Below, piece after piece: positions 1 to 64,000 of a stretch of 64,000 nt of DNA. This stretch comes from Acidobacteriota bacterium (GTDB lineage Bacteria > Acidobacteriota > Terriglobia > Terriglobales > Acidobacteriaceae): positions 1 through 64,000 of the forward strand of contig JAJYSV010000004.1 in assembly GCA_021793405.1 (NCBI GenBank), written 5' to 3'. Numbering within the stretch: the stretch's first letter is position 1; every line of letters begins with the position of its first letter. The position numbers and the translations under genes were made by a program. The notes under the pieces were generated by a model that saw only the letters and a program-made list of their open reading frames with translations, did not search any database and was not told the DNA's origin.

Positions 1-35
1 AACTCGGATGGAAATCACAACCTATAATTTTCATT

Positions 36-104
36 GAAGGCTTCTCCTGATCCAGCAGCTCATGGTCCTCAACCAAAAACTACTGCTTCATCGTAGAAGC
101 CTTC
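36..104. repeat. Inverted repeat with 10-bp perfect arms
   Basis: GAAGGCTTCT (36-45) is matched by its reverse complement AGAAGCCTTC (95-104), 49 bp apart. There is no T-run after the right arm, so it is not an obvious terminator. The first 250 bases show no convincing gene; function unknown. Confidence 0.4.
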
Positions 105-130
105 GTCCTTATCCCATCAATTCAAGCGTA

Positions 131-141
131 GCTAGGGTGGG
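131..141 (+). repeat. Single copy of the GCTAGGGTGGG dispersed repeat
   Basis: GCTAGGGTGGG is one arm of the hairpin repeat seen complete at 1003-1058 and 17030-17055. Here it lies just upstream of the toxin-antitoxin module, so the module has a copy on either side. No partner arm is visible nearby. Confidence 0.45.
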
Positions 142-253
142 ATAGAACGATGCCCGCATCACAACCGTGCGCCACAGGTTCCGATCGCTACCTACAGCGT
201 CTAGATATAATTTCCATCTTGAACATAGTTGCACCAGGTGCTACATTGATTGC

Positions 254-648
254 ATGGCGAATCAGCATGGGAAATCAGAGCGGGTTTTCAAAACCGCATG
301 GTTTGCCAAAGCTGCCAGAAAGACGCACATCCCGGACAGCGAACTTTGCGCCTCCATGCGGCAAGTGATGCTCGGCCAGGCCAAGCCGACGATCTGGGCG
401 GCGGAGTATTCAAAAAGCGCCTGAGCAGGAATCTGTATCGCTCCATCATCGTCGCCAAGGGCGGCCGATATTGGGTCTATGCCTACCTTTTTGCCAAGCA
501 GGATCGGGCCAACGCCAACATCGACGACGACGAGTTGGTAGCTTTCCGGCAGCTTGCGGTTCTGTATTCCCGGAAAACGCCGGCCGACATCGCCAGAGAA
601 ATGCAATTCAAAGAACGCGTGGAGATATGCCATGACGAAAAATCGTAA
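254..648 (+). pseudogene. HigB/RelE-type toxin, frameshifted
   Basis: The reading starts at ATG 254 (MANQHGKSERVFKTAWFA...) and resembles the RelE/HigB-like family in which an N-terminal VFKTxWFxxxARK segment is followed by DLGGGVxKxR. The two parts are in different frames: the N-terminal half runs in the frame of 254 to about 390, and DDLGGGVFKKRL to the end (stop 646-648) runs in the next frame, a shift of -1. Joined, they give about 130 residues, a normal length for the family. Such toxins usually act on mRNA or the ribosome and are neutralised by a cognate HTH antitoxin, which follows and overlaps by 17 nt. Either the toxin has been inactivated by a one-base loss near 385-395, or there is a sequencing error or an unusual -1 recoding. 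Family assignment is from motif recognition only. Confidence 0.65.
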
Positions 649-955
649 ATACAAAACGGATGCGTTTGAGGCAGTCCACAGCGCCGTCGCCGGTATGTAT
701 CGGGCCGGCACCATCGACAAGACCACCATGCGCAGCTTTGACGCATCCTGTCTCGCCGCTCCGGCCCCGATTAAGCCGCATCAGATCAAGGCGCTCCGGG
801 AGAGTCTCCGCGTCAGCCAACCGGTCTTCGCCCGCTATCTGAATACCAGCGAATCGACGGTGGAGAAGTGGGAGACGGGAGCCAAGAAGCCCAGCGGCAT
901 GGCGCTCAAGCTGCTGGCTGTCGTGCAGAAATACGGATTGAAGATGCTCGCCTGA
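632..955 (+). CDS. HigA-type antitoxin, XRE helix-turn-helix protein
   Basis: A 107-residue protein starting at ATG 632, inside the 3' end of the toxin reading, which suggests translational coupling. The C-terminal half (about residues 50-100) holds a Cro/C1-type HTH: IKALRESLRVSQPVFARYLNTSESTVEKWE, followed by the KKPSG...LKLLAVVQKYG tail typical of antitoxins paired with RelE/HigB-like toxins. Its expected roles are to bind the toxin and to repress the operon promoter. It is intact although the toxin appears frameshifted, as expected if loss of the toxin is tolerated but loss of the antitoxin is not. A longer upstream start at 554 is possible but would run through toxin coding sequence. Confidence 0.8.
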   Translation: MTKNRKYKTDAFEAVHSAVAGMYRAGTIDKTTMRSFDASCLAAPAPIKPHQIKALRESLRVSQPVFARYLNTSESTVEKWETGAKKPSGMALKLLAVVQKYGLKMLA

Positions 956-1002
956 ACCGGACCGAAAAAGATCGCGAATCCGCCACCTTCGACTGCCGGG
1001 TG

Positions 1003-1058
1003 CCCACCCTAGCCGGATCGCCCGGTCGCCGTGGCGACCGGCGACCGCCTAGGGTGGG
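1003..1058. repeat. Nested palindromic repeat (CCCACCCTAG...CTAGGGTGGG)
   Basis: Outer arms CCCACCCTAG (1003-1012) and CTAGGGTGGG (1049-1058) are perfect reverse complements. Inside them lies a second perfect palindrome, CGGTCGCC (1023-1030) / GGCGACCG (1033-1040), with a 2-nt loop. The element sits between the antitoxin gene and the convergent gpmA gene. The same arm sequence recurs at 131-141 and 17030-17055, marking a dispersed repeat family. It could also end transcription, but no T-run is seen. Confidence 0.7.
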
Positions 1059-1084
1059 AGGAAACAATATTCTCCATGCTCCGT

Positions 1085-1840
1085 TTACTTCGCGACCGCG
1101 CCCTGGCTGGCGACGGCATGGATCATCTGCTCCACCCGCGCCGGATCGCCAAGATAGTAGTGGCGGATCGGCTTCAGACGTTCATCCAACTCGTACACCA
1201 GCGGAATACCGGTGGGAATATTCAACGCGGCAATCTGCTGGTCTGAGATCTCATCCAGATACTTCACCAATGCCCGCAGGCTGTTGCCGTGCGCGGTGAT
1301 GAGCACTCGGTTTCCCGCCTTCACGCGCGGCGCAATCACTTCATGCCAGCAGGGCAAAACGCGCGCGACCGTGTCCTTCAGGCATTCCGTCAACGGAAGC
1401 TGGGCCTTCGCCAGGTTCTTGTAGCGAGGGTCCCTGCCCGGATAGCGCGGGTCTTTCTCATCGAGCGGCGGTGGAGGAACGCCATAACTCCGCCGCCATT
1501 CCTTCATCTGCGCCTCGCCATATTTCGCAGCCGTTTCCGCCTTGTTCAGTCCTTGCAGCGCTCCATAGTGCCGCTCGTTGAGCCGCCAGTCGCGGACCAC
1601 GGGAATCCACATCAGGTCCATCTCATCCGACACCATCCACAGTGTGCGGATGGCTCGTTTCAACACGGAAGTGAAGGCCACGTCGAACGTATACCCTTCC
1701 GCCTTCAGCAATCGGCCTGCCTCGCTGGCCTCTTTTCTGCCCTGCTCGGAAAGATCCACGTCCGTCCAGCCGGTAAACAGGTTTTCTTTGTTCCAGACAC
1801 TCTCTCCATGCCGAAGTAGGACAAGTTTGTTGGGCTCCAT
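1085..1840 (-). CDS. gpmA: 2,3-bisphosphoglycerate-dependent phosphoglycerate mutase
   Basis: Interconverts 3- and 2-phosphoglycerate in cytosolic glycolysis and gluconeogenesis. The 251-residue length is normal for the dPGM family. The catalytic phosphohistidine motif [10 protein letters not shown] is at residues 8-17, followed by [13 protein letters not shown], the [20 protein letters not shown] segment and the second catalytic His in [16 protein letters not shown]. These make the assignment secure. The gene is single, with about 270 bp of upstream DNA holding two copies of a palindromic operator-like sequence (2039-2085). It is convergent with the toxin-antitoxin module. Confidence 0.95.
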
Positions 1841-2038
1841 GATCCTTTTTCACTCCTTCTTGCCATGCGGTTGGTCGAATTTGAGGGTGGTCGATTGGAA
1901 ACCATCTCCCTCGGCAGCCGCGATGCGTTGTTCGTTCGTTCCTTTCATCCTAATTGAACCGCTGCGCGTGATCGGAGAAAGTGACCAAGGTCACCCGTCC
2001 TCTCAGCCGAAAACCGGCGCCGATTTTCCCCCTTTTAT

Positions 2039-2085
2039 TTAGTTGCCTTAGCAACCATATTGCGTAAATTAGTTGCCTTAGCAAC
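2039..2085. promoter_or_regulatory. Two identical operator-like dyads, 30 bp apart
   Basis: TTAGTTGCCTTAGCAAC occurs at 2039-2055 and again at 2069-2085. Each contains the dyad GTTGC-CTTA-GCAAC, and the copies are 30 bp apart (about three helical turns), so two dimers would bind the same DNA face. The position is upstream of gpmA and just past the 3' end of the alcohol dehydrogenase gene. TTGC-N4-GCAA dyads are typical of MarR/SlyA-type repressors; that link is inference and no such regulator is encoded nearby. Confidence 0.55.
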
Positions 2086-2113
2086 TTGTTTTTTCGAGGC
2101 AAAATTATGCCCC

Positions 2114-3106
2114 TTAAGGCAGGATGACCGCCGCGCCATCGATGGCGTCGTCTTTGATCGCCTGCAGCGCTTCATTCACTTTGTCTAGTGAAAATGCGGT
2201 CGTTTTCGACTCCAGATGAATCTCCGCCGCGACTTCAAGAAAGTCGCGCGCATCCGCGCGTGTCATGTTGGCCACGCTGCGAATCTGCCGCTCCCCCCAT
2301 AGAAGCTTGTCGTAATCGAATTCCGGCATCTTGTTCAAATGAATGGCGTTAATTGCCACGACGCCGCCCTTGCGCAGGCACGAAAGAGCTGCGATCACGA
2401 CCTCGCCGCTGGGCGCAAATGTCACCGCACGGTCCAATTCCACTGGAGGTTTCTCCGTTTCGCTGCCCACCCAGGTCGCGCCCAGCGATTCGGCCAGGCG
2501 GCGATGGGACGCGCCGCGAGTGGAAACATATACTTCACACTTCCAGGCTCGCAGCACAGCAATCGCGAGGTGCGCGGAAGCGCCGAAACCAAACAATCCC
2601 ACGCGCTCGCCACGCTGGACACCGGCCACGCGCAGACTGCGAAATCCGATGATTCCGGCACACAGTAACGGCGCGGCGTGCAGATCGTCGAGAGCTTCGG
2701 GAAGCGGAAAGACAAAATCAGCCCGAGCGGTCGCGTACTCCGCATAGCCGCCATTCACGGTATACCCGGTGAAGGTTGGAGAATCACACAGGTTCTCGAA
2801 GTCATGCCGGCAGTACCAGCAGGTTCCATCGACGCCGCCCATCCAGGAGACGCCAACTCGCGTCCCGACGGGCAGTTCCGGCGTTGCGCCTTCGACAATC
2901 TCGCCCACAATCTGATGACCGGGAATCAGGTTCTCACGCCGCGGTGGCAGTTCTCCCGCGAGGATGTGCAGGTCGGTCCGGCATACACCGCAGGCGCGGA
3001 CGCGCAAAAGAACCTGACCGTGTCCCACGGGAGGCCGGGGCACGTCGTCGATGCGAAGAAAATGGCTCGATACTTTATTTGGCGAATTGAGAATTGCCGC
3101 TTTCAT
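2114..3106 (-). CDS. Zinc-dependent alcohol dehydrogenase family protein
   Basis: A 330-residue medium-chain dehydrogenase expected to oxidise or reduce alcohols/aldehydes with NAD(P). Visible motifs are the catalytic-zinc region ACGVCRTDLHILAGELP, the GHQIVGEIVE segment supplying the zinc His and Glu, a structural-zinc lobe ending CWYCRHDFENLCD, and a Rossmann loop GLFGFGASAHLAIAVL. In the structural-zinc lobe the usual first Cys (CGxCxxC) is replaced by Asp (VDGTCWYC); Asp may still bind zinc, or that site may be altered. The C-terminal SLDKVNEALQAIKDDAIDGAAVILP is typical of the AdhP/AdhA-like subfamily. The gene is divergent from the Crp/Fnr regulator at 3349, so the two share a 240-bp intergenic region. 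The substrate cannot be told from sequence. Confidence 0.85.
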   Translation of the reverse strand: MKAAILNSPNKVSSHFLRIDDVPRPPVGHGQVLLRVRACGVCRTDLHILAGELPPRRENLIPGHQIVGEIVEGATPELPVGTRVGVSWMGGVDGTCWYCRHDFENLCDSPTFTGYTVNGGYAEYATARADFVFPLPEALDDLHAAPLLCAGIIGFRSLRVAGVQRGERVGLFGFGASAHLAIAVLRAWKCEVYVSTRGASHRRLAESLGATWVGSETEKPPVELDRAVTFAPSGEVVIAALSCLRKGGVVAINAIHLNKMPEFDYDKLLWGERQIRSVANMTRADARDFLEVAAEIHLESKTTAFSLDKVNEALQAIKDDAIDGAAVILP

Positions 3107-3348
3107 CCGCGCGTCCTCCCGATACCCCTCTAGCAGGCATCTGTCTGATCAAATTTGAACATGTTCTGCCCAAATTGCGCCGCCCGGAATTTCATCCGCA
3201 GATGTGATTCAGCGCGATACAATGTCGGCTAGGCAACATTCCCCCGCAGGAGTCGATCGAACCTTATCAAAATCAATCGAGACTCACGCTAGGTCGTCTA
3301 ACTGGCGCTTCGCTTAAACTATCTCAGACGTGCAACTGGTGGTGCACC

Positions 3349-4050
3349 ATGTCTCTATCGCCCCTCCGATTCTGCGCCGACACGATCGTTCGCCGAAGCC
3401 CTGCGTTCCACAATCTTCCCCCGCACGCTCTTGCGGAATTGGACGCCATCAGCGTGCCGGTCGAATATCCGGGGGGCGCAATCCTGATGCGTCAGGGCGA
3501 TCGGCCGGACTGTATCCGGGTAGTCTGTCATGGCCGGGTAAAGATCTACACCTCTTCCCAGGAAGGAAAGTCACTACTGCTGAAGATCGCCAGCGAGGGC
3601 GAAGTTCTGGGACTGGTTCCAGCGATCCGAGGTATACCGTACGAAATGACAGCAGAGGCATCTGGTCCGTGCGTGGTTGACGAAATTCAAAACAAGGATT
3701 TCCTTACCTTTCTCTTCCGCCACAAAACAGTCTGCTGGCAAGCCCTGCAAATGGTGGCCGCGGAGAACCATGAGTTGCTGGTGAATGCACGTCGTGTGGC
3801 GCTTTCCGACTCCGTGGCGGGTAACCTGGCCAAGCTTCTACTGGATTGGGAAACAACTATCCAGCGAACCACTGGAAGCAAACAATTCAAGATGCTGTTG
3901 ACCCATCAGGAAATTGCCGAGATGGTAGGAACTTCGCGGGAAACAGTCACGCGCACGCTCCTCCATTTTCGCCAGAACAGATGGATTCGCATCGAGGGCG
4001 TCTCCATGGAAATTCTGCAGCGGGAAAAAATGGAAAACATTTCTATCTGA
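3349..4050 (+). CDS. Crp/Fnr-family transcriptional regulator
   Basis: A 233-residue protein with an N-terminal cyclic-nucleotide-binding fold (about residues 20-135, including GGAILMRQGDRPDCIRVVCHGRVKIY) and a C-terminal HTH_Crp domain (about 150-225). The recognition helix TSRETVTRTLLHF keeps an E-x-x-T-R pattern close to the E-x-x-S-R of Fnr, so TTGA-like half-sites are plausible. The N-terminal cysteine cluster of oxygen-sensing Fnr is absent (a single Cys at 9), so an iron-sulfur oxygen sensor is unlikely; the effector is unknown. It stands directly upstream of the multihaem cytochrome/porin cluster in the same direction, and an Fnr-like sequence lies before that cluster (4484-4497), which makes it the best candidate regulator of those genes (inference). 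Confidence 0.88.
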   Translation: MSLSPLRFCADTIVRRSPAFHNLPPHALAELDAISVPVEYPGGAILMRQGDRPDCIRVVCHGRVKIYTSSQEGKSLLLKIASEGEVLGLVPAIRGIPYEMTAEASGPCVVDEIQNKDFLTFLFRHKTVCWQALQMVAAENHELLVNARRVALSDSVAGNLAKLLLDWETTIQRTTGSKQFKMLLTHQEIAEMVGTSRETVTRTLLHFRQNRWIRIEGVSMEILQREKMENISI

Positions 4051-4091
4051 AGTGAATGTAGTAACTCGATCAGGTTCGGTGTTGTGGTATG

Positions 4092-4222
4092 GAGTCATTC
4101 CAAGACCTTCGGCTTCGCTCAGGCAGCCTTCTCATAGCGCAGAGAAGAATCCAGACGACACCCACAGAATCAATAGACGCTGCCATCATCCTCTGGATTC
4201 TTCACTGCGCTCAGAATGACTC
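4092..4222. repeat. 131-bp inverted-repeat element in the intergenic region
   Basis: GAGTCATTC (4092-4100) pairs with GAATGACTC (4214-4222), and GAAGAATCCAGA (4144-4155) pairs with TCTGGATTCTTC (4192-4203). The right half recurs at 28960-29000 and a part of it near 51239-51247, so this is a dispersed repeat. It occupies the middle of the 480-bp gap between the regulator and the decahaem cytochrome. The rest of that gap shows no gene; small antisense ORFs over it are not credible. Confidence 0.65.
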
Positions 4223-4483
4223 GGCTCTTTTTTTGGAATACAGTCTCTGTAATTCGCGATAGGGACTGCTCCTACTTCGCTGGGCTTCAAGCTTGCATTG
4301 CGCACACGCCAACCCTTCCTCTGTAGCGTCTTCCGGCACAGTCGCGCACCCCTTTCTTTCCCGGTTCGAATCTGTTCCGCACTGCTGTGACCAGCATCAC
4401 CGCGCAAACCAAGCGCGTCATTCTACCTTGTGAAGTTATGAAGTTCGCTTCATGGTGCTCCATTACCAATAAGCGAGCGCGTT

Positions 4484-4497
4484 TTGGAACCAATCAA
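4484..4497 (+). promoter_or_regulatory. Possible Fnr/Crp-type half-palindrome
   Basis: TTGGA-ACCA-ATCAA matches 8 of 10 defined positions of the Fnr consensus TTGAT-N4-ATCAA. It lies 33 bp before the decahaem cytochrome start and downstream of a Crp/Fnr gene. One such match could be chance, so this is only a candidate. Confidence 0.3.
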
Positions 4498-4530
4498 GAA
4501 TGTTCGAACCCCTGAACGAGGAGGCCCTGC

Positions 4531-5457
4531 ATGAAACGTTTGCTCCTATGTGTTGCGCTGGTCGTCGGACTAGCCGGACTCTGGAATACCGGACCGGCAT
4601 ATGCCGCGGGTAAGACCGACCAACAGGCCAACGCACCCCAAACTCCCCCGGCAGCCACAACCGGGGCACCCGGCTACGTCGGCTCCGAAACTTGTCTGAC
4701 ATGCCATGCGGAAATAGGCAAGAGCTTTGCCACCAACCCGCATTCCAAGCTCGCCCTGATGCACAATGGCAAGGGAATTACGTGTGAGAGTTGCCACGGA
4801 CCGGGGCAGGCGCACGTAGAAGGTGGCGGAGACATCACCAAGATCTTCCTGCCCAGTAAGGCCACCGCAAAGCAGGTCGACGCTACCTGCCTGGGTTGTC
4901 ACGCCGCAGTACACCCGAATTTCCAGCGGTCTCCGCACGCCAAGGCCGGCTTGAGCTGCATCAGTTGCCACAGCGTTCACGCCCCGCAGACCGAACAGGC
5001 ACTGCTGAAACTGCCGCAGCCAACGCTCTGCATGAGTTGCCATACCGACGTAAAGGGGTCATTTGACATGCCATTCCACCACCCGGTGAACGAGGGTGGA
5101 ATCAGATGTACGGATTGTCACGATGCCCACGGAACGTTCCAGGGCAGCAATTTGAGAATCACGGCCGATCAAAACATGATCTGCACGAAATGCCATATGG
5201 ATGTGCGTGGGCCGTTCGTATATGAGCACGCTGTGGTCAAAGGGGAAGGGTGCATGGCATGCCACACCCCGCACGGTTCGCAAAACGCGCGGCTGCTGAA
5301 CATGCCGAGCATCAATACGCTGTGCAACCAGTGCCACAGCCAGGTGAGCGCCGATTCAATCCATGGAATGGGTGCTGGATCGCAAGAGCTCACGCCCTGC
5401 ACGGGCTGCCACACCATGATCCACGGATCCAACATCAATGCGGCTTTCATTCGGTAA
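4531..5457 (+). CDS. MtrA/DmsE-like decahaem c-type cytochrome
   Basis: A 308-residue exported cytochrome. The N-terminal signal peptide (MKRLLLCVALVVGLAGLW...AYA) is followed by exactly ten CxxCH haem motifs: CLTCH, CESCH, CLGCH, CISCH, CMSCH, CTDCH, CTKCH, CMACH, CNQCH and CTGCH. Size and haem number match the MtrA/PioA/MtoA/DmsE family, whose members sit inside an outer-membrane MtrB/PioB porin and carry electrons across the outer membrane. The next gene is just such a porin, 54 bp downstream, which supports the assignment. The start has a strong GAGGAGG ribosome site at about 4517-4523. No extracellular MtrC/OmcA-type cytochrome is encoded nearby, so the layout is closer to MtoAB/PioAB than to MtrCAB. 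The direction of electron flow cannot be inferred. Confidence 0.9.
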   Translation: MKRLLLCVALVVGLAGLWNTGPAYAAGKTDQQANAPQTPPAATTGAPGYVGSETCLTCHAEIGKSFATNPHSKLALMHNGKGITCESCHGPGQAHVEGGGDITKIFLPSKATAKQVDATCLGCHAAVHPNFQRSPHAKAGLSCISCHSVHAPQTEQALLKLPQPTLCMSCHTDVKGSFDMPFHHPVNEGGIRCTDCHDAHGTFQGSNLRITADQNMICTKCHMDVRGPFVYEHAVVKGEGCMACHTPHGSQNARLLNMPSINTLCNQCHSQVSADSIHGMGAGSQELTPCTGCHTMIHGSNINAAFIR

Positions 5458-5511
5458 TGGGGCCGACCCTGGGTTTTGCTTTATTGACGTTTTTTAAAAG
5501 CGAGGATTGAA

Positions 5512-8076
5512 ATGAAGAAAACAGAAGGGCTTTTCAAGCGGTACCATCAAAAGCTCTCACCCGCAATGGCTCCGCGTATCGCCGAGAGCATTGGAATCGC
5601 CATCTTGCTGATCGCCACGGGTGCCGCTACCGCTCAGGTTGCGATGCCGGATACACCGTCAGTTGCCCCGAATGGGTACACGCTTCATGGGTCCATCAAT
5701 CTGGGTGGAAACATGACCAGCCTCACCGGCAGTGGGGCCATGTACGACACGATGGTCAATATACAGTCCGGGCCCCGCGTGCTGGGCAGCTCCTTTCAGC
5801 TGCAGGCGCTGCCGACCACAAAGCATACGCTTGTCGATTCCCTGACGGCCTACAGCACCGGGTGGGGCGGGAACCCATATGACCAAGCCACGATGAACTT
5901 CTCCAAAGGCAAGGTCTACCAGTTCTCAGGAAGGTTCCGTCGCGACCGGCAGTACTTCGATTACAACCTGCTGGGCAACCCGAATATCCCGTCGGGAGAG
6001 TCGATCCCAATCGGCCCAACCACTGCGCGCACGGGCTCGCTTGCATGGCCGCAGGTGAAGCAGTCACCGTTCCTATACAACACTGTGCGCAGAATGACGG
6101 ACACGAACCTCACGATCTTTCCGATCTCCAAGGTCACGTACCGTTTCGCATACTCGCAAAATGTTTTCCAGGGTCCGAGTCTGAGTCCAGGCGCGTCGAG
6201 CCCCTTCTTTGCAGCCTCGATTGGAACGAATACCCAACTACTCGAGCAGTACCAGCGCAACAGCACCGACGATTTCATCGGAGGGATAGACTGGAAGCCC
6301 GTGCCGAGGACAACTCTAACCTTTGAAGAAGAGGTCGATCATTATAAGAACGGCTCCTACTTTACTCTGGCCCCGAGCGATTTCATCGCACAGGAGGCGG
6401 ACGGAACGCCGGTGGCTCCGGGCGGCTGGGACAGCATTCCGCCTTACGGCCTCGGCAGCTGCAATACGGGAAGTATGGGCGCCGCACCCTATACGATCCT
6501 GTCGCCCGCGCAAACCCCGGGCGGGCTGCCCATTATCAATCCGGCATGCAGCGTCGCCACCAGCTATCTGCGCAGCCAGCCGACACGCATTCTGTACCCG
6601 ACAGAGATTTTCCGGTTCCAAAGCTCCAGCATCCCGAACGTCGCGATGAACGGCGATGTGCGCTACACCAATGCGAATATGAACCTGCCCAATTACTATG
6701 AGAACTTCCAGGGACTGTCCGGGGCGGTTCGTTCCATCACATACACAGGCAACGCGAATGCCAAGCGGAAGGTCATCGCTGTCGATTACGGCATCAATTG
6801 GAACGCGACGAAAACGATCAGTGTTGCCGATCAGATCGTCTTCTCCAATGTCCAGCAACCCGGCGTCGCTAATATCTCCAAAGGATCCACTCTGGTTACG
6901 CCCCCGAACCCGAACGAGACCATCAACTACTCGGGTCCGCTGACGCCTGGAACTCCGGTCACGGTTGAGGGCAACCCCAACGGCACGCCTCAGCCAGGCT
7001 TTTTCGGACAGAAGTTCGTGACCAACAACCTGATGGCGACCTGGGATGGCTGGTCCCGCGCGACCTTTTCGGTGACCTATCGCTACCAAACACACATCAT
7101 CGCGGAAGGCATTCCTCATAACGCTCCTTTGGCCCCGGGCGCGACCAACAACGGAACCGTCACCATTCACGAAAATGGGGGAATCTTTAACGTCGGCCTG
7201 CGTCCCACGGAACATTGGGATGTCAATGGCAGCCTGGGACTGTTCTATAACGACAATGCATTCACCCCGCTCACGCCGCGGCAAACACAGCGCTACAGAG
7301 TGCATACCATTATCAGGCCAAAGTCCTGGGCGACGCTTTCGGGTGCCTTTAACGACGTGGAGCGGCATAACAACACGAACAACCAAGGCACGCCCTCCGC
7401 AGCGGGACCGCTGGATCATGTCGACCATAGCCGGGTCGTGAGTGTGGGTGCGGTGATGTCGCCGAATGCCCATTACGGATTCGACTTCAACTACTCCTAC
7501 GGCGATGTATATTCGTCGACGAATATCTGCTACGACGCCGGCGCCAGCCCAACCCTGCCAGGCGCTGCAACGCCCAGCGGCACGGCGTGCCCCGGCACGG
7601 CTGTTAGGGGAACAACCTACTACGAGTTCGGGCCGGTCAAGGACTTCATAGATGCACCCACGCAGTACGGATCGGTGGCTCTGCATCTGTCCCCCACCGA
7701 CCGAATTCAATCCAGCATCGGCTACATCATCAGTTCCGTGAACGGTAGCCGGTTCTTCAACGACGCACGGGATGTCAACGGCTCGCTGGTCTCAACCTAT
7801 CAGTCTCCCTATGTTAATTTTGCATGGGCGGTTCGTAAGGCATGGAGCTTGAGCGCCGAATACAATTTCTACGGCTACGGTGAGGGCGGCCCTTCCGGCG
7901 CAGCTTTATGCAGTACTTCCAATCCCACGCCCACTTCTCCGGTGACCGTGGTTCCCTGCAACTCTCCCACGCTGGCCGGACTTCAGACAGGTCTAACCAT
8001 ATCGCCTGCCGGTGAGACTGCGCCCCGGAACTTCCATGCGAATAACTTGACCCTCGGAATGCACTATGAATTTTGA
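5512..8076 (+). CDS. MtrB/PioB-like outer-membrane beta-barrel protein
   Basis: An 854-residue protein with an N-terminal export signal (hydrophobic IAILLIATGAATAQ ending near residue 42) and a long body of alternating polar/aromatic stretches. It ends in NNLTLGMHYEF, a C-terminal aromatic residue typical of outer-membrane barrels. Features of the MtrB/PioB family include the early GYTLHGSINLGGN, repeated YRF/FSGRFRRDRQYFDYN strands and the placement immediately after a decahaem MtrA-like cytochrome. The expected role is the sheath that holds the cytochrome through the outer membrane. The N-terminal CxxC pair known from Shewanella MtrB is not seen; several cysteines occur in later loops. Sequence similarity in this family is low, so the assignment rests mainly on context, size and barrel character. 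Confidence 0.8.
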   Translation: MKKTEGLFKRYHQKLSPAMAPRIAESIGIAILLIATGAATAQVAMPDTPSVAPNGYTLHGSINLGGNMTSLTGSGAMYDTMVNIQSGPRVLGSSFQLQALPTTKHTLVDSLTAYSTGWGGNPYDQATMNFSKGKVYQFSGRFRRDRQYFDYNLLGNPNIPSGESIPIGPTTARTGSLAWPQVKQSPFLYNTVRRMTDTNLTIFPISKVTYRFAYSQNVFQGPSLSPGASSPFFAASIGTNTQLLEQYQRNSTDDFIGGIDWKPVPRTTLTFEEEVDHYKNGSYFTLAPSDFIAQEADGTPVAPGGWDSIPPYGLGSCNTGSMGAAPYTILSPAQTPGGLPIINPACSVATSYLRSQPTRILYPTEIFRFQSSSIPNVAMNGDVRYTNANMNLPNYYENFQGLSGAVRSITYTGNANAKRKVIAVDYGINWNATKTISVADQIVFSNVQQPGVANISKGSTLVTPPNPNETINYSGPLTPGTPVTVEGNPNGTPQPGFFGQKFVTNNLMATWDGWSRATFSVTYRYQTHIIAEGIPHNAPLAPGATNNGTVTIHENGGIFNVGLRPTEHWDVNGSLGLFYNDNAFTPLTPRQTQRYRVHTIIRPKSWATLSGAFNDVERHNNTNNQGTPSAAGPLDHVDHSRVVSVGAVMSPNAHYGFDFNYSYGDVYSSTNICYDAGASPTLPGAATPSGTACPGTAVRGTTYYEFGPVKDFIDAPTQYGSVALHLSPTDRIQSSIGYIISSVNGSRFFNDARDVNGSLVSTYQSPYVNFAWAVRKAWSLSAEYNFYGYGEGGPSGAALCSTSNPTPTSPVTVVPCNSPTLAGLQTGLTISPAGETAPRNFHANNLTLGMHYEF

Positions 8077-8127
8077 GCGGAACGCCAACCGATCGATCTA
8101 TCAACGAAGTGGAAAAGGAGTCCTACA

Positions 8128-8451
8128 ATGAACAAACCAATTCGATGGACGGCGATCGCGATGGTCGCGTTCTTTCCGCTACTACCCGCACTTGCCCAAA
8201 GTCCTGGAGCCGTTACATACAAGGCAAAATGCGCGATGTGTCATGCCGCGGATGGCAGTGGAACTACACCTGCCGGGAAGGCCACCAAGACGCCATCCTT
8301 CAGCGCGCCGGAAGTATTGAAGATGTCGAACGCGGAGCTTGTCGCAGCGACCAAGAATGGCAAGGGGAAAATGCCCGCATATTCCGGCAAGCTGACAGGC
8401 GCGCAGATTACGGAAGTCGTCGCCTACATTCACACATTGCAGAAGAAGTAG
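8128..8451 (+). CDS. Small secreted monohaem cytochrome c
   Basis: A 107-residue class I cytochrome c: signal peptide (MNKPIRWTAIAMVAFFPLLPALAQ), one haem site CAMCH at about residues 36-40, a GKGKMPAYSGKLT segment supplying the Met ligand, and a C-terminal helix ITEVVAYIHTLQKK. It lies 51 bp after the porin gene, in the same direction and probably the same operon. The likely role is a periplasmic electron shuttle between the porin-cytochrome conduit and inner-membrane partners, comparable in position to PioC or other small carriers. The ribosome site AAAGGAG is just upstream of ATG 8128. Confidence 0.88.
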   Translation: MNKPIRWTAIAMVAFFPLLPALAQSPGAVTYKAKCAMCHAADGSGTTPAGKATKTPSFSAPEVLKMSNAELVAATKNGKGKMPAYSGKLTGAQITEVVAYIHTLQKK

Positions 8452-8623
8452 TCGCCGGGAACAGCGGGGACATGACTGCGATGTAAAAAGTTCAGGAGGG
8501 CCTGGATTGTTAGTTGGCCTTCTGTCGTGGCAACACTGGAAGCATTTGTGGGTAATTTTTTTAGGGGAAGGGTCATGCAGCGCGCGATCTTTCCTCTAAA
8601 ATTTCTCCGCTAAGGATTCTGCT

Positions 8624-10807
8624 CTACGTCTGCGATACTTTCGCCGTGTTCCCTTCCAATACAAACAGCAGCAGTGAACGTGCGGTGACGTCGTAGTAGT
8701 CGCCTGTTTGGAACATTTTGTTCCCATCGGATTCCTCCTGCCCCCCGTCGAGATTGGTATCAATGAGTCGGAGCCAGGCATTACCCCCTGGGCATTCCGG
8801 CAGGGTGAATGTCACCAGGTCATGATAGCCATTCACCACGATGAGCAGGGTCGCTTCGTGCCCACGCTGGCGGATGCCTGTCGTCTGGGCGCGACCATCC
8901 AACAACATGCCAAAGCAGCTCATGTTGGTATCGACCCAGTTGCTGGCCTGCATCTCCTCGCCGTTGGCGTTGATCCAGGTCACGTCCTTGACGCGCAGTT
9001 TCTTGCTGTATTGACCGCTCAGGAACAGGTTGCGACGCAGGATTGGATATTTGTGCCGCAGCGCCGTGAGTTTTTGCACGAAACGGGTGAGCACCTGGTT
9101 CTTTTCGAGTAAGTCCCAGTCCACCCAGCTGATGTCATTGTCCTGACTGTAGGCATTGTTGTTGCCCTGCTGGGTGCGGGCGAACTCATCGCCGGCAACC
9201 ATCATGGGAGTGCCTTGAGAGAGCAGCAGAGTCGCCAGAAGGTTGCGCATCTGGCGCTGCCGCAAAGCGGTAATCTCAGGATCGTCCGTAGGGCCTTCCA
9301 CGCCGCAGTTCCAGGAATGATTGTCGAAACTTCCATCCTGATTGTTTTCGCCATTGGCTTCGTTGTGCTTGTCGTTGTAAGAAACCAGATCGTTCAGCGT
9401 GAAGCCGTCATGGGCGGTGACGAAATTGATGCTCGCCCATGGTCTTCTGCCCTGACAGTTGAAGAGCGCTGCAGAAGCGCAGAGACGCTGTGTTAACGCG
9501 GAGGCGGTACCGGTGCCCTTCCAGAAATCACGAACATCATCGCGGAATTTATCGTTCCATTCTGCCCAGCCTGGCGGAAACTCCCCGACCTGATAGCCGC
9601 CGGGACCGCAATCCCAAGGCTCGGCAATCAGCTTGACCGTGTTCAAGACTGGGTCCTGGCTGCAGGCTTTTAGAAAACCGCTCTGATGATCGAACCCATT
9701 CCGTTCGCGCGCGAGAATGGTCCCAAGATCGAAACGAAAACCATCCACATGCGTCTGCTCTACCCAATAGCGCAGGCTGTCGGTCACCATCTGAATCACG
9801 CGGGGATGACTCAGGTTGACGGTATTGCCGGCGCCGGTGTCATTGATGTAGTAGCGATTATTGTCGGGCAAAAGACGATAGTAGCTGGCGTTATCAATTC
9901 CCTTGAACGACAAGGTGGGGCCAAGCTCGTTGCCCTCGGCAGTATGGTTGTAGACGACGTCCAGAATGACTTCGAGGCCGGCCTGATGAATGCAGGCCAC
10001 CATCTCCTTAAACTCGCGGAGCGTCTGGGCCTTGTCGGAAGCGTAGCGCGGATCGGGAGCGAAATAGCCAATGCTGTTATATCCCCAATAATTGGTAAGG
10101 CCTCGCTCGAGCAAATGGCTGTCGTTAATAAAGGCATGGATCGGCAAGAGTTCCATCGACGTGACGCCGAGGGATTTGACATAGTCCAGTACCGCCGATT
10201 GCGCGAGTCCGCAGTAAGTGCCGCGAAGGTGTTCCGGCACCGCGGGGTGCTTCTTAGTAAAACCGCGCACATGCAACTCGTAGATCACAGTGTTCTCAAA
10301 CGGAACGGCCAGGTGGGCCTGACTACCACGCCTGTCGCGTCCAGGCGCGCCGGTCCAGTCGAAATTGGGATCCACCACAACGCACTTGGGCATGAATGGA
10401 GCACTGTCCCGCGTATCGAAAGTGAGATCGTCTCCCGACTCCATCTGATACCCGAAGACGGCGGGATCCCATTTAAGTTCTCCCGTATAGGCGGTTGCAT
10501 AGGGATCGAGCAACAATTTATTGGGATTGAATCGGTGTCCGTGTTCCGGCTCATAGGGTCCGTACACGCGATATCCGTAGACTGTGCCGGGACCAATCTC
10601 CGGCAAATATCCGTGCCAGATCTGATTGGTATACTCAGGCAATTCGATCCGGTGCAGTTCCTCGCCGTCCTGGTCGTCGAAGAGGCAAACCTCCACCCTG
10701 GCGGCGTGGGCGGAAAAAATTGCAAAGTTTGTTCCGCTACCGTCCCAGGAGGCGCCCCGCGGGTGGGGCAGCCCTTCTCTCCGTAGAAACTTTTTCTTCT
10801 TGATCAC
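8624..10807 (-). CDS. glgX: Glycogen debranching enzyme GlgX
   Basis: A 727-residue GH13 enzyme that hydrolyses alpha-1,6 branches of glycogen or limit dextrins. An N-terminal CBM48-like domain (GASWDGSGTNFAIFSAHAARVEVCLFDD) is followed by the (beta/alpha)8 barrel, with DVVYNHTAEG, the nucleophile region GFRFDLGTIL, the acid Glu in LIAEPWDCG and NFVTAHDGFTLNDLVSYNDKHNEANGE. The length is normal. The chosen start is GTG (10807, V-I-K-K-K-K-F). It leads a minus-strand series with the small membrane protein and ferritin-like genes upstream, though gaps of 286 and 147 bp suggest separate transcripts. Confidence 0.95.
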   Translation of the reverse strand: MIKKKKFLRREGLPHPRGASWDGSGTNFAIFSAHAARVEVCLFDDQDGEELHRIELPEYTNQIWHGYLPEIGPGTVYGYRVYGPYEPEHGHRFNPNKLLLDPYATAYTGELKWDPAVFGYQMESGDDLTFDTRDSAPFMPKCVVVDPNFDWTGAPGRDRRGSQAHLAVPFENTVIYELHVRGFTKKHPAVPEHLRGTYCGLAQSAVLDYVKSLGVTSMELLPIHAFINDSHLLERGLTNYWGYNSIGYFAPDPRYASDKAQTLREFKEMVACIHQAGLEVILDVVYNHTAEGNELGPTLSFKGIDNASYYRLLPDNNRYYINDTGAGNTVNLSHPRVIQMVTDSLRYWVEQTHVDGFRFDLGTILARERNGFDHQSGFLKACSQDPVLNTVKLIAEPWDCGPGGYQVGEFPPGWAEWNDKFRDDVRDFWKGTGTASALTQRLCASAALFNCQGRRPWASINFVTAHDGFTLNDLVSYNDKHNEANGENNQDGSFDNHSWNCGVEGPTDDPEITALRQRQMRNLLATLLLSQGTPMMVAGDEFARTQQGNNNAYSQDNDISWVDWDLLEKNQVLTRFVQKLTALRHKYPILRRNLFLSGQYSKKLRVKDVTWINANGEEMQASNWVDTNMSCFGMLLDGRAQTTGIRQRGHEATLLIVVNGYHDLVTFTLPECPGGNAWLRLIDTNLDGGQEESDGNKMFQTGDYYDVTARSLLLFVLEGNTAKVSQT

Positions 10808-11093
10808 GATTTGCTATTCCCTCACAGCTTCTCAGACAGAAACAGCGAACGACTCCAGTGTTGGCGAGTCGAATGCAAATGTGTTGGATGTTGAATCTAC
10901 GAAGGAGAGAGGTACTTTTGTTCGATTTTCCAGACATACTTCCTGTAAAAGTGCGAGCCCGAATTACACCGCCGTCAATTCCAGACGCGAACAGGCCCCG
11001 TCGGACATGGGAGAGGATGCAAAGAACTGCCAGATGGGTTCCAGGAACAGCGGAGGCTATTCCTGGAACGCAACTTGCAAAATTCGCCTGCCT

Positions 11094-11354
11094 TCAGATC
11101 TGTCGGACTCGGCCTTTGGTAACCAAGCGCAGAAGCAGAGTAAGAATGACAGCTCCCAGAACGGCTACCAGAATGGTATAGAGCATTCCGCCGCTGCCCG
11201 CGAAACCCATGGACCGCATGGTAAACCCGCCAATGATCGCGCCGATGATGCCAACGACCATATCCATCAACACGCCATATCCGCCACCGCTCATAATCTT
11301 GCCGGTAATCCAGCCGGCGATGATTCCTACGATGATCCACCAAAGAATGAACAT
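11094..11354 (-). CDS. GlsB/YeaQ/YmgE-family small membrane protein
   Basis: An 86-residue protein that is almost entirely hydrophobic, with three predicted membrane helices separated by glycine-rich turns: WWIIVGIIAGWITGKIM, MDMVVGIIGAIIGGFTMRSMG and MLYTILVAVLGAVILTLLLRLV. The GGGYGVLMDMVVGIIGAIIGG glycine-zipper segment is the family hallmark. Such proteins are linked to envelope or acid stress, but the biochemical role is not established. It is flanked by a ferritin-like gene upstream on the same strand. The 286 bp between this gene and glgX hold no recognisable gene. Confidence 0.88.
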   Translation of the reverse strand: MFILWWIIVGIIAGWITGKIMSGGGYGVLMDMVVGIIGAIIGGFTMRSMGFAGSGGMLYTILVAVLGAVILTLLLRLVTKGRVRQI

Positions 11355-11501
11355 GTCTTCCCTCGCTTAGATCGAACTATTGCAGACGTGAGCGCCGTCG
11401 GTCTGCAATGCACGGATAAATTTAGCAGAACCAAGTCTGGTCGATGCAAGTAAATTCCGCCAATACTTGCGGGCTGTAGGGAGCCTGCTTTTCGAGTGCG
11501 G

Positions 11502-12080
11502 TCAGTCGTTGGGTAGCATGGGCCGGCCCTCATGCGCGACGAGCAGGTCATGCATGTCATTGGCGTGCTCCTCTTCGTTGCCGAGGATACGCTCCAGCAT
11601 CACGCGCGTCGTCGCGTCTTTGTCGCCAAAGAAGCGAATCAGCTCGCTGTAGTGCTCGACAGCGATGCGTTCGGCGACCAAATTTTCCTTGATCATGCCC
11701 ACGAGGTTTTCCCCTTCCGCGTATTGCGAGGCCGAACGGCTGGCCAGCCCCTCCGGATTGAAATTGGGTTTCCCGCCGAGCTGATTGATGCGCTCGGCGA
11801 CAACCATCATATGTTCCTGCTCTTCCTTCGCGTGCTGGGCAAACTCCTCCTTCACGCTGTCGCTGGAAATTCCAGTGGCAGAAACAGCGTGCATCGTATA
11901 GCGCAATACGCAGACAATTTCTGTCGCCAGAACAGCCTGAAGAATTTCGATGGTTTGTTGGACATCGCCGCCATACCCCTGGGTCACTGCGCCTTTCTCG
12001 ATGCTTTTCCGGGCGCGCTCCCGCAAGGTTTTTACATCGGTCAAAAAGGGTTCGGAGATTGCTGCCTTCTTCGTCGCCAT
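11502..12080 (-). CDS. Ferritin-like (bacterioferritin-type) protein
   Basis: A 192-residue four-helix ferritin-like protein. Di-iron ligands are visible as Glu and ExxH-type motifs: ATEIVCVLRYTMHA, EFAQHAKEEQEHMMVVAERI, ENLVAERIAVEHYSELIRFFG and LGNEEEHANDMHDLL. Iron storage or protection from iron-driven oxidative damage is the likely role. The chosen start is ATG 12080 (MATKKAAISEPF), preceded by AAAGGACATGAA; the open frame continues upstream but that part does not look coding. It could be a Dps-like or rubrerythrin-related protein rather than true bacterioferritin, and no haem ligand can be assigned with certainty. Confidence 0.82.
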   Translation of the reverse strand: MATKKAAISEPFLTDVKTLRERARKSIEKGAVTQGYGGDVQQTIEILQAVLATEIVCVLRYTMHAVSATGISSDSVKEEFAQHAKEEQEHMMVVAERINQLGGKPNFNPEGLASRSASQYAEGENLVGMIKENLVAERIAVEHYSELIRFFGDKDATTRVMLERILGNEEEHANDMHDLLVAHEGRPMLPND

Positions 12081-12480
12081 TTCATGTCCTTTCGAGTGGA
12101 AAAAGTGATTCGGCACTGCTTGAGGTGTCGGTGGGAGCCTGTCGCAGCGCGGATCGCAATGGGAATTTAGATGCCGCCGAAGGGAAATCCTGCCGTGTTT
12201 TCCGCAGGTTTCGTGAAAAACCAACCTCCTGGCGATATGGCGCTACCCGCTTTTGACAATCATCGGGTTTATGGCTTCTTTCATCCGCCATGCAGCCTTC
12301 CGCATATTAGATAATTGGCCAACATGCAGACGCTTCCGCCCGTATTTGCGTTGGAAATGGGAAACGTGTACGGTGGATGTCGCCTGGGTGTATTTACGCC
12401 GGAGTCAATCTTTATCAACTGAGCCGAACCCCATTGCCAGCGAAGCCCCGGAAGACGGCACACTGGCGGACTAGCACTTG
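12081..12480. other. 400-bp intergenic region, no gene recognised
   Basis: This region separates the divergent ferritin-like gene and the decayed sigma factor gene and should hold promoters for both. No clear -35/-10 pair, dyad or conserved small ORF was found by eye. Confidence 0.4.
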
Positions 12481-12917
12481 ATGGACCAACTGCGGAGGAA
12501 GCAACCGGATGCTTTGTCGCGGATATATGATCTGTACTCGACCATGGTCTATTCCATCGCCATGCGCGTGTTGCGAGACAGCGGCGCGGCGGAAGATGGA
12601 TGCAGGAAGTATTTTTGAAGGTGTGGCAGCAGCCGGAGGTATTCGCGGAGTATCGCGGCAGCCTGTGCGGATTTCTTGCGGTCGTCGCGCGCAACCGTTC
12701 CATTGACCGCATCCTCGGCGGCCGAAGGTTTGAAAATATCGACGATCTGCAACTCGCCAATACTGTGGGTATGGGAGATGTAGCCGAGCGGGAAATGATG
12801 CTTGCAAAAGTGCGCTCGGTGATGGAAACCAAGGCGCCGGATCAGCGCCAGGCGGTCAAGACACGCATACGTTCCGCATTGATCTCGATACGAAAGGCCC
12901 TGGACGTGCTCGCATGA
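12481..12917 (+). pseudogene. Decayed ECF-type sigma-70 factor
   Basis: The sequence from ATG 12481 reads MDQLRRKQPDALSRIYDLYSTMVYSIAMRVLRDSGAAEDG and then runs to a stop in its frame. The rest of region 2 (MQEVFLKVWQQPEVFAEYRGSL...) continues from 12600 in the next frame, a -1 shift near 12596-12600. Region 4 is also damaged: APDQRQA is joined directly to VKTRIRSALISIRKAL at about 12853/12854. In intact ECF factors some 25 residues holding the first half of the DNA-binding HTH stand between these blocks. Two independent lesions argue for a true pseudogene. It overlaps the downstream anti-sigma gene by 4 bp (ATGA), the usual arrangement for an ECF/anti-sigma pair. Confidence 0.8.
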
Positions 12918-13756
12918 CGCCAGATCTACATCCCGAACTGGACGATCTGATCTTCTATTCCATGGGTTCTCCCGATGCGCCGGAGGCTGCGGCAGTCATG
13001 GATCGCGTGCGCGCGCATCTGCAGCAATGCGCGGATTGCCGGTCCCAGGTGGAGGATATCCAGGCGGATATGATCGCTCTGTCCGTTCCGCAGACGCCTC
13101 CGCCGGCCGAGGCAAAGGAACGACTGTTTCAGGCGGCGGGCATCTATCCTCCTGTAAACACGGGCAGATTGGCCTCCATCAAGACTTTTCCCAAGCCTGT
13201 TTCGGACGCTTCCCGCGGCGCTGCCACGACTCGCGCTCGTCGTCCCAATCATGGCTTGATCTGGGGCGGCTGGGTGGCCGCGGTGGTCCTGTTGTTCTAT
13301 GCGGTTCACGTTCGCCAAGCAAATCGGGAGATGCGGCATGGGTTGCAAATGGAAACCCCGGAGCTGCATCAATCGAACGCCGCAGCGGTTCGCGCGCGGG
13401 ATCTGCTGGATCTGCTGACCTCTCCTCATGCGCGGCGTGTGACACTGGTCAGCGCCCATGCACAGCCCGAGCCGGAAGGGGACGCCGTCTATCTGAAAGA
13501 GCGCGGATCGCTGGTGTTTACCGCCAGCAACCTCGCCGCTTTGCCGGCCAATAAAACCTATGAGCTGTGGCTGATTCCCGCGAACGGCGCTGCGCCGATT
13601 CCGGCTGGAACCTTTGAACCGGACGCCCATGGCTTGGCCAGCGTTTTGCTGCCGCACCTGCCAGCCGGAATTGAGGTGAAGGCTTTCGGCGTGACGCTGG
13701 AGAATGCCGGAGGATCGGCCACGCCGACGCTACCCATCCTGCTGGCTGGCGGATAG
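12914..13756 (+). CDS. Anti-sigma factor, RskA-like with zinc-binding motif
   Basis: A 280-residue membrane protein. The cytoplasmic N-terminus carries the H-x3-C-x2-C anti-sigma zinc motif (H35, C39, C42 in HLQQCADC). A single membrane helix, GLIWGGWVAAVVLLFYAVHV, lies near residues 113-135. The periplasmic C-terminus matches the anti-sigma-K factor (RskA) fold, with NKTYELWLIPANGAAPIPAGTF and a conserved ending. It would normally sequester the ECF sigma factor encoded by the preceding overlapping gene and release it on signal-dependent proteolysis. That partner is broken, so this protein is either an orphan, a regulator of another sigma factor, or in early decay. Its own frame is fully open. 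Confidence 0.88.
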   Translation: MTPDLHPELDDLIFYSMGSPDAPEAAAVMDRVRAHLQQCADCRSQVEDIQADMIALSVPQTPPPAEAKERLFQAAGIYPPVNTGRLASIKTFPKPVSDASRGAATTRARRPNHGLIWGGWVAAVVLLFYAVHVRQANREMRHGLQMETPELHQSNAAAVRARDLLDLLTSPHARRVTLVSAHAQPEPEGDAVYLKERGSLVFTASNLAALPANKTYELWLIPANGAAPIPAGTFEPDAHGLASVLLPHLPAGIEVKAFGVTLENAGGSATPTLPILLAGG

Positions 13757-13809
13757 CTTGCTCGAATTCCAGGCATCGAAGAGCGACCCGAACTCGCCTG
13801 GATTTGCTG

Positions 13810-14448
13810 CTAAGCTTCGCTTTCCGCGCCGCGACGCTTCCAGTGAGTCCAGAGAAACCAGGCCGCAGCCGCGCACAGCAGGAGAAGAACAACTGCATCC
13901 GAGCGATGGAGAATATTTTTCAGTCGGGGATCGGTGTCCCACGCATTGCCGAGCTTCATTCCGGCATACGCCAGAACGAAACACCAAGGCCAGGAACCGA
14001 CAAATGTGTAGATATGAAATCGCAGCTGACTCATGCGGGCAATTCCCGCGGGCAGCGCAATAAAGGTCCGAACCACGGGCAGCAGACGCCCGAGTAGAAC
14101 CGTGATGGTTCCATAACGCGCAAAGAATCGAGTCGTGCGGTCGAGATCGTGGCGGTCAAGAAGGACATAGCGTCCATAGCGTTCGATCAGCGGGCGGCCG
14201 CCGTAGGCACCGATCCAGTACGCGATCGCCGAGCCGAGATTGCAGCCGATGGCTCCGGCGGTGGCCACCCAGAACAGACTGAACCGGTGCAAATACACCA
14301 GATATCCGGCGAAAGGCATGATGATTTCAGATGGCAGCGGAATGCAGGCGGACTCAATGGCCATCAACAGGGCGACGCCCGGATAGCCGATGCGCGAGAT
14401 GATACTCGTGATCCATGGAACGAGGAAGGTAAGGATTTTTTCTGTCAT
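13810..14448 (-). CDS. DedA-family membrane protein
   Basis: A 212-residue inner-membrane protein of the DedA/SNARE-associated family, implicated in undecaprenyl-phosphate or phospholipid translocation and envelope homeostasis. Conserved segments are ESACIPLPSEIIMPFAGYLV, the glycine-rich GAIGCNLGSAIAYWIGAYGGRPLIERYGRY and FARYGTITVLLGRLLPVVRTFIALPAGIARM with the functionally important Arg residues. The C-terminus has a last membrane helix and a basic tail (WKRRGAESEA). It is convergent with the anti-sigma gene (53-bp gap) and divergent from hemQ (111-bp gap). Confidence 0.92.
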   Translation of the reverse strand: MTEKILTFLVPWITSIISRIGYPGVALLMAIESACIPLPSEIIMPFAGYLVYLHRFSLFWVATAGAIGCNLGSAIAYWIGAYGGRPLIERYGRYVLLDRHDLDRTTRFFARYGTITVLLGRLLPVVRTFIALPAGIARMSQLRFHIYTFVGSWPWCFVLAYAGMKLGNAWDTDPRLKNILHRSDAVVLLLLCAAAAWFLWTHWKRRGAESEA

Positions 14449-14559
14449 TGAGTGTTTTGACGCGGTCTTTCAGCAGTATATCGGCATGGCGCTGTTTCAC
14501 CGTGAATCCTAAATGAGATGGTTTTTGCTAGCATGGAGGCTACCACTAAGGAGAATCCG

Positions 14560-15348
14560 ATGACCGACACAATGACACCTGAAATCGCAATGGAGACTGG
14601 CGCTCCTGCTGCTGACAGCCAGATTGCGGCGGCGAAGGAAGCTACCAAGGAAAAAGAGATCAAGCGGCAGATCGTCAGCTTTCAGTTCTTCAAGGTGATG
14701 CCGGAATGGCGGCGCCTGCCGGCGGAAGAACGCGCCGCGCACAAACAGGCCCTGGCCGCCGTGATCGAAAGCTGGAATCAGGCGGACAGAATGCTGACCC
14801 TGACGTATTCCACTGTGGGGACGCGCAGCGAATGCGACATGATGTTGTGGCGGATTTGTACCACGGTGGACGACATCAATCGGATGACGGCAGAGATGAT
14901 GGCGACTCCGATGGGCGGCTACATGGAAACTGCGTTCAGTTATCTGGCGATGACCAAGCGATCGCAATATTTGATTGGGCATGAGCATGAAGGACAGGCG
15001 GACTCGCGCGGATTTTTGCGTCCCGGGCGGCAGAAATATATCTTCGTGTATCCGTTCTGGAAGACGCGTGCCTGGTATCTGCTGCCGAAGGATGAGCGCC
15101 AGCGCCTGATGACGGAACATATTCGCGTCGGCCATCTTTACCCGCGCGTGAAGCTGAACACAACATATTCGTTTGGACTGGACGACCAGGAATTTGTGGT
15201 CGCGTTTGAGACGAATTATCCCGAGGACTTTCTGGATCTGGTCGAGCAACTGCGGGGCACGGAAATCAGCGCCTATACGCTGAAGGACTATCCCATCTTT
15301 ACCTGCGTACGCATGACCGCGCAGGAGATGCTGGATCGGGTTGGATAG
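14560..15348 (+). CDS. hemQ: HemQ-like chlorite dismutase family protein
   Basis: Chlorite-dismutase-fold protein; in bacteria lacking the classical late haem pathway, HemQ oxidatively decarboxylates coproheme to haem b. From ATG 14560 it has 262 residues, preceded by AAGGAG at 14548-14553; an in-frame ATG at 14533 is less well placed. Family features include QIVSFQFFKVMPEWRRLP near the start, FSYLAMTKRSQYL, KYIFVYPFWKTRAWYLLP, MTEHIRVGHLYPRVKLNTTYSFGLDDQEFVVAFET with the proximal His region, and FTCVRMTAQEMLDRVG at the end. The charged N-terminal extension is not part of the fold. Overlap with nth (8 bp) implies a shared transcript. The hemA-C-D operon about 2 kb away fits a haem-synthesis role rather than chlorite detoxification. 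Confidence 0.88.
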   Translation: MTDTMTPEIAMETGAPAADSQIAAAKEATKEKEIKRQIVSFQFFKVMPEWRRLPAEERAAHKQALAAVIESWNQADRMLTLTYSTVGTRSECDMMLWRICTTVDDINRMTAEMMATPMGGYMETAFSYLAMTKRSQYLIGHEHEGQADSRGFLRPGRQKYIFVYPFWKTRAWYLLPKDERQRLMTEHIRVGHLYPRVKLNTTYSFGLDDQEFVVAFETNYPEDFLDLVEQLRGTEISAYTLKDYPIFTCVRMTAQEMLDRVG

Positions 15349-16135
15349 AGCAGTGCCCGCCGCGCGTTCATTGAAGAAAACAACTGCGAAGAAGACGCCG
15401 CGTGCGACGGTGCCGGTGCGAGCTGCGCAGAAGACGACTCCCGCCAAGGCGGCGCGGAAGACAGCGAAGAAGAGACCGGCAGCCGACCCTACGGATCCGC
15501 AGCGGGTGCAGACGATTCTCGATCGGCTGGCTCAGCATTATCCCAACGCTGTGTGCGCGCTGCACCACAAAAATGCGTGGGAATTGATGGTGGCGACCAT
15601 TCTCTCCGCGCAGTGCACCGACGTTCGCGTGAACATGGTGACGCCGGCGCTGTTCAAGCGCTTCCCTACCCCGCAGGCGATGGCGAAGGCGCCTCAGGCG
15701 GAAGTGGAAGAGCTGATCCGGACGACGGGATTTTTTCGCAATAAGGCGAAGAATATCATCGGCGCGGCGCAAAGATTGATTGCGGAATTCGGCGGGAAAG
15801 TTCCGCAGACGATGGAGGAGCTGTTGACCATCCCGGGCGTGGCGCGGAAGACGGCCAACGTAGTCTCGGGCTCATGGTACAAAATCGGGCTGGGAGTGGT
15901 GGTCGATACGCACGTGATGAGGATCACGCAGCGGCTGGAATTGACCAAGTCGACGACGCCGGAAAAAATCGAGCAGGACATGATGCGGCTGCTTCCGCAG
16001 GCGAGCTGGATCGACTTTTCTCATCGCGTGATTCATTTTGGCCGGGAGATTTGCGTTGCTCGGAAGCCTCGCTGCGCCGACTGCTTCCTGGAAGATATTT
16101 GCAACTCCAAAGACAAGACCTGGAGCACGCACTAG
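15341..16135 (+). CDS. nth: Endonuclease III (base-excision DNA glycosylase/AP lyase)
   Basis: Removes oxidised pyrimidines from DNA and cleaves the resulting abasic site. The HhH-GPD domain starts near residue 50 (LDRLAQHYPNAVCALHHKNAWELMVATILSAQCTD). The catalytic Lys is in the helix-hairpin-helix LLTIPGVARKTANVV and the Asp in VVVDTHVMRI. The C-terminal [4Fe-4S] loop C-x6-C-x2-C-x5-C is complete (CVARKPRCADCFLEDIC). The first 48 residues are a Lys/Ala-rich tail that is unusual in length and may aid nucleic-acid contact. The start is uncertain: TTG 15341 overlaps hemQ, and GTG 15353 is an alternative; both keep the basic tail. Confidence 0.93.
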   Translation: MDRAVPAARSLKKTTAKKTPRATVPVRAAQKTTPAKAARKTAKKRPAADPTDPQRVQTILDRLAQHYPNAVCALHHKNAWELMVATILSAQCTDVRVNMVTPALFKRFPTPQAMAKAPQAEVEELIRTTGFFRNKAKNIIGAAQRLIAEFGGKVPQTMEELLTIPGVARKTANVVSGSWYKIGLGVVVDTHVMRITQRLELTKSTTPEKIEQDMMRLLPQASWIDFSHRVIHFGREICVARKPRCADCFLEDICNSKDKTWSTH

Positions 16136-16189
16136 ATCGGGGTGCTACCATCTCAGAGAACCGCCGACACCGTGACCAGAGGGGCGCTT

Positions 16190-16717
16190 ATGAAAAGCCG
16201 TTTTGCAATTTTTCTTGCAGTCGCCTTTTTCGCATTGCCCGCAAGCCCGCAAGACAAATCTGACAAATTTGCGGTATTCGTGACAGGGTTAAACGATGCT
16301 GCGCCCGTCGCGCAATCCTTGATTAAGAAACTCAACGAATCAAAACCATTCGAGGTTGTGGGCAAGAACGACACTGCAAAGGTTGTTGTGCTGATTTCCT
16401 GTATTCCCCGCAAACAGGCTGATCTTTTTGTGTGTATGTACGTCTCACAATATAACGGGGCAACGTTTAAGACGTTCTTGGGGGGCGGGATGTGGGCCGC
16501 TACAAGTGCGGACGCGGTCTCAGGTAATTTCCTTGCGTCGATTGCCCAAGATATTGTGGAAAGGTTCGACAGCACAAGCAAAGACAATTTACGGGAGGCC
16601 CTACAAGCTTGCCTGCTCATGACAGATTCCAAGTGCAATGTGCCTGACCCGCTACAGAAGGAATTTGGGGCGAAGGAGCTCACTCTTGGACAGTACCTTT
16701 TGAAGAAGAATCAGTAA
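16190..16717 (+). CDS. Secreted protein of unknown function
   Basis: A 175-residue protein starting at ATG 16190 with a clear signal peptide (MKSRFAIFLAVAFFALPASPQ). The mature part alternates beta strands and helices (FAVFVTGLNDAAPVAQSLIKKLN, KVVVLISCIP, DLFVCMYVSQYNG), with four Cys that could pair in the periplasm. No family is recognised. The DNA here and in the next small ORF looks more AT-rich than the flanking nth and hemD genes, which hints at a foreign or young insertion. No partner gene suggests a role. Confidence 0.7.
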   Translation: MKSRFAIFLAVAFFALPASPQDKSDKFAVFVTGLNDAAPVAQSLIKKLNESKPFEVVGKNDTAKVVVLISCIPRKQADLFVCMYVSQYNGATFKTFLGGGMWAATSADAVSGNFLASIAQDIVERFDSTSKDNLREALQACLLMTDSKCNVPDPLQKEFGAKELTLGQYLLKKNQ

Positions 16718-16741
16718 GTCAAAAGTTAGGAGGCAGGAAAA

Positions 16742-16897
16742 ATGACTGACGAGGAAAAAAGGTTGCTTCTGCATGTAGCGCGATGGGTGATCGAAAAAGA
16801 AAATGCAGACGCTGAAAAACAAGGCACTACTAGCAATTGGGCTGACGAAATGAAAAAGCTTGTTGAGGATCTTCGACCGAAGGGTTCTCAGAGATAG
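16742..16897 (+). CDS. Small charged protein of 51 residues, unknown function
   Basis: An ORF beginning MTDEEKRLLLHVARWVIEKE and ending with RPKGSQR, 24 bp after the preceding secreted-protein gene. A strong ribosome site, TAGGAGG (16727-16733), sits 8 nt before the ATG, which is the main reason to accept so short a gene. The product is soluble, highly charged and probably helical. No family is recognised. Base composition matches the upstream gene rather than the surrounding chromosome, so the two may have arrived together. Confidence 0.55.
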   Translation: MTDEEKRLLLHVARWVIEKENADAEKQGTTSNWADEMKKLVEDLRPKGSQR

Positions 16898-17029
16898 AGT
16901 GTCCGAGTTTGCCACGGCTTCGCTTCGCGGCACATTGCCAGCGGGCGACGAAGCGCCGCGCAAGGAAACAGGTCAGGTTCCTGCGTCTACCTTGCCGAAA
17001 TCAGTACTGCAATGCAGACATTGCGCGAT

Positions 17030-17055
17030 CCCACCCTAGCTTCGCTAGGATGGGG
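17030..17055. repeat. Hairpin copy of the CCCACCCTAGC dispersed repeat
   Basis: CCCACCCTAGC (17030-17040) and GCTAGGATGGGG (17044-17055) form a hairpin with a 3-nt loop and one mismatch. It lies between the small ORF and the convergent hemD gene, where it may end transcription from both sides. It is the same family as at 131-141 and 1003-1058. Confidence 0.65.
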
Positions 17056-17089
17056 CACCCCGCACCCCGCAGTATTTTGGACGCGCTGA

Positions 17090-17887
17090 TTATCTGACGC
17101 GGCTTTCGTGCTCCGCCGACCAGCGGCATAGCGCCGCGACCAGGCCGGGAATGGTATATTCCGTCGCCTCGACGGCAGGTTCGATGCCATGACGGCGGAG
17201 CGTCTGGCTGGTAATGGGGCCGATGGAAGCCGCCGCCATCGCAGGTGGCCATGCGGCAATGTCGGCCTCATGCAGCAACTGGAAGAAATTCGTAACGGTC
17301 GAGGAACTGGTGAAGGTGACCGCATCCGGAAGCCGACTGGATGCCGCGAAAGCCAGACGCAACGCTTCGACGGATGCAGCCGTAACCACGGTCTGGTAGG
17401 CATCGACGACATCGACTGTGGCGCCCGCTTTTCGAAGCTGGTCGGGAAGCACATCGCGGGCAACCTTGGCGCGGACTAACAAAACATTCCGCCCGGCGAC
17501 CTTGTCCCGCAGGGATTCCACCAGCGATTCCGCGATGGACTGCTTGGGAATTTCATCGACATGGAGACCGATTTCTCCAAGGCCGCGTGCGGTGGCTGGG
17601 CCGATGGCTGCAATTTTCAGAGGAGCCAGCGCGTCGCTGCCGATTCGCAACGCGTGGAATCGCTGGCCGAGGACTTCCGCGCCGTTCACGCTGGTCACCA
17701 CCAACCACTGGTAGTTGCCAGCATTCCGCAGAGCCGCGTCCAGAGCTTCATAAGAATCTGGAGGAATGATTTCGATGGCAGGGATGGCAAGGACTGCGGC
17801 GCCTTGTTCTTCCAGGGCGGTTGTCAGCGATTGCGCCTGATGCCGCGCGCGCGTGATCAAAATTCTGCGGCCGGCGAGCGGTTTCAT
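17090..17887 (-). CDS. hemD: Uroporphyrinogen-III synthase
   Basis: Cyclises hydroxymethylbilane with ring D inversion to uroporphyrinogen III in the cytosolic tetrapyrrole pathway. The 265-residue protein shows the HemD pattern: GRRILITRARHQAQSLTTALEEQGA at the N-terminus, WLVVTSVNGAEVL, IAAIGPATARGLGEIGL, a central VDVVDAYQTV and DAVTFTSSSTVTNFFQLL...AAASIGPITSQTLRRHGIEP near the C-terminus. Overlap with hemC by 4 bp supports an operon. The family is weakly conserved, but the motifs and gene order are decisive. Confidence 0.93.
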   Translation of the reverse strand: MKPLAGRRILITRARHQAQSLTTALEEQGAAVLAIPAIEIIPPDSYEALDAALRNAGNYQWLVVTSVNGAEVLGQRFHALRIGSDALAPLKIAAIGPATARGLGEIGLHVDEIPKQSIAESLVESLRDKVAGRNVLLVRAKVARDVLPDQLRKAGATVDVVDAYQTVVTAASVEALRLAFAASSRLPDAVTFTSSSTVTNFFQLLHEADIAAWPPAMAAASIGPITSQTLRRHGIEPAVEATEYTIPGLVAALCRWSAEHESRVR

Positions 17888-18843
17888 CCGCGTAGCTCTC
17901 CCGCCGGAGGCGCAGATTCAATCGCGGCAAGAAATTTGCCGGCTCCGCGCTGCAATAAACGGTTGGCCAGCGTACGGCCTGCATCTTCCGGGGAGATGCG
18001 GCCCTTCCGCTCCGCGTGCAATTCCATGGTTTCGCGCACAACCTGCGCTCCATCGGGGCGAGCGACGACACCGGTGATGGTCCAGCCCTTTCCCCTCGAA
18101 GTACAGTACACGCCGACCGGGAGATGGCAGCCTCCTCCCAGGGTGGCCAGCGCGGTGCGCTCCGCAGTCACGGCAAAACGCGTGGGGTCATGGTCGAGTG
18201 CGGCGACAATGGCGCGCGTCCGCTTGTCCTCGGTCCGGCACTCGATGGCGAGCGCGCCCTGGCCAGCCGCGGGGCACATTTGTTGCGAGGAAAACAGCTG
18301 CTTGACCGAGGCGGTGAGGCCGAGGCGTTCGAGGCCGGCAGCAGCCAGAACGATGGCTTCATATTGGCCTTGCTGCAGTTTGCGCAGCCTGGTATCGACA
18401 TTACCGCGCAATTCGCAAACCATCAGATCGGCGCGGAGTGCGCGCAGTTGCGCCTGGCGCCGCAGGCTGCTTGTGCCCACTTTTGCACCCTGGGGGAGGG
18501 CTGAAAAGTTTTCGTACTGGACGGAGACGAATGCATCGCGCGGGTCTGCCCGCGGCGGAATGGCGGCAATGACGAAGTGCTCCGACAACTCGGTGGGCAG
18601 ATCTTTCAGGCTGTGGACGGCAAGATCGATGCGCTCGTCCATAAGGGCCTCTTCAATTTCCTTGGTGAACATGCCCTTGGCCCCCACCTGCATGAAGGGC
18701 GCATGCTGCACACGGTCGCCGGTGGTAACCAGAATTTCAATCTCAACTTCGTGGCCGCGATGGCGCAGTTCCGCCGCAATGTGGTCTGCCTGCCAGCGAG
18801 CTAATGCGGAACCGCGGCTGCCGATGCGGATCACGGTAAGCAA
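17884..18843 (-). CDS. hemC: Hydroxymethylbilane synthase (porphobilinogen deaminase)
   Basis: Polymerises four porphobilinogen units to hydroxymethylbilane. The 319-residue protein starts IRIGSRGSALARWQADHIAAEL and contains GMFTKEIEEALMDERIDLAVHSLKDLPTEL, GTSSLRRQAQL, LRGNVDTRLRKL and the dipyrromethane-cofactor Cys in LGGGCHLPVGVY. TTG (18843) is the apparent start; a GTG three codons later would also fit. It overlaps hemA by 13 bp and hemD by 4 bp, so the three genes are translationally coupled. Confidence 0.96.
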   Translation of the reverse strand: MLTVIRIGSRGSALARWQADHIAAELRHRGHEVEIEILVTTGDRVQHAPFMQVGAKGMFTKEIEEALMDERIDLAVHSLKDLPTELSEHFVIAAIPPRADPRDAFVSVQYENFSALPQGAKVGTSSLRRQAQLRALRADLMVCELRGNVDTRLRKLQQGQYEAIVLAAAGLERLGLTASVKQLFSSQQMCPAAGQGALAIECRTEDKRTRAIVAALDHDPTRFAVTAERTALATLGGGCHLPVGVYCTSRGKGWTITGVVARPDGAQVVRETMELHAERKGRISPEDAGRTLANRLLQRGAGKFLAAIESAPPAGELRG

Positions 18844-20318
18844 TCCTCTTTTTCGGAAATGGATTTCGGCGCGGAATCAGTACCGGAGCTTGCGGGCCGG
18901 GTGGCATCGGGAGTCGGCACAAATGCGGACTCGATGCTCTCGCTGGCAGCCATGGCAGGAAGTGGCGCGGAGGTTTTTGCCTTCTCAGTTATCGGGGCAT
19001 CCTCCGCATCTTTGGCACGGTGTTCGAGATCGAAGACGGATTGAATCGTGGCCAGGGTTTCGCGGTCGCCCTCCTGGGCTGCGCGCTTGATGGCCTGGAT
19101 GGGCGCATGTTGCAGCTTGTGGACGAGCGAACGTGTCATTTGCTCGACGGCGTGCAGTTCTTCGCTGGTCAGATGAGACAGACGCGAAGTCATGCGGCGC
19201 AGCTCGTTTTGCCGGACTTCCTCCAGGCTTTCCTGCAAAGCAACAATGGAAGGAACGCCGTCGAGCGAATGCATTCTCCGCGTGTACCGTTCGACTTCCG
19301 CGCGGACGATCGCTTCTGCGTCCAGGGCTTCCTTGGCGCGATTGGACAGGTTCGAAATCGCAACGGCCTGCAGGTCGTCGATGTTGTAGACGAACACGCC
19401 TTCCACACCGTTGATCTCGGGGTCCACATCGCGGGGAACGGCAATATCGATAAAAAACATGGGCCGTTGCTTGCGACGATGCATATAGTGCTCGGCGTCT
19501 CGGCGCAGAAAGATGGGCTGCTCGGAACCGGTGGAGCTGACGATGATGTCGGCCGTGGCCGCGACCTGATGCAACGAAGCGTAGGGGGTGGCCTGGGCGA
19601 CGGGCGACGCAGTGGCACTGGATTGACCGGCAGCGTGGGGGCAGGAGGAAAATTTCTCCGCCAGCTCTGCCGCACGCTCGTCAGTGCGGTTGCAGAGATA
19701 GATTTTGCCGGCTCCCTGATGCATCAGGCTGCGCGCCGCCAGTTCGCCCATCTTGCCAGCACCCATCAGCAGGATTGTTTTCCCTTGCAGCGAGCCAAAG
19801 ATTTTGCGCGCCAGGTCAACAGCCACTGAAGCGATGGAAACCGAGGAGACGCCGATACTGGTCTGGTTGCGCACCTTGCGGGCTACGGTAAAGGCGCGCT
19901 GCATCAGCGGATCCAGATTATTGTTGACGCCGCCGATGGACCGCGCCACAGTGTAGGACCCTTTGACCTGGCCGAGAATTTGCGGTTCCCCAATCACCAA
20001 AGAGTCGAGGCTGGAGGCGACACGGAACAGATGGCGCACGACTTCGGAAGCGCGATATTCATAGATGTACGGGCGCAGTACGTCGGTATCCACGGCGAAA
20101 TAATTGCGAATGAATTCGAGCAGGTCGGCCTGGGCCGGCTCTTGATAGGTGAGGAACTCGACGCGGTTGCAGGTGGAGAGAATCATGCCTTCACGGACGC
20201 AGGGCACGCTGAGAAGCGAGAGCGTCGCCTCCTCCAGACGAGCCGCAGGAATGGCAAGCCGCTCCCGCACCTCCAATGGCGCGGACTTGTGGTTGACGCC
20301 GATGAGGACGAGGTTCAT
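18831..20318 (-). CDS. hemA: Glutamyl-tRNA reductase
   Basis: Reduces glutamyl-tRNA to glutamate-1-semialdehyde, the first committed step of C5-pathway haem synthesis. Motifs seen are GVNHKSAPLEVRERLAIP, the catalytic Cys in ILSTCNRVEFLTY, the NADPH-binding ILLMGAGKMGELAARSL and the SNRAKEALDAEAIVRAEVERY dimerisation helix. At 495 residues it exceeds the usual 420-430 because of an extended C-terminus after residue 425 that is low-complexity and acidic (AKDAEDAPITEKAKTSAPLPA...). Its function is unknown; short-lived HemA regulation usually involves the N-terminus. It overlaps the upstream ccsA/hemX-like gene by 4 bp. Confidence 0.96.
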   Translation of the reverse strand: MNLVLIGVNHKSAPLEVRERLAIPAARLEEATLSLLSVPCVREGMILSTCNRVEFLTYQEPAQADLLEFIRNYFAVDTDVLRPYIYEYRASEVVRHLFRVASSLDSLVIGEPQILGQVKGSYTVARSIGGVNNNLDPLMQRAFTVARKVRNQTSIGVSSVSIASVAVDLARKIFGSLQGKTILLMGAGKMGELAARSLMHQGAGKIYLCNRTDERAAELAEKFSSCPHAAGQSSATASPVAQATPYASLHQVAATADIIVSSTGSEQPIFLRRDAEHYMHRRKQRPMFFIDIAVPRDVDPEINGVEGVFVYNIDDLQAVAISNLSNRAKEALDAEAIVRAEVERYTRRMHSLDGVPSIVALQESLEEVRQNELRRMTSRLSHLTSEELHAVEQMTRSLVHKLQHAPIQAIKRAAQEGDRETLATIQSVFDLEHRAKDAEDAPITEKAKTSAPLPAMAASESIESAFVPTPDATRPASSGTDSAPKSISEKEDCLP

Positions 20319-21136
20319 GGCGCGGCGAACCTATGTACGGTGCTGAATTGGTTGGCCACCCAGACGGTGAGCGCCATGAGAAATACCAGCGAAGAGAGAT
20401 AGACGGCTCGCTTGCCACGCAGCCCGGTATGACGGCGCACATACAACATCAATACATACAGCACCCACATGCCGATCGAGAGCAGGACTTTGGGGTCGAG
20501 GAAATAGGCGGCGCCGACGCTTTCCTGGGCAATCAACGAGCCTGCCAGCAGACCCAGGGTCATGCAAGGCAGGCCGATGACCAGGGTGCGGAATGCAATC
20601 TGGTCGATGGTGTCAAGGGGCGGTAAATGGCTGAAAATGCCGCCGATCTGCTTACTCTTCAAGCGCCGTTCCTGAATCAGGTAGAGCAAGCTGGCAAGCA
20701 GACTGAACAGCAGCAGTGTGTAGGCGACCAGCAGCAGCGCGATGTGAAGCAGTATCCAGCCGTTGTGCATCCACTGGTTGGAAACGGGAGCATGGTCAGG
20801 GTGCGCAGCTGGCAAAAGTAAAAGTAGAAAGATTACCGGCAAAACAAACATGCCAAAAGAGATGGCACGATAGCGCCAGTAGATCGCCAGAAATGTGATG
20901 GTCAACAGCAGCGCGAAGGAGGTCTCGACCTCGTGCAGGCTGGCCGGGACCCAGTGATGCGCCAGTCGCATCATTTCCACCAGGGCAACCAGATGAAAAT
21001 AGAAGGCAGAGACGCAGACGGGGTGCACAAACTTGCGCCAGCGGTCATGACCAGTCAAAACATCCGGAATGACCGTCAGACTTGCCACCCCGTACAGGAC
21101 GAGCGCTACCCGCAGCCAGATGAGATACATTGTCAT
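20315..21136 (-). CDS. HemX/CcsA-like cytochrome assembly membrane protein
   Basis: A protein of about 273 residues with eight or so predicted membrane helices (cytochrome c assembly protein domain). Segments include LVALVEMMRLAHHWVPASLHEVETSF, VSNQWMHNGWILLHIALLLVAYTLLLFSLLASLLYLIQE and VLLSIGMWVLYVLMLYVRRH. The tryptophan-rich WWD haem-handling motif of true CcsA is not seen, so it fits the HemX-like branch better. In Bacillus hemX precedes hemC, D, B and L and lowers HemA abundance; here it lies directly upstream of hemA, overlapping by 4 bp. The start is chosen at ATG 21136 (MTMYLIWLRV); a longer frame to 21220 lacks support. Confidence 0.8.
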   Translation of the reverse strand: MTMYLIWLRVALVLYGVASLTVIPDVLTGHDRWRKFVHPVCVSAFYFHLVALVEMMRLAHHWVPASLHEVETSFALLLTITFLAIYWRYRAISFGMFVLPVIFLLLLLPAAHPDHAPVSNQWMHNGWILLHIALLLVAYTLLLFSLLASLLYLIQERRLKSKQIGGIFSHLPPLDTIDQIAFRTLVIGLPCMTLGLLAGSLIAQESVGAAYFLDPKVLLSIGMWVLYVLMLYVRRHTGLRGKRAVYLSSLVFLMALTVWVANQFSTVHRFAAP

Positions 21137-21439
21137 CGTTCGGAGAACCGCTCCCTGCGCTGAACGTACTAGTAAGTATATAGCGCAGCAGAAGCTGTGT
21201 TTCTGTGACGCAGGACACATGTGATGTAGAACACGTTTGCGCCCTAAATTTAGCTTCTATGCCGGACTGGAAGCGGAGCCGCGAAACAGGCAAGCCATCG
21301 ACACGATCACTTCTGGACCCGCGGCGTTGTGGATGCTGTAGATTGGTACACATCGTTCCCTTTGGCCTATCTTTAAAGAAGAAAAGGCCGCCCATTTTTT
21401 TTGATCGCGCCCACCAGTTCCAGGAGAACCGGCCTGCCC

Positions 21440-24094
21440 GTGTCCAGCCCCAGCCCGAACGCAACCGCCGAAATGGCCTCTACGCCGCTGATGCGGCAGT
21501 ATGCGGCGGCCAAGCAAAAGTATCCGGACGCGCTGCTGTTCTTTCGGCTGGGCGACTTTTATGAACTGTTCTATGAGGACGCCAGGACTGCGGCGCGGGA
21601 ATTGCAAATCACGCTGACGTCGCGGGACAAGGAACGCGCCATCCCAATGTGCGGCGTTCCCCACCATGCCGCCGATCAGTACATCACGCGACTGCTGCGG
21701 CTAGGTCACCGGATCGCGATCTGCGAGCAACTGGAAGATCCCAAGCTGGCGAAGACGATTGTGCGGCGGGAGGTCACTCGGGTGCTGACGCCCGGGACAG
21801 CGATTGACCCGACCTTGAACTCCGACCAAAACAATTTTCTGGCGGCTCTGTGTTTCGACGGCGCGAAGATTGGTCTGGCGCTGCTGGATAATTCCACCGG
21901 AGATTTTCGCGCGACCGAGTTTGCCGGCCACGATGCACACGACGCCATGGCGCAGTGCGGCGACGAGCTGATGCGGCTGGGTCCGGCGGAAATTTTGTTG
22001 GCCGACAATGCCAGCGGTACTGCCGCGCAACTGGAAGAGGTCTTCCGCTCCCGCACGGTCACGCATCTGGAGCCTTGGGTACTGGCGCCAGACTATGCTG
22101 TTCCGCTGCTGGAAAATCATCTGGGCACACGCGAACTGGCGGGCTTTGGCCTGGCGGGTCACACGGCAGCGGCAGTTGCGGCGGGCAGCATCCTGCATTA
22201 TCTGCGCGCCACACAATTGGGCCAACTGGAGCACATCGACCGGGTGCGGTATTACGAGCACAGTGGATGTCTGCAACTCGACGCGGTCACGGTGCGCAAT
22301 CTGGAACTGATCGAACCGCTGATGCCGGACGCGCGGCGCGACACAACATTGTTTCGTGCGCTGGACTTTTGTCTGACGCCTATGGGAAAGCGCAAGCTGC
22401 GGACGACCATCCTGCGGCCGCTGCTGGAATTGCCCGCGATTCGAGAGCGGCTGGATGGTGTGGCGGAACTGCATGGCGATTTGCAGATGTGCGAGGGATT
22501 GCGGGCGGCGATTGGCGGCATCCTTGATCTGGAACGATTGCTGAGCCGGATTTCGCTCGACAGCGCCGGGCCGCGTGACCTGCTGGCGCTGGCCAGTTCG
22601 GCGGCGAAACTCCCGGCAGTTGCCGTAGAGTTGGCGAAACTGCGATCTGTAGCCTGGAAGCGTCTTCATGGCTCTCTGGACTGCTTGAGCGATCTGCATC
22701 GGACAATTGCAACGACGCTGACGGAAGAACCGCCGGTGCATTTGGAAGATGGCGGAGCGATTGCGGCGGGGGTGGATGCGGAACTCGATGAGCTGCGCTC
22801 GCTCAGCTTGAGCGGCAAACAGTCCATCGCGGCCATTGAAGAGCGGGAGCGGCAACGCACCGGGATTGGATCGCTGAAGGTTCGCTACAACTCCGTCTTC
22901 GGCTATTACATTGAGATCACGAAGTCAAACCTGAGCAATGTGCCCGCGGACTACGAACGCAAGCAAACCCTGGTAAACGCGGAACGATTCACCACTCCAG
23001 AACTGAAGGAATACGAACGCAGCGTGCTGGGCGCGCAGGAACGCTGCCTTGAAATTGAGCGCCGGATCTTTCTTGAGCTTCGGCAGACGATCCTCGCGGC
23101 GAGTGCGCGGATTCGTGCCAGCGCAGAGGCGGTCGCGGAGATCGACCTGCTGGCGTGCTTCGCGCACCTGGCGGCGACACGACAATACGTGCGGCCGGAA
23201 GTGGATGACTCGGGAATTTTTGAGGCGCTGGCGGCGCGGCATCCTGTGATCGAGTGGCACATGGAGCAGGCGTCGGAGGGACGGTTCGTTCCCAACAGCA
23301 TCTATCTCGATACTGTGGGGCCGAGCCTGCTGCTGCTGACCGGGCCGAACATGGGCGGCAAATCCACGTACCTGCGGCAGGCCGCGCTGCTCGTGATCCT
23401 GGCGCAGATGGGATGCTTCGTTCCAGCGCAGCGCATGCGGCTGGGAGTTGTGGATCGCATCTACACGCGCATCGGCGCCAGCGACAATGTCGCCGAGGGC
23501 CGCTCGACGTTCATGGTGGAGATGACGGAGACGGCCACGATTTTGAACACAGCCACGCAGCAATCGCTACTGCTGCTGGATGAGATGGGGCGGGGCACGG
23601 CAACGTTTGACGGCATGTCACTGGCATGGGCAACAGTTGAACATATCCATGAAGTATTATGCGCAAGAACCTTATTCGCAACACATTATCACGAATTGAC
23701 AATGCTATCCGGAATTCTTCCTCGGCTGAAAAACCTGCGCGTGACAGTGCAGGAAACGCCGACGGGCATTGTCTTCCTCCATACGATTGAGGAAGGCGCG
23801 GCCAACAAGAGCTATGGAATTGAAGTGGCGCGGCTGGCTGGGATTCCGCGCGAGGTGGTGGTACGCGCGCGGGAAATTTTGCGACAGCATGAGCGGTCGG
23901 AGAAGCGGGAGATTGAGTCCAGCCACGATCCGGGCGTGCAAATGACCTTGTTCACGCCATTGTCGCAGCGCATCGTGGATCAGATCCAGGCGGTTGAACT
24001 GAATGCATTGACGCCGTTGCAAGCGCTGAACCTTTTGCAGGAGTTGCAGCAGGAAGTCCGCGAAGGACAGCCGACAGTGGGACGAGACGCATGA
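21440..24094 (+). CDS. mutS: DNA mismatch repair protein MutS
   Basis: Recognises mismatches and small loops and signals repair through ATP-driven clamp formation. The mismatch-contact F-x-E motif is in FFRLGDFYELFYEDA. The Walker A GPNMGGKST is near residue 635, followed by ASDNVAEGRSTFMVEMTE, the Walker B LLLDEMGRGTATFDG and the helix-turn-helix end ALTPLQALNLLQELQQEV. From GTG 21440 it is 884 residues, normal for MutS1. The start is uncertain: GTG 21440 follows AGGAG with 13 nt spacing, ATG 21473 is possible, and the longest frame begins with TTG at 21401. The stop overlaps nagZ (ATGA). The roughly 300 bp upstream show no further gene. Confidence 0.95.
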   Translation: MSSPSPNATAEMASTPLMRQYAAAKQKYPDALLFFRLGDFYELFYEDARTAARELQITLTSRDKERAIPMCGVPHHAADQYITRLLRLGHRIAICEQLEDPKLAKTIVRREVTRVLTPGTAIDPTLNSDQNNFLAALCFDGAKIGLALLDNSTGDFRATEFAGHDAHDAMAQCGDELMRLGPAEILLADNASGTAAQLEEVFRSRTVTHLEPWVLAPDYAVPLLENHLGTRELAGFGLAGHTAAAVAAGSILHYLRATQLGQLEHIDRVRYYEHSGCLQLDAVTVRNLELIEPLMPDARRDTTLFRALDFCLTPMGKRKLRTTILRPLLELPAIRERLDGVAELHGDLQMCEGLRAAIGGILDLERLLSRISLDSAGPRDLLALASSAAKLPAVAVELAKLRSVAWKRLHGSLDCLSDLHRTIATTLTEEPPVHLEDGGAIAAGVDAELDELRSLSLSGKQSIAAIEERERQRTGIGSLKVRYNSVFGYYIEITKSNLSNVPADYERKQTLVNAERFTTPELKEYERSVLGAQERCLEIERRIFLELRQTILAASARIRASAEAVAEIDLLACFAHLAATRQYVRPEVDDSGIFEALAARHPVIEWHMEQASEGRFVPNSIYLDTVGPSLLLLTGPNMGGKSTYLRQAALLVILAQMGCFVPAQRMRLGVVDRIYTRIGASDNVAEGRSTFMVEMTETATILNTATQQSLLLLDEMGRGTATFDGMSLAWATVEHIHEVLCARTLFATHYHELTMLSGILPRLKNLRVTVQETPTGIVFLHTIEEGAANKSYGIEVARLAGIPREVVVRAREILRQHERSEKREIESSHDPGVQMTLFTPLSQRIVDQIQAVELNALTPLQALNLLQELQQEVREGQPTVGRDA

Positions 24095-25200
24095 CACGTG
24101 CACTGCGCCACCGCGTAGGATCGCTGCTGATCGTGGGTCTCGAATCCGCGGCTCTATCTGCGTTAGAGACGGCATGGCTGGGCAGCTTGCAGCCGAGCGG
24201 CATCATTCTGTTCCGCCGCAATGTGGAGTCGTCGGCGCGGTTGTCCGCGTTATGGCAACAAGCCGCGCAGGTATTGCCGCAGCCTTTCTTTCGCTGTGTC
24301 GATCTGGAAGGCGGCACGGTGGACCGACTGCGCGATCTGGTGGGGCCGACTCCTTCCGCAGCAGAGGTGGCGGCGACGGGTCGGCCCGCGATCTTCCGAG
24401 AACATGGCGCATTGATAGGTCGCGTACTGCATGCACTGGGATTTAATCTCAATCTGGCGCCGGTGCTCGATCTGGCGTTGCCGGATGCGCTGCCGGTGAT
24501 GGGGACGAGAGTGGTTTCCGCCCACCCGGCCCCCGTGATTGCGTATGCCAACGCGTTTCTCGCTGGGATGGCGCGGTATGGAGTGCTGGGTTGCGGCAAG
24601 CATTTTCCCGGACTTGGCGGCGGAGATTTGGATTCGCACCAGGCCACGCCGAAAATCGACCGCACCTGGCAGCAGATTTGGGAGCAGGATGTGGAGCCGT
24701 ACCGCGCGCTGGGTACGAGCCTGCCGCTGATCATGGTGAACCATGCGGCCTATCCCAAGATTGAGCGGCCCGCAAAGCCAGCATCGCTGTCACGCTTTTG
24801 GATTGAGGGCGTGCTGCGCGGGAAACTGCGGTATCGCGGGCTGGTGATTTCCGATGACATGGAAATGGGTGGCGTGCTCAACCATGCGTCGCCTGAATCC
24901 GCGGCGATTGAGGCGATTGCCGCGGGAACGGACCTGCTGGAAATCTGCCATCGCGCCGACCGCATTCTTGCGACGCATGAAGCTTTGCTGCGGGAGGCCG
25001 AACGGTCACCAGCATTTGCACGCTGCGTGAGTCGGGCCGCCAAGCGTGTGGCCGGCGCGAAGCAGCGGTTGCTGGGAAAACGCACTCTGCCAAGGCCGCT
25101 GTCCGCAGCGGATTTGAAGCAACTGCAAACGGCGCAGCAACGCCTGCGAGACAAAATAGCGCGGGCGAAACTGTCGAAAAGTGCAGGAGTCGACGGATGA
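24091..25200 (+). CDS. nagZ: Beta-N-acetylhexosaminidase, GH3 family (NagZ-like)
   Basis: A GH3 enzyme of 369 residues that removes N-acetylglucosamine from anhydromuropeptides during cytosolic peptidoglycan recycling. Landmarks are the substrate-binding CVDLEGGTVDRLRDLVGPTPSA, FNLNLAPVLDLALPDALPVMGTRVVS, the KHFPGLGGGDLDSH loop that carries the catalytic His-Asp pair of NagZ (usually KHFPGHGxxxxDSH) and the nucleophile Asp in GLVISDDMEMGG. No signal peptide is present, which fits a cytosolic enzyme. The gene overlaps mutS and anmK by 4 bp each, and the AnmK neighbour strongly supports the recycling role. Confidence 0.9.
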   Translation: MTRALRHRVGSLLIVGLESAALSALETAWLGSLQPSGIILFRRNVESSARLSALWQQAAQVLPQPFFRCVDLEGGTVDRLRDLVGPTPSAAEVAATGRPAIFREHGALIGRVLHALGFNLNLAPVLDLALPDALPVMGTRVVSAHPAPVIAYANAFLAGMARYGVLGCGKHFPGLGGGDLDSHQATPKIDRTWQQIWEQDVEPYRALGTSLPLIMVNHAAYPKIERPAKPASLSRFWIEGVLRGKLRYRGLVISDDMEMGGVLNHASPESAAIEAIAAGTDLLEICHRADRILATHEALLREAERSPAFARCVSRAAKRVAGAKQRLLGKRTLPRPLSAADLKQLQTAQQRLRDKIARAKLSKSAGVDG

Positions 25201-26414
25201 AAACTTCTGGTGGCCTGGGGTTGCGCGGGGAGACGCAAAGCCGAACGATGACCATTGCCGGCATCATGAGCGGCACCTCTGCCGATGGCATTGATGTCGC
25301 CCTGGTTCGGATCCGCCGCGGATCTTCCCGAGACGATGTCCCACGGCTGCGGCTGTTGGCGCATGTCGCGGTGCCGTATCCGGCGGCGGTTCGCAAACGA
25401 ATTCTGCAAATGATGAACGCGCGCGAGGCATCGGTGGCGGAGATGTCGCGGCTCCATTGGCGGCTGGGACAGTTGTATACCGAAGCCGTGGAGACGGCAT
25501 TGCGACAGCATCCAATGCGCCTGGATCTCATCGGCTGCCATGGCCAGACGATTTATCATCAGGGGATTGCCCAATGCTATCTGGGAAGCGATGTTGCCTG
25601 CACGTGGCAGATGGGGGAGGCTTCCGTCGTCGCGGCCAGGCTGGGTGTGCCGGTGGTATCGGATTTCAGGCCCGCCGATCTGGCAGCAGGCGGCCAGGGC
25701 GCGCCGCTGGTACCACTGTTGGACTATGTTGCATTCCATGATGCGAAACGGAATCGCGTGCTGCAAAATCTTGGCGGTATCGGGAACCTGACGATGATTC
25801 CCGCGGATGCCCGTCAGCGAGATGTTTTTGCGTTCGATACAGGACCGGCAAACATGGTGATCGACGCGATCATGACTGAGGGCTTTGGCAAGAAATATGA
25901 CGCCGGCGGTACGATGGCCGCGCGCGGACGCGTGCTGGATGCGGTGGTGGAGAGATGTTTGCGGCAGCGTTTTTTTCAAGCGGCTCCGCCTAAGTCCGCC
26001 GGACGCGAAGAGTTCGGGCGCGAGTTTGTCGCAGGATTTTTGGCGCAATGCAGAAAGCAGAGCAAGCGGCCGGAAGATGCGGTCGCGACAGCCACGGCGC
26101 TGACGGCGCGCAGCATTGGGCTGGCGTGGAAACATTTTGTCGGGCCAGCGCTCGGTCACGCGACGACGGACTATATCGTTGCCGGTGGCGGCGTGAAAAA
26201 TCTCACCTTAATGAAGATGATTGGCGAAGAGCTGGCAGGTTTCGGGAAGATTCGTGTGAAGACGAGCGACGACTTTGGAATGCCAGCCGCCGCGAAAGAG
26301 GCCATGGCCTTCGCGCTGCTTGCCTATCAGACATGGCATGGCCTGCCGGGAAATGTGCCGCGGGCGACCGGAGCGAAGCGGGCCGTTATTCTGGGGAAAA
26401 TCACCCATGACTGA
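25197..26414 (+). CDS. anmK: Anhydro-N-acetylmuramic acid kinase
   Basis: Opens 1,6-anhydroMurNAc and phosphorylates it to MurNAc-6-phosphate, the step after NagZ and amidase in peptidoglycan recycling. The ATP-binding GIMSGTSADGIDVALVRI is near residue 22, followed by GCHGQTIYHQG, the VPVVSDFRPADLAAGGQGAPLVPLLD signature, LQNLGGIGNLTMIP and AFDTGPANMVIDA. The C-terminal VAGGGVKNLTLMKMI and FGMPAAAKEAMAFALLA complete the family pattern. ATG 25197 overlaps nagZ; ATG 25248 is an alternative that removes a 17-residue tail. Confidence 0.95.
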   Translation: MKTSGGLGLRGETQSRTMTIAGIMSGTSADGIDVALVRIRRGSSRDDVPRLRLLAHVAVPYPAAVRKRILQMMNAREASVAEMSRLHWRLGQLYTEAVETALRQHPMRLDLIGCHGQTIYHQGIAQCYLGSDVACTWQMGEASVVAARLGVPVVSDFRPADLAAGGQGAPLVPLLDYVAFHDAKRNRVLQNLGGIGNLTMIPADARQRDVFAFDTGPANMVIDAIMTEGFGKKYDAGGTMAARGRVLDAVVERCLRQRFFQAAPPKSAGREEFGREFVAGFLAQCRKQSKRPEDAVATATALTARSIGLAWKHFVGPALGHATTDYIVAGGGVKNLTLMKMIGEELAGFGKIRVKTSDDFGMPAAAKEAMAFALLAYQTWHGLPGNVPRATGAKRAVILGKITHD

Positions 26415-27972
26415 AAACCGCGCTCGCAGGGCTCGTGCGTGGATACTGCACAGTTGCCTGATCGCTGCCATCTGTACGCTTGGCATGGCAACGGGGTGTG
26501 GCCAAAAGCCGGTCGATCCGAATACTGTGACGGTCGCGATTGAAAGCAGTCCGACCAATCTGGATCCGCGCATTGGGACCGATGCGCAATCGGAACTGAT
26601 CGATGAATTGATCTTCGATTCCCTGCTGAAAAAAGATAAGCAATTCAGTCTTCAGCCGGACCTGGCTGCCTCGTGGGAGATGCCCAATCCGTTGACCTAC
26701 ATTTTTCATCTGCGCAGCGGCGTCGAATTTCAAAATGGCCGGCCGCTCACGTCTCGCGATGTGAAATGGACCATCGATTCCATGAGGAACCATAGTATTT
26801 TGACCGCTAAATATCAGGCGTATCGCAACATTGCCGACGTTGCCACGCCGGATCCGGAGACGGTCGTGATTCACATGAGTCAGCCGGACTCGTCGCTGTT
26901 GTGGAATCTCTCCGACGGCGGTCTTGGCATTGTTCCCTATGGCAGCGGAAGCGATTTTCAGCAACATCCCATCGGGACGGGCCCGTTTCAATTTGTCCGG
27001 CAGGAGATGGACAAAGAGGTGGTGCTCGAACGCAATCCACAAAGCTGGCACGGCGTCCCAAAAATTGCGCGGCTTCGGTTCGAAGTGGTCCCGGATGCGA
27101 TGACGCGGGCGCTGGAGCTGCGCAAGGGCTCGGCGGATGTGGCGTCGAATGCGCTGTCGCCGGACATGGTCTGGTCGATGCGGCACGACCCGAAGCTGGC
27201 CATCGCAACGGCGCCCGGAACGGAGGTGCAATATCTCACCTTCAATCTGCGTCAGCCGTACCTGCGGGATGTGCGAGTGCGGCAGGCGATTGCGTATGCG
27301 ATGAACCGGACGCTGATTATCTCGACTGTTCTGCGCGGTCAGGCGCGGCTAGCGGACAGCCTGCTGCCGCCGGGCCATTGGGCCTATACCGGGGATGTTC
27401 CACACTATAACTATGACCCACAGAAAGCGAGGACGATGCTCGATGCAGCCGGGTACAAGCCGGGACGCGATGGCATCCGCTTTCATCTGACCATGAAGAC
27501 TTCGAACGACGAAGGCACGCGGCTGCTGGCGATGGCGTTGCAGCAACAATTGCGCGCGGTGGGGATTGCGCTGGATATTCGCAGTTTTGAGTTCGCCACT
27601 TTCTATTCCGATATTTCGCATGGATCGTTCGGCATCTACGGTCTGCGCTGGATTGGCGGCAACGAGGACCCGGATATTTTTCGATATGCATTCGCCACTT
27701 CCAGTATTCCGCCGCGTGGCGCCAATCGCGGAGATTACTCGAATGCGGAGGTCGACCAGCTGCTGCAAACCGCGTCGTCCGACTCAAACCAGTCGGACAG
27801 GCGCGCCGCGTATGTTCGCGTGCAGCAGATTCTTGCCAACGATCTGCCGACGTTGCCGCTGTGGTTTCTCGATTCGGTGGTGATCTATAACCGGCGGCTG
27901 AGCGGAGTGACGGCATCTCCGTCGGGGAATTTTTATTTTCTGGAAACTGTCGTTCCTCATGCGTCGCGTTAA
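26407..27972 (+). CDS. Oligopeptide-type ABC transporter substrate-binding lipoprotein
   Basis: A 521-residue SBP family 5 protein (DppA/OppA/MppA type). ATG 26407 begins a signal sequence ending in a probable lipobox (GMATGC), so the mature protein would be anchored by Cys. Family features are VTVAIESSPTNLDPRIGTDAQS, DSLLKKDKQFSLQPDLAASWE, YIFHLRSGVEFQNGRPLTSRDVKWT, VRQAIAYAMNRTLIISTVLRGQARLADSLLPPGHWAY and YDPQKARTMLDAAGY. It overlaps anmK by 8 bp and so appears to be co-expressed with the recycling genes. Capture of murein peptides, as with E. coli MppA, is a reasonable inference. No permease or ATPase follows directly; a lone DppB-type permease lies at 36438-37364 on the other strand. Confidence 0.88.
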   Translation: MTENRARRARAWILHSCLIAAICTLGMATGCGQKPVDPNTVTVAIESSPTNLDPRIGTDAQSELIDELIFDSLLKKDKQFSLQPDLAASWEMPNPLTYIFHLRSGVEFQNGRPLTSRDVKWTIDSMRNHSILTAKYQAYRNIADVATPDPETVVIHMSQPDSSLLWNLSDGGLGIVPYGSGSDFQQHPIGTGPFQFVRQEMDKEVVLERNPQSWHGVPKIARLRFEVVPDAMTRALELRKGSADVASNALSPDMVWSMRHDPKLAIATAPGTEVQYLTFNLRQPYLRDVRVRQAIAYAMNRTLIISTVLRGQARLADSLLPPGHWAYTGDVPHYNYDPQKARTMLDAAGYKPGRDGIRFHLTMKTSNDEGTRLLAMALQQQLRAVGIALDIRSFEFATFYSDISHGSFGIYGLRWIGGNEDPDIFRYAFATSSIPPRGANRGDYSNAEVDQLLQTASSDSNQSDRRAAYVRVQQILANDLPTLPLWFLDSVVIYNRRLSGVTASPSGNFYFLETVVPHASR

Positions 27973-27980
27973 GGTAATTT

Positions 27981-28847
27981 TTAGACTGGAAGGGTGCCGG
28001 CGGTGATCGGGGATTTCTTATGCAATGGCGTTGGAACGAAGCCGGCAAGCCGGAAGGTCAGCCACATGGCAGGCACCAAGAACACCGTGGAATTGAGCAC
28101 CCACATGATGACGCCGCCCGCCACCTGGTCCGAGAGCGCAGAGATATGAAAGGGATTGGGTTGGGCGACATAGAACCGGTAGATGGGATGATTGCAAAAA
28201 GCCAGGAACGCCGACAGCGCCGTGTTCACGATGTCCGCCGATAGCAGGTAGAGCAGGACCATCCAACCAGTGGAGCGAGCGCGGCTGGGCCAAGGGTGGA
28301 TGATCACCCACCAAAAGAGGATGGCCGTTCCGAGGAAGCAGAGGTGTTCGAAGTCGTGGACATTCTCGTCCTGCAAGGCAAGATCGTAGGCGGCAGGCAG
28401 ATGCCAGGCGAGAAAAACAAGATTGAATGTGAGCCAGGCGACGAGGGGCGTGATAAAGAATTGGCCGAGGCTGCGCAACCAGCGCGTGGCGATTAGCGGG
28501 CCGACGACACTCTTGACGATCCAGCGTGGCAATCCACGCAAGAGCGGGACAACGGGCGCGCCCAACAGGACCAACGGAGGCACGGCCGACATCAACAGGA
28601 AATGCTGGACCATATGGGCGCTCAGTAGCGCGTCCGCGAAACCATCGATGGGCGAGGCGATCGCCAGCCACAGAACCGCCATGCCGCTCAGGAAAAACAG
28701 CATCCGCGTGAAGGTAAAGTATGCCCGCCGCGTGCGGCGAATCGCAACCCAGCCGCGGATATAGATTGCCGATACCGCGAGGACGGCGATGGTCAGCCAG
28801 AACGGCGGCGACCATGCGGCGAAAATGGCTTGCGTAGCGGTTGACAT
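27981..28847 (-). CDS. ctaG: CtaG-type (caa3) cytochrome c oxidase assembly protein
   Basis: A 288-residue membrane protein of the CtaG_caa3 family, needed for assembly of caa3-type cytochrome oxidases in Gram-positive models. About seven membrane helices are visible. Typical segments are AHMVQHFLLMSAVPPLVLLGAP, the His-rich VHDFEHLCFLGTAILFWWVIIHPWP and LNSTVFLVPAMWLTFRLAGF. It is unrelated in sequence to the copper chaperone Cox11/CtaG of proteobacteria. It lies at the downstream end of the respiratory locus, 177 bp after the cytochrome b gene, with a dispersed repeat between them. Confidence 0.9.
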   Translation of the reverse strand: MSTATQAIFAAWSPPFWLTIAVLAVSAIYIRGWVAIRRTRRAYFTFTRMLFFLSGMAVLWLAIASPIDGFADALLSAHMVQHFLLMSAVPPLVLLGAPVVPLLRGLPRWIVKSVVGPLIATRWLRSLGQFFITPLVAWLTFNLVFLAWHLPAAYDLALQDENVHDFEHLCFLGTAILFWWVIIHPWPSRARSTGWMVLLYLLSADIVNTALSAFLAFCNHPIYRFYVAQPNPFHISALSDQVAGGVIMWVLNSTVFLVPAMWLTFRLAGFVPTPLHKKSPITAGTLPV

Positions 28848-28914
28848 AGGGTCAGCCTAATCCGGATTTACAGTTGGCAGCTTGCCACACAAGAGGGTAG
28901 TCCTCCTCAGTGCA

Positions 28915-29000
28915 GCGAATGATCCAGAGGTGTTGACGGAACTCACTACCCCAATGTTCTCTGGATTCTTCGCTCCGCTGCGCGTCGTTCAGAATGACTC
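28915..29000. repeat. Dispersed repeat: imperfect hairpin plus GAATGACTC tail
   Basis: GCGAATGATCCAGAG (28915-28929) pairs imperfectly with the CTCTGGATTCTTCGC block around 28959-28973. GAATGACTC follows at 28992-29000. The TCTGGATTCTTC and GAATGACTC blocks are shared with the element at 4092-4222. It lies between ctaG and the cytochrome b gene. Confidence 0.6.
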
Positions 29001-29023
29001 CCCTTCAACACAGTTTCACACCT

Positions 29024-30529
29024 CTACTGGCTTTCGTCAGAAGAGTGCCCCGGAGATTGCGCCGACTCACTCTGCATCAATCTGTGCACATCATTCTGTG
29101 CCGGCCGTTCATTGCCATTCAACGTCTCGAGGAAGCTGACGAGCGCGGTGACCTGCGGCGGACTCAGAGCGTTGCCGTAGGCCGGCATGTTACCGCCGCC
29201 CTGCAACACCTGGCGGATCAGCTCACTTTCAGACAGTCGCGTGGCCACCATATCGAGATCGGGACCACGCTGGCCGCCCAGACCGCCGAGCGCGTGGCAA
29301 TTGCGACATTGCATCTGCTGGAATACGAGCGCTCCCTGGCGTTGCAACGGAGTTCGCCCTTTCAGATACTTTGGCTGCACAGCATCGCCGCTCCAGGCAT
29401 CCATAACCGGACTCCATGGAGGATGTTGGCCGAGACTGGTGAGGATCGAAAGCGAGACTGCAATCACGGAGACCATGAGCACGGCAACGGGACGGCGTGA
29501 CCAGTGTTTTTCTCCTTCGCCCGCGTACAGCGGCAGCCCCAGCATGGCGCAGATCACGACGATGGGAGTGATGAGGAGTAGTGGCGTTTCCAAAGCGGGC
29601 GGAGCCAAGGCGAAGACCGCATAAACCCATAGGAACGGAAGGTCCGGCTTGGGAACGGTCTGGATGATGGTGGGATCGGGGGGTCCGCTGGGCCCGATAG
29701 GTCCAAAGAAAAATGCGCACGCCATGATCGCCAGAATAATGGCGGCGGAGAAGGTGACATCCTTCCACGCCGCATCCGGAACGAAGGGGACGCCGTCCTG
29801 GTGGATCTCGGCTTCGTATTCCTTGACGTAAGTGCTCCGGCGCACCAGGCGACCGGGCATGGGCCACTCACTGATGCCGAGGTACAGCACCATCCATACA
29901 TGCACGGCCACCAAGGCGAGGAGGATTCCAGGAATAACAAAGACATGTAGAGCGAAGAAGCGGGAGAATGTAGTGGCACCGATGATCGGGCCGCCGAGCA
30001 TCAGATGAACCAACTCCCCGCCGATCCATGGGACCCTGCCCATGATGGAGGCGCCAATCCCCAATCCCCAATAGGCATCCTGATCGAAGCGCAAGACCTG
30101 CCCGGTAAACGCCATGCCCAGCGTCATCAGCAGTAAAAACACACCGACAATCCAGGTAAGTTCGCGAGGATACTTGTAGGAGCCGAACATGAAAACCTGG
30201 GTCATGTGAATGATGACGATGGCGACCATGAAATCCGATCCCCACCCGTGCAAGGCGCGGATAAACCAGCCCAGCGGAATATTGTGATTGATAAAAATCA
30301 GACTGGTCCAAGCGTGTTGGGCGGTGGGCGTATAGATAAGCGCCAGCAGGATGCCTGTCACAATCTGTAAGCCGAAAATCATCGCCGCTGCACTGCCGAA
30401 GACGTACCACCAGCTGGCGCTGCTTTTTGGAATGGGATGCTCGGCGGCCTCGGTGATTGGCTTGACCAACCCCAGGCGCCGATCGAACCACTGATAGAGC
30501 TTCAGGCTCTTTTGTTTTATCCCAGACAT
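29024..30529 (-). CDS. Cytochrome b (b6/subunit IV-like) fused to a cytochrome c domain
   Basis: A 501-residue protein that combines a full cytochrome b and a haem c domain. The N-terminal half has the b-haem His pairs (IRALHGWGSDFMVAIVIIHM... and FFALHVFVIPGILLALVAVHVWMV) and the Qo-site region. A PDPT-containing loop (GPSGPPDPTIIQTVPKPDLPFLWVYAVFALAPP) resembles subunit IV. After the last membrane helices a CRNCH motif (about residue 406) begins a cytochrome c domain with GGGNMPAYGNALSP as the Met-ligand region. This makes it the quinol-oxidising core of a bc-type complex with its own electron acceptor domain. The chosen start is ATG 30529 (MSGIKQKSLKLYQWFDRR). It overlaps the Rieske gene by 13 bp. 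Confidence 0.9.
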   Translation of the reverse strand: MSGIKQKSLKLYQWFDRRLGLVKPITEAAEHPIPKSSASWWYVFGSAAAMIFGLQIVTGILLALIYTPTAQHAWTSLIFINHNIPLGWFIRALHGWGSDFMVAIVIIHMTQVFMFGSYKYPRELTWIVGVFLLLMTLGMAFTGQVLRFDQDAYWGLGIGASIMGRVPWIGGELVHLMLGGPIIGATTFSRFFALHVFVIPGILLALVAVHVWMVLYLGISEWPMPGRLVRRSTYVKEYEAEIHQDGVPFVPDAAWKDVTFSAAIILAIMACAFFFGPIGPSGPPDPTIIQTVPKPDLPFLWVYAVFALAPPALETPLLLITPIVVICAMLGLPLYAGEGEKHWSRRPVAVLMVSVIAVSLSILTSLGQHPPWSPVMDAWSGDAVQPKYLKGRTPLQRQGALVFQQMQCRNCHALGGLGGQRGPDLDMVATRLSESELIRQVLQGGGNMPAYGNALSPPQVTALVSFLETLNGNERPAQNDVHRLMQSESAQSPGHSSDESQ

Positions 30530-31173
30530 GTCTTGCTTCCCGGCTTGGCTATGCTTGCTTGGGTAGACAAGGTGGGCAACTCTCCGGCCCAGATCATCAG
30601 TTGATTGCCTGCGACTTTGTATTTGTACTGATACAGACCGCGCGGCGGAGGCCCTGCGGCAACGGCTCCATCCTGGTAATAGACGCCGCCGTGGCAGGGG
30701 CACATGAAAAGTTTCGACTGCGGAAACCAGTGCACGGGGCATTCCATGTGCGCACAGTTGATGGCGAAGACCTGAAATCGAGTGTTGTCGATATTGCGCA
30801 CCCAGCACGGCAGGGTCCGGGTTTGGCCGTCCGCGGGCGTACCTTCTGGATTGCGATACCGGCCTAATCTGGTTTCGCCCGGAGGAAACTGATCCAGATT
30901 CCCCACCGGCACCCAGTGATTGTAACTGTCGTTCCGCTTGAATACAGGGCCGAGGAGATACCCGAGCACAGGCACTGCTAAAACCGCGCCGACGGCGCCA
31001 TTCAGCAGAACCGCCACCTTAAAAAGAAATTTCCGTCGCGAGTGTTCGCTCGGCTGATCTAGCGGATTCTCGATGATCGGGTGCTTGAACAAATCCTTCC
31101 AAGGTTTCTTCACGGTCACTCCTGCCGCGGATTTCTCCGCTGGTTTACTTTCCTCGTGCGGGCTGTTCGGCAC
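30517..31173 (-). CDS. qcrA: Rieske [2Fe-2S] subunit of a bc-type complex
   Basis: A 218-residue Rieske protein. A single N-terminal membrane helix (KFLFKVAVLLNGAVGAVLAVPVLGYLLG, with twin-arginine-like SRRKFLF before it) anchors it, and Tat export is therefore likely. The cluster ligands are C-x-H in NCAHMECPVHW and C-x2-H in FMCPCHGGVYY. The extra Cys pair forms the stabilising disulfide. It passes electrons from quinol at cytochrome b to the c-type haems. The start is GTG 31173, overlapping the dihaem cytochrome gene by 29 bp; the cytochrome b gene follows with 13 bp overlap. This tight packing indicates one operon. Confidence 0.93.
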   Translation of the reverse strand: MPNSPHEESKPAEKSAAGVTVKKPWKDLFKHPIIENPLDQPSEHSRRKFLFKVAVLLNGAVGAVLAVPVLGYLLGPVFKRNDSYNHWVPVGNLDQFPPGETRLGRYRNPEGTPADGQTRTLPCWVRNIDNTRFQVFAINCAHMECPVHWFPQSKLFMCPCHGGVYYQDGAVAAGPPPRGLYQYKYKVAGNQLMIWAGELPTLSTQASIAKPGSKTCLG

Positions 31174-31921
31174 TGACTGCCGGCGAGCCTGGAAACGGCT
31201 GGCCCGGAAACTGTACGCGGTGCGACGTCAGCCACGCGACCACGTCGGTAACGTCTTTGTCCGTCATCGGCTTCGCTGTCCCATCTCCGCGCCAGTCCGG
31301 CATGCCTTCGCCCGGCAGCCCGGAAACAACAATGTCTCGCAGTCCCTGATCGCTCACCAGCGAAAGAAATGTGGGATCGACGATGGAACCTGCGGCGGCA
31401 TGTGCGGGTTTCGCAGCGCCGGGAGAAAGCCCTTGTCCGTCATCGCCGTGACAGCGGGCGCAATGCATCTGGAAGGCGGCCTTTCCGGCTGCGACATCGC
31501 CTTTCGAAGCTGGCGCATAACCGGGGGCGTTGGCTGCATCCGAAGCCCCGGACTTCCCCCAGTTGGAAATCATTCCATTGACAATATTCTCGACCTGCTG
31601 GTCGGATAAGAATCCGCCGCCACTGTAGGCAAAGGCGGGCATCAATGTGTTGGGTACGCCATTGCTGACGATCTGGACGAGACGATCGTGCCCGGCCCAG
31701 GCCAGATAGACGGGATTGTCCATCGGAAGCGCCGCGCCGCTCAAGCCTTGATCGCCGTGACAGGCCGAGCAGTTGTTCTTATACAAAACATCGAATTTGA
31801 GTGTCTGGTCCGGGCGCATGGTTTCCGGCCGGAAGCCGGGCTTTCCCGGAGGGTGACAACCCGCAGCGCCGAGCGCGACCGCGGCGGACAAAATCATCGC
31901 TCCCATGGACTTTCTCTTCAT
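31145..31921 (-). CDS. Dihaem cytochrome c lipoprotein of the respiratory locus
   Basis: A 258-residue protein from ATG 31921. The N-terminus MKRKSMGAMILSAAVALGAAGCHPPG looks like a lipoprotein signal (GAAGC). Two cytochrome c domains follow, with CSACH and CARCH, each with a Met-containing segment (NTLMPAFAYSGGGFL and LPGEGMPDWRGDG). It overlaps the membrane-protein gene upstream by 4 bp and the Rieske gene downstream by 29 bp. It probably links the Rieske/cytochrome b complex to the oxidase, replacing a soluble cytochrome c. Confidence 0.88.
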   Translation of the reverse strand: MKRKSMGAMILSAAVALGAAGCHPPGKPGFRPETMRPDQTLKFDVLYKNNCSACHGDQGLSGAALPMDNPVYLAWAGHDRLVQIVSNGVPNTLMPAFAYSGGGFLSDQQVENIVNGMISNWGKSGASDAANAPGYAPASKGDVAAGKAAFQMHCARCHGDDGQGLSPGAAKPAHAAAGSIVDPTFLSLVSDQGLRDIVVSGLPGEGMPDWRGDGTAKPMTDKDVTDVVAWLTSHRVQFPGQPFPGSPAVSAEQPARGK

Positions 31922-32778
31922 TGGTCGCGATCCTTTTCGCGGGCTTGTTCTTCTATTCCCTGAGAGATCAGTCCAGCGCGTTCGGCGAATGGACGAGCTT
32001 GGAATTGCGGGGTTCGGACGCGAACATGCAGGTTCACGACGAATCCAGCCACCAGGCCGAAGGCAATCTGCGACGCAATAAACCATAGCCAGTCGATTCG
32101 CTCGTTCAGCAGAGGATTGACCGCCGCCAGGCCGCCATACAGAAGCCCACTCCAGAAGATGGGCGCGAGAAACCCGGCGGTTGCAATCGGTTCCCATGGA
32201 AACATGGGAAGGATGGCGCCATAGAGGAGTCCGACGAGAACGGAAGCGAGCGCGTGAACACCTACTGCCACCAGCAGTCCTTCCAGATGAAACGCGGATA
32301 GGAATGCTGTGTTGCGCTCCGCCCAGCCGGGAATCGCGATCGCCGCCAACAGATTGGGCGCGTACCAGAGGCTGTGATAGCGGATCAGTCCATACAGGGT
32401 GGCGGGCGCGATCATGGCGATTCCGCCGGCAATTCCACCTTGCACGCCAGCGCCCAGAGTGTATCGTTCGACCGGCAGGAAAGTACGGTGCGACTGCGCG
32501 ACTGGCAGGCGCGCCACTTGCTCGCGAGAGCTTTTGATTTCGACGATTTCGGTGACGACCGATACGTCCTCGTGCTGCTCGTGGGGCAATACAGCGTGGA
32601 ACCAGCCAATGGCGGAGCGCAACGTCAGGACCAGCCCGAGGGCGCTGATCGCCCAACTGGTTACCAAGCCAGCAAACAGAAGAGTCACGCCGAACGCCAG
32701 CACGATGGGCCATGCGGTGGGTGCCGGCATGTGAATCATATGCTGGCCAGGATGGCTTTGGTCAGTATCGGTTTTCAT
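31918..32778 (-). CDS. Polytopic membrane protein of the respiratory locus, unknown role
   Basis: A 286-residue protein with about seven predicted membrane helices, among them WPIVLAFGVTLLFAGLVTSWAISALGLVL near the start and GGIAGGIAMIAPATLYGLI. The HAVLPHEQHEDV segment after the first two helices is His/Glu-rich. No enzyme motif or haem site is evident. It lies between coxC (9-bp gap) and the dihaem cytochrome (4-bp overlap), so it must be expressed with them. An accessory subunit, or an assembly factor of the combined complex, is the natural guess. I do not recognise a named family. Confidence 0.7.
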   Translation of the reverse strand: MKTDTDQSHPGQHMIHMPAPTAWPIVLAFGVTLLFAGLVTSWAISALGLVLTLRSAIGWFHAVLPHEQHEDVSVVTEIVEIKSSREQVARLPVAQSHRTFLPVERYTLGAGVQGGIAGGIAMIAPATLYGLIRYHSLWYAPNLLAAIAIPGWAERNTAFLSAFHLEGLLVAVGVHALASVLVGLLYGAILPMFPWEPIATAGFLAPIFWSGLLYGGLAAVNPLLNERIDWLWFIASQIAFGLVAGFVVNLHVRVRTPQFQARPFAERAGLISQGIEEQAREKDRDQ

Positions 32779-32787
32779 AATCTTGTG

Positions 32788-33384
32788 TCATCTTCCGATT
32801 ACATATACGACGAGAAAAACAACCGCCCACACGGCATCGACAAAATGCCAGTACATGGACAATGCGTGAAAATGATCGACGTGGTCCCGAGTGACCTTGC
32901 CAAACAGCCCGAGGACGAGGACGACGCTCAACATTATCAATCCGATGAGAACGTGAGTGGCATGCAGGCCAACCAGAGAATAAAACGTGGTGCCGAACAA
33001 GCTGGTGCGAATGGTGAAATGGTGTTTGTAGATCAGGTCATACCATTCTCTTCCGGTGCCGAGGAGAAAAATAATGCCCAGCAGGACAGTGCCCGTCAGC
33101 CATCCTGTAAAAGACAATTGGCTGCGCTTCTGGAGTCCGTTCACTGCAAAATGGACGGTGAGGCTGCTGGAAAATAGACAGATGGTGCCGAAGATGGGAA
33201 GGTGGAGGATCTCCTTTGGCGTGGGTCCGCTGAGACTCTTGCCAATGTAGAAGAGGTAGGCCACAACGAAGATGAGGAACATGGCCGATTCCGCCATGAT
33301 CAAGCACCACATGCCCACCGTGCCTTTATAGGGCAGGACCCAAACTTCATCCTTGCTGTCGAGGGTGAATGGAATTGTCGTCAT
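32788..33384 (-). CDS. coxC: Cytochrome c oxidase subunit III
   Basis: A 198-residue five-helix subunit III of haem-copper oxidases. Characteristic segments are GMWCLIMAESAMFLIFVVAYLFY with the buried Glu, REWYDLIYKHHFTIRTSLFGTTFYSLVGLHATHVLIGLIML and FHALSMYWHFVDAVWAVVFLVVYVIG at the C-terminus. The short length (no first two helices) is usual for the bacterial caa3/aa3 group. ATG 33384 overlaps the coxA stop by 4 bp. Confidence 0.94.
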   Translation of the reverse strand: MTTIPFTLDSKDEVWVLPYKGTVGMWCLIMAESAMFLIFVVAYLFYIGKSLSGPTPKEILHLPIFGTICLFSSSLTVHFAVNGLQKRSQLSFTGWLTGTVLLGIIFLLGTGREWYDLIYKHHFTIRTSLFGTTFYSLVGLHATHVLIGLIMLSVVLVLGLFGKVTRDHVDHFHALSMYWHFVDAVWAVVFLVVYVIGR

Positions 33385-35102
33385 TTGTTGGCCGCCAACT
33401 GATTTTCGGTTTCGACCTCATACTTCCAATCCGGATCTTCGGGATGCTTGAGATCCCACAGCGGACGGCGGCTTCGAACCTTGGGCTCGTCAGCAAAGTT
33501 GTAGCTGGGCGGCGGAGAGGTGGTCGCCCATTCCAGCGTCCAGGCATCCCAGGGATCGTTGTCGGCCAGTTCCCCGACAAAATGCGAGCGAACCAGATTG
33601 TAGACAAAGATGAGGATGGCAATCGCCTGAATAAATGCGCCAATGGTTATGATCATGTTCCAGATCGCCCAATGGTGGCCCGGCTCATAGGTGTAGATTT
33701 CCCGCGGCATTCCCAAAAGCCCTGGGATATGCATAGTGTCGAACGTCATGTGAAAGCCGAGGACAAACAGCCAGAAGTTCCATTTGCCCAGAGTTTCGCT
33801 CATCATGCGCCCCGTCATTTTCGGAAACCAATAATAGAAAGCAGCGAACAGGGCAAACAGGATGCCGCCGACGATGACGTAATGAAAATGCGCGACCACA
33901 AAATAGGAGTTATGCAGTTGCCAGTCGAACGGCGCGACCGCCAACATGACTCCGGTAAGGCCGGCGAGGGTGAATTGAAACAGGAATGCGGTGCAAAACA
34001 GCATCGGAACGGTGAAGTAGATCTTGCCGCCCCACATGGTCGCCAGCCAGTTAAAGATTTTTATTCCGGTGGGGATGGCGATAATCATCGTCGAGAGGAC
34101 GAACGCCGTATTGGCTGCAGCTCCCATGCCAACGGTGAACATGTGGTGCGCCCAAACGGTGAAGCTGATAAATCCGATGCCCACCGAGGCTGCCACCATG
34201 GCCGGATAGCCGAAGATCGCTTTGCGGGAGAACACGGGAATGATCTCATTCACAAAGCCGAAGGCGGGCAGTACAAGAATATAGACCTCGGGATGTCCGA
34301 AGATCCAGAAGAAATGCGCCCACAGAACAGCCGAGCCGCCGGCCTGCGTATCGAAAAAATGTCCGCCGAGAAAGCGGTCGACCAAGAGCATGAGCTGGGC
34401 CGCGCCAAGTGGGGGGATCGCGCCCAGAATCAGCACCGATGTGACCAGCATCAGCCAGACGAAAAGCGGCATACGGTTCAGCTTCATGCCTTTGCAGCGC
34501 AGACAAAGCGTCGTCGCAACGGTATTCAAGGCGGTGCCAATGCTTCCGATGCCACTGATAAAAATTCCTAGCGCCCAGTAGTCGGCGGCATGGCTTTTTG
34601 AGAATGCGACGGAGGTGAGCGGCGCGTAGGCGAACCAGCCCTGATCCGGAATTCCGGCCCCGCCGAAGAGACCTTTTCCGCCGAGGAAGCTGAAGTAGAG
34701 CAGCGACGCGCCAAATAGAAAGATCCAGAAGCTGAAGGCGTTGAGCCGGGGGAACGCCATGTCCCTGGCCCCAATCATGAGCGGCACCAGGTAATTTCCA
34801 AAGCCCAGCAGAATAGGCATGGCAACAAAAAAGATCATGGTGGTGCCATGCAGAGTGAAGAGCTGGTTGTATTGCTCCGGCGAGACGAACGTCGACTCGG
34901 GCCGGGCCAACTGAATCCGTATGAGCAGGGCTTCGACGCCGCCGATCACGAGAAACATCAGCGCGGCGGCGATATACATCATGCCGATCTTTTTATGATC
35001 GGTGGTGACGATCCACTCATGCATCACCTCCAACCACAGGCGGGCATGCTTCTCTTTCGGTGTGCGATCGACCGCTCCTGACAGTGGTATGGAATCAGCC
35101 AT
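33381..35102 (-). CDS. coxA: Cytochrome c oxidase subunit I
   Basis: The catalytic subunit that reduces oxygen at a haem-CuB centre and pumps protons. At 573 residues it has 12 or more helices. The CuB/Tyr motif is in WIFGHPEVYILVLPAFGFVNEIIPVFSRK, the haem ligands are in LHGTTMIFFVAMPILLGFGNYLVPLMIGARDMAFPRLNAF and LHNSYFVVAHFHYVIVGGILF, and YMWHHMF-like His are present in WAHHMFTVGM. The HPEVY sequence and the preceding residues mark the A-family. It lies 25 bp after coxB in the operon. Confidence 0.97.
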   Translation of the reverse strand: MADSIPLSGAVDRTPKEKHARLWLEVMHEWIVTTDHKKIGMMYIAAALMFLVIGGVEALLIRIQLARPESTFVSPEQYNQLFTLHGTTMIFFVAMPILLGFGNYLVPLMIGARDMAFPRLNAFSFWIFLFGASLLYFSFLGGKGLFGGAGIPDQGWFAYAPLTSVAFSKSHAADYWALGIFISGIGSIGTALNTVATTLCLRCKGMKLNRMPLFVWLMLVTSVLILGAIPPLGAAQLMLLVDRFLGGHFFDTQAGGSAVLWAHFFWIFGHPEVYILVLPAFGFVNEIIPVFSRKAIFGYPAMVAASVGIGFISFTVWAHHMFTVGMGAAANTAFVLSTMIIAIPTGIKIFNWLATMWGGKIYFTVPMLFCTAFLFQFTLAGLTGVMLAVAPFDWQLHNSYFVVAHFHYVIVGGILFALFAAFYYWFPKMTGRMMSETLGKWNFWLFVLGFHMTFDTMHIPGLLGMPREIYTYEPGHHWAIWNMIITIGAFIQAIAILIFVYNLVRSHFVGELADNDPWDAWTLEWATTSPPPSYNFADEPKVRSRRPLWDLKHPEDPDWKYEVETENQLAANK

Positions 35103-35127
35103 AACGTGCGTCTCTCACTTCCACAGC

Positions 35128-36129
35128 TTACTGCAGTGTTACGAGGTAAGAAGCGATCAGTGCTATGTCCTGATCGCTGAGTTTCATGGCCGGCATCAGG
35201 CATCCCGGCTTGTAGAGGTTGGGATCCTTGATCCAGTTTTCCAAATTGCTTTCAGTATTGGGCAGCGCACCGGCGGCGAGCGTGTCGCGGCTCATCAAGT
35301 GGGTCAGATCGGGTCCGAAGCGGCCATTCGCGACCGTGCCGCGAATGGCATGACAATTGATGCAGGCGCTGTGCTCAAATACAGCGCGTCCGGCAGCAAC
35401 ACTGGGATCCTGCACCGCTGGTTTCGCCTGATTGGCAGCCCATTTCTCAAAATCCGCGGGAGTCTGCGCATAGACACGAATCAACATTCTGGCGTGTTCA
35501 GCGCCGCAAAACTGGGCGCACTGCCCGTAATAGATGCCGGGAGTCTCGGGCTGAATCCACATGTTGTTCACCTGGCCCGACATCAGGTCGGTCTTGCCGC
35601 CGAGGCGCGGCACCCAGAAGCTATGATCGACATCCGCGCTGACCAGTTTCAGAAACGTTGGCAGCGGATCGTTCGCGTCCGTTCCAACGGGAACATGCAA
35701 CTCGTTCGCCGTCACAAACCCATACTTCGGATAGCGAAACTCCCACCAGAACTGGTGGCCAACCACGGTCACATTCAAAGCGTGACCCGGCTGCTGCGCG
35801 TGCTGGATGCTGAAGATGATGCGCACGCTGGAGAGGAACAGCACCAGAACAATCAGAATGGGGAACACTGTCCAGGCCAGTTCAATCTGATTGCTTCCGT
35901 AGATTTGGGGCGGCTCACGTTCGTCATCGCCGTCGCGATGGCGATAGCGAAGGATGACGTGCAATAACAATGCGGAAACTGTAATAAAGATTGCGCCCGT
36001 GATAATGAGCACGAAGATCGAGAGGCGGAAAATGTCGTGCGCGGGGACGGACTGCGGGGAGAAGATGTTGGTGGAGGAAGTCCACAGCTTGTCGAACAAG
36101 CTGGACCCCTGGCTGGAAGCCGCATACAT
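35128..36129 (-). CDS. coxB: Cytochrome c oxidase subunit II with fused cytochrome c
   Basis: The electron-entry subunit. Two membrane helices (IFVLIITGAIFITVSALLLHVIL and TVFPILIVLVLFLSSVRIIF) are followed by the CuA cupredoxin domain, with the His and WEFRYPKYG region and CAQFCGAEHARM (the usual C-x3-C-x3-H-x2-M pattern). A C-terminal cytochrome c domain with CINCH (about residue 257) makes this a caa3-type subunit II. The open frame extends to 36303, but the upstream part does not look like protein; ATG 36129 (MYAASSQGSS) is chosen, giving 333 residues, with no clear ribosome site, so the start is uncertain. It is the first gene of the oxidase operon. Confidence 0.92.
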   Translation of the reverse strand: MYAASSQGSSLFDKLWTSSTNIFSPQSVPAHDIFRLSIFVLIITGAIFITVSALLLHVILRYRHRDGDDEREPPQIYGSNQIELAWTVFPILIVLVLFLSSVRIIFSIQHAQQPGHALNVTVVGHQFWWEFRYPKYGFVTANELHVPVGTDANDPLPTFLKLVSADVDHSFWVPRLGGKTDLMSGQVNNMWIQPETPGIYYGQCAQFCGAEHARMLIRVYAQTPADFEKWAANQAKPAVQDPSVAAGRAVFEHSACINCHAIRGTVANGRFGPDLTHLMSRDTLAAGALPNTESNLENWIKDPNLYKPGCLMPAMKLSDQDIALIASYLVTLQ

Positions 36130-36437
36130 CGCCAGGGCAAGATTATGTAAGGTTGGATGAACCCGCAGCGCTCCAGGCCAAATGGAGGACCGTATGGCTT
36201 CCAAACAAAAGGGCTTCAACGCAAGACTCCTGCAATGCTGAACTGCTCCCTGGATGGATCCAAGAATTTGTGAGGCGTCGGCTGAATTCGCAAGATCCGA
36301 CAAAAGAACCGCTCTTCCAGTATGACACTGTTCGCCAGGTGGAGAGTGCTCGGCGTGTTTTTGGACTCAAACTTCAATTGGGTGAAAAATCGGTCGGCGA
36401 GTTGGTCTTCCGATCACCGGCGGATGGGTGGAACCGC

Positions 36438-37364
36438 TCATTGGCGAATGCGTGGGTTCGCCAGGATGTAGAGCGCATCCGTAAGCAGGTTCACCAGCAC
36501 ATAGGTCAGACCGATGGCCAGAATGCATCCTTGCACCAGCGGATAATCCCGATTCGATATCGCCGAGATCGTCAGTCGCCCGAGCCCAGGCCAGGAGAAG
36601 ATTGTTTCCGTCACGATGGCGCCAGCCAGCAGGACGCCGAACTGCAAGCCAATCACGGTCAGCAGCGGAATCATGGCGTTGGGGAGGGCATGACGATAGA
36701 TGACGGCGCGCTCAGACAGTCCTTTTGCACGCGCGGTGCGGATGTAATCCTGGCCCAGCTCTTCCAGCATGGAGGTGCGAACCATGCGGGTCAGGATTGC
36801 CGCCAGAGCTGTTCCCATTGTCAGGGTCGGCAGAATAAAATTCCGCCACGATCCTGTACCTGCGACCGGGAGCCATCCCAGCGCAATTCCAAAGACGAGA
36901 ATCAAAATGGGGCCCAGCGTGAAACTCGGGAAGGAAACTCCAAACAAACTGATGACGCCGAGCCACTGGTCCTGCCATCGGGAGCGATGCCGCGCGGAGG
37001 CGATGCTGGCGGGAAAGGATAGCAGAATCGCCAGCAGAACGGCGGGGATGGCAAGCTCCAGCGTGTAGGGATAGCGCGACAAGATCAGTTGCGTCACCGG
37101 GGTGCTGAAGCGAAGCGATTGCCCCAGATTTCCATGCAGCACGCCATTCCAGTAGCGAACATATTGCGTGCCGAGTGGAACATCCAATCCATAGGCATGG
37201 CGCAAGGCGCCGATATCGGAAGCCGTAGCTCCCTCACCGAGCATCTGCTCGACCGGATCGCCCGGAACCAGATGGATGAGAAAGAAAATGAGCGACACCA
37301 CGATCCAGAGCACGGGGAGAAGCAGCAGAAGACGTTTCAGGACGGTGCGCCAGACTGTCTTCAT
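36438..37364 (-). CDS. DppB/OppB-type ABC transporter permease
   Basis: A 308-residue inner-membrane permease with six helices. The N-terminal LLLLLPVLWIVVSLIFFLIHLVPGDPVEQMLG is the BPD_transp_1 N domain of dipeptide/oligopeptide/nickel permeases. The EAA-like loop is MVRTSMLEELGQDYIRTARAKGLSERAVIYRHALPNAMIPLLTV, and the C-terminal half has GAIVTETIFSWPGLGRLTISAI. It overlaps the upstream hemolysin-type gene by 4 bp. No DppC, DppD or DppF partner is next to it in this window. The only candidate binding protein here is at 26407-27972 on the opposite strand, so it may work with components elsewhere. Confidence 0.92.
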   Translation of the reverse strand: MKTVWRTVLKRLLLLLPVLWIVVSLIFFLIHLVPGDPVEQMLGEGATASDIGALRHAYGLDVPLGTQYVRYWNGVLHGNLGQSLRFSTPVTQLILSRYPYTLELAIPAVLLAILLSFPASIASARHRSRWQDQWLGVISLFGVSFPSFTLGPILILVFGIALGWLPVAGTGSWRNFILPTLTMGTALAAILTRMVRTSMLEELGQDYIRTARAKGLSERAVIYRHALPNAMIPLLTVIGLQFGVLLAGAIVTETIFSWPGLGRLTISAISNRDYPLVQGCILAIGLTYVLVNLLTDALYILANPRIRQ

Positions 37365-38848
37365 GCGGGATTGTGTTCCTCTTTTTTGAAGTCGGTCTTC
37401 TTCGCCGCGCTTTGCAGCGTTCCAGCCTGGGCGACGCGAATCTCAGGCGGCGAAACTTTTTCCGCGTCGATATTCAAGGATGATTTTTCGTCTGTCATCG
37501 CAGTTTCCGGCTCGACACGCACGCGCGTGATTCGCCGGTCTTCCATTGCGACAACGGTGAATCTTCGCCCCTCCTGCACGATCGAATCGCCCACGTTGGG
37601 AATTTTCTGCATGTGCACCAGTAGAAATCCTGCCAGCGTTTCGATGCCGCCATCGTGCGGCAAATGCCACCCCATCTGGGTTTCGAGATCCAGCAGCGTG
37701 ACATTGCCGTGTAGCTCCAGCGTACCCGAAGAAAGCATTTGCATAGAGCTGTCGCGTACGTCGAATTCATCCTCCATCTCTCCGACAATCTGCTCGAGCG
37801 CGTCTTCGACCGTGACAAGTCCGGTGATCGAGCCAAATTCGTCCACGACGATAGCCAGATGCCTTCTTCGAGTTTGAAATTCCGTGAGCAGATCGGAGAC
37901 CACCTTGGTTTCCGGAACGATAATCACATCGTGCATCAATTGACCGATTTGCATCTCGCTTTCTCCCTCGCGGATCGCGCTGGTCTTAGCCGCTGCCTGA
38001 AGAATGGTGCGGGAATGCATGAGCCGCGCCAGATCCTTGGCATAGACGACACCCACTATATGCTCGGGGCCTCGTTGGGGATCGAAGACGGGAATTCGCG
38101 AACGCTGCACCTGGGTAATGCGGGCGTTGGCCTCGGCAAGGGGAAGATCGGCGGGCAGAGAAAAAATCCGTTGCCGGGGCGTCATGATTTCGCGCACGGT
38201 GATGGTTTCCAGGTCGAGCACGCGATGGATAATGATCTCAAGCTTTTCCGGCAACAGTCCCATGCGCCGGGTGGCCGTAGTGATGAGCTTTAACTCTTCC
38301 GGGGAATGGGCGGTTCCCTCGGGGACGCGAGACAACCGGAATAAGCGCAGAACCACCTCCGCAGAGGCGTTCATGAAGCGGACCAGCGGGCGCGTGAGCC
38401 GCATGAAGACGTTGATTGGACCGGCGATCGCCAAGGCCATTTTCTCGCCCTGGCGCAGCGCCAGCGACTTGGGTACCAGCTCTCCAAAAATAACTTCCAG
38501 ATAGGTAATCAGGCTGAACGCGAAAACCGCGGACACGATACCGGCGTAGAAGCGGGCATGCGGCAGAATGGAGAGCCACGGCACCAGAAAGCGCGCCACA
38601 AAGGGTTCGCCCAACCAGCCGAGCGTCAGGCTGGCCAAAGTTACACCCAGCTGCACGGCGGGTAAAAGTTCTTCCAGGTTCGATTGCAACTCTGCGACAA
38701 GGCGAGCGCTACCACGCTTCTCTTCGATCAGTTGCTGCACCCGTGTACGCCGCAGCGAAACAAGGGCGAACTCCGCGGCGACGAAAAATGCGTTGGCCAG
38801 AATCAACGCCACAATGGCGGCAGCTCGAAATAGCGGCAGAGTTGGCAT
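37361..38848 (-). CDS. Hemolysin/CNNM-family protein with CBS domains
   Basis: A 495-residue membrane protein of the HlyC/CorC-CNNM family, associated with magnesium or cobalt transport and resistance rather than haemolysis. The DUF21 membrane domain fills residues 1-190 (AAIVALILANAFFVAAEFALVSLRRTRVQQL... EVIFGELVPKSLALRQGEKMAL). Two CBS domains follow (IMTPRQRIFSLPADLPLAEANARI and VSDLLTEFQTRRRHLAIVVDEFGSITGLVTVEDALEQIVGEMEDEFD). A CorC_HlyC domain ends the conserved part, and the last 50 residues are low-complexity and charged. It is the first gene of a two-gene minus-strand unit with the DppB-type permease. Confidence 0.92.
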   Translation of the reverse strand: MPTLPLFRAAAIVALILANAFFVAAEFALVSLRRTRVQQLIEEKRGSARLVAELQSNLEELLPAVQLGVTLASLTLGWLGEPFVARFLVPWLSILPHARFYAGIVSAVFAFSLITYLEVIFGELVPKSLALRQGEKMALAIAGPINVFMRLTRPLVRFMNASAEVVLRLFRLSRVPEGTAHSPEELKLITTATRRMGLLPEKLEIIIHRVLDLETITVREIMTPRQRIFSLPADLPLAEANARITQVQRSRIPVFDPQRGPEHIVGVVYAKDLARLMHSRTILQAAAKTSAIREGESEMQIGQLMHDVIIVPETKVVSDLLTEFQTRRRHLAIVVDEFGSITGLVTVEDALEQIVGEMEDEFDVRDSSMQMLSSGTLELHGNVTLLDLETQMGWHLPHDGGIETLAGFLLVHMQKIPNVGDSIVQEGRRFTVVAMEDRRITRVRVEPETAMTDEKSSLNIDAEKVSPPEIRVAQAGTLQSAAKKTDFKKEEHNPA

Positions 38849-39021
38849 TCGCCTCCGAGTCTAGCAGGCCGCGCGGGTGGAATGCCTCGCCGCCACGGGC
38901 GTCTTTACCCCCATATAGGAAGAGTTATTGTCTTTGGAACCCGCAGCAAAAATTCCTCGTATCTGTCACCTGCCGGTAGTACATTTCCATTAAGTCCCAG
39001 TTCCCCCGGAGGATTCCCCCC

Positions 39022-39936
39022 ATGTATGCTCCACGACGAGCTGTTGCTTTCTTGTCACTCGCCTGTATCTCAAGCCTTTGCTACGCGGCTGACCTGACCT
39101 TCCAACGTTCCTTGACCGCCAGCGGGAATGTTGCGTTCAGCGTATGCAACGGTTCCGGCTCAATCCATGTCGCGGGAGCGGATGGCAGCAAGATTGAGAT
39201 CGCGGCAAAGATCCATCCCGCCAACTGGCACGATTTTGGCAACAGCGACACCATGAAGAAGATCGCTGCAGCTCCTCCGGTGCAACAGACGGGCAATGCG
39301 GTCCATGTAGGAAACAGCGATATTTGCGGCGGCTCTGCATACCAGAACATCGACATCGACTATGAAATTACTGTCCCCAAGGGCTCCACTGTGGTCGCGA
39401 CCAGCGGATCGGGGGATATTCATGTGGAGTCGATCGGCGGCTACGTGCGCGCGCATACTGGCAAGGGAAATATCCTCGCGAATGGGATCGGGTCAGACTC
39501 CTTCCTGAGGACCGGATCTGGAACTATCGACATTCAGTCGGCGCATGGGATCATGGCCGCGGAAACCGGGACGGGCGATGTCTCGCTGCGCGGTTCCGAT
39601 GTAAGCCAGGGGATTCTGAAGTCGGGTTCGGGCAATATTACCACCCTGAATCTTCGCGGCGGTTTGCGAGCCGACACCGGCTCAGGCACGCTGACCATTG
39701 GCGGCACGCCGACCGCCGACTGGAAGCTCGGGACCGGATCGGGAGCCATCCACCTGCACGTGGATCCAGCGGCAAAATTCAACCTGGATGCCGAGGCAGG
39801 CTCCGGCTCGATCGACTCGAAATTGCCTGCGCCACTCTCCGGACACATCGCCAATGGGGTGCTCAAAGGACCGGTGAATGGCGGAGGCCCGTTGGTCGAA
39901 CTGTATACCGGCTCGGGGAGCATCGATGTGGATTAA
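39022..39936 (+). CDS. Secreted DUF4097-type beta-strand repeat protein
   Basis: A 304-residue exported protein. The signal peptide MYAPRRAVAFLSLACISSLCYA is followed by a right-handed beta-helix-like body in which TGSG/SGSG turns recur about every 18-20 residues (TSGSGDIHVESIGG, TGKGNILANGIG, TGSGTIDIQSAHG, SGSGNITTLNLRG, TGSGTLTIGG, TGSGAIHLHV, YTGSGSIDVD). This is the DUF4097 pattern, widespread in acidobacteria and of unknown role, probably an envelope adhesin or structural protein. A pair of Cys in the N-terminal part may form a disulfide. The 233 bp downstream hold only a repeat fragment (40021-40050). Confidence 0.85.
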   Translation: MYAPRRAVAFLSLACISSLCYAADLTFQRSLTASGNVAFSVCNGSGSIHVAGADGSKIEIAAKIHPANWHDFGNSDTMKKIAAAPPVQQTGNAVHVGNSDICGGSAYQNIDIDYEITVPKGSTVVATSGSGDIHVESIGGYVRAHTGKGNILANGIGSDSFLRTGSGTIDIQSAHGIMAAETGTGDVSLRGSDVSQGILKSGSGNITTLNLRGGLRADTGSGTLTIGGTPTADWKLGTGSGAIHLHVDPAAKFNLDAEAGSGSIDSKLPAPLSGHIANGVLKGPVNGGGPLVELYTGSGSIDVD

Positions 39937-40020
39937 GGAATACGTACCGCCTACGACAGCTTCGCCTCAGCTAGCAAAGCTAACGAAGGGTCTTTAAGTA
40001 TTGCCCCAAAACGACCAACG

Positions 40021-40050
40021 CACAGATCCCTCGCTACGCTCAGGATGACG
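40021..40050. repeat. Fragment related to dispersed repeats
   Basis: CAGATCCCTCGCTACGCTCAGGATGACG resembles in layout the CTTCxxTxCGCTCAGxATGAC blocks at 4100-4222 and 28960-29000. It is the only repeat-like sequence in the 39937-40169 gap, which otherwise holds nothing recognised. Confidence 0.4.
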
Positions 40051-40169
40051 AACTGTCTGGAACCTGCGCTCCACGCCAATCGGAGGAGTGCAATTGCTGG
40101 AGAAGCACTGCGTCGGCCCCGGCCCGGTTTGCATATCGAGGAGTGCGCGTTTCGCATACAGTAGAGAGT

Positions 40170-40856
40170 ATGATTCATATTTCTCGCGCGATTCCTGCCG
40201 ATCAGTTGCGCCTGATTGTATTTGACCTGGATGGAACGCTGATCGATTCGCGGGTCGACCTGGCTCAGTCCGTCAACGCGATGCTGCGACACCTGGGGCG
40301 ACCCGAACTGCCAGAGGACGTGATTGCCAGCTACATCGGCAACGGAGCCGGGATGCTGGTGCGTCGCGCCCTGGGCGATCCACATGATCCCGCGCAGATG
40401 GAAAGAGCCATCGAGTATTTCCTGGCCTACTATCGCGAGCACAAGCTGGACACCACCTACGTCTACCCAGGGATGTTGCGGTTGCTGGATGCGCTGCGCA
40501 ATCACCCACAGCAGCCGTTGCTGGCAGTGCTGACGAACAAGCCGGTGGGGCCGACGCGGGCCATCTGCGAAGCCCTGGGATTGGCGGAAGGGATGTTTCG
40601 CATCTACGGCGGCGACAGCTTCGATACGAAAAAGCCGGATGCGCTGGGGTTGAAGACATTGCTCCGCGAAGCAGAGGTTGAGCCGCATCAAGCGGTGATG
40701 ATCGGGGATTCGGATGTCGATGTTCTAACCGCAAAGAATGCCGGAACATTCTCCATTGGTTGCAGCTACGGCCTATCGCCGCACACGCTGGAGATTGTTC
40801 CGCCGGATCTGCTGATCCATGCGCCCTCGGACCTGATACCGTTGCTGGCGGAGTAA
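40170..40856 (+). CDS. HAD-family phosphatase, phosphoglycolate phosphatase-like
   Basis: A 228-residue HAD hydrolase. The catalytic motif DLDGTLID is at about residues 19-26, the cap-domain region follows (RVDLAQSVNAMLRHLGRPELPEDVIASYIGNGAGMLVRRALG), motif II is LAVLTNKP, the conserved Lys is in SFDTKKPDALGLKTLL and motif IV is MIGDSDVDVLTAKNAG. The overall match is to Gph, which dephosphorylates 2-phosphoglycolate left after DNA 3'-end repair, but substrates in this family cannot be read from sequence alone. Convergent with the FkbM-type gene, 9 bp away. Confidence 0.87.
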   Translation: MIHISRAIPADQLRLIVFDLDGTLIDSRVDLAQSVNAMLRHLGRPELPEDVIASYIGNGAGMLVRRALGDPHDPAQMERAIEYFLAYYREHKLDTTYVYPGMLRLLDALRNHPQQPLLAVLTNKPVGPTRAICEALGLAEGMFRIYGGDSFDTKKPDALGLKTLLREAEVEPHQAVMIGDSDVDVLTAKNAGTFSIGCSYGLSPHTLEIVPPDLLIHAPSDLIPLLAE

Positions 40857-40865
40857 ATGGATTTT

Positions 40866-42137
40866 CTACAAATCCAATGCGCGTGGTTGTTTGACTTGTC
40901 GGTTGCCGAGAACGCGTTCGGGCGGGACGGCGTAGGCGACCGTCTGGATGCCATCGCCTCGATAGGCCTGCAGATACATGCGATGCTCCGGGCATAACTC
41001 GCGCATCAGCAAGGGCAGGCGCCAGAGGTCTTGCTGCGAATGATAGACGCAGATTGCAAGGATCGGGCGGTCGCGCTGAATCACTTGCTTCGCTCCCAGC
41101 AGCGCGTCGTATTCGCCGCCTTCGATGTCCATTTTAATCATGGAAACGCGCCGGGCGGCGAACATAACGTCGATGGGAACCATCTCGACGAGGATCTGCC
41201 CCTGATCCGAGACCTTGGAGACAGCACTGCCCGTATCGTCAAACCGAACGGTGCCTCGCGTGGACCCGATTGCGCACGGGTGAAGGCGAATTTTATCGCG
41301 AAGGCTGGGCGGAAGAGTCGCCACGTAACTGGCGAGACGAGCAAACGAATGCGAGTCGGCTTCGATGGCATGAATTCTCTCAAAATCCATCTTGAGCTCG
41401 ATCACGCTGCGAATCGTGTCTCCATCGAAAGCGCCGCAGTCGAGGAAGACATCTTCGGGCTCGAGTTGGAAAACACCGGGCAGAAAATACGATTCCGCGA
41501 TGGCGGGCTCAGCCAGCGCGAACGGATCGCCCAACGCGCGTAGCTGAACCTGCGCCAGATACTCCGCGCGGGACGCATCGTCGGCCCAGATGTCCGCGGC
41601 TCGAAGTAGCGCATCGGAGTGCATATACACCTTATGGGGAAGATCATAAAGCAGGAAGGGAGGAAATATTTCCGGAAACCGGCAAGCGATCGGCTCGCTA
41701 CTCGATATGTGGGCACAACCCAAGTAACCGAGTTGCTGAAAGGTCTCTTGGAACCAATGATTTTCATTGCGGATGGCGATGAAGAAAACCGCATCCTTTC
41801 CGTATCGTTCGCCGGCTTCGTCCGGAGGAAGAACTGGAAGACCCTCCACCAAGGTTCCCCACAGCGCGGAATTGTTATCGGAGATGGCGAGGGGCTTGAC
41901 TCCCAGAGCTTGCAGGGCAGTGAGGACACGACGGCCCATATTTCCGGCACCGAAGACTACGCAGCGTCCCTGTCGATCCGCAAGCAGGATGTCCAAGGCG
42001 GTTATTTCGCGCTGTTTTACCTGCGCGGGAGATTCGGAAAAGATCTCGTGAAGCGTTGCTTCCAGGCCGTCGGCAGAACAGTCTGAAAATGAGGCAGGTA
42101 TGCAACGAGGGGATTCCATCATGTTCCATCCCTTCAA
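40866..42137 (-). CDS. FkbM-family methyltransferase with N-terminal Rossmann domain
   Basis: A 423-residue protein in two parts. Residues 55-170 form a nucleotide-binding fold with VVFGAGNMGRRVLTALQALGVKPLAISDNN. The second half is an FkbM-type SAM-dependent methyltransferase with VFLDCGAFDGDTIRSVIEL (SAM-binding), the IHAIEADSHSFARL strand and SMIKMDIEGGEYDALLGAKQVIQRDRPILAICVYH. Such two-domain proteins are common in O-antigen/exopolysaccharide loci, where they probably O-methylate a sugar. It is last in the minus-strand series NeuB-like, phosphatase, TPP enzyme, FkbM. Confidence 0.85.
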   Translation of the reverse strand: MKGWNMMESPRCIPASFSDCSADGLEATLHEIFSESPAQVKQREITALDILLADRQGRCVVFGAGNMGRRVLTALQALGVKPLAISDNNSALWGTLVEGLPVLPPDEAGERYGKDAVFFIAIRNENHWFQETFQQLGYLGCAHISSSEPIACRFPEIFPPFLLYDLPHKVYMHSDALLRAADIWADDASRAEYLAQVQLRALGDPFALAEPAIAESYFLPGVFQLEPEDVFLDCGAFDGDTIRSVIELKMDFERIHAIEADSHSFARLASYVATLPPSLRDKIRLHPCAIGSTRGTVRFDDTGSAVSKVSDQGQILVEMVPIDVMFAARRVSMIKMDIEGGEYDALLGAKQVIQRDRPILAICVYHSQQDLWRLPLLMRELCPEHRMYLQAYRGDGIQTVAYAVPPERVLGNRQVKQPRALDL

Positions 42138-42158
42138 TTTCTTGCTTACGTTATTTTT

Positions 42159-43988
42159 TTAGTCTTGCAGGGGTGCCACAATCATATTCGATAAAAACTC
42201 CTCGCGGTCAAGAAACGGCCATAGATCTTCCAGAGGCCGGGAGACGAAGCTGCCGTCCGGCTTTTGCATTGACGAGAGCCGAGGAGCCCTGGTTTCGTCG
42301 GGAATCACGTGGACATCGCACAGAACCGGCCCCGGCATGTCCAAGACAGCGCGTACATCCCGACGCAAATTTCGCTGATCGGCGATCACCGCGGATTGGA
42401 TTCCGTAGGCCGCGGCAATCTTCTCGAGGTTCGGCACAGTCAACCCGGTAGGGCGGTCGCAGCCAATGCTGGCCTGCCCGAAGTAATTCTTCTGCGAAGC
42501 GCGAATTGACGCGTAGCCGTCGTTATTCAAAACAAAAAATTTAATCGGCAAGTTGAGCCGGGCCACCGTTTCGAGCTCCTGAATATTGAATTGGAAGCCG
42601 CCGTCTCCGTCGACGCAGATCGTCTGCCGGCGCCCGGCGGCGAGACAAACGGCGATCGACATCGGCAGCCCGAACCCCATGCTGCCAAGGCCAGCGGTGT
42701 GATAAATACGCTGGCCCGTGCGCGTGGGACAGGCCAGCAAAAATATTTCTATACCGGCGCCGGAACTGCCGGAAACCAGCTGATCCTTCGCGTCGGTCTC
42801 TGTACCGATCACCTCCGCCAGATGGTAAATGCTGACCTGGGTGTCGGGGTTGCGATGCTCGTCAGTCACCACGGGATAACGATGCTTCCAATCGGCGCAG
42901 CGTCTATCCCAGGCGGAGCGATCGCGGGGAAGAATGGCGCTGCGTTGACGCAGCATTTCTGTTAGAAACGCGGATGCATCGGCGCATACCGGCTGCTCAA
43001 TATGGGGATGCAGTTTGGCTAGCTCGGCCGGGTCGATATCGACGACGACTTTGTGGGCCTCGCGGGCCAGCTTGTCGGGCGCGTAGCCGGTAATCGCAAA
43101 GTCCAGGCGAACACCCATGGCCAGGAGAAAGTCGCTGTTCTGTAGCGCGAAGTTTGCCCCTCGGGCAGCTACGGAGCCGGGACGTCCCACGTAGAGCGGC
43201 TCGTCGCTTGGCACCAGGTCGGCCGCGCACCAGGTAGCAGCGATGGGAATATTCAATAACTGACGCAGTTCGTGGAACTCCTTTTCGGCGCGGGCCAGGC
43301 GGATTCCGTTGCCGGCGAACAGCAGCGGCCGCTCTGACCTGTTCAACGCGGCAATGGTCTGTCGCACCTGCTCTTGCAAGCTCGCCGTCGCGTCCACCCC
43401 GGGGGAGCTCATCTCCGCAGGGTCGAAACCCTTCAGGGACGATGGATCGTCCAGCGGAAACGCCTGCACGTCGAGAGGCACGTCAATCCACACGGGACCG
43501 GGCCGGCCGGTGCGAGCCAGATAGACGGCCTTTTCCAGGTGATAGCGGATGCTGTACGGGTCGAGAACGGTGACTGCGTACTTGGTGATTGGCCGGACGA
43601 TGGAGACAATATCGACCTCCTGCACACCGAGTTGGCGCATGCCCAGCGGATTCCCTTCTGCGTCGAACATGCGATCCGGGCGCTTGACCTGTCCTGAAAT
43701 AAACAAGACGGGCGTGGAATCGAGCCACGCGCCCGCTACGCCGGTCACCGCATTGGTTCCTCCCGGCCCGGTGGTCACCATGGCCGCGCCCAGGCCATTC
43801 GTCGCTTTGGCGTAGGCCTCGGCGCAAATTGCGCTGGCCTGCTCATGGGAATTGCAAACCGGCTCCAGTGCCTTGCACCGCGAGAGCGCTTCGTTCAAGT
43901 GCATCGCGCCTCCGCCGGTGACAAGAAACATGTGCCGGACACCCTGGTCCGCGACAAATTGGACAACGAAATCAGAAAGTTTTGTCAT
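42159..43988 (-). CDS. Thiamine-diphosphate enzyme, acetolactate-synthase-like
   Basis: A 609-residue ThDP-dependent enzyme. The N-terminal Pyr domain carries the catalytic Glu in NSHEQASAICAEAYAKATNG (Glu49) and MVTTGPGGTNAVTGVAGAW. A central domain is followed by the PP domain, with the cofactor motif GDGGFQFNIQELETVARLNLPIKFFVLNNDGYASIR. It is unlikely to be a biosynthetic acetohydroxyacid synthase because its neighbours make surface sugars and no small subunit is present. ThDP enzymes such as YerE add two-carbon units to sugars, so branched-chain sugar formation is a fair suggestion, but the reaction is not known. The start region is a tandem-repeat array, see 43971-44035. Confidence 0.85.
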   Translation of the reverse strand: MTKLSDFVVQFVADQGVRHMFLVTGGGAMHLNEALSRCKALEPVCNSHEQASAICAEAYAKATNGLGAAMVTTGPGGTNAVTGVAGAWLDSTPVLFISGQVKRPDRMFDAEGNPLGMRQLGVQEVDIVSIVRPITKYAVTVLDPYSIRYHLEKAVYLARTGRPGPVWIDVPLDVQAFPLDDPSSLKGFDPAEMSSPGVDATASLQEQVRQTIAALNRSERPLLFAGNGIRLARAEKEFHELRQLLNIPIAATWCAADLVPSDEPLYVGRPGSVAARGANFALQNSDFLLAMGVRLDFAITGYAPDKLAREAHKVVVDIDPAELAKLHPHIEQPVCADASAFLTEMLRQRSAILPRDRSAWDRRCADWKHRYPVVTDEHRNPDTQVSIYHLAEVIGTETDAKDQLVSGSSGAGIEIFLLACPTRTGQRIYHTAGLGSMGFGLPMSIAVCLAAGRRQTICVDGDGGFQFNIQELETVARLNLPIKFFVLNNDGYASIRASQKNYFGQASIGCDRPTGLTVPNLEKIAAAYGIQSAVIADQRNLRRDVRAVLDMPGPVLCDVHVIPDETRAPRLSSMQKPDGSFVSRPLEDLWPFLDREEFLSNMIVAPLQD

Positions 43989-44035
43989 GTTTTTTATCAG
44001 AAAGTTTTGGCATATTTTTATTGGAACGCTTGGGC
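43971..44035 (-). repeat. Degenerate 25-bp tandem repeat over the ThDP enzyme start
   Basis: ATCAGAAAGTTTTG occurs at 43971-43984 and 43996-44009 (+ strand), 25 bp apart, with a more diverged third unit upstream. On the coding strand each unit contains an ATG followed by a similar CCAAAACTTTCTGAT-type sequence, so several in-frame-looking starts precede the true one at 43988. This is a direct duplication of the translation-start region. Confidence 0.65.
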
Positions 44036-44044
44036 ATGTATTTT

Positions 44045-44539
44045 TTACTTTGGAGAATTGAGCTGCGGTTGGCGGGCGGCGAGAATTGCATCGACCAGTT
44101 CGCGCACCGCGCCATTGCCGCCCTTATGTTTCGCGATGAAGGTGGCTGTGGCGAGAACGGCTGGATGGGCGTCCGCGGGAGCTGCGGACAGGCCCGCAAT
44201 CTGCTGGGCTTCCATGTCGTTGACATCATCCCCCATGAAGCAAATCGCGGAAAGTGGAAGATGCTGCCGTTCGGCGAACCTGCGCAGCGCCGGCCCTTTG
44301 TCGCGGCATCCCTTGGTAATGTCGGTCAACTGAAATTTTTGCGCAAACCGGTCCACCAGCGGGCTGTCTTCCCCGGATATTAAGGTAATGATGAGGCCCG
44401 CCTTACAGGCCAGTGAAACTCCCATGATGTCCGCGAAGGAGAAGCGCTTCCACTCCTCCCCATTGGGACCCCACCAGATGCCGCCATCGGTCAAAACGCC
44501 ATCGACATCAAGCGCGATGGCACGAATATCCTTCATCAA
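44045..44539 (-). CDS. KdsC-like HAD phosphatase of sugar-acid synthesis
   Basis: A 164-residue HAD phosphatase without a cap domain, as in KdsC (3-deoxy-D-manno-octulosonate 8-phosphate phosphatase) and the phosphatase parts of sialic-acid enzymes. Motif I is IRAIALDVDGVLTDGGIWWGPNG, motif II is LITLISGEDSPLVD, and the metal-binding motif IV is ICFMGDDVNDMEAQQIAG. It starts at ATG 44539, overlapping the NeuB-like gene by 4 bp, so it probably removes phosphate from the NeuB-like product. Its substrate is not proven. Confidence 0.85.
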   Translation of the reverse strand: MMKDIRAIALDVDGVLTDGGIWWGPNGEEWKRFSFADIMGVSLACKAGLIITLISGEDSPLVDRFAQKFQLTDITKGCRDKGPALRRFAERQHLPLSAICFMGDDVNDMEAQQIAGLSAAPADAHPAVLATATFIAKHKGGNGAVRELVDAILAARQPQLNSPK

Positions 44540-45423
44540 ACGCCCGCCCCGACCCGACGCAGTTTCTTGATGATGGGCAGTTCACGTTCATACACGCGCT
44601 TGACGCCGTCGCCCATCGATTGCTCGACCAGGCGGATGTCGCGAATGAGCCGTGTGATCCCGTTCGGCTCCAAGGATGCGGCCTGATCGCTGCCCCACAT
44701 AGAACGGTCCAGTGTGACGTGGCGCTCGACCGAGCAGGCGCCGAGCACGGCTGCGGCAACACTGGAAGAGATTCCCGTCTCATGGCCGGAGTAGCCGATG
44801 GGCACTCCGTAACGCGCCTGCATGGTGGGAATCACCCGCAGGTTCAACTCCTCGTAATACGCGGGATAGGTGCTACAGCTATGCATCACGACCAAATTCT
44901 GTTTGCCGAGGATTTCGATGGCATGATCGATTTCTTTATAGGTGCTCATTCCAGTCGAAAGGATGATCGGCTTGCCTTTCGAGCGGGTATGCCGGAGCAG
45001 ATGATCGTCGGTCAGACAGGCGGAAGCGATCTTAAAGCAGGGTACGTCGAAATTGGCGATTAAATCGACTGAGCCCTCATCCCAGCAGGAAACGAACCAG
45101 GGAATATTGACCGCCTTGCAATACGCATCGATTTCCGCGAAATCATCCACGTCGAATTCGAGCGCTTCCTTCAAGTCGCCGTTGGTCGTGCCGAACGGAC
45201 TTTCTCGCGGACGGGCCAATTCTTCGGAGGAATAGACGACTTCGATGGTGCGCTTCTGGAACTTGACGGCATCGCATCCCGCCGCGACCGCGACACTAAT
45301 GAGGCGCTTGGCGATGTCCAGGTTACCGTTGTGGTTAATGCCGATTTCCGCGATGACATAGCAGGGCTGTCCGTCGCCGACGAGTTTTTTCCCGATTTTT
45401 ACAACGCCGAGTTCTGGGGTCAT
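44536..45423 (-). CDS. NeuB-family sugar-acid synthase, SAF domain absent
   Basis: Condenses phosphoenolpyruvate with an aldose(-phosphate) in sialic-acid-type synthesis. The TIM-barrel has CYVIAEIGINHNGNLDIAKRLISVAVAAGCDAVKFQKR near the start, the active-site KIASACLTDDHLLRH, GKPIILSTGMSTYKEID, MHSCSTYPAYYEELNLRVIPTMQARYG, IGYSGHETG and VERHVTLDRSMWGSDQAASLEP. From ATG 45423 it is 295 residues, shorter than the usual ~345, and ends directly after the barrel, so the antifreeze-like (SAF) domain that closes the active site of the partner subunit is missing. Neither NeuA nor NeuC homologues are present here. ATG 45423 is preferred over an upstream ATG at 45450. Confidence 0.87.
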   Translation of the reverse strand: MTPELGVVKIGKKLVGDGQPCYVIAEIGINHNGNLDIAKRLISVAVAAGCDAVKFQKRTIEVVYSSEELARPRESPFGTTNGDLKEALEFDVDDFAEIDAYCKAVNIPWFVSCWDEGSVDLIANFDVPCFKIASACLTDDHLLRHTRSKGKPIILSTGMSTYKEIDHAIEILGKQNLVVMHSCSTYPAYYEELNLRVIPTMQARYGVPIGYSGHETGISSSVAAAVLGACSVERHVTLDRSMWGSDQAASLEPNGITRLIRDIRLVEQSMGDGVKRVYERELPIIKKLRRVGAGV

Positions 45424-45550
45424 GGTCGCACGCCTCTTCTCCTGATACATAGCACGCCCGCGCGATTTTTGGAAAGTAAAGTTAAGCTTTCTCTATGCAT
45501 GGATGCAGGAGTTGCCTGTATCCGATGCAGCGGAGTATACACTTTTACCG

Positions 45551-46612
45551 ATGACGACGACTTCACAGCCAGCTCCGCCCGTGTCTGCGCAGGATATGGA
45601 AACCATCCTGGAAAAAACCGAGCAACTGTGGGATGAACTGCGGGGACGCCGCATCTTCATCACCGGGGGTACGGGATTTTTCGGCTGCTGGCTGCTGGAG
45701 AGTTTTCTGGCGGCGAACCAAGCCTTCCACTTGCAGGCCCAGGCCGTTGTTCTGACGCGTTCTTCGCAGAAATTTCGTGGACGGGCGCCGCACCTCGCCA
45801 ACCACTCTGCCGTCGAACTTATCGAAGGCGATGTGCGGGATTTTCTCTTTCCCGCGGGCGAGTTTGAATTTGTCATTCACGCCGCCACGGAATCCGTGCG
45901 GACCAATCCGGCGGAGACAGCCGAGTCGCAGCTTTCCACCATTGTCGAGGGCACGCGACGATGCCTGGAGTTTGCCGAATCGCATGGCGCCATAAAATTC
46001 CTGTTGACGAGTTCGGGCGCTGTCTACGGTCCGCAGCCGTCGGAGATGACGCATATTGCGGAAGACTATCGCGGCGCGCCGGATGTTTTGCGTCCGAATT
46101 CTGTATATGGCGAAGGCAAACGCATGGCGGAGATGCTGTGCACTCTGAGTGCTCGGCGCACCCAGATGGAATGCAAGATTGCCCGCTGTTTTGCGTTTGC
46201 CGGGCCGCATCTTCCGCTCGACGCGCACTTTGCCATCGGAAATTTTATTCGTGACGCGATGCGCGGAGGGCCCATCGTCATCCAGGGCGACGGCACGCCG
46301 ATGCGTTCGTATATGTACGCTGCGGATCTGGCTATCTGGCTATGGACGATGTTGTTCCGGGCGGAGTCGCTGCGGGCGTTCAACGTTGGATCGGGGCAGG
46401 ATTTGAGCATTCGCGCCGTAGCGGAAGCCGTGGTCGCGGCGATCCAGCCGAAGGCGGAGATTCAGGTGGTGCGGACTGCTGTCCCGGGCGCTCCTGTGCA
46501 GCGCTATGTTCCTTCGGTGCAGGCGGCGAAGCAAAGTCTCCATCTGACAGAAGGGATTTCATTGACGGAGGCGATCCGGCGCACAGCGGCTTGGCATCGA
46601 TCGGGCGGGTAG
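45551..46612 (+). CDS. NAD-dependent sugar-nucleotide epimerase/dehydratase
   Basis: A 353-residue extended SDR. The dinucleotide-binding GGTGFFGCWLLESFL is near residue 38, then VIHAATESVRTNP, the SSGAVYGPQ stretch, and the catalytic Y-x3-K in NSVYGEGKRMAE. The C-terminal half has GDGTPMRSYMYAADLAIWLWTML and FNVGSGQDLSIRAVAEAV, typical of nucleotide-sugar epimerases and 4,6-dehydratases. Start ATG 45551 is preferred over 45503 because it gives a normal N-terminus. It diverges from the NeuB-like gene across 127 bp and likely belongs to the same surface-sugar function. Confidence 0.87.
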   Translation: MTTTSQPAPPVSAQDMETILEKTEQLWDELRGRRIFITGGTGFFGCWLLESFLAANQAFHLQAQAVVLTRSSQKFRGRAPHLANHSAVELIEGDVRDFLFPAGEFEFVIHAATESVRTNPAETAESQLSTIVEGTRRCLEFAESHGAIKFLLTSSGAVYGPQPSEMTHIAEDYRGAPDVLRPNSVYGEGKRMAEMLCTLSARRTQMECKIARCFAFAGPHLPLDAHFAIGNFIRDAMRGGPIVIQGDGTPMRSYMYAADLAIWLWTMLFRAESLRAFNVGSGQDLSIRAVAEAVVAAIQPKAEIQVVRTAVPGAPVQRYVPSVQAAKQSLHLTEGISLTEAIRRTAAWHRSGG

Positions 46613-46659
46613 CTCTTTCCGAATGCCGAGGGTCACTGATACACTACGGTAGGCCACGT

Positions 46660-46736
46660 GGGGCTATAGCTCAGTTTGGGAGAGCGCGCCGTTCGCAATG
46701 GCGAGGTCGTCGGTTCGATCCCGACTAGCTCCACCA
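46660..46736 (+). tRNA. tRNA-Ala (anticodon CGC)
   Basis: Cloverleaf read by hand: acceptor GGGGCTA pairs with TAGCTCC, D arm TAGCTCAGTTTGGGAGAGC, anticodon stem CGCCG/TGGCG with loop TTCGCAA (anticodon CGC), variable AGGTC, T arm GTCGG-TTCGATC-CCGAC, discriminator A and encoded CCA (46734-46736). It reads codon GCG. It lies between the epimerase and dehydrogenase genes. Confidence 0.93.
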
Positions 46737-46777
46737 TCCACACTTTCTTCGTTCTCGGCGCCAGCCGATACATTCCC

Positions 46778-47665
46778 ATGAAGATTGCATTCCTCGGACT
46801 CGGGAAAATGGGTACAGCCGTCGTTGGGCGGCTGTTGTTGGCCGGACATACGGTCACGGTGTGGAACCGGTCGCCAAAATCCGCGAAAGAGCTTGGCATT
46901 TCGGCGGCCACAGTTGCGCCTTCCATCCATGCGGCAGTAGAAAATTGCGAAGTGGTATGCACCATGCTGGCCAATGATGAGGCCACGGAAGCTGTCACCT
47001 TCGGTCCCCATGGCTTTCTTGCGGCACTGCCCGCACACGCCGTACACATCGCGTTGGGCACGCTGAGCGTGGCTCTGTCGCGGCGGCTGATGGAGAGCCA
47101 CGCGCAAGCGGGTCAGCGATATGTCGCATCGCCGGTTTTCGGACGCCCCAATGTCGCCGCGCAGGGCAGATTGTGGGTGGTCGCTTCAGGAGATACTGCC
47201 ACCATCGAAGATGTTCGAAGCGTGCTGGGCGCGATCGGGCGCGGCCTGACCATCGTGGGCACGGAACCTTGGCAGGCGCATGCGTTCAAGCTCGGCGGGA
47301 ATTTCATGATTACCGCGATGGTGCAGACTCTGAGTGAGGCGTTCGTCTATGCGTCCGCTCAGGGCCTCGATCCGGAATTATTTTTAGAGACCGTCAACGA
47401 AGCGCTGTTTCAATCGCCGTTTTACCTTGCCTACGGCCAGGTCATGCTACATCCGCCGGAGCATCCCGGCGCCACGGTTCTGCTGGCTGAAAAAGATATG
47501 CGACTGCTGCGCGAAGCTGCGGCAACGGACGGTGTTCGGCTCGGCCTGTCCGATTATCTGGAACAACGGCTCCTTACAGCTATCGACAGCGGCATGGGCC
47601 TGATGGACTGGGCTGTTGGACAATACCGCATTACCGAGCGAGCATCCAAAGTGGACAAGAAATAG
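46778..47665 (+). CDS. 3-hydroxyisobutyrate dehydrogenase-like NAD(P) oxidoreductase
   Basis: A 295-residue beta-hydroxyacid dehydrogenase. The Rossmann motif MKIAFLGLGKMGTAVVGRLL is at the N-terminus (ATG 46778), followed by VWNRSPKSAKEL, MLANDEATEAV, the substrate-binding region VASPVFGRPNVAAQGRLWVVASG and the catalytic Lys in FKLGGNFMITAMVQTLSEAF. The family also includes tartronate semialdehyde reductase and glyoxylate reductases, so the substrate is uncertain. It starts 41 bp after tRNA-Ala and is followed 7 bp later by an SDR gene. Confidence 0.88.
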   Translation: MKIAFLGLGKMGTAVVGRLLLAGHTVTVWNRSPKSAKELGISAATVAPSIHAAVENCEVVCTMLANDEATEAVTFGPHGFLAALPAHAVHIALGTLSVALSRRLMESHAQAGQRYVASPVFGRPNVAAQGRLWVVASGDTATIEDVRSVLGAIGRGLTIVGTEPWQAHAFKLGGNFMITAMVQTLSEAFVYASAQGLDPELFLETVNEALFQSPFYLAYGQVMLHPPEHPGATVLLAEKDMRLLREAAATDGVRLGLSDYLEQRLLTAIDSGMGLMDWAVGQYRITERASKVDKK

Positions 47666-47672
47666 GAGATCG

Positions 47673-48479
47673 ATGACCACGGTATCCAGCGGCAAAAAGC
47701 CTGACATCTCACCGGCAGGAAAAATTGTTTGTATTACCGGCGCAAGCGCCGGCATCGGCGCGGCGTGTGCGATGCGATTCGCTGAGGCGGGAGCTCGCCT
47801 GCTGCTGACGGCGCGGCGAGGAGATCGTCTGAAGGAGATGACCGCCGACCTGAAAGCAGCCGGGGCTGCGGATGTGCATACGGTGGCGGTCGACGTGCGC
47901 GTTTATCCCAGGGTGCAAGCTGCCGTCGAAGCACTGCCCCAATCCTGGCAGGCCATTGAGATTTTGGTGAACAATGCGGGTCTCAGCCGAGGACTGGACA
48001 AGCTCTACGAAGGACATGTGGAGGATTGGGACGAGATGATCGACACCAACGTGAAGGGACTGCTGTACGTCACCCGCGCGGTTCTGCCGGGCATGGTGCG
48101 GCGCGGTGCCGGGCATGTTGTCAACATTGGGTCTACTGCCGGGCACTGGTCCTATCCCAAGGGCGCTGTCTATTGCGGCACCAAAGCGGCCGAGGGGCGC
48201 ATCACGGAGGGGTTGCGGCAGGATCTGTTAGGCACGCCTGTACGCGTTACGACAATCGATCCGGGGATGGTAGAAACTGATTTCAGCAAAGTGCGCTTTC
48301 GCGGGGACGAAGCGCGTGCGGCCATGGTGTATCAAGGATTGACGCCGCTGCGGCCGGAAGATGTCGCGGATGCGGTGGTGTGGGCGGTGACCCGGCCGGC
48401 CCACGTCAACATTGCGGAAGTCATGCTCACGAGCGTGGACCAGGCGGATTCCGTCATGTTCAACCGCCGGACGAGCTAA
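47673..48479 (+). CDS. Short-chain dehydrogenase/reductase
   Basis: A 268-residue classical SDR. The NADP-binding VCITGASAGIGAACAMRFAEAGARLLLTARR is near residue 16, NNAG is in ILVNNAGLSRGLD, the catalytic Ser is in VNIGSTAGHW and the Y-x3-K pair in AVYCGTKAAEG. The ending resembles YdfG-type 3-hydroxy-acid (serine/allo-threonine) dehydrogenases. The ribosome site AGGAG (47664-47668) supports ATG 47673. It is 7 bp after the preceding dehydrogenase, suggesting a two-gene operon for a small hydroxyacid pathway, though substrates are not known. Confidence 0.9.
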   Translation: MTTVSSGKKPDISPAGKIVCITGASAGIGAACAMRFAEAGARLLLTARRGDRLKEMTADLKAAGAADVHTVAVDVRVYPRVQAAVEALPQSWQAIEILVNNAGLSRGLDKLYEGHVEDWDEMIDTNVKGLLYVTRAVLPGMVRRGAGHVVNIGSTAGHWSYPKGAVYCGTKAAEGRITEGLRQDLLGTPVRVTTIDPGMVETDFSKVRFRGDEARAAMVYQGLTPLRPEDVADAVVWAVTRPAHVNIAEVMLTSVDQADSVMFNRRTS

Positions 48480-48546
48480 GACCCTCACGCAAGGCTTCAC
48501 GGCAATCCAGGCCGTGCTTTGATGCTGAGGCCGGTATGCTAATTTA

Positions 48547-48963
48547 ATGGGGATGCGTCCTCAACCTCTAATCGCCGTAACGGATGTGGAAGCCAGCAGC
48601 CGATGGTATCAGCGCCTGCTGGGCTGCCGAAGCAATCATGGAGGCTCCGAATATGAGCAGCTGGTCTCGAATGGCCAACTTGTCCTTCAGTTGCACAGCT
48701 TCGCGGTGGAACACCATCACGGCCCGATCGGAAATCGTGAAGACAAGCCATACGGAAACGGCGTATTGCTGTGGTTTGAAGTCGATGACTTTGACGCGGT
48801 GCTTGAGCGCGCCGCCGCAATGGACGTAGAGATCGTCATGGGCCGCCATAAAAACCCTCCCGACGGTAGCGGCGGTCCCAATCACTGGGAGTGCTGGATG
48901 CGCGATCCGGACGGATACATTGTCGTGGTTGCCAGCCCGTACCAAATGCACGGTCCTGGCTAG
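48547..48963 (+). CDS. VOC-family glyoxalase/bleomycin-resistance-like protein
   Basis: A 138-residue vicinal-oxygen-chelate fold protein. It shows the paired beta-alpha-beta-beta-beta units: PLIAVTDVEASSRWYQRLLGCRS, YEQLVSNGQLVLQLHSF, then GVLLWFEVDDFDAVLERAAAMDVEIV, WECWMRDPDGYIVVVASPY. Metal ligand candidates are His and Glu at usual VOC positions (HHHGP region and EC). It may be a glyoxalase, a dioxygenase or a resistance protein; nothing in the context decides. Confidence 0.82.
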   Translation: MGMRPQPLIAVTDVEASSRWYQRLLGCRSNHGGSEYEQLVSNGQLVLQLHSFAVEHHHGPIGNREDKPYGNGVLLWFEVDDFDAVLERAAAMDVEIVMGRHKNPPDGSGGPNHWECWMRDPDGYIVVVASPYQMHGPG

Positions 48964-49016
48964 GCTGACGCCGCATGCGCTACGCTGCTTCTATCTCGCG
49001 TTGACACGCGCCTTGG

Positions 49017-49268
49017 TCATCCCAGGCTTTGCAGTTCCGCCTCAATCTCACTCAACGCGGATTGCAGCGCAGAGCGCCGCACCGGATGGCTGGTCTTCTC
49101 CGACAGAATTCTTTCTCTTTTCAGTTCCAGAATCTGACGGGCTCGTGCCTGCTCCGCACCAGCAGCCCTCACTACATGTTTTGAGGCTGCTTTCGCAGCC
49201 TCTTCGCGTTGTTCCGCCCGCTCTTCCACTTGTTCTTCGACCGATTTACTTTCCCATCCTCGAGCCAT
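49017..49268 (-). CDS. Small helical charged protein, unknown function
   Basis: An 83-residue protein starting at ATG 49268 (MARGWESKSVEEQVEERAEQ). It is rich in Glu, Lys, Ala and Arg and predicted to be almost wholly helical, probably a coiled coil (ERAEQREEAAKAASKHVVRAAGAEQARARQILELKRERIL). Longer frames upstream are not supported. No family is recognised. Codon use matches neighbouring genes, which supports it as a real gene. Confidence 0.6.
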   Translation of the reverse strand: MARGWESKSVEEQVEERAEQREEAAKAASKHVVRAAGAEQARARQILELKRERILSEKTSHPVRRSALQSALSEIEAELQSLG

Positions 49269-49368
49269 ATATACAGAGTAGCGGATTGGAGCTTGAATCA
49301 CACAAAGAAACGGCGCTTCTGGTTGAATAGGGAGTGCGGAAGAGCGAGCAGAATCCAAGGAGCGTCCC

Positions 49369-50388
49369 ATGCGAGCATTTCAAATTTCACAATTCGGGCT
49401 GGAACATCTGCGGCCCGTAGAACTCCCCAAACCCACGCCAGGGCCAGGTTCGGTGCTGATTCGCGTGCGTGCCACCGCGCTCAATTATCGCGATCTGATG
49501 CTGGTCCGCGGGCACTACGATCCGAATCTCGCGATGCCGCGGATTCCTCTCTCCGATGGCGCGGGCGAGGTGGTTGCGGTTGGGGATGGAGTGACGCGCT
49601 TCAAGCCGGGAGATCGCGTCATCGGACTTTTTTTTCAGCACTGGCAAGATGGAGGCCCCTCGCCGGCGAAATCGCGCGGCGCGCTGGGTGGCGACGTGGA
49701 TGGGATGCTCGCCGAGTATGTCGTGCTGCCGGAGGATGGCGTGGTTCCCTTCCCTGCCCATCTGAGTTATGAAGAAGCCTCGACGCTGCCCTGCGCTGCG
49801 CTGACGGCATGGAACGCGCTGTTTCATGCGGCCGCAGTGCAACCCGGCGACACAGTTGTGATTCAAGGAACGGGCGGAGTTTCCATTTTCGCGCTGCAGT
49901 TCGCCAAGTTGGCGGGCGCTCGTGTGCTGGGCACATCCAGCAGCGATGAGAAGTTGCAAAGGGCGAAAGACATCGGTCTGGACCAAGGTTGCAACTACAA
50001 ACAAAATCCTGAATGGTCCGCATGGGTCAGGAAAGAAACCGGCGGTGAAGGCGCGGATTTAGTCATAGAAGTAGGCGGCCCGGGAACGATTGCGGAGTCG
50101 ATGAAGGCGGTACGCGTAGGTGGAACCATTGCGCAGATCGGGGTACTTTCCGGGACGGAGGCGAAGCTCTCGATCGTCCCGATTCTGATGCGTCAGATTC
50201 GACTGATCGGGATTTATGTCGGATCCCGGACAATGATGGAGGCGATGCACCGGGCCATGGAATGTTCCCAATTGAAGCCCATGGTGGGAAAAACATTTCC
50301 CTTTTTGGACGCGGTAGAAGCCTATCGCACCATGGAACAAGGCCGCCACTTCGGCAAGGTCGTGATTTCAGTCTCGTCCGACGATTAA
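49369..50388 (+). CDS. Zinc-type medium-chain alcohol dehydrogenase/quinone reductase family protein
   Basis: A 339-residue MDR protein. The N-terminal domain has TALNYRDLMLVRGHYDPNLAMPRIPLSDGAGEVVAVGDGVTRFKPGDRV and the coenzyme domain has TVVIQGTGGVSIFALQFAKLAGARVLGTSSSDEKLQRAKDIGLD. The cysteine clusters of classical zinc ADHs are absent from the visible structural lobe, so the quinone-oxidoreductase-like branch is most likely. No neighbour suggests a substrate. The start ATG follows a purine-rich site (CAAGGAG). Confidence 0.87.
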   Translation: MRAFQISQFGLEHLRPVELPKPTPGPGSVLIRVRATALNYRDLMLVRGHYDPNLAMPRIPLSDGAGEVVAVGDGVTRFKPGDRVIGLFFQHWQDGGPSPAKSRGALGGDVDGMLAEYVVLPEDGVVPFPAHLSYEEASTLPCAALTAWNALFHAAAVQPGDTVVIQGTGGVSIFALQFAKLAGARVLGTSSSDEKLQRAKDIGLDQGCNYKQNPEWSAWVRKETGGEGADLVIEVGGPGTIAESMKAVRVGGTIAQIGVLSGTEAKLSIVPILMRQIRLIGIYVGSRTMMEAMHRAMECSQLKPMVGKTFPFLDAVEAYRTMEQGRHFGKVVISVSSDD

Positions 50389-50536
50389 TTCGTTCGAACT
50401 TATCGTACCTTGAATCAATAATTTAACAAGAAGCCCGCTGGCAATCTTCCTTCTTGTCGTTGCCAGAACTAACCCGCTGGCACTCCACTTGCATCTATCT
50501 TGCACAGCGGCCCTCATAGGCCATAGGACCGCATTC

Positions 50537-50860
50537 ATGGAGGCGCAGGCATCTACAAAATTTGGTAGCGCTGCTCGCGACATTCAAATGAAGTCTTGGT
50601 TCAAGGCAATCTACGATTTCTTTTATGAAATGTTTTTTGGCTGCAGTCATGGCCATCTAACACGCCCGTTCACGCTGCAGGCTCACAGCTATAAAGTATG
50701 CCTGGATTGTGGACGGCAATTCCCTTACTCACTGGACAAAATGCGGATGTTGTATCCGTGGGAAATCGTGAAGCAGCCGATCGAAGAACTCGCGCCAATA
50801 GCAGTGGAATCCTGGCTAGCTGAGCAGCAGAACTACAATCGCACGAAAGCTATCGCTTAG
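50537..50860 (+). CDS. Small protein with possible Cys4 or CCHC metal site
   Basis: About 107 residues from ATG 50537; ATG 50588 (MKSWFKAIYDFF) is an equally plausible start. A CSHGHLTRP segment and YKVCLDCGRQFPYSLDKMRML share Cys/His that could bind zinc. Aromatic residues dominate the first part (FKAIYDFFYEMFFG). No named family is recognised. The 439-bp gap beyond it holds an ABC relic and a repeat. Confidence 0.6.
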   Translation: MEAQASTKFGSAARDIQMKSWFKAIYDFFYEMFFGCSHGHLTRPFTLQAHSYKVCLDCGRQFPYSLDKMRMLYPWEIVKQPIEELAPIAVESWLAEQQNYNRTKAIA

Positions 50861-50992
50861 GCGGCTATGGAAGCTGGCGCATGACACTATGATTGGGCAT
50901 GGATTGCGGGGATCTGTTCTGCGTCCCAATGCAGTCTTGCTACACTATGGCAACCCTAGACCCAAGGTGTTGCCAGTCCAGAATACGCGTCC

Positions 50993-51207
50993 GCAAAAAT
51001 CGTTTCCATTGAAGCACTGACGAAGATCTACGAAAGTAGACAGCGCATTGTCGCGATCGATGGAATTGATCTGGCAGTGCCGGTGGAGGAATTTTCGGCC
51101 TGCTGGGACCGAACGGGGCCGGCTAGACGACGACAATCAGCATCTGCACGACGCGCGCGTTGCCAACGGCGAGACGGGTTCTGATCGCGGGATGCGATGT
51201 GGAGGCT
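50993..51207 (+). pseudogene. Relic of an ABC transporter ATP-binding protein
   Basis: The reading KIVSIEALTKIYESRQRIVAIDGIDLAVP (from about 50995) is the typical start of an ABC-2 type ATPase. After a frameshift near 51078-51086 it continues as GIFGLLGPNGAG, where the Walker A Lys codon is replaced by TAG (51124-51126), then TTTISICTTRALPTA and VLIAGCDVEA before the trace ends. The gene is thus frameshifted, stopped at the key catalytic residue and truncated to the first ~70 residues. It directly abuts the dispersed repeat at 51211, which may mark the break. Sequencing error cannot account for all of these changes. Confidence 0.8.
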
Positions 51208-51210
51208 TCA

Positions 51211-51250
51211 CTTCGGTCGCTCAAGCGACCTCCGTTCAGAATGACTCCCT
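51211..51250. repeat. Dispersed repeat hairpin at the end of the ABC relic
   Basis: GGTCGCT and AGCGACC form a 7-bp stem with a 2-nt loop near 51215-51230, followed by GAATGACTC at 51239-51247, the block shared with 4214-4222 and 28992-29000. It lies between the ABC relic and the radical SAM gene. Confidence 0.55.
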
Positions 51251-51299
51251 CCATTAATAAATACACGGAGTTAATTTGCACTCGCTGACAAGTTTCCTT

Positions 51300-52856
51300 C
51301 TAAGCAGAGTATGGTCCCAGTACCGGTAGAAGCTCCGAAGGAGCGTAGACCGACTCTGGCAATTTCAATTCCGGCATGGGCTTGGCTTCAAACAGCTTGC
51401 GGCATGGAATCGCCAGCAAGCGCGCCATCCGCGTCGCTTTTTGACGCCGGGCGCTGTCGGTGGAAATACCCGTCTTCGCGTACATCTGGCGATAGAGCTT
51501 CGAGATGAAGAGGAAAGCCAGGCGGCCACGCAGGGTGGGTACGCACTTGGAGCGTTTCCAGATTTCCGGCAGGCTGTAGAACTCGTCCCATACGCCTTGC
51601 GTACGTTCGCGGATTTCGTCCGACGACATGGTCCCGTGCGGGGTGAACATCTTGGGCCGGATTGCCGCAGGAATTAGCCAGTGGCGGGTGATTGGAACGC
51701 CGCCCACGTGCATGACATTCTCGCCGAGATTTTTTTCCCAACGATCGAAATCGATGGTGCCGGGAAAGGGCGTCAACATCACGAACTGAGCAAAGGTAAT
51801 GCCGGCCCGCTTGGCCAGTTCCGCAGTGGCGGCGAAGGTGTCTTCGCGATCTGTTGAAAGCCCAAAGATAAACGATCCCAGAACGTGGACGCCGTGCTCC
51901 TTGAATGTCTGCAATCTCTTCACCAGATTGTCGCCGGAGAGATTGAAATCCTTAAACACTGCCTTGAGACCCTCGGCCGTAGCCGACTCGACCCCGACCA
52001 GCGCTCCTTTGATGTTGGCTTTGCGCATGGCGTCGAGAAATTGCGTGTCCTCGCCGGCTTCCATCGTAATCTGGGTAAAGAAGACCATGTCTTTTGGAAG
52101 CTGCGACAGCTTGTTCATCAATTCAAATCGTTCGGAACGGATACCCTGCAACTCGGAGACGCGCGCAGTATTGCCCTGTTGCTCCGCCAGGCGAAGGTCG
52201 GCGAGACTCACGGGATAGAAGTTGTCGTCGGCCAGCGCGATGAAGCGAAATCCACGCCGGCGCAAATCGACGATCTCGCGCACCACAACGTCGGATGTGC
52301 GGGGACGCGGTTTTTGACCGTCGGTGCGCCAGACAGAACAGAACGAGCAGTGCTTGGGACAGCCCCGAACGGTCTGCACCGAGGCCCACATATATTTATC
52401 GCGCGGCGCCAAGTCCCAGCGCGCCGGGATGAACTGGTCGCCGGAGATTCGACCGCCATCGTACATGGTTTGGGCATGCCCGGCGACCAGATCGGCGATT
52501 ACTTTTCCCCAGATCACATCGCCATCGCCCTTGACAACGACATGAGCGCCGCCGAGTTCCATGGGCTCATTGGGATACAAGGAGGCATGAATGCCGCCGT
52601 ACACGACGTAAGCGCCGCGATCACGCGCGATTTTTCCCAACTCCATACCGCGGAGGGCATTGCCGGTGTGGATTCCAATTCCAACGACATCGCCGGGGTT
52701 GATACTCTCCGGCTGAAACCGCTCCAGAGTTTCATCTGTAATCAGAGGATCGCCATATTTTGCGGGGGTAGCTGCGGCAAGAACGTACAGCCAACGAGGT
52801 GTGATGACGCCAATTCCAAATGATGAATCGCTGGGATTGATTAAATGTACATGCAT
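51300..52856 (-). CDS. B12-binding-domain radical SAM protein (paralogue 1)
   Basis: A 518-residue protein with two visible domains. Residues 1-125 form a cobalamin-binding fold of the BchE/methylase class (GDVVGIGIHTGNALRGMELGK, VVYGGIHASLYPNEPMELGG, VVKGDGDVIW); no DxHxxG is seen. The radical SAM core has the [4Fe-4S] motif C166-x3-C170-x2-C173 in GCPKHCSFC, then RFIALADDNFYPVS and GALVGVESATAEGLKAVF. Such enzymes typically methylate or rearrange unactivated carbons; the substrate is unknown. It is a near-identical relative of the next gene (about four in five residues by eye). It lies downstream of a riboswitch-controlled TonB receptor, consistent with cobalamin dependence. Confidence 0.88.
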   Translation of the reverse strand: MHVHLINPSDSSFGIGVITPRWLYVLAAATPAKYGDPLITDETLERFQPESINPGDVVGIGIHTGNALRGMELGKIARDRGAYVVYGGIHASLYPNEPMELGGAHVVVKGDGDVIWGKVIADLVAGHAQTMYDGGRISGDQFIPARWDLAPRDKYMWASVQTVRGCPKHCSFCSVWRTDGQKPRPRTSDVVVREIVDLRRRGFRFIALADDNFYPVSLADLRLAEQQGNTARVSELQGIRSERFELMNKLSQLPKDMVFFTQITMEAGEDTQFLDAMRKANIKGALVGVESATAEGLKAVFKDFNLSGDNLVKRLQTFKEHGVHVLGSFIFGLSTDREDTFAATAELAKRAGITFAQFVMLTPFPGTIDFDRWEKNLGENVMHVGGVPITRHWLIPAAIRPKMFTPHGTMSSDEIRERTQGVWDEFYSLPEIWKRSKCVPTLRGRLAFLFISKLYRQMYAKTGISTDSARRQKATRMARLLAIPCRKLFEAKPMPELKLPESVYAPSELLPVLGPYSA

Positions 52857-53101
52857 GACGCGAAAAATCTCCCTCTGGTTGGTACTAGCTTGCGCACAAA
52901 CGAAGGAAATCTTCGGATCACTCGAGCGAACCTTCCGACATCAACGAAGTGCCAGCAGGATTCACTGTCCTGAAGGGAACACTATCCCGCGGACGCTACA
53001 ACCGTATCTGTGAGTATCTGCTGACTTTCTGTCGATTGTCAAAATTCGACATAGAAATTTCGTCCGGTTTGCGGACGGTAAGCAGCAAGCCTGGCGACCG
53101 T

Positions 53102-54643
53102 CTACAACGCCGAAAGCAGCGTGGATGAGGCTGGCTGCGCAGGCGGTAACTTCAATTCCGGCATAGGCTTGGCTTCAAACAACTTGCGACATGGAATGGC
53201 CAGCCAGTGCGCCATTCGACTCGCCTTTTGCCGGCGCGCACTGTCGGTTGCGATGCCGGTTTTCGCGTACATCTGGCGATATAGTTTTGAGATAAAGACG
53301 AAGGCGAGACGGGCCCGCAGATTGGGCGTGCATCTGGACCGCTCCCAGATAGCGGACATGCTGTAGAACTCGTCCCAAACACCCTGAGTTCGCCGGCGGA
53401 TCTCCTCCGGGGACATCGTGGCATGAGGAGTAAACACGTTGGGCCTTACTTCCGCGGGGATCAGCCAATACCGAGTAATGGGAATTCCATGCACCTTCGG
53501 CACATCGGTTCCCATGCTTTTTTCCCAGCGGTCGAAGTCGATCGCCCCCGGAAGAGGCGTCAGTAACACAAATTGCGCGAAGCTTAGGCCAGCTCGCCTG
53601 GCCAGTTCCGCAGTGGCGGCAAATGTGTCTTCGCGATCCGTGGAAAGGCCAAAGATAAACGAACCCAGAATATAAATCCCATGTTGCTTAAAGGTTTGGA
53701 GCCGCTTTGCCAAACTGTCGCCGACAAGATTGAAATCTTTGAAGATAGCCTTGAGACCTTCCGGAGTAGCTGACTCCACGCCCACCAACGCGCCACTGAT
53801 GTGCGCTTTCTTCATGGCATCCAGATATTCGATATCTTCGCCCGCCTCCATGGTGATTTGCGTGAAAAACACCATATCCTTTGGAAGTTGTGCCAGCTCA
53901 CTCATTAGCTCGAAACGTTCCGCTCGTATACTCTGCAGTTCCTGAACACGGCCGGTGTTTCCTTGTTTCTCGGCCAAATGAAGATCTCGCAGGCTGACGG
54001 GATAAAAATTGTCATCTGCCAGGAGAACAAAGCGGAATCCGCGACGCCGAAGGTCAACGATTTCTCTGACGACCGTCTCGCAGGAACGAGGGCGAGGTTT
54101 TTGCCCGTCGGTGCGCCAAACCGAACAAAAAGAGCAATGCTTGGGACACCCGCGCACAGTCTGCACAGACGCCCACATGTATTTGTCGCGCGGAGCCAAG
54201 TCCCACCGCGCCGGCAGAAACTGATCGCCTGGCAGACGTCCGCCTTCGTAGACCTCGCGCGCAGCGCCGGCAAGCAAGTCCTCGATCACCTTCCCCCAAA
54301 TTCGATCACCATCTCCCTTCACTACCGCGTGAGCACCGCCCAGACGAAGCGCTTCCTCCGGATACAGGCTCGCATGCACGCCTCCAAATACAACATGAGC
54401 GCCTCTCTCGCGGGCCATTTTTCCCAGGTGCATACCTCGGAGAGCGTTGCTGGTGTGAATACCGATGCCAACCACATCGCCGGACTGCACCGTTTCCGGC
54501 CGAAACGGTGCAAGTGTCTCATCCGCGATGATCGGGTCTCCAAATTTTTCCGGTGTGGCAGCAGCCAGAACGTAAAGCCATCGAGGTGTGATCACCCCGA
54601 TTCCAAAGGATTTATCGCTGGGATTGATTAGATGTACGCGCAT
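53102..54643 (-). CDS. B12-binding-domain radical SAM protein (paralogue 2)
   Basis: A 513-residue paralogue of the 51300-52856 product with the same layout: MRVHLINPSDKSFGIGVITPRWLYVLAAATP at the start, a B12-binding domain with the GDVVGIGIHTSNALRG turn, and the radical SAM motif GCPKHCSFC. Start ATG 54643 aligns exactly with the paralogue; the longer open frame upstream does not. Amino-acid differences concentrate in the N-terminal 130 residues and the last 15. A TATAAT-like -10 (54730-54735, minus strand) upstream suggests a possible own promoter. It lies 176 bp after the TonB receptor gene. Confidence 0.88.
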   Translation of the reverse strand: MRVHLINPSDKSFGIGVITPRWLYVLAAATPEKFGDPIIADETLAPFRPETVQSGDVVGIGIHTSNALRGMHLGKMARERGAHVVFGGVHASLYPEEALRLGGAHAVVKGDGDRIWGKVIEDLLAGAAREVYEGGRLPGDQFLPARWDLAPRDKYMWASVQTVRGCPKHCSFCSVWRTDGQKPRPRSCETVVREIVDLRRRGFRFVLLADDNFYPVSLRDLHLAEKQGNTGRVQELQSIRAERFELMSELAQLPKDMVFFTQITMEAGEDIEYLDAMKKAHISGALVGVESATPEGLKAIFKDFNLVGDSLAKRLQTFKQHGIYILGSFIFGLSTDREDTFAATAELARRAGLSFAQFVLLTPLPGAIDFDRWEKSMGTDVPKVHGIPITRYWLIPAEVRPNVFTPHATMSPEEIRRRTQGVWDEFYSMSAIWERSRCTPNLRARLAFVFISKLYRQMYAKTGIATDSARRQKASRMAHWLAIPCRKLFEAKPMPELKLPPAQPASSTLLSAL

Positions 54644-54819
54644 CGACGTGCTTTGCCTTCGTAACTTTCCTGGATTCAGGGAAGTGGATGCGGTTTCGCA
54701 TTCATCCAGGAAGCGGAATCGTGCCACCTATTATAGATTTAATAGATGCGCTCGATGTAGTTTTTTGTTGTCGAACATGCAGATGCGGCAACAAGAAAAA
54801 ACAGCGATGAGCATTTCAC

Positions 54820-57396
54820 TCAGCGGACGGAATCACCACCCCAGGCAAACTGCAAGCCGGACCGGAAGTTGAACGGCAGCGATGGATAGCCGAATACCTG
54901 TTGGTAGTGTTGACTCAGAAGGTTATCCATCACCGTGTAGCTGGAGACATGCCGGTTGACGCGGTAGTGAACGGTCAGCCCAATATTCTGGTAGGCCGGA
55001 TCGAGATTGCGATTCGGCAGCAGCAGCGTCGAGCCGCCATTGGCATCCAGCAGAAATGTACTGTCATCGCGCCGCCCGGAAAAATTCCCTGTCATCTCCA
55101 TATACCAACGAGGACGGGCATAAATCACCTCGAAATAGCCAGTGTGCTGGGCGCGCCGGAAGGGACGCTGACCCACCAGCGGCGAGTACGCTCCAATCGG
55201 AGTATTCGGATAGGCCGGGTTGTACGACGGATACGAATTGTCGCTGGTATACGACTTTTGCACATTCGCGTTCAGAAGTGTGTACCCGCCGCGCGCGTAC
55301 AGACGCTGCGTCACGCGATACTCGGCGCTGGTCTCGACTCCCTGGGCGCTAAAGCTGAGGGAATTGATGTAAGCACCGAATGAAGTGTTGGAGATTACCT
55401 GTTCGATAGCCTGGGGGACGCCCAACTGCAGGAGGGCGGGTGCATCGACAAACTCGATCTGATTGGTGAAGCTGCTGCGATAATACCCGCCGTGGAGCAG
55501 GGCCCGGGTTCCCAGAACATTCTGGTCAAGGCCGGTCTCGTAGGTACTGGTCTGCTGCGCTCCTACGGGATTAATCCCATGCTGGGCGAGGAGTTGTTGA
55601 CCGTTGGGGAGAGAGTTCAACACGTCGTAGATGGAGCCGCGCTGCTCGGCAATGGTTGGTTCCAAAATGCCCTGCGAGTAATTGAATCGGAGTTTGGTGC
55701 CGCTTAAAAGGCCAGCAGCAGTAGGCCGCGTTAGATAGTACGCTGCCGTCGCATGAGGCGTGGGCTGGAAGCCAAATACAGAATAGTTGGGAAGATCTGT
55801 TCCGGCGCTGTAGTACAAACGATTTCCAAGATTGCCGAACGTCTGCACAATGTAGTCGTAGTTGCCGCGACTCGCGGACTGCGGAAGATAATCGTAGGCT
55901 GTATAGCCGCGTTCTGAATCGTAGCGAAACGCGCCTAGAACCGTCAGCTTGTCGCTGTTTTTGTACGTGGTTTGTCCATAGAAAAAATCGTGATTCGTCA
56001 AGGTCCCATCGGTTCCGGGATAGCTGGTGTTGGGGCAGGCATAGAAAGCCTGGCCGCTGGCGCTGGTTCCATTTGCGCCGCGAATCGTCACCGGCAGTCC
56101 AAGATATTCCTGCGTCACGGGATTCCCCTGATTGTCATATCCGCAATTGTTCACCGCGTTCGGATTCGCTACCAGCACGCCGACGGGCGCCGGATCCGTA
56201 TTCAGAGAGCGCAATCGCACCAATCCATACTGGGCCGTCATGTCCAGCTTGTCACTCTGCCGATCTTCAAGGGTGGCGCTGCCGTAGAGGTCGTGATCTT
56301 TCAAGTACTGCACGTCGGGAATGCCGTAGAAGAGAATGGCATTCGGCTCGCCCGTAGCGGCGGACACGCGATGCGCGGTCGCGCGGAGTTGCACGCGCGG
56401 CGTGAGGGCGTAGCCCACGTTGGCCACAGAAGAAGCGTTGTGGAATGTGCTGTTGGGATAGCTGTTGGAAGTATCGAGGCGCGCGAAGTCACCGAAATAA
56501 TCCAGCGCCTTATGCGTGCCGCCAAGCGAGGCTTCCTGATGATACGTTCCGAAGTTGCCCGCATCGATGGCATATTGCAGCAGCGGCTTGGCGGTGGTGC
56601 CACGCGAAGTGGTCAGCGCCACCACTCCAGCGGACGCATTGGCTCCATACAACGCGCTGTCGGGCCCGCGATACACCTCCTCCTGACTGATGCCGTTGGC
56701 GGGGAGATACGCAAAATTTACCCCGCCGCCAATGTCGTTGATCGGGATGCCGTCGAGCAAGACATCCGTGGCGTTTGAGTCGCCTCCCATTTCGAATAAT
56801 GAGGTGGCAGCGCCGCGCTGACCGTTGGTCGCAAACTGCAATCCGCTGACCCGGCGCAGCGTGTCCTGAACATCGAGCGCGTACGGATATAACGACTGAT
56901 CGACGATGGTTGTCGAAGCGCCCGTCTGCGTCTGAGGTGTGGGGATGCCGTTGGCGGTGACCGTCACCTTCTGCTCCAACTGCCCGAACTGGAGCGCAAT
57001 ATCTACAAACGCGGTCTTGCCGAGGGAAACATACACTTCGGGGCTCTGAGTAACGTTGAAGCCCGTCGCCACAACGCGCACTCGATAGCGCCCGGAGCGA
57101 TAGAGGAAAAGTGAATATTGCCCGCGTCCGTCGGTATGCCCATGCGTCGGCAGCATGATGCCATTCACCGTGAGAATGTCGACGCGCGCGTTGTAGACCG
57201 CTGCTCCCAGCGGATCTGTCACGGTTCCGGTCACTGTGCCCGCCTCCGTTCTCGACGCGGCCGCGGCGGCGATCGCGGGCTTCGGCGACGTGAGGCAGGT
57301 TGAAACGCACAGGACAAGCGTGACACAGAGCAACAGGCGTCGAATCGCGGAAAAGCGTGATCGGGATGGAGCCGGAAGCAGGCGCGAAAAAAGCAT
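54820..57396 (-). CDS. BtuB-like TonB-dependent outer-membrane receptor
   Basis: An 858-residue receptor from ATG 57396, with ribosome site GAGGGGA (57404-57410). A signal sequence is followed by a carboxypeptidase-regulatory-like domain (GTVTGTVTDPLGAAVYNARVDILTV... SLGKTAFVDIALQFGQLEQKVTV), a plug domain (QDTLRRVSGLQFATNGQRGAATSLFEMGG... DVLLDGIPINDIGGGVNFAYLPANGISQEEVYRGPDSALYGANASAGVVAL) and a long barrel of ~22 strands ending FRSGLQFAWGGDSVR. The two cobalamin riboswitches immediately upstream indicate that it imports corrinoids. No TonB, ExbBD or BtuF is encoded nearby. Confidence 0.9.
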   Translation of the reverse strand: MLFSRLLPAPSRSRFSAIRRLLLCVTLVLCVSTCLTSPKPAIAAAAASRTEAGTVTGTVTDPLGAAVYNARVDILTVNGIMLPTHGHTDGRGQYSLFLYRSGRYRVRVVATGFNVTQSPEVYVSLGKTAFVDIALQFGQLEQKVTVTANGIPTPQTQTGASTTIVDQSLYPYALDVQDTLRRVSGLQFATNGQRGAATSLFEMGGDSNATDVLLDGIPINDIGGGVNFAYLPANGISQEEVYRGPDSALYGANASAGVVALTTSRGTTAKPLLQYAIDAGNFGTYHQEASLGGTHKALDYFGDFARLDTSNSYPNSTFHNASSVANVGYALTPRVQLRATAHRVSAATGEPNAILFYGIPDVQYLKDHDLYGSATLEDRQSDKLDMTAQYGLVRLRSLNTDPAPVGVLVANPNAVNNCGYDNQGNPVTQEYLGLPVTIRGANGTSASGQAFYACPNTSYPGTDGTLTNHDFFYGQTTYKNSDKLTVLGAFRYDSERGYTAYDYLPQSASRGNYDYIVQTFGNLGNRLYYSAGTDLPNYSVFGFQPTPHATAAYYLTRPTAAGLLSGTKLRFNYSQGILEPTIAEQRGSIYDVLNSLPNGQQLLAQHGINPVGAQQTSTYETGLDQNVLGTRALLHGGYYRSSFTNQIEFVDAPALLQLGVPQAIEQVISNTSFGAYINSLSFSAQGVETSAEYRVTQRLYARGGYTLLNANVQKSYTSDNSYPSYNPAYPNTPIGAYSPLVGQRPFRRAQHTGYFEVIYARPRWYMEMTGNFSGRRDDSTFLLDANGGSTLLLPNRNLDPAYQNIGLTVHYRVNRHVSSYTVMDNLLSQHYQQVFGYPSLPFNFRSGLQFAWGGDSVR

Positions 57397-57420
57397 AGAG
57401 TATCCCCTCGGATGGGTGGC

Positions 57421-57569
57421 GTGAAGCCGGTCTCCTGACTTGCGCTTCCTCAAGCTCGGGCGCCTTCCCAGACGATTACGTCCAGTGGTTGCGGAATGCC
57501 ATGCCCTGCTCTCGCGCTTACAGTTACGGGGTAGTGGCGGAGTTGCACCGCGCTTCCCGACACTTCACG
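57421..57569 (-). promoter_or_regulatory. Cobalamin riboswitch, proximal copy
   Basis: Read on the minus strand it contains the core GGGAAGCGCGGTGCAACTCC, the CCCCGTAACTGTAAGCG segment, CCACTGG and TGGGAAGGC, and ends with the B12 box GCAAGTCAGGAGACCGGC. The closing stem GTGAAG (57568-57563) pairs with CTTCAC (57426-57421). Its 3' edge is 11 nt from the receptor's ribosome site (57404-57410), so translational occlusion on B12 binding is likely. Confidence 0.9.
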
Positions 57570-57754
57570 GGTGGTGAAACCTTACGCCTGCCGCGCACAG
57601 CACGCAACCAAGCGCCGGAAGATGCGTGTCCCAATGGTGCAGGGAAAACGCAGCCCTGGAACAGCATGGAGCGGGAATGCGTACCTCGGCCGCAGTTGGG
57701 TCGAAGCGCGCGCCCCTTCGGTCCTTCCCATCGCGACCGAAAGACAGCTAAGAA

Positions 57755-57912
57755 GTGACCCTGGCCGGTCTCCTGACTTGCGCGTCATCGAGCCTTAGGC
57801 ATACCTTCCCAGACTTTCGTCCAGTGGCTGCGTACCGCCCTGCCTTGCTCTCCGCGCTTACAGTTACGGGGTAGTGGCGGAGTTGCACCGCGCTTCCCGA
57901 ACACCATGGGCT
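57755..57912 (-). promoter_or_regulatory. Cobalamin riboswitch, distal copy
   Basis: A second complete riboswitch with the same conserved elements: GGGAAGCGCGGTGCAACTCC, CCCCGTAACTGTAAGCG, CCACTGG, TGGGAAGG and the B12 box GCAAGTCAGGAGACCGGC (near 57780-57763). Its core is almost identical to the proximal copy over about 45 bases. It is closest to the promoter, so both copies lie in one 5' leader. The 185 bases between them hold no gene. Confidence 0.88.
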
Positions 57913-57919
57913 ATAGAGA

Positions 57920-57948
57920 TATATATCGAGATCAAATCCCGCCGTCAA
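57920..57948 (-). promoter_or_regulatory. Sigma-70-like promoter for the riboswitch leader
   Basis: On the minus strand TTGACG (57948-57943), a 17-nt spacer and TATATA (57925-57920). Transcription would start about 57913, at the 5' edge of the distal riboswitch. Confidence 0.65.
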
Positions 57949-58074
57949 ATGATGGGCATTCAAGCGGGGAATGCTGGCGGCTAGGATGAAGGACTTATGC
58001 AACCGTGCAGCGCTTCCAGAAGGGGCGTATTCGTCTTCCGTGCGGACCAGAGTTGCCGGCTTACAAGCCCGAAT

Positions 58075-58413
58075 TTACTTCTTCACATGGTGCGCGATGA
58101 TCTGGTCTTTGATCTTGTCGTACACGGCCTGGGGCAAAATGCCTTTCGATACAAGTTGATTTTTCCCTCGATAGGGACGCCCCGCGATGATTCTCTTCGC
58201 GTACACATCGCCAACGCCAGGCAACACTTTCAACTGATCTTCCGTGGCTGTGTTGATGTCCAGCTTGGCTGACTGAGTCGCGGTTGACGACGCGGAAGCC
58301 ACTTGCCCTGCGCTTGCAACGGGAGACAGCGCCCAGGTTCCCGGTACGATGGCAAGGGCGAACATCAGGCCTGCACCGCACAATATTCGACCAAATTGTT
58401 TGTGAAGATTCAT
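58075..58413 (-). CDS. Secreted ComEA-type helix-hairpin-helix protein
   Basis: A 112-residue protein with a signal peptide or N-terminal membrane anchor (CGAGLMFALAIVPGTWALS) followed by the HhH pair KLDINTATEDQLKVLPGVGDVYAKRIIAGRPYRGKNQLVSKGILPQAVYDKIKDQI, the ComEA/PsbU pattern. Such proteins bind DNA without sequence preference in the periplasm and assist DNA uptake. No other competence genes are nearby. Convergence with the riboswitch region is 126 bp away. Confidence 0.88.
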   Translation of the reverse strand: MNLHKQFGRILCGAGLMFALAIVPGTWALSPVASAGQVASASSTATQSAKLDINTATEDQLKVLPGVGDVYAKRIIAGRPYRGKNQLVSKGILPQAVYDKIKDQIIAHHVKK

Positions 58414-58516
58414 CGTTGTTCCTCCATGCGATTTTTCGAAGCGCTGTTGTGTTGCAACAACACGGTAGCCAATCCTTCACATTCCAGTCAATCGGAACCC
58501 TGATGAAACCGCGGCA

Positions 58517-58546
58517 GCACATCTGTTCCCAACTGAACAGATGTGC
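58517..58546. repeat. Perfect 12-bp hairpin in the ComEA/secreted-protein intergenic region
   Basis: GCACATCTGTTC (58517-58528), loop CCAACT and GAACAGATGTGC (58535-58546) form a perfect stem of 12 bp. A second, shorter hairpin GGTGC-TTATCA-GCACC lies near 58573-58588. Neither is followed by a T-run, so a protein-binding or RNA structure is as likely as a terminator. The remainder of the 470-bp gap shows nothing clear. Confidence 0.55.
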
Positions 58547-58883
58547 GAAGGTCTACAGCTCAGCCAACATGACGGTGCTTATCAGCACCTGCCTGGTAGA
58601 AGGATGGAGACTCCGGTAGGCGTGACAGAGCCAGTCTATTTTTGAAACTAGAAGTCGCCTGGCTCGCGGGCAAAAAGATTCTTCGCTCGCACAATTACCT
58701 CTGCGCGAGGCACTGTTCTCCTCACATAGGAATCATCCTCTCGTGCGCCAAGTCTCACGTTAGCGTGCGTCGAATCACTGACACTCATTCTGCCGCTATC
58801 TAGGCTCAGGATGTTCCGTGAGTTATATCTACCATCTCCTTATCGCGATGGTGGAACGTGATAGTGAAAGAGGAGAACAGAAC

Positions 58884-60602
58884 ATGAAAGCTCGAATTCT
58901 CGTTCGATATTCGCTCTTGCTTGCTGTTGTGGCAGGAGCTTGCATGGCATCCGCCCAGTCTAACGCTCAGTCTAATTGGACTACCGTGGTCAATAACGGC
59001 AGCGTGATGCCCGGTAGTAACAACGTCGTCTTCAACAGCTACAATCAGCCCTCCATCAATTCGCTTGGCACCGTCGTCTTCCGCGCGCGCAGCAAGGGCG
59101 GTAGCGGAAGTGGTAGCGGCGGAAATGAGGTCAACTTCGCCTTCCTCGCGGCCAGCAAGAGCAGCAGCGGAAATGGCGGAGGAGGAAAGGGCGGCAACGG
59201 AAATGGTGGCGGCGGAAGTGGCAGCGGCGAATCCGGACCGGTTCACGGCATCTATATGCGCAATATGCTGCGGGGCACCGCTACTATCCGCGTCTTCGAT
59301 AAGACCTCCGTCGTGCCGCAGCCGAACAACACCGGTGCGACCTTCACGGAATTTCCTTCTTTTCCGCGCATCGATCTGCTGACCAACACCGTGGCAACCC
59401 GGGGCGCCTCACAGCCAGTCTGGACCTATAGTCTGAATGGCACTGACACCAAAGTTGGAACTTCCGGCGTCTATGTTGTGCAGCGTGGCGACGATCTCAC
59501 AGCCAACAGCCAGTTGGGTGTGGTACCTGAGTATTCCTTCTTTCAGGTTCCCGGCGTGGCTCCCGGTCTTCGATTCGATCAGTTTCCTGGCGCCCCTGCC
59601 GTCAGCGGCAACAGTATCGCTTTTAAGGGCAACTATTCAGAAGTCGACGCGGAAAACAACCTCCTCAGTAAAACCGGCGTTTATTTCCGCAATATCATCA
59701 AAGGCGGCGGAGTGGGTCCCGTTCAGCGCATCGCTGATACCTCTACGCTGATTCCCGGCACCACGACGCCGTTCGGCGCGACCGCTCCGCCCAGTGCCGC
59801 TTTAGGCATGATGGTGTTCACTGGGTGGGACAACGAGGATAATCCGACGATGGGCGGTATCTATCGCGCGTTTCTGCGGACTGATCCAGCACTCACTCCA
59901 ATTGTCGAGATCCTGAAGACCCAGGTACCTGGAGAGGCCGCGGGCGTCACTTTCACAAACGTCGGCGAAAGCCTCGCCTTCGACAGCCGCTTCGTCGCCT
60001 TTTGGGGCAGTTGGGGAACGGAAAAAAGATACGTCAACCTAACCTGTCCCATCGATGGCAACAAGGACCTGATCGCCTACTGCCTTTCGCTATATTCCAG
60101 CGGCGTCGTCTCAAAGCCTGTTCCACTGAATCAAGGCATCTTCGTGTATGACGGCATCACCCGCCGGATTACCGCCCTTGCCAAATCACCCACCAATTTC
60201 GATGACTTCCTCTATTGGGTCTTCTCTGGAAAACCGCCCGGAACCGGCAATACCGATGAAAACGTAGACGGAGAACCCGCCCGCTGGCGCTCTTCGGCCT
60301 TCGTAGGCGTGTCCTCCAAACGACTCCTGTTCCAGTCAGTATTCAAGGCGCACAGAGACAATACCAACGTGGACGGTATCTATTACTTCGACGCCACTTC
60401 GGGTTCCGGCATCACGACTCTTCTGGACACAGCGACGCCGGGACAAACTGTCGATCCCCAGGCTCCCGCCGGTTCCACCGTCGTTTCTCTTGGAGTCGAA
60501 CGCGACGGGCTCCGGGCAAACTGGCTCGCCATCACTGCCAGCATGCTCAATACAACCACCCAAGAAAGCTGGGCTGGCGTGTATACCCGGAACCTGCGTT
60601 GA
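58884..60602 (+). CDS. Large secreted repeat protein, unknown function
   Basis: A 572-residue exported protein from ATG 58884 (signal peptide MKARILVRYSLLLAVVAGACMASA). A Gly/Ser/Asn-rich linker of about 45 residues near 75-120 is followed by repeated units of the form GVY-x2-N/R...ADTSTLIPG, each with an FxSF-like and a VAFxG-like strand, as in DUF7453-type beta-propeller repeats. Repeats read as SGVYVVQRGDD, KTGVYFRNI, GGIYRAFLR, QGIFVYDG and DGIYYFDA. A surface or extracellular role is likely; no enzyme motif is seen. It ends with a strong terminator (60671-60712). Confidence 0.75.
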   Translation: MKARILVRYSLLLAVVAGACMASAQSNAQSNWTTVVNNGSVMPGSNNVVFNSYNQPSINSLGTVVFRARSKGGSGSGSGGNEVNFAFLAASKSSSGNGGGGKGGNGNGGGGSGSGESGPVHGIYMRNMLRGTATIRVFDKTSVVPQPNNTGATFTEFPSFPRIDLLTNTVATRGASQPVWTYSLNGTDTKVGTSGVYVVQRGDDLTANSQLGVVPEYSFFQVPGVAPGLRFDQFPGAPAVSGNSIAFKGNYSEVDAENNLLSKTGVYFRNIIKGGGVGPVQRIADTSTLIPGTTTPFGATAPPSAALGMMVFTGWDNEDNPTMGGIYRAFLRTDPALTPIVEILKTQVPGEAAGVTFTNVGESLAFDSRFVAFWGSWGTEKRYVNLTCPIDGNKDLIAYCLSLYSSGVVSKPVPLNQGIFVYDGITRRITALAKSPTNFDDFLYWVFSGKPPGTGNTDENVDGEPARWRSSAFVGVSSKRLLFQSVFKAHRDNTNVDGIYYFDATSGSGITTLLDTATPGQTVDPQAPAGSTVVSLGVERDGLRANWLAITASMLNTTTQESWAGVYTRNLR

Positions 60603-60670
60603 GCTTCCCCCCGACGCGGCAGTGATGGGCTTTGCCCTACCAAGGGTGATGCCCTCACTCCGCGCCTCGC

Positions 60671-60712
60671 AAAGAAGAAGGTCTGCCTCCTGGCGGCCTT
60701 CTTCTTTGTTTT
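60671..60712 (+). terminator. Intrinsic terminator
   Basis: AAAGAAGAAGG (60671-60681) and CCTTCTTCTTT (60697-60707) form an 11-bp perfect stem around an inner TGCC/GGC pairing, followed by GTTTT. It ends the secreted-protein transcript before the his promoter. Confidence 0.85.
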
Positions 60713-60737
60713 CCGCTGTGTTCACGGCCCGGTGCGC

Positions 60738-60766
60738 TTGACACAGCAGCGTCTTCTTTCTATCCT
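60738..60766 (+). promoter_or_regulatory. his operon promoter
   Basis: TTGACA (60738-60743), 17-nt spacer and TATCCT (60761-60766). A start about 60773 would place the first base of the transcript at the leader peptide's ATG. Confidence 0.7.
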
Positions 60767-60772
60767 CAGTTT

Positions 60773-60859
60773 ATGCAGATGAGCCCGCTCCATCGCCATC
60801 ATCCCCACCATCACCACATGGCGAACGTGTCAGCGGAACATTCTGAGCAGGTTTCTTAA
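60773..60859 (+). CDS. hisL: His operon leader peptide
   Basis: ATG 60773 opens a 28-codon frame ending TAA 60859, reading MQMSPLHRHHPHHHHMANV and on. Residues 7-15 are H-R-H-H-P-H-H-H-H, seven His codons out of nine (CAT/CAC at 60791-60817), with an eighth at residue 23. This is the hallmark of ribosome-mediated attenuation: when histidyl-tRNA is scarce the ribosome stalls on the His run. The next gene is hisI, 107 bp downstream, and a terminator hairpin lies between (60890-60921). No ribosome site is visible before the ATG, and the inferred start of transcription coincides with the ATG, so translation may be leaderless. A chance run of His in a real protein would not be placed between promoter, terminator and his genes. 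Confidence 0.85.
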   Translation: MQMSPLHRHHPHHHHMANVSAEHSEQVS

Positions 60860-60889
60860 GATCCTGAGCAACTTCAGAAAGTGTACTGG

Positions 60890-60921
60890 CCCGCTGATGC
60901 AAATCGCATCCGCGGGTTTTT
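60890..60921 (+). terminator. his attenuator hairpin
   Basis: CCCGC-T-GATGC (60890-60900) pairs with GCATC-C-GCGGG (60906-60916), followed by TTTTT. Segment TCAGCGG (60830-60836), just after the leader's His run, can pair with CCGCTGA (60891-60897) and would break this stem; AGCGG of that segment can instead pair with CCGCT (60785-60789) at the leader's start. This gives the alternative structures of a classical attenuator. Confidence 0.82.
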
Positions 60922-60965
60922 CATTTTTAATCCACCGATTCCAACAAGCATAAGGACGATTCACG

Positions 60966-61358
60966 ATGAGCATAGAAGCAAATCCGAACCCCGCAATCGA
61001 CTTCACCAAACTCGACGGACTGGTCCCGGGCATTGTGCAGGATGCGGTCACGGGCGGCGTATTGATGGTGGGCTTTCTGAATGAGGAGAGCTACCGGAGG
61101 AGCATGGAGAGCGGCTTCGTTACCTTCTGGAGCCGCACCCGCAAGAAACTCTGGATGAAGGGCGAAACCAGCGGCAATCGCCTGCGAATCCAGGAGGCAT
61201 CCACGGACTGCGACAATGACACATTGCTGTTCCGCGTGGTTGTGGAGGGAGATGGACTGGTTTGCCATGAGGGAACGGTGAGCTGCTTCACGAAACCGAT
61301 CGCGACGAACGCCGCACAGAGTTCTCAATTGCGCAAGGAAAGCGAGATAAACGCATGA
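60966..61358 (+). CDS. hisI: Phosphoribosyl-AMP cyclohydrolase
   Basis: Opens the adenine ring of phosphoribosyl-AMP in histidine synthesis. A 130-residue HisI without the HisE pyrophosphatase part. Motifs are [44 protein letters not shown] and the metal-binding [10 protein letters not shown] with Cys and Asp ligands, and a final VSCF Cys. It is the first structural gene of the operon, and its stop overlaps hisG by 4 bp. Confidence 0.95.
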
Positions 61359-62230
61359 GCCAGAAACTTCGGCTTGGAATTCCCAAGGGCAGTCTTCAGG
61401 ATGCAACCATTGCTTTATTTGAACGCGCCGGCTGGCGAATTTTCGCGAACGGCCGCTCCTATTTTCCGGGGATCGACGACTCGGATATCGAATGCATGTT
61501 GGTTCGTGCGCAGGAAATGGCGCGCTATGTGAGCCATGGAGCGTTGGATGTGGGCCTGACCGGCCGCGACTGGGTGATTGAAAGCGGGCTGACGGTGGAA
61601 ACCATTGCCAGCCTGACCTACTCCAAACAAAGCCGGCAGAAGGTGCGCTGGGTGCTCGCCGTGCCCGAGGATTCGCCGTATCAGCGCGCGGAGGATCTCG
61701 CAGGCAAGATCATCGCGACGGAACTCGTCGAGGCTACAAAAAAATACTTTGCGAGCAAAAATGTTCCCGTGCAGGTGGATTTTAGCTGGGGCGCCACGGA
61801 AGTGAAGCCTCCCGTGCTGGCCGATGCGATTGTGGAAGTCACCGAGACGGGGAGTTCGTTGCGCGCGAATCGGCTGCGTATTCTGGAGACGGTTTTGGAG
61901 AGCGAAACTCAACTGATCGCGAACACAGCAGCCTTTCGCGACCCCTGGAAAAAACAAAAGATCGACAACATCGCGCTGATGCTGCAGGGCGCCATCGCCG
62001 CGCAGGGGCAAGTGGGATTGATGATGAACGTGCGGGCTGCCGACCTGAACACCGTGTTGGGAGTGTTGCCCGCATTGAATTCGCCGACTGTCTCCACGCT
62101 GAGTGATTCGCAGTGGGTGGCGGTCAACACCATTCTGGATGAACGGACCGTGCGTGATGTGATTCCGCGTCTGAAGGCGGCCAACGCAACCGGAATCGTC
62201 GAATATCCGCTGAATAAAATTGTTTTTTGA
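61355..62230 (+). CDS. hisG: ATP phosphoribosyltransferase, long form
   Basis: First enzyme of histidine synthesis, feedback-inhibited by histidine. The 291-residue length and the C-terminal HisG_C domain ([25 protein letters not shown]...[30 protein letters not shown]) show the regulatory long form that does not need HisZ. The catalytic part has [36 protein letters not shown] and [34 protein letters not shown]. Overlaps hisI by 4 bp. Confidence 0.96.
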
Positions 62231-62243
62231 GAGCCGGGAAACA

Positions 62244-63542
62244 ATGAAGCTGATACGCACCTACGGAAGAAGCGCAAAAGAGGCAGAAGCTCTTCTGCGG
62301 CAGATTGAAGGCCGCACCAGTGCGGCGACCTCGCGGTTGGAGCCTGCTGTGAAGCGCATGATTGCCACCGTGCGTCGTAAAGGAGATGCCGCGCTGCGGC
62401 AGTATGCGCAACGGCTGGATGGCCTCGCGCCTGATGCTGCGTTGCTGGCAAGCGGCGGTGAGATGGCCGCCGCATGGGATCAAATCCCAATGGATTTGCG
62501 CAAGTCGATGCAAGTAGCCGCGGCCAATATTCGTCGCTTTGCGCAATGGCAGATGCCCAAGGAATGGACGCGCAAACTGCCTGGAGTGACGCTGGGTCAG
62601 CGTTGTCTGCCGCTGGCGTCAGTCGGCTGTTATGTTCCCGGCGGACGGTATCCGCTGCCTTCCACTTTGCTGATGACGGTGATTCCGGCACAAGTTGCGG
62701 GGGTGGAACGGATCGTCGTGGTATCTCCACGGCCAGCGCGGGAGACGCTGGCAGCGGCACACCTGGCGGGCGTGAAGGAGTTCTATCGCATCGGCGGTGC
62801 GCAGGCTGTAGCCGCGCTGGCCTACGGCACCGCCAACATCCTGCGGGTCGATAAGATTGTCGGTCCAGGAAATCTCTACGTCACCACCGCAAAGAAGCTG
62901 GTCGCCTTCGACTGTGGCATTGACATGTTGGCCGGTCCCACTGAGATTGTTGTGGCAAGCGAGGACGGCGATCCGCAGTGGATCGCCGCCGATCTGGTGG
63001 CGCAGGCCGAACATGATCCGGAGGCGCTTGCCGTTCTGGTCACGAGCAACGCAGATTTGGCGCGGGAGGCTGCGAAGGAAGTGCAGAAACAATCCGCCCT
63101 AAACAAAATTGCCAAATTAGCCATCGCTAAGAATGGCTTCATTTTCATCACCAAAGACAAACAAGAAACTGAGTCTGTTACAAATAGGCTGGCTGCAGAA
63201 CATTTGACGATTGACAACGATAAAGATCTCGCCTGGGTTCGCCACGCAGGGTCGATTTTTGTTGGTGCCCAAACCCCCCAAACAATGGGCGATTATATCT
63301 CCGGTCCAAACCACGTATTGCCGACTGGACGGCTTGCGCGCGTACGTGGCGGACTAAGCGTCTACGACTTTCTCCGCCTGGTAACCACGCAGGAATATAC
63401 CTTGGCGGGACTCGCGCAACACGGCCCTCACGCTGCGCGGTTGGCAACAGCCGAGGGCCTGGTGGGACACGCCGATTCTGTTCGTATTCGCGAGGCTGCT
63501 CGCAGGACAGTTGGCCTCAATTTACCGAGAGGTGCGCGATGA
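62244..63542 (+). CDS. hisD: Histidinol dehydrogenase
   Basis: Oxidises histidinol to histidine in two NAD-dependent steps. The 432-residue zinc enzyme starts at ATG 62244, 13 bp after hisG. Conserved segments: VGCYVPGGRYPLPSTLLMTVIPAQVAGVERIVVVSPRP, GPGNLYVTTAKKLV, MLAGPTEIVVASEDGDPQWIAADLVAQAEHDPEA, GPNHVLPTGRLARVRGGLSVYDFL and the C-terminal ARLATAEGLVGHADSVRIR. It overlaps the next gene by 4 bp. Confidence 0.96.
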   Translation: MKLIRTYGRSAKEAEALLRQIEGRTSAATSRLEPAVKRMIATVRRKGDAALRQYAQRLDGLAPDAALLASGGEMAAAWDQIPMDLRKSMQVAAANIRRFAQWQMPKEWTRKLPGVTLGQRCLPLASVGCYVPGGRYPLPSTLLMTVIPAQVAGVERIVVVSPRPARETLAAAHLAGVKEFYRIGGAQAVAALAYGTANILRVDKIVGPGNLYVTTAKKLVAFDCGIDMLAGPTEIVVASEDGDPQWIAADLVAQAEHDPEALAVLVTSNADLAREAAKEVQKQSALNKIAKLAIAKNGFIFITKDKQETESVTNRLAAEHLTIDNDKDLAWVRHAGSIFVGAQTPQTMGDYISGPNHVLPTGRLARVRGGLSVYDFLRLVTTQEYTLAGLAQHGPHAARLATAEGLVGHADSVRIREAARRTVGLNLPRGAR

Positions 63543-64000
63543 GCATCGATCCGCCAACGCCGGTGCTGCAAAAGCTTCGCCCGCGCGTCGCCGTCGAGCA
63601 GATGCACGAATACCATCCTCCGCTGGCTGGAAGAGATGGCCTGCGGCTTGACTTTAACGAAAACACATTCGCTCCTTCTCCCCGCGTGAAGGCCGTGTTA
63701 CAGCGCATCGCAGCGGAAAGTCTGACGAAGTATCCGGAGCGGCAGCATGTGGAAATCATAGCGGCCAAACATTTCGGACTTCTGCCTGAAGCCGCGCTGC
63801 TGACCAATGGCGTCGACGAAGCGATTCATCTCGTCTGCGAGACCTATCTCGAGCCGGAGGACGAAGTCGTCATTGTCACGCCGACATTCTCGATGTATGC
63901 GCTGTACGCGGAAGCCACCGGGGCGCGCGTTCGCGCTGTCCAGGCAGACAACACGCTGCAATTCCCATATCGGCGAGTGCTGGAGGCAATCCAGCCTTCA
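63539..64000 (+). CDS. hisC: Histidinol-phosphate aminotransferase, 5' part only
   Basis: The reading starts at ATG 63539 inside the hisD stop and runs off the window after 154 residues. It has the N-terminal pattern of HisC-type aminotransferases: LRPRVAVEQMHEYHPPLAGRDGLRLDFNENTFAPSPRV, YPERQHVEIIAAKHFG, LTNGVDEAIHLVCETYLEPEDEVVIVTPTFSMYALYAEATGARVRAV. The PLP-binding Lys lies beyond the window end. HisC function is inferred from place in the operon. Confidence 0.9.
   Translation, partial: MSIDPPTPVLQKLRPRVAVEQMHEYHPPLAGRDGLRLDFNENTFAPSPRVKAVLQRIAAESLTKYPERQHVEIIAAKHFGLLPEAALLTNGVDEAIHLVCETYLEPEDEVVIVTPTFSMYALYAEATGARVRAVQADNTLQFPYRRVLEAIQPS

Follow-up and report, generated by a model that had tools for sequence, protein, structure and literature searches.

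Two cobalamin riboswitches lie in series on the minus strand of the window (the whole stretch of 64,000 nucleotides analyzed here), where they precede a gene for a TonB-dependent receptor. A cmscan search of the whole window returned exactly two matches to RF00174, each spanning the full length of the model (positions 1-189) and each scoring far above the gathering score of 31.5 bits (Table 1). The two complete tandem copies announced in a preliminary description of this DNA are thereby borne out, the spans given there (57421-57569 and 57755-57912) falling within the two Rfam matches and neither copy failing to score as a riboswitch. Because both lie on the minus strand, the match with the higher coordinates is the upstream copy (U) and the other the downstream copy (D). 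The B12 box (AGUCAGGAGACC) claimed for each copy was found in U and D, as was the conserved core, by cmscan alignment and repeat analysis, and both copies carry a P6-type peripheral arm, CCACUGG...GGGAAGG. A large peripheral arm of the P6 type is a mark of the AdoCbl class of cobalamin riboswitches, and U and D are predicted to bind a ligand of the adenosylcobalamin type. The near identity of the cores is equally real, with a 48-nt block repeated without a difference at a spacing of 340, accompanied by further repeat blocks of 38 nt (82%), 30 nt (90%) and 11 nt (100%). A search of the whole genome to which the window belongs, that of a member of the Acidobacteriaceae, a family of soil bacteria (100% complete, 0.85% contaminated), found no third cobalamin riboswitch.

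Table 1. Coordinates of the features at the tandem riboswitch locus.
Feature	Position	Strand	Evidence or remark
Helix-hairpin-helix protein, 112 aa	58075-58413	minus	upstream neighbour
Promoter-like site TTGACG-17-TATATA	57920-57948	minus	adjoins U on its upstream side
Upstream riboswitch aptamer U	57746-57923	minus	RF00174 88.1 bits, E 2.1e-20 (Rfam bounds)
U platform hairpin, candidate P13/L13	57715-57743	minus	loop AUGGGAA; covariation in relatives
Conserved AUUCCCGCU element of U platform	57670-57678	minus	[AU]UCCC motif count in relatives
Linker between aptamers, 146 nt	57600-57745	minus	spacing from Rfam bounds
Downstream riboswitch aptamer D	57408-57599	minus	RF00174 95.5 bits, E 1.6e-22 (Rfam bounds)
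D platform mini-hairpin AUCC-GAGG-GGAU	57402-57413	minus	contains Shine-Dalgarno sequence
TonB-dependent receptor, 858 aa from ATG	54820-57396	minus	PF07715 Plug (57.6 bits), PF13620
Radical SAM protein, next gene	53102-54727	minus	PF04055 E 2.3e-13; PF02310 27.5 bits, cut-off 32.1

The sequence scans also agree with the proposal of a single promoter ahead of both copies. One promoter-like site precedes U, and across the 14 tandem loci described below a looser scan placed a site scoring 9/12 or better ahead of U in every case (about 25 nt from the Rfam start of U in 13 loci and about 60 nt in G006), and no linker among the 14 reached that score (best 8, in G025), so that no separate promoter between the copies came to light. 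A strict scan, which demands a T in the last position of the second hexamer, gave no promoter in the window's region and missed even the site ahead of U. Transcription would be expected to start near 57913. Between the two promoter hexamers lies an inverted repeat (GGGATTTGATCCC-like; window 57926-57942) that occupies the same place in relatives of the genus, and in G025 the sequence between the hexamers is a different one, likewise palindromic; this palindrome is a possible operator. The helix-hairpin-helix gene is found upstream of the tandem across the genus and in two further genera. Within the linker of the window, no intrinsic terminator and no open reading frame of at least 80 aa were found on its strand. 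Folding of three linkers gave no signal beyond shuffles (z -0.94 for that of the window), and the window's linker folded alone favours a structure in which the U hairpin is opened and which may represent an alternative state.

Downstream, the D aptamer stops 11 nt short of the ATG of the receptor, whose Plug domain supports the preliminary identification of a TonB receptor behind the pair. The receptor is 44% identical, over the aligned part, to that of a relative's locus with the order U-cobU-D-btuB-cobT (L097) and is likely to be btuB, the B12 importer, as riboswitch control and the linkage to btuF, cobU, cobT and cobS in relatives suggest transport of cobalamin. The radical SAM gene that follows is possibly carried on the same transcript.

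Expression platforms of the two riboswitches

The platform of D is the simpler of the two, with the Shine-Dalgarno sequence occupying the loop and stem of the mini-hairpin (CCGAGGGG). By raw counts, made without a shuffle control, pair 1 of this hairpin forms in 24 of 28 distinct leaders, pair 2 in 23 (A-U 7, U-A 14, C-G 2) and pair 3 in 13. Hiding of the Shine-Dalgarno sequence is the usual translational mechanism at btuB, and the anatomy of D suggests the same, in that ligand binding would stabilize the fold that hides this sequence and so turn translation OFF. A CCGAGGGG-like motif also stands behind both members of a pair of cobalamin riboswitches of another subtype, situated 3.6 kb apart on one strand of the related genome G003 (L035 4259-4452 and 8047-8241).

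The platform of U is of a different kind. It begins with a hairpin whose loop is AUGGGAG in most relatives and AUGGGAA in the window. We aligned 32 of the 36 U hairpins (25 distinct), omitting those of the window (G000) and G009b for a one-base insertion, that of G156 for its shorter loop and that of G009a as a near duplicate, and found 98.9% of the cells paired. Changes on both sides occur in six of the seven pairs, a level attained by 6 of 500 shuffles, and the covariation score of 0.664, against 0.366 in shuffles, was matched by none of 500; the number of further pair types was unremarkable, with 71 of 500 shuffles equally high. Of the 36 U platforms, 33 have an [AU]UCCC motif no more than 110 nt beyond the hairpin segment, mostly at 15-55 nt, compared with 8.25 expected by chance and a maximum of 14 in 200 shuffles, in a count that treats near-identical genomes as separate. 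The UUCCC element is complementary to GGGA of the hairpin loop. The P13-like hairpin itself covaries, and its loop, a candidate partner of L5, is nearly invariant. RNAalifold applied to the cobU platforms (17 of 18 leaders) pairs GAGC past the hairpin with GCUU past UCCC, and we count this as no evidence because the positions hardly vary. Inspection by eye revealed no Shine-Dalgarno sequence in the U platform. Together, the covarying AUGGGAG hairpin and the UUCCC element point to a conserved AdoCbl expression platform in which neither a terminator nor a Shine-Dalgarno site is obvious. At one locus (L089 5624-5797) such a platform stands before a 233-aa open reading frame that by eye resembles BluB.

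The tandem and its components in relatives

Among 61 genomes around that of the window, a same-strand pair less than 500 nt apart is present in 8 of 10 from the genus, 3 of 27 from the rest of the family and 1 of 24 that are more distantly related, counts that are lower bounds owing to stricter filters. Rescans and further loci bring the tandem to 14 loci in 13 genomes of four genera (G000, G002-G007, G009 with two loci, G021 and G117, G025, G032 and G122), with gaps of 131-173 nt. The named tandem genomes are metagenome bins, and one G009 locus matches that of G003 almost exactly and may have entered through a binning error. The tandem of G057, from a more distant family, is without the U platform and was treated as independent and left out of the 14; its locus (L045) combines the same-strand pair with a third, divergent copy, and no AUGGGAG hairpin follows the upstream copy. 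The genome G001 carries a divergent pair of another type. In G007, D has an insertion of about 100 nt in the peripheral arm and scores 53.9 bits (L039 4112-4401), and U is intact.

A pattern scan for the U platform across a named-genome collection of 84,980 species returned 36 stretches, 30 of which contain a cobalamin aptamer according to Rfam. The six without one comprise L077, three stretches that look like chance matches in coding sequence (L076, L083, L084), and two that seem to be truncated 3' remnants of U with the hairpin, lacking an aptamer above the Rfam threshold (L074, L107). Pooling the pattern scan with earlier loci, we found that an alignment to CobU begins 116-155 nt after U in 18 loci, and that a second same-strand aptamer follows further downstream in 14 of these. 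A common order in relatives is U-cobU-...-D-btuB, with the D type leading into btuB. In nine of these 14 loci the aptamers are separated by cobU, a cobB-like gene and btuF, in one by cobU and a cobB-like gene, and in four by cobU alone; we write cobB-like because the CbiA and GATase_3 domains do not separate CobB/CbiA from CobQ/CbiP. Pfam domains agree with these names at three loci, L080, L101 and L097. At L101 they indicate CobU, a CbiA/GATase_3 protein, a periplasmic binding protein and the TonB receptor; at L097, CobU, the receptor and a CobT-type phosphoribosyltransferase.

An even draw of 160 genomes from the family gave matches to the U pattern in 26, one of which (G155) we took as chance, its matched letters being the same as those of the coding locus L084. 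The window's genome itself escapes the pattern because its loop reads UGGGAA. Of the remaining 25, 12 have CobU directly behind U, including G143, where CobU is only a partial match below the cut-off, and 13 have no CobU in the assembly. The latter consist of nine U-D-btuB tandems, two cases of U directly before btuB (G156, G175), one of U before btuF with no CobU found (G132, L120) and one cut by a contig end (G152). A U platform directly before btuB also occurs in JOPF024. A search for CobU in 15 genomes, the 10 of the genus and 5 tandem genomes of other genera, found none, and CobT and CobS were absent from the same 15 except G002, which keeps both. Absence of CobU alone proves little because the protein is uncommon in the family anyway: it is above the cut-off in 21 of the 160 genomes, and three comparison genomes without the U platform are without CobU as well. 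Moreover, several tandem or U-only assemblies are 71-85% complete, which makes single absences weak. The telling point is that genomes with a U platform split into those with cobU right behind U and those in which cobU was not found. The window's genome encodes an adenosyltransferase of the CobA/BtuR type (PF02572), none of the PF01923 type, and six B12-binding domains above the cut-off, the transferase and binding domains fitting a cell that would import B12.

Origin and output of the pair

We consider it probable that this is a btuB leader with two AdoCbl-type riboswitches in series, formed when the leaders of cobU and btuB were joined through loss of the genes between them. On this account, a U leader and a D leader would have come together when cobU, alone or along with the cobB-like gene and btuF, was lost from the interval, and U would have been retained by selection for its continuing action on btuB. 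That the direction of change was loss of cobU is our inference from the arrangements in relatives. The BtuB tree, built from available pieces, some of them partial, separates the two arrangements by a single unrooted change, and a single clade of the tandem type was not rejected (p-AU 0.151, with three distant single-riboswitch rows omitted from the test); a single insertion of cobU would therefore fit too.

The preliminary description had read the near-identical cores as a sign of recent duplication or conversion, and recent duplication does not stand. The tandem is spread over most of the genus and three other genera, and in a FastTree phylogeny of the aptamers all nine of the genus's U copies cluster together, as do its nine D copies, with the same U-U and D-D pairing in two other genera that have two tandem genomes each. 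The pair therefore predates those genera. In this tree supports are not printed, nine aptamers without a clean core are omitted and four non-tandem rows have shortened cores. Nor is the identity of the core a sign of recency, because four non-tandem aptamers come within one or two bases of the shared 48 nt: the D aptamers of JOPF067 (one base) and of G028 and bin_225 (two each), and the U aptamer of Paracidobacterium acidisoli (two). Aptamers of other relatives differ more in the core.

An older event is harder to set aside. A local tandem duplication of the btuB riboswitch, followed by gene conversion and, in another branch, by insertion of cobU, would account for the identical 48-nt core and for the fact that the U and D groups of the genus adjoin in the aptamer tree, rather than U standing beside the cobU-type U. 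It would also suit the U platforms found directly before btuB in JOPF024, G156 and G175, and the BtuB tree is neutral on direction. A palindromic insert is the same in U and D of G003, G004 and G009a (with one base different in D of G009a), a further point in favour of such a history. We nevertheless judge it somewhat unlikely. Plain duplication of one riboswitch would not give the different platforms of U and D, and that of U is the platform of cobU leaders; the separate grouping of U and D holds in all three genera with two or more tandem genomes, and the core comes almost unchanged in aptamers outside tandems. Old or partial conversion between U and D is possible, given the adjoining groups and, in agreement with them, the shared insert. 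The insert, CCCGCCG(C/T)GGCGGG-like, occupies one and the same position of the peripheral arm, in U and D alike at L034, L036 and L041 and in D only at L037 and L038; it could be either a small repeat element or a trace of conversion. That a palindromic repeat (CCCGCCGYGGCGGG) caused the tandem was rejected, the repeat being absent from the window.

Whether U still contributes is a separate matter. It has no gene of its own and no recognizable terminator in the window, and the truncated remnants L074 and L107 may show what an unneeded U looks like, all of which would suit a functionless, decaying relic of the cobU leader, with D alone in control of btuB. Conservation makes this improbable. Across leaders from six of the nine loci in the genus, U has a mean pairwise column identity of 0.89, the U hairpin 0.88 and D 0.87, whereas the values are 0.53-0.61 in the rest of the linker, 0.66 in the promoter region, 0.46 at the start of btuB and 0.09-0.39 in 10-nt blocks of the non-coding sequence that precedes the promoter. 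Because U is conserved as strongly as D, it probably acts on btuB, a conclusion for which the evidence is good, if indirect. The series in the genus g24 points the same way: G032 has U and D; G122 has an intact U and a damaged D of 47.5 bits, which has lost its peripheral arm and carries a changed B12 box; in G156 and G175 U is the sole aptamer before btuB and is followed by the Shine-Dalgarno hairpin of D (L112 3597-4053, L113 3581-3850 and L114 for G122, G156 and G175). Judged from these sequences, it is D that is the decaying copy in this genus, whereas U remains.

Two further arrangements would give U a function of another sort. If U and D formed a cooperative dual aptamer, binding ligand cooperatively and serving one common expression platform, the narrow range of spacing in the 14 loci would be explained; each aptamer, however, has a conserved hairpin of its own and each type is found alone before a gene in relatives, making such a device very improbable. 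U might also control a short reading frame, opening at the NUG of its loop, that affects btuB; uORFs are reported at B12 riboswitches of M. tuberculosis (PMC11260477). Reading from the loop gives 49-58 codons in eight of nine genus loci, and for all 36 U platforms this frame has a median length of 25 codons, compared with 17 for the two alternative frames. Yet the frame has just 13 codons in G002 and 14 in G021, ranges from 6 to 85 codons outside the genus with three cases lacking a stop in the 200 codons read, varies in the first base of its first codon and is preceded by no Shine-Dalgarno sequence discernible by eye. We rejected this frame because it is not conserved, and control of btuB through it has very little probability.

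With the fusion of two leaders by gene loss as the preferred reading, plentiful B12 would act through both riboswitches to turn btuB OFF, a direction that we infer. The inherited cobU-leader platform of U would comprise the conserved hairpin with its AUGGGAG loop, a variable hairpin, and the UUCCC element able to pair with the loop. In cobalamin riboswitches the L13 loop of the platform kisses L5 of the aptamer, as set out in PMC9600662, and our working model is that U would switch between L5-L13 kissing and pairing of L13 with UUCCC. Since the start codon lies about 350 nt downstream, the output of U is more readily pictured as transcriptional (e.g., Rho-dependent termination) than as translational. 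The fuller reading, in which the tandem arose by gene loss and not by duplication and btuB is under a two-mechanism AdoCbl switch with U acting on transcription and D on translation, is one that we put forward tentatively. As a part of it, the family would have kept the successive stages, from the cobU operon through partial loss to the tandem, the decay of one copy and a single copy again.

Comparison with known tandem riboswitches

In most discussions, tandem riboswitches figure as designs that sharpen a response. For this locus a sharper or two-level response, as suggested in the preliminary description, is plausible. If the account given here is true, gene loss can also bring a doublet about by accident, and the doublet can then persist since both leaders still work. 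The relatives then form a natural deletion series, with U and D, U with a damaged D, and U alone, that bears on what a second copy adds.

Enterobacteria have a single RF00174 riboswitch of the translational type before btuB. The locus shares with them the aptamer, its place before btuB and, for D, the expected hiding of the Shine-Dalgarno sequence, and differs in having two aptamers in series.

Tandem AdoCbl riboswitches as a kind are already known. A survey lists 26 AdoCbl doublets among pseudo-cooperative riboswitches (PMC9481103), and PMC12452182 names cobalamin among contiguous classes already characterized. The tandem loci of Acidobacteriaceae may be among the 26. In the open-licence literature we found no description of this locus or its arrangement, nor of an AdoCbl doublet whose platforms differ or a tandem formed by gene loss. 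Like the homotypic AdoCbl tandems of the survey (PMC9481103), the present pair consists of two complete riboswitches of the same class with no gene between them and one open reading frame downstream; unlike them, it has dissimilar platforms, one of the cobU type and one of the btuB type, with no intrinsic terminator found between, and we explain it as the leaders of two genes brought together. The bi-mechanism tandems outlined there (e.g., SAM-II/SAM-V; PMC9481103) likewise combine an expected common ligand with two suspected outputs, whereas here both aptamers belong to one class and a second mechanism is only suspected, for U. Glycine tandem aptamers (PMC9481103) similarly place two aptamers of one class in one leader; these share a single platform, in contrast to the locus described here, where each aptamer has a platform of its own.
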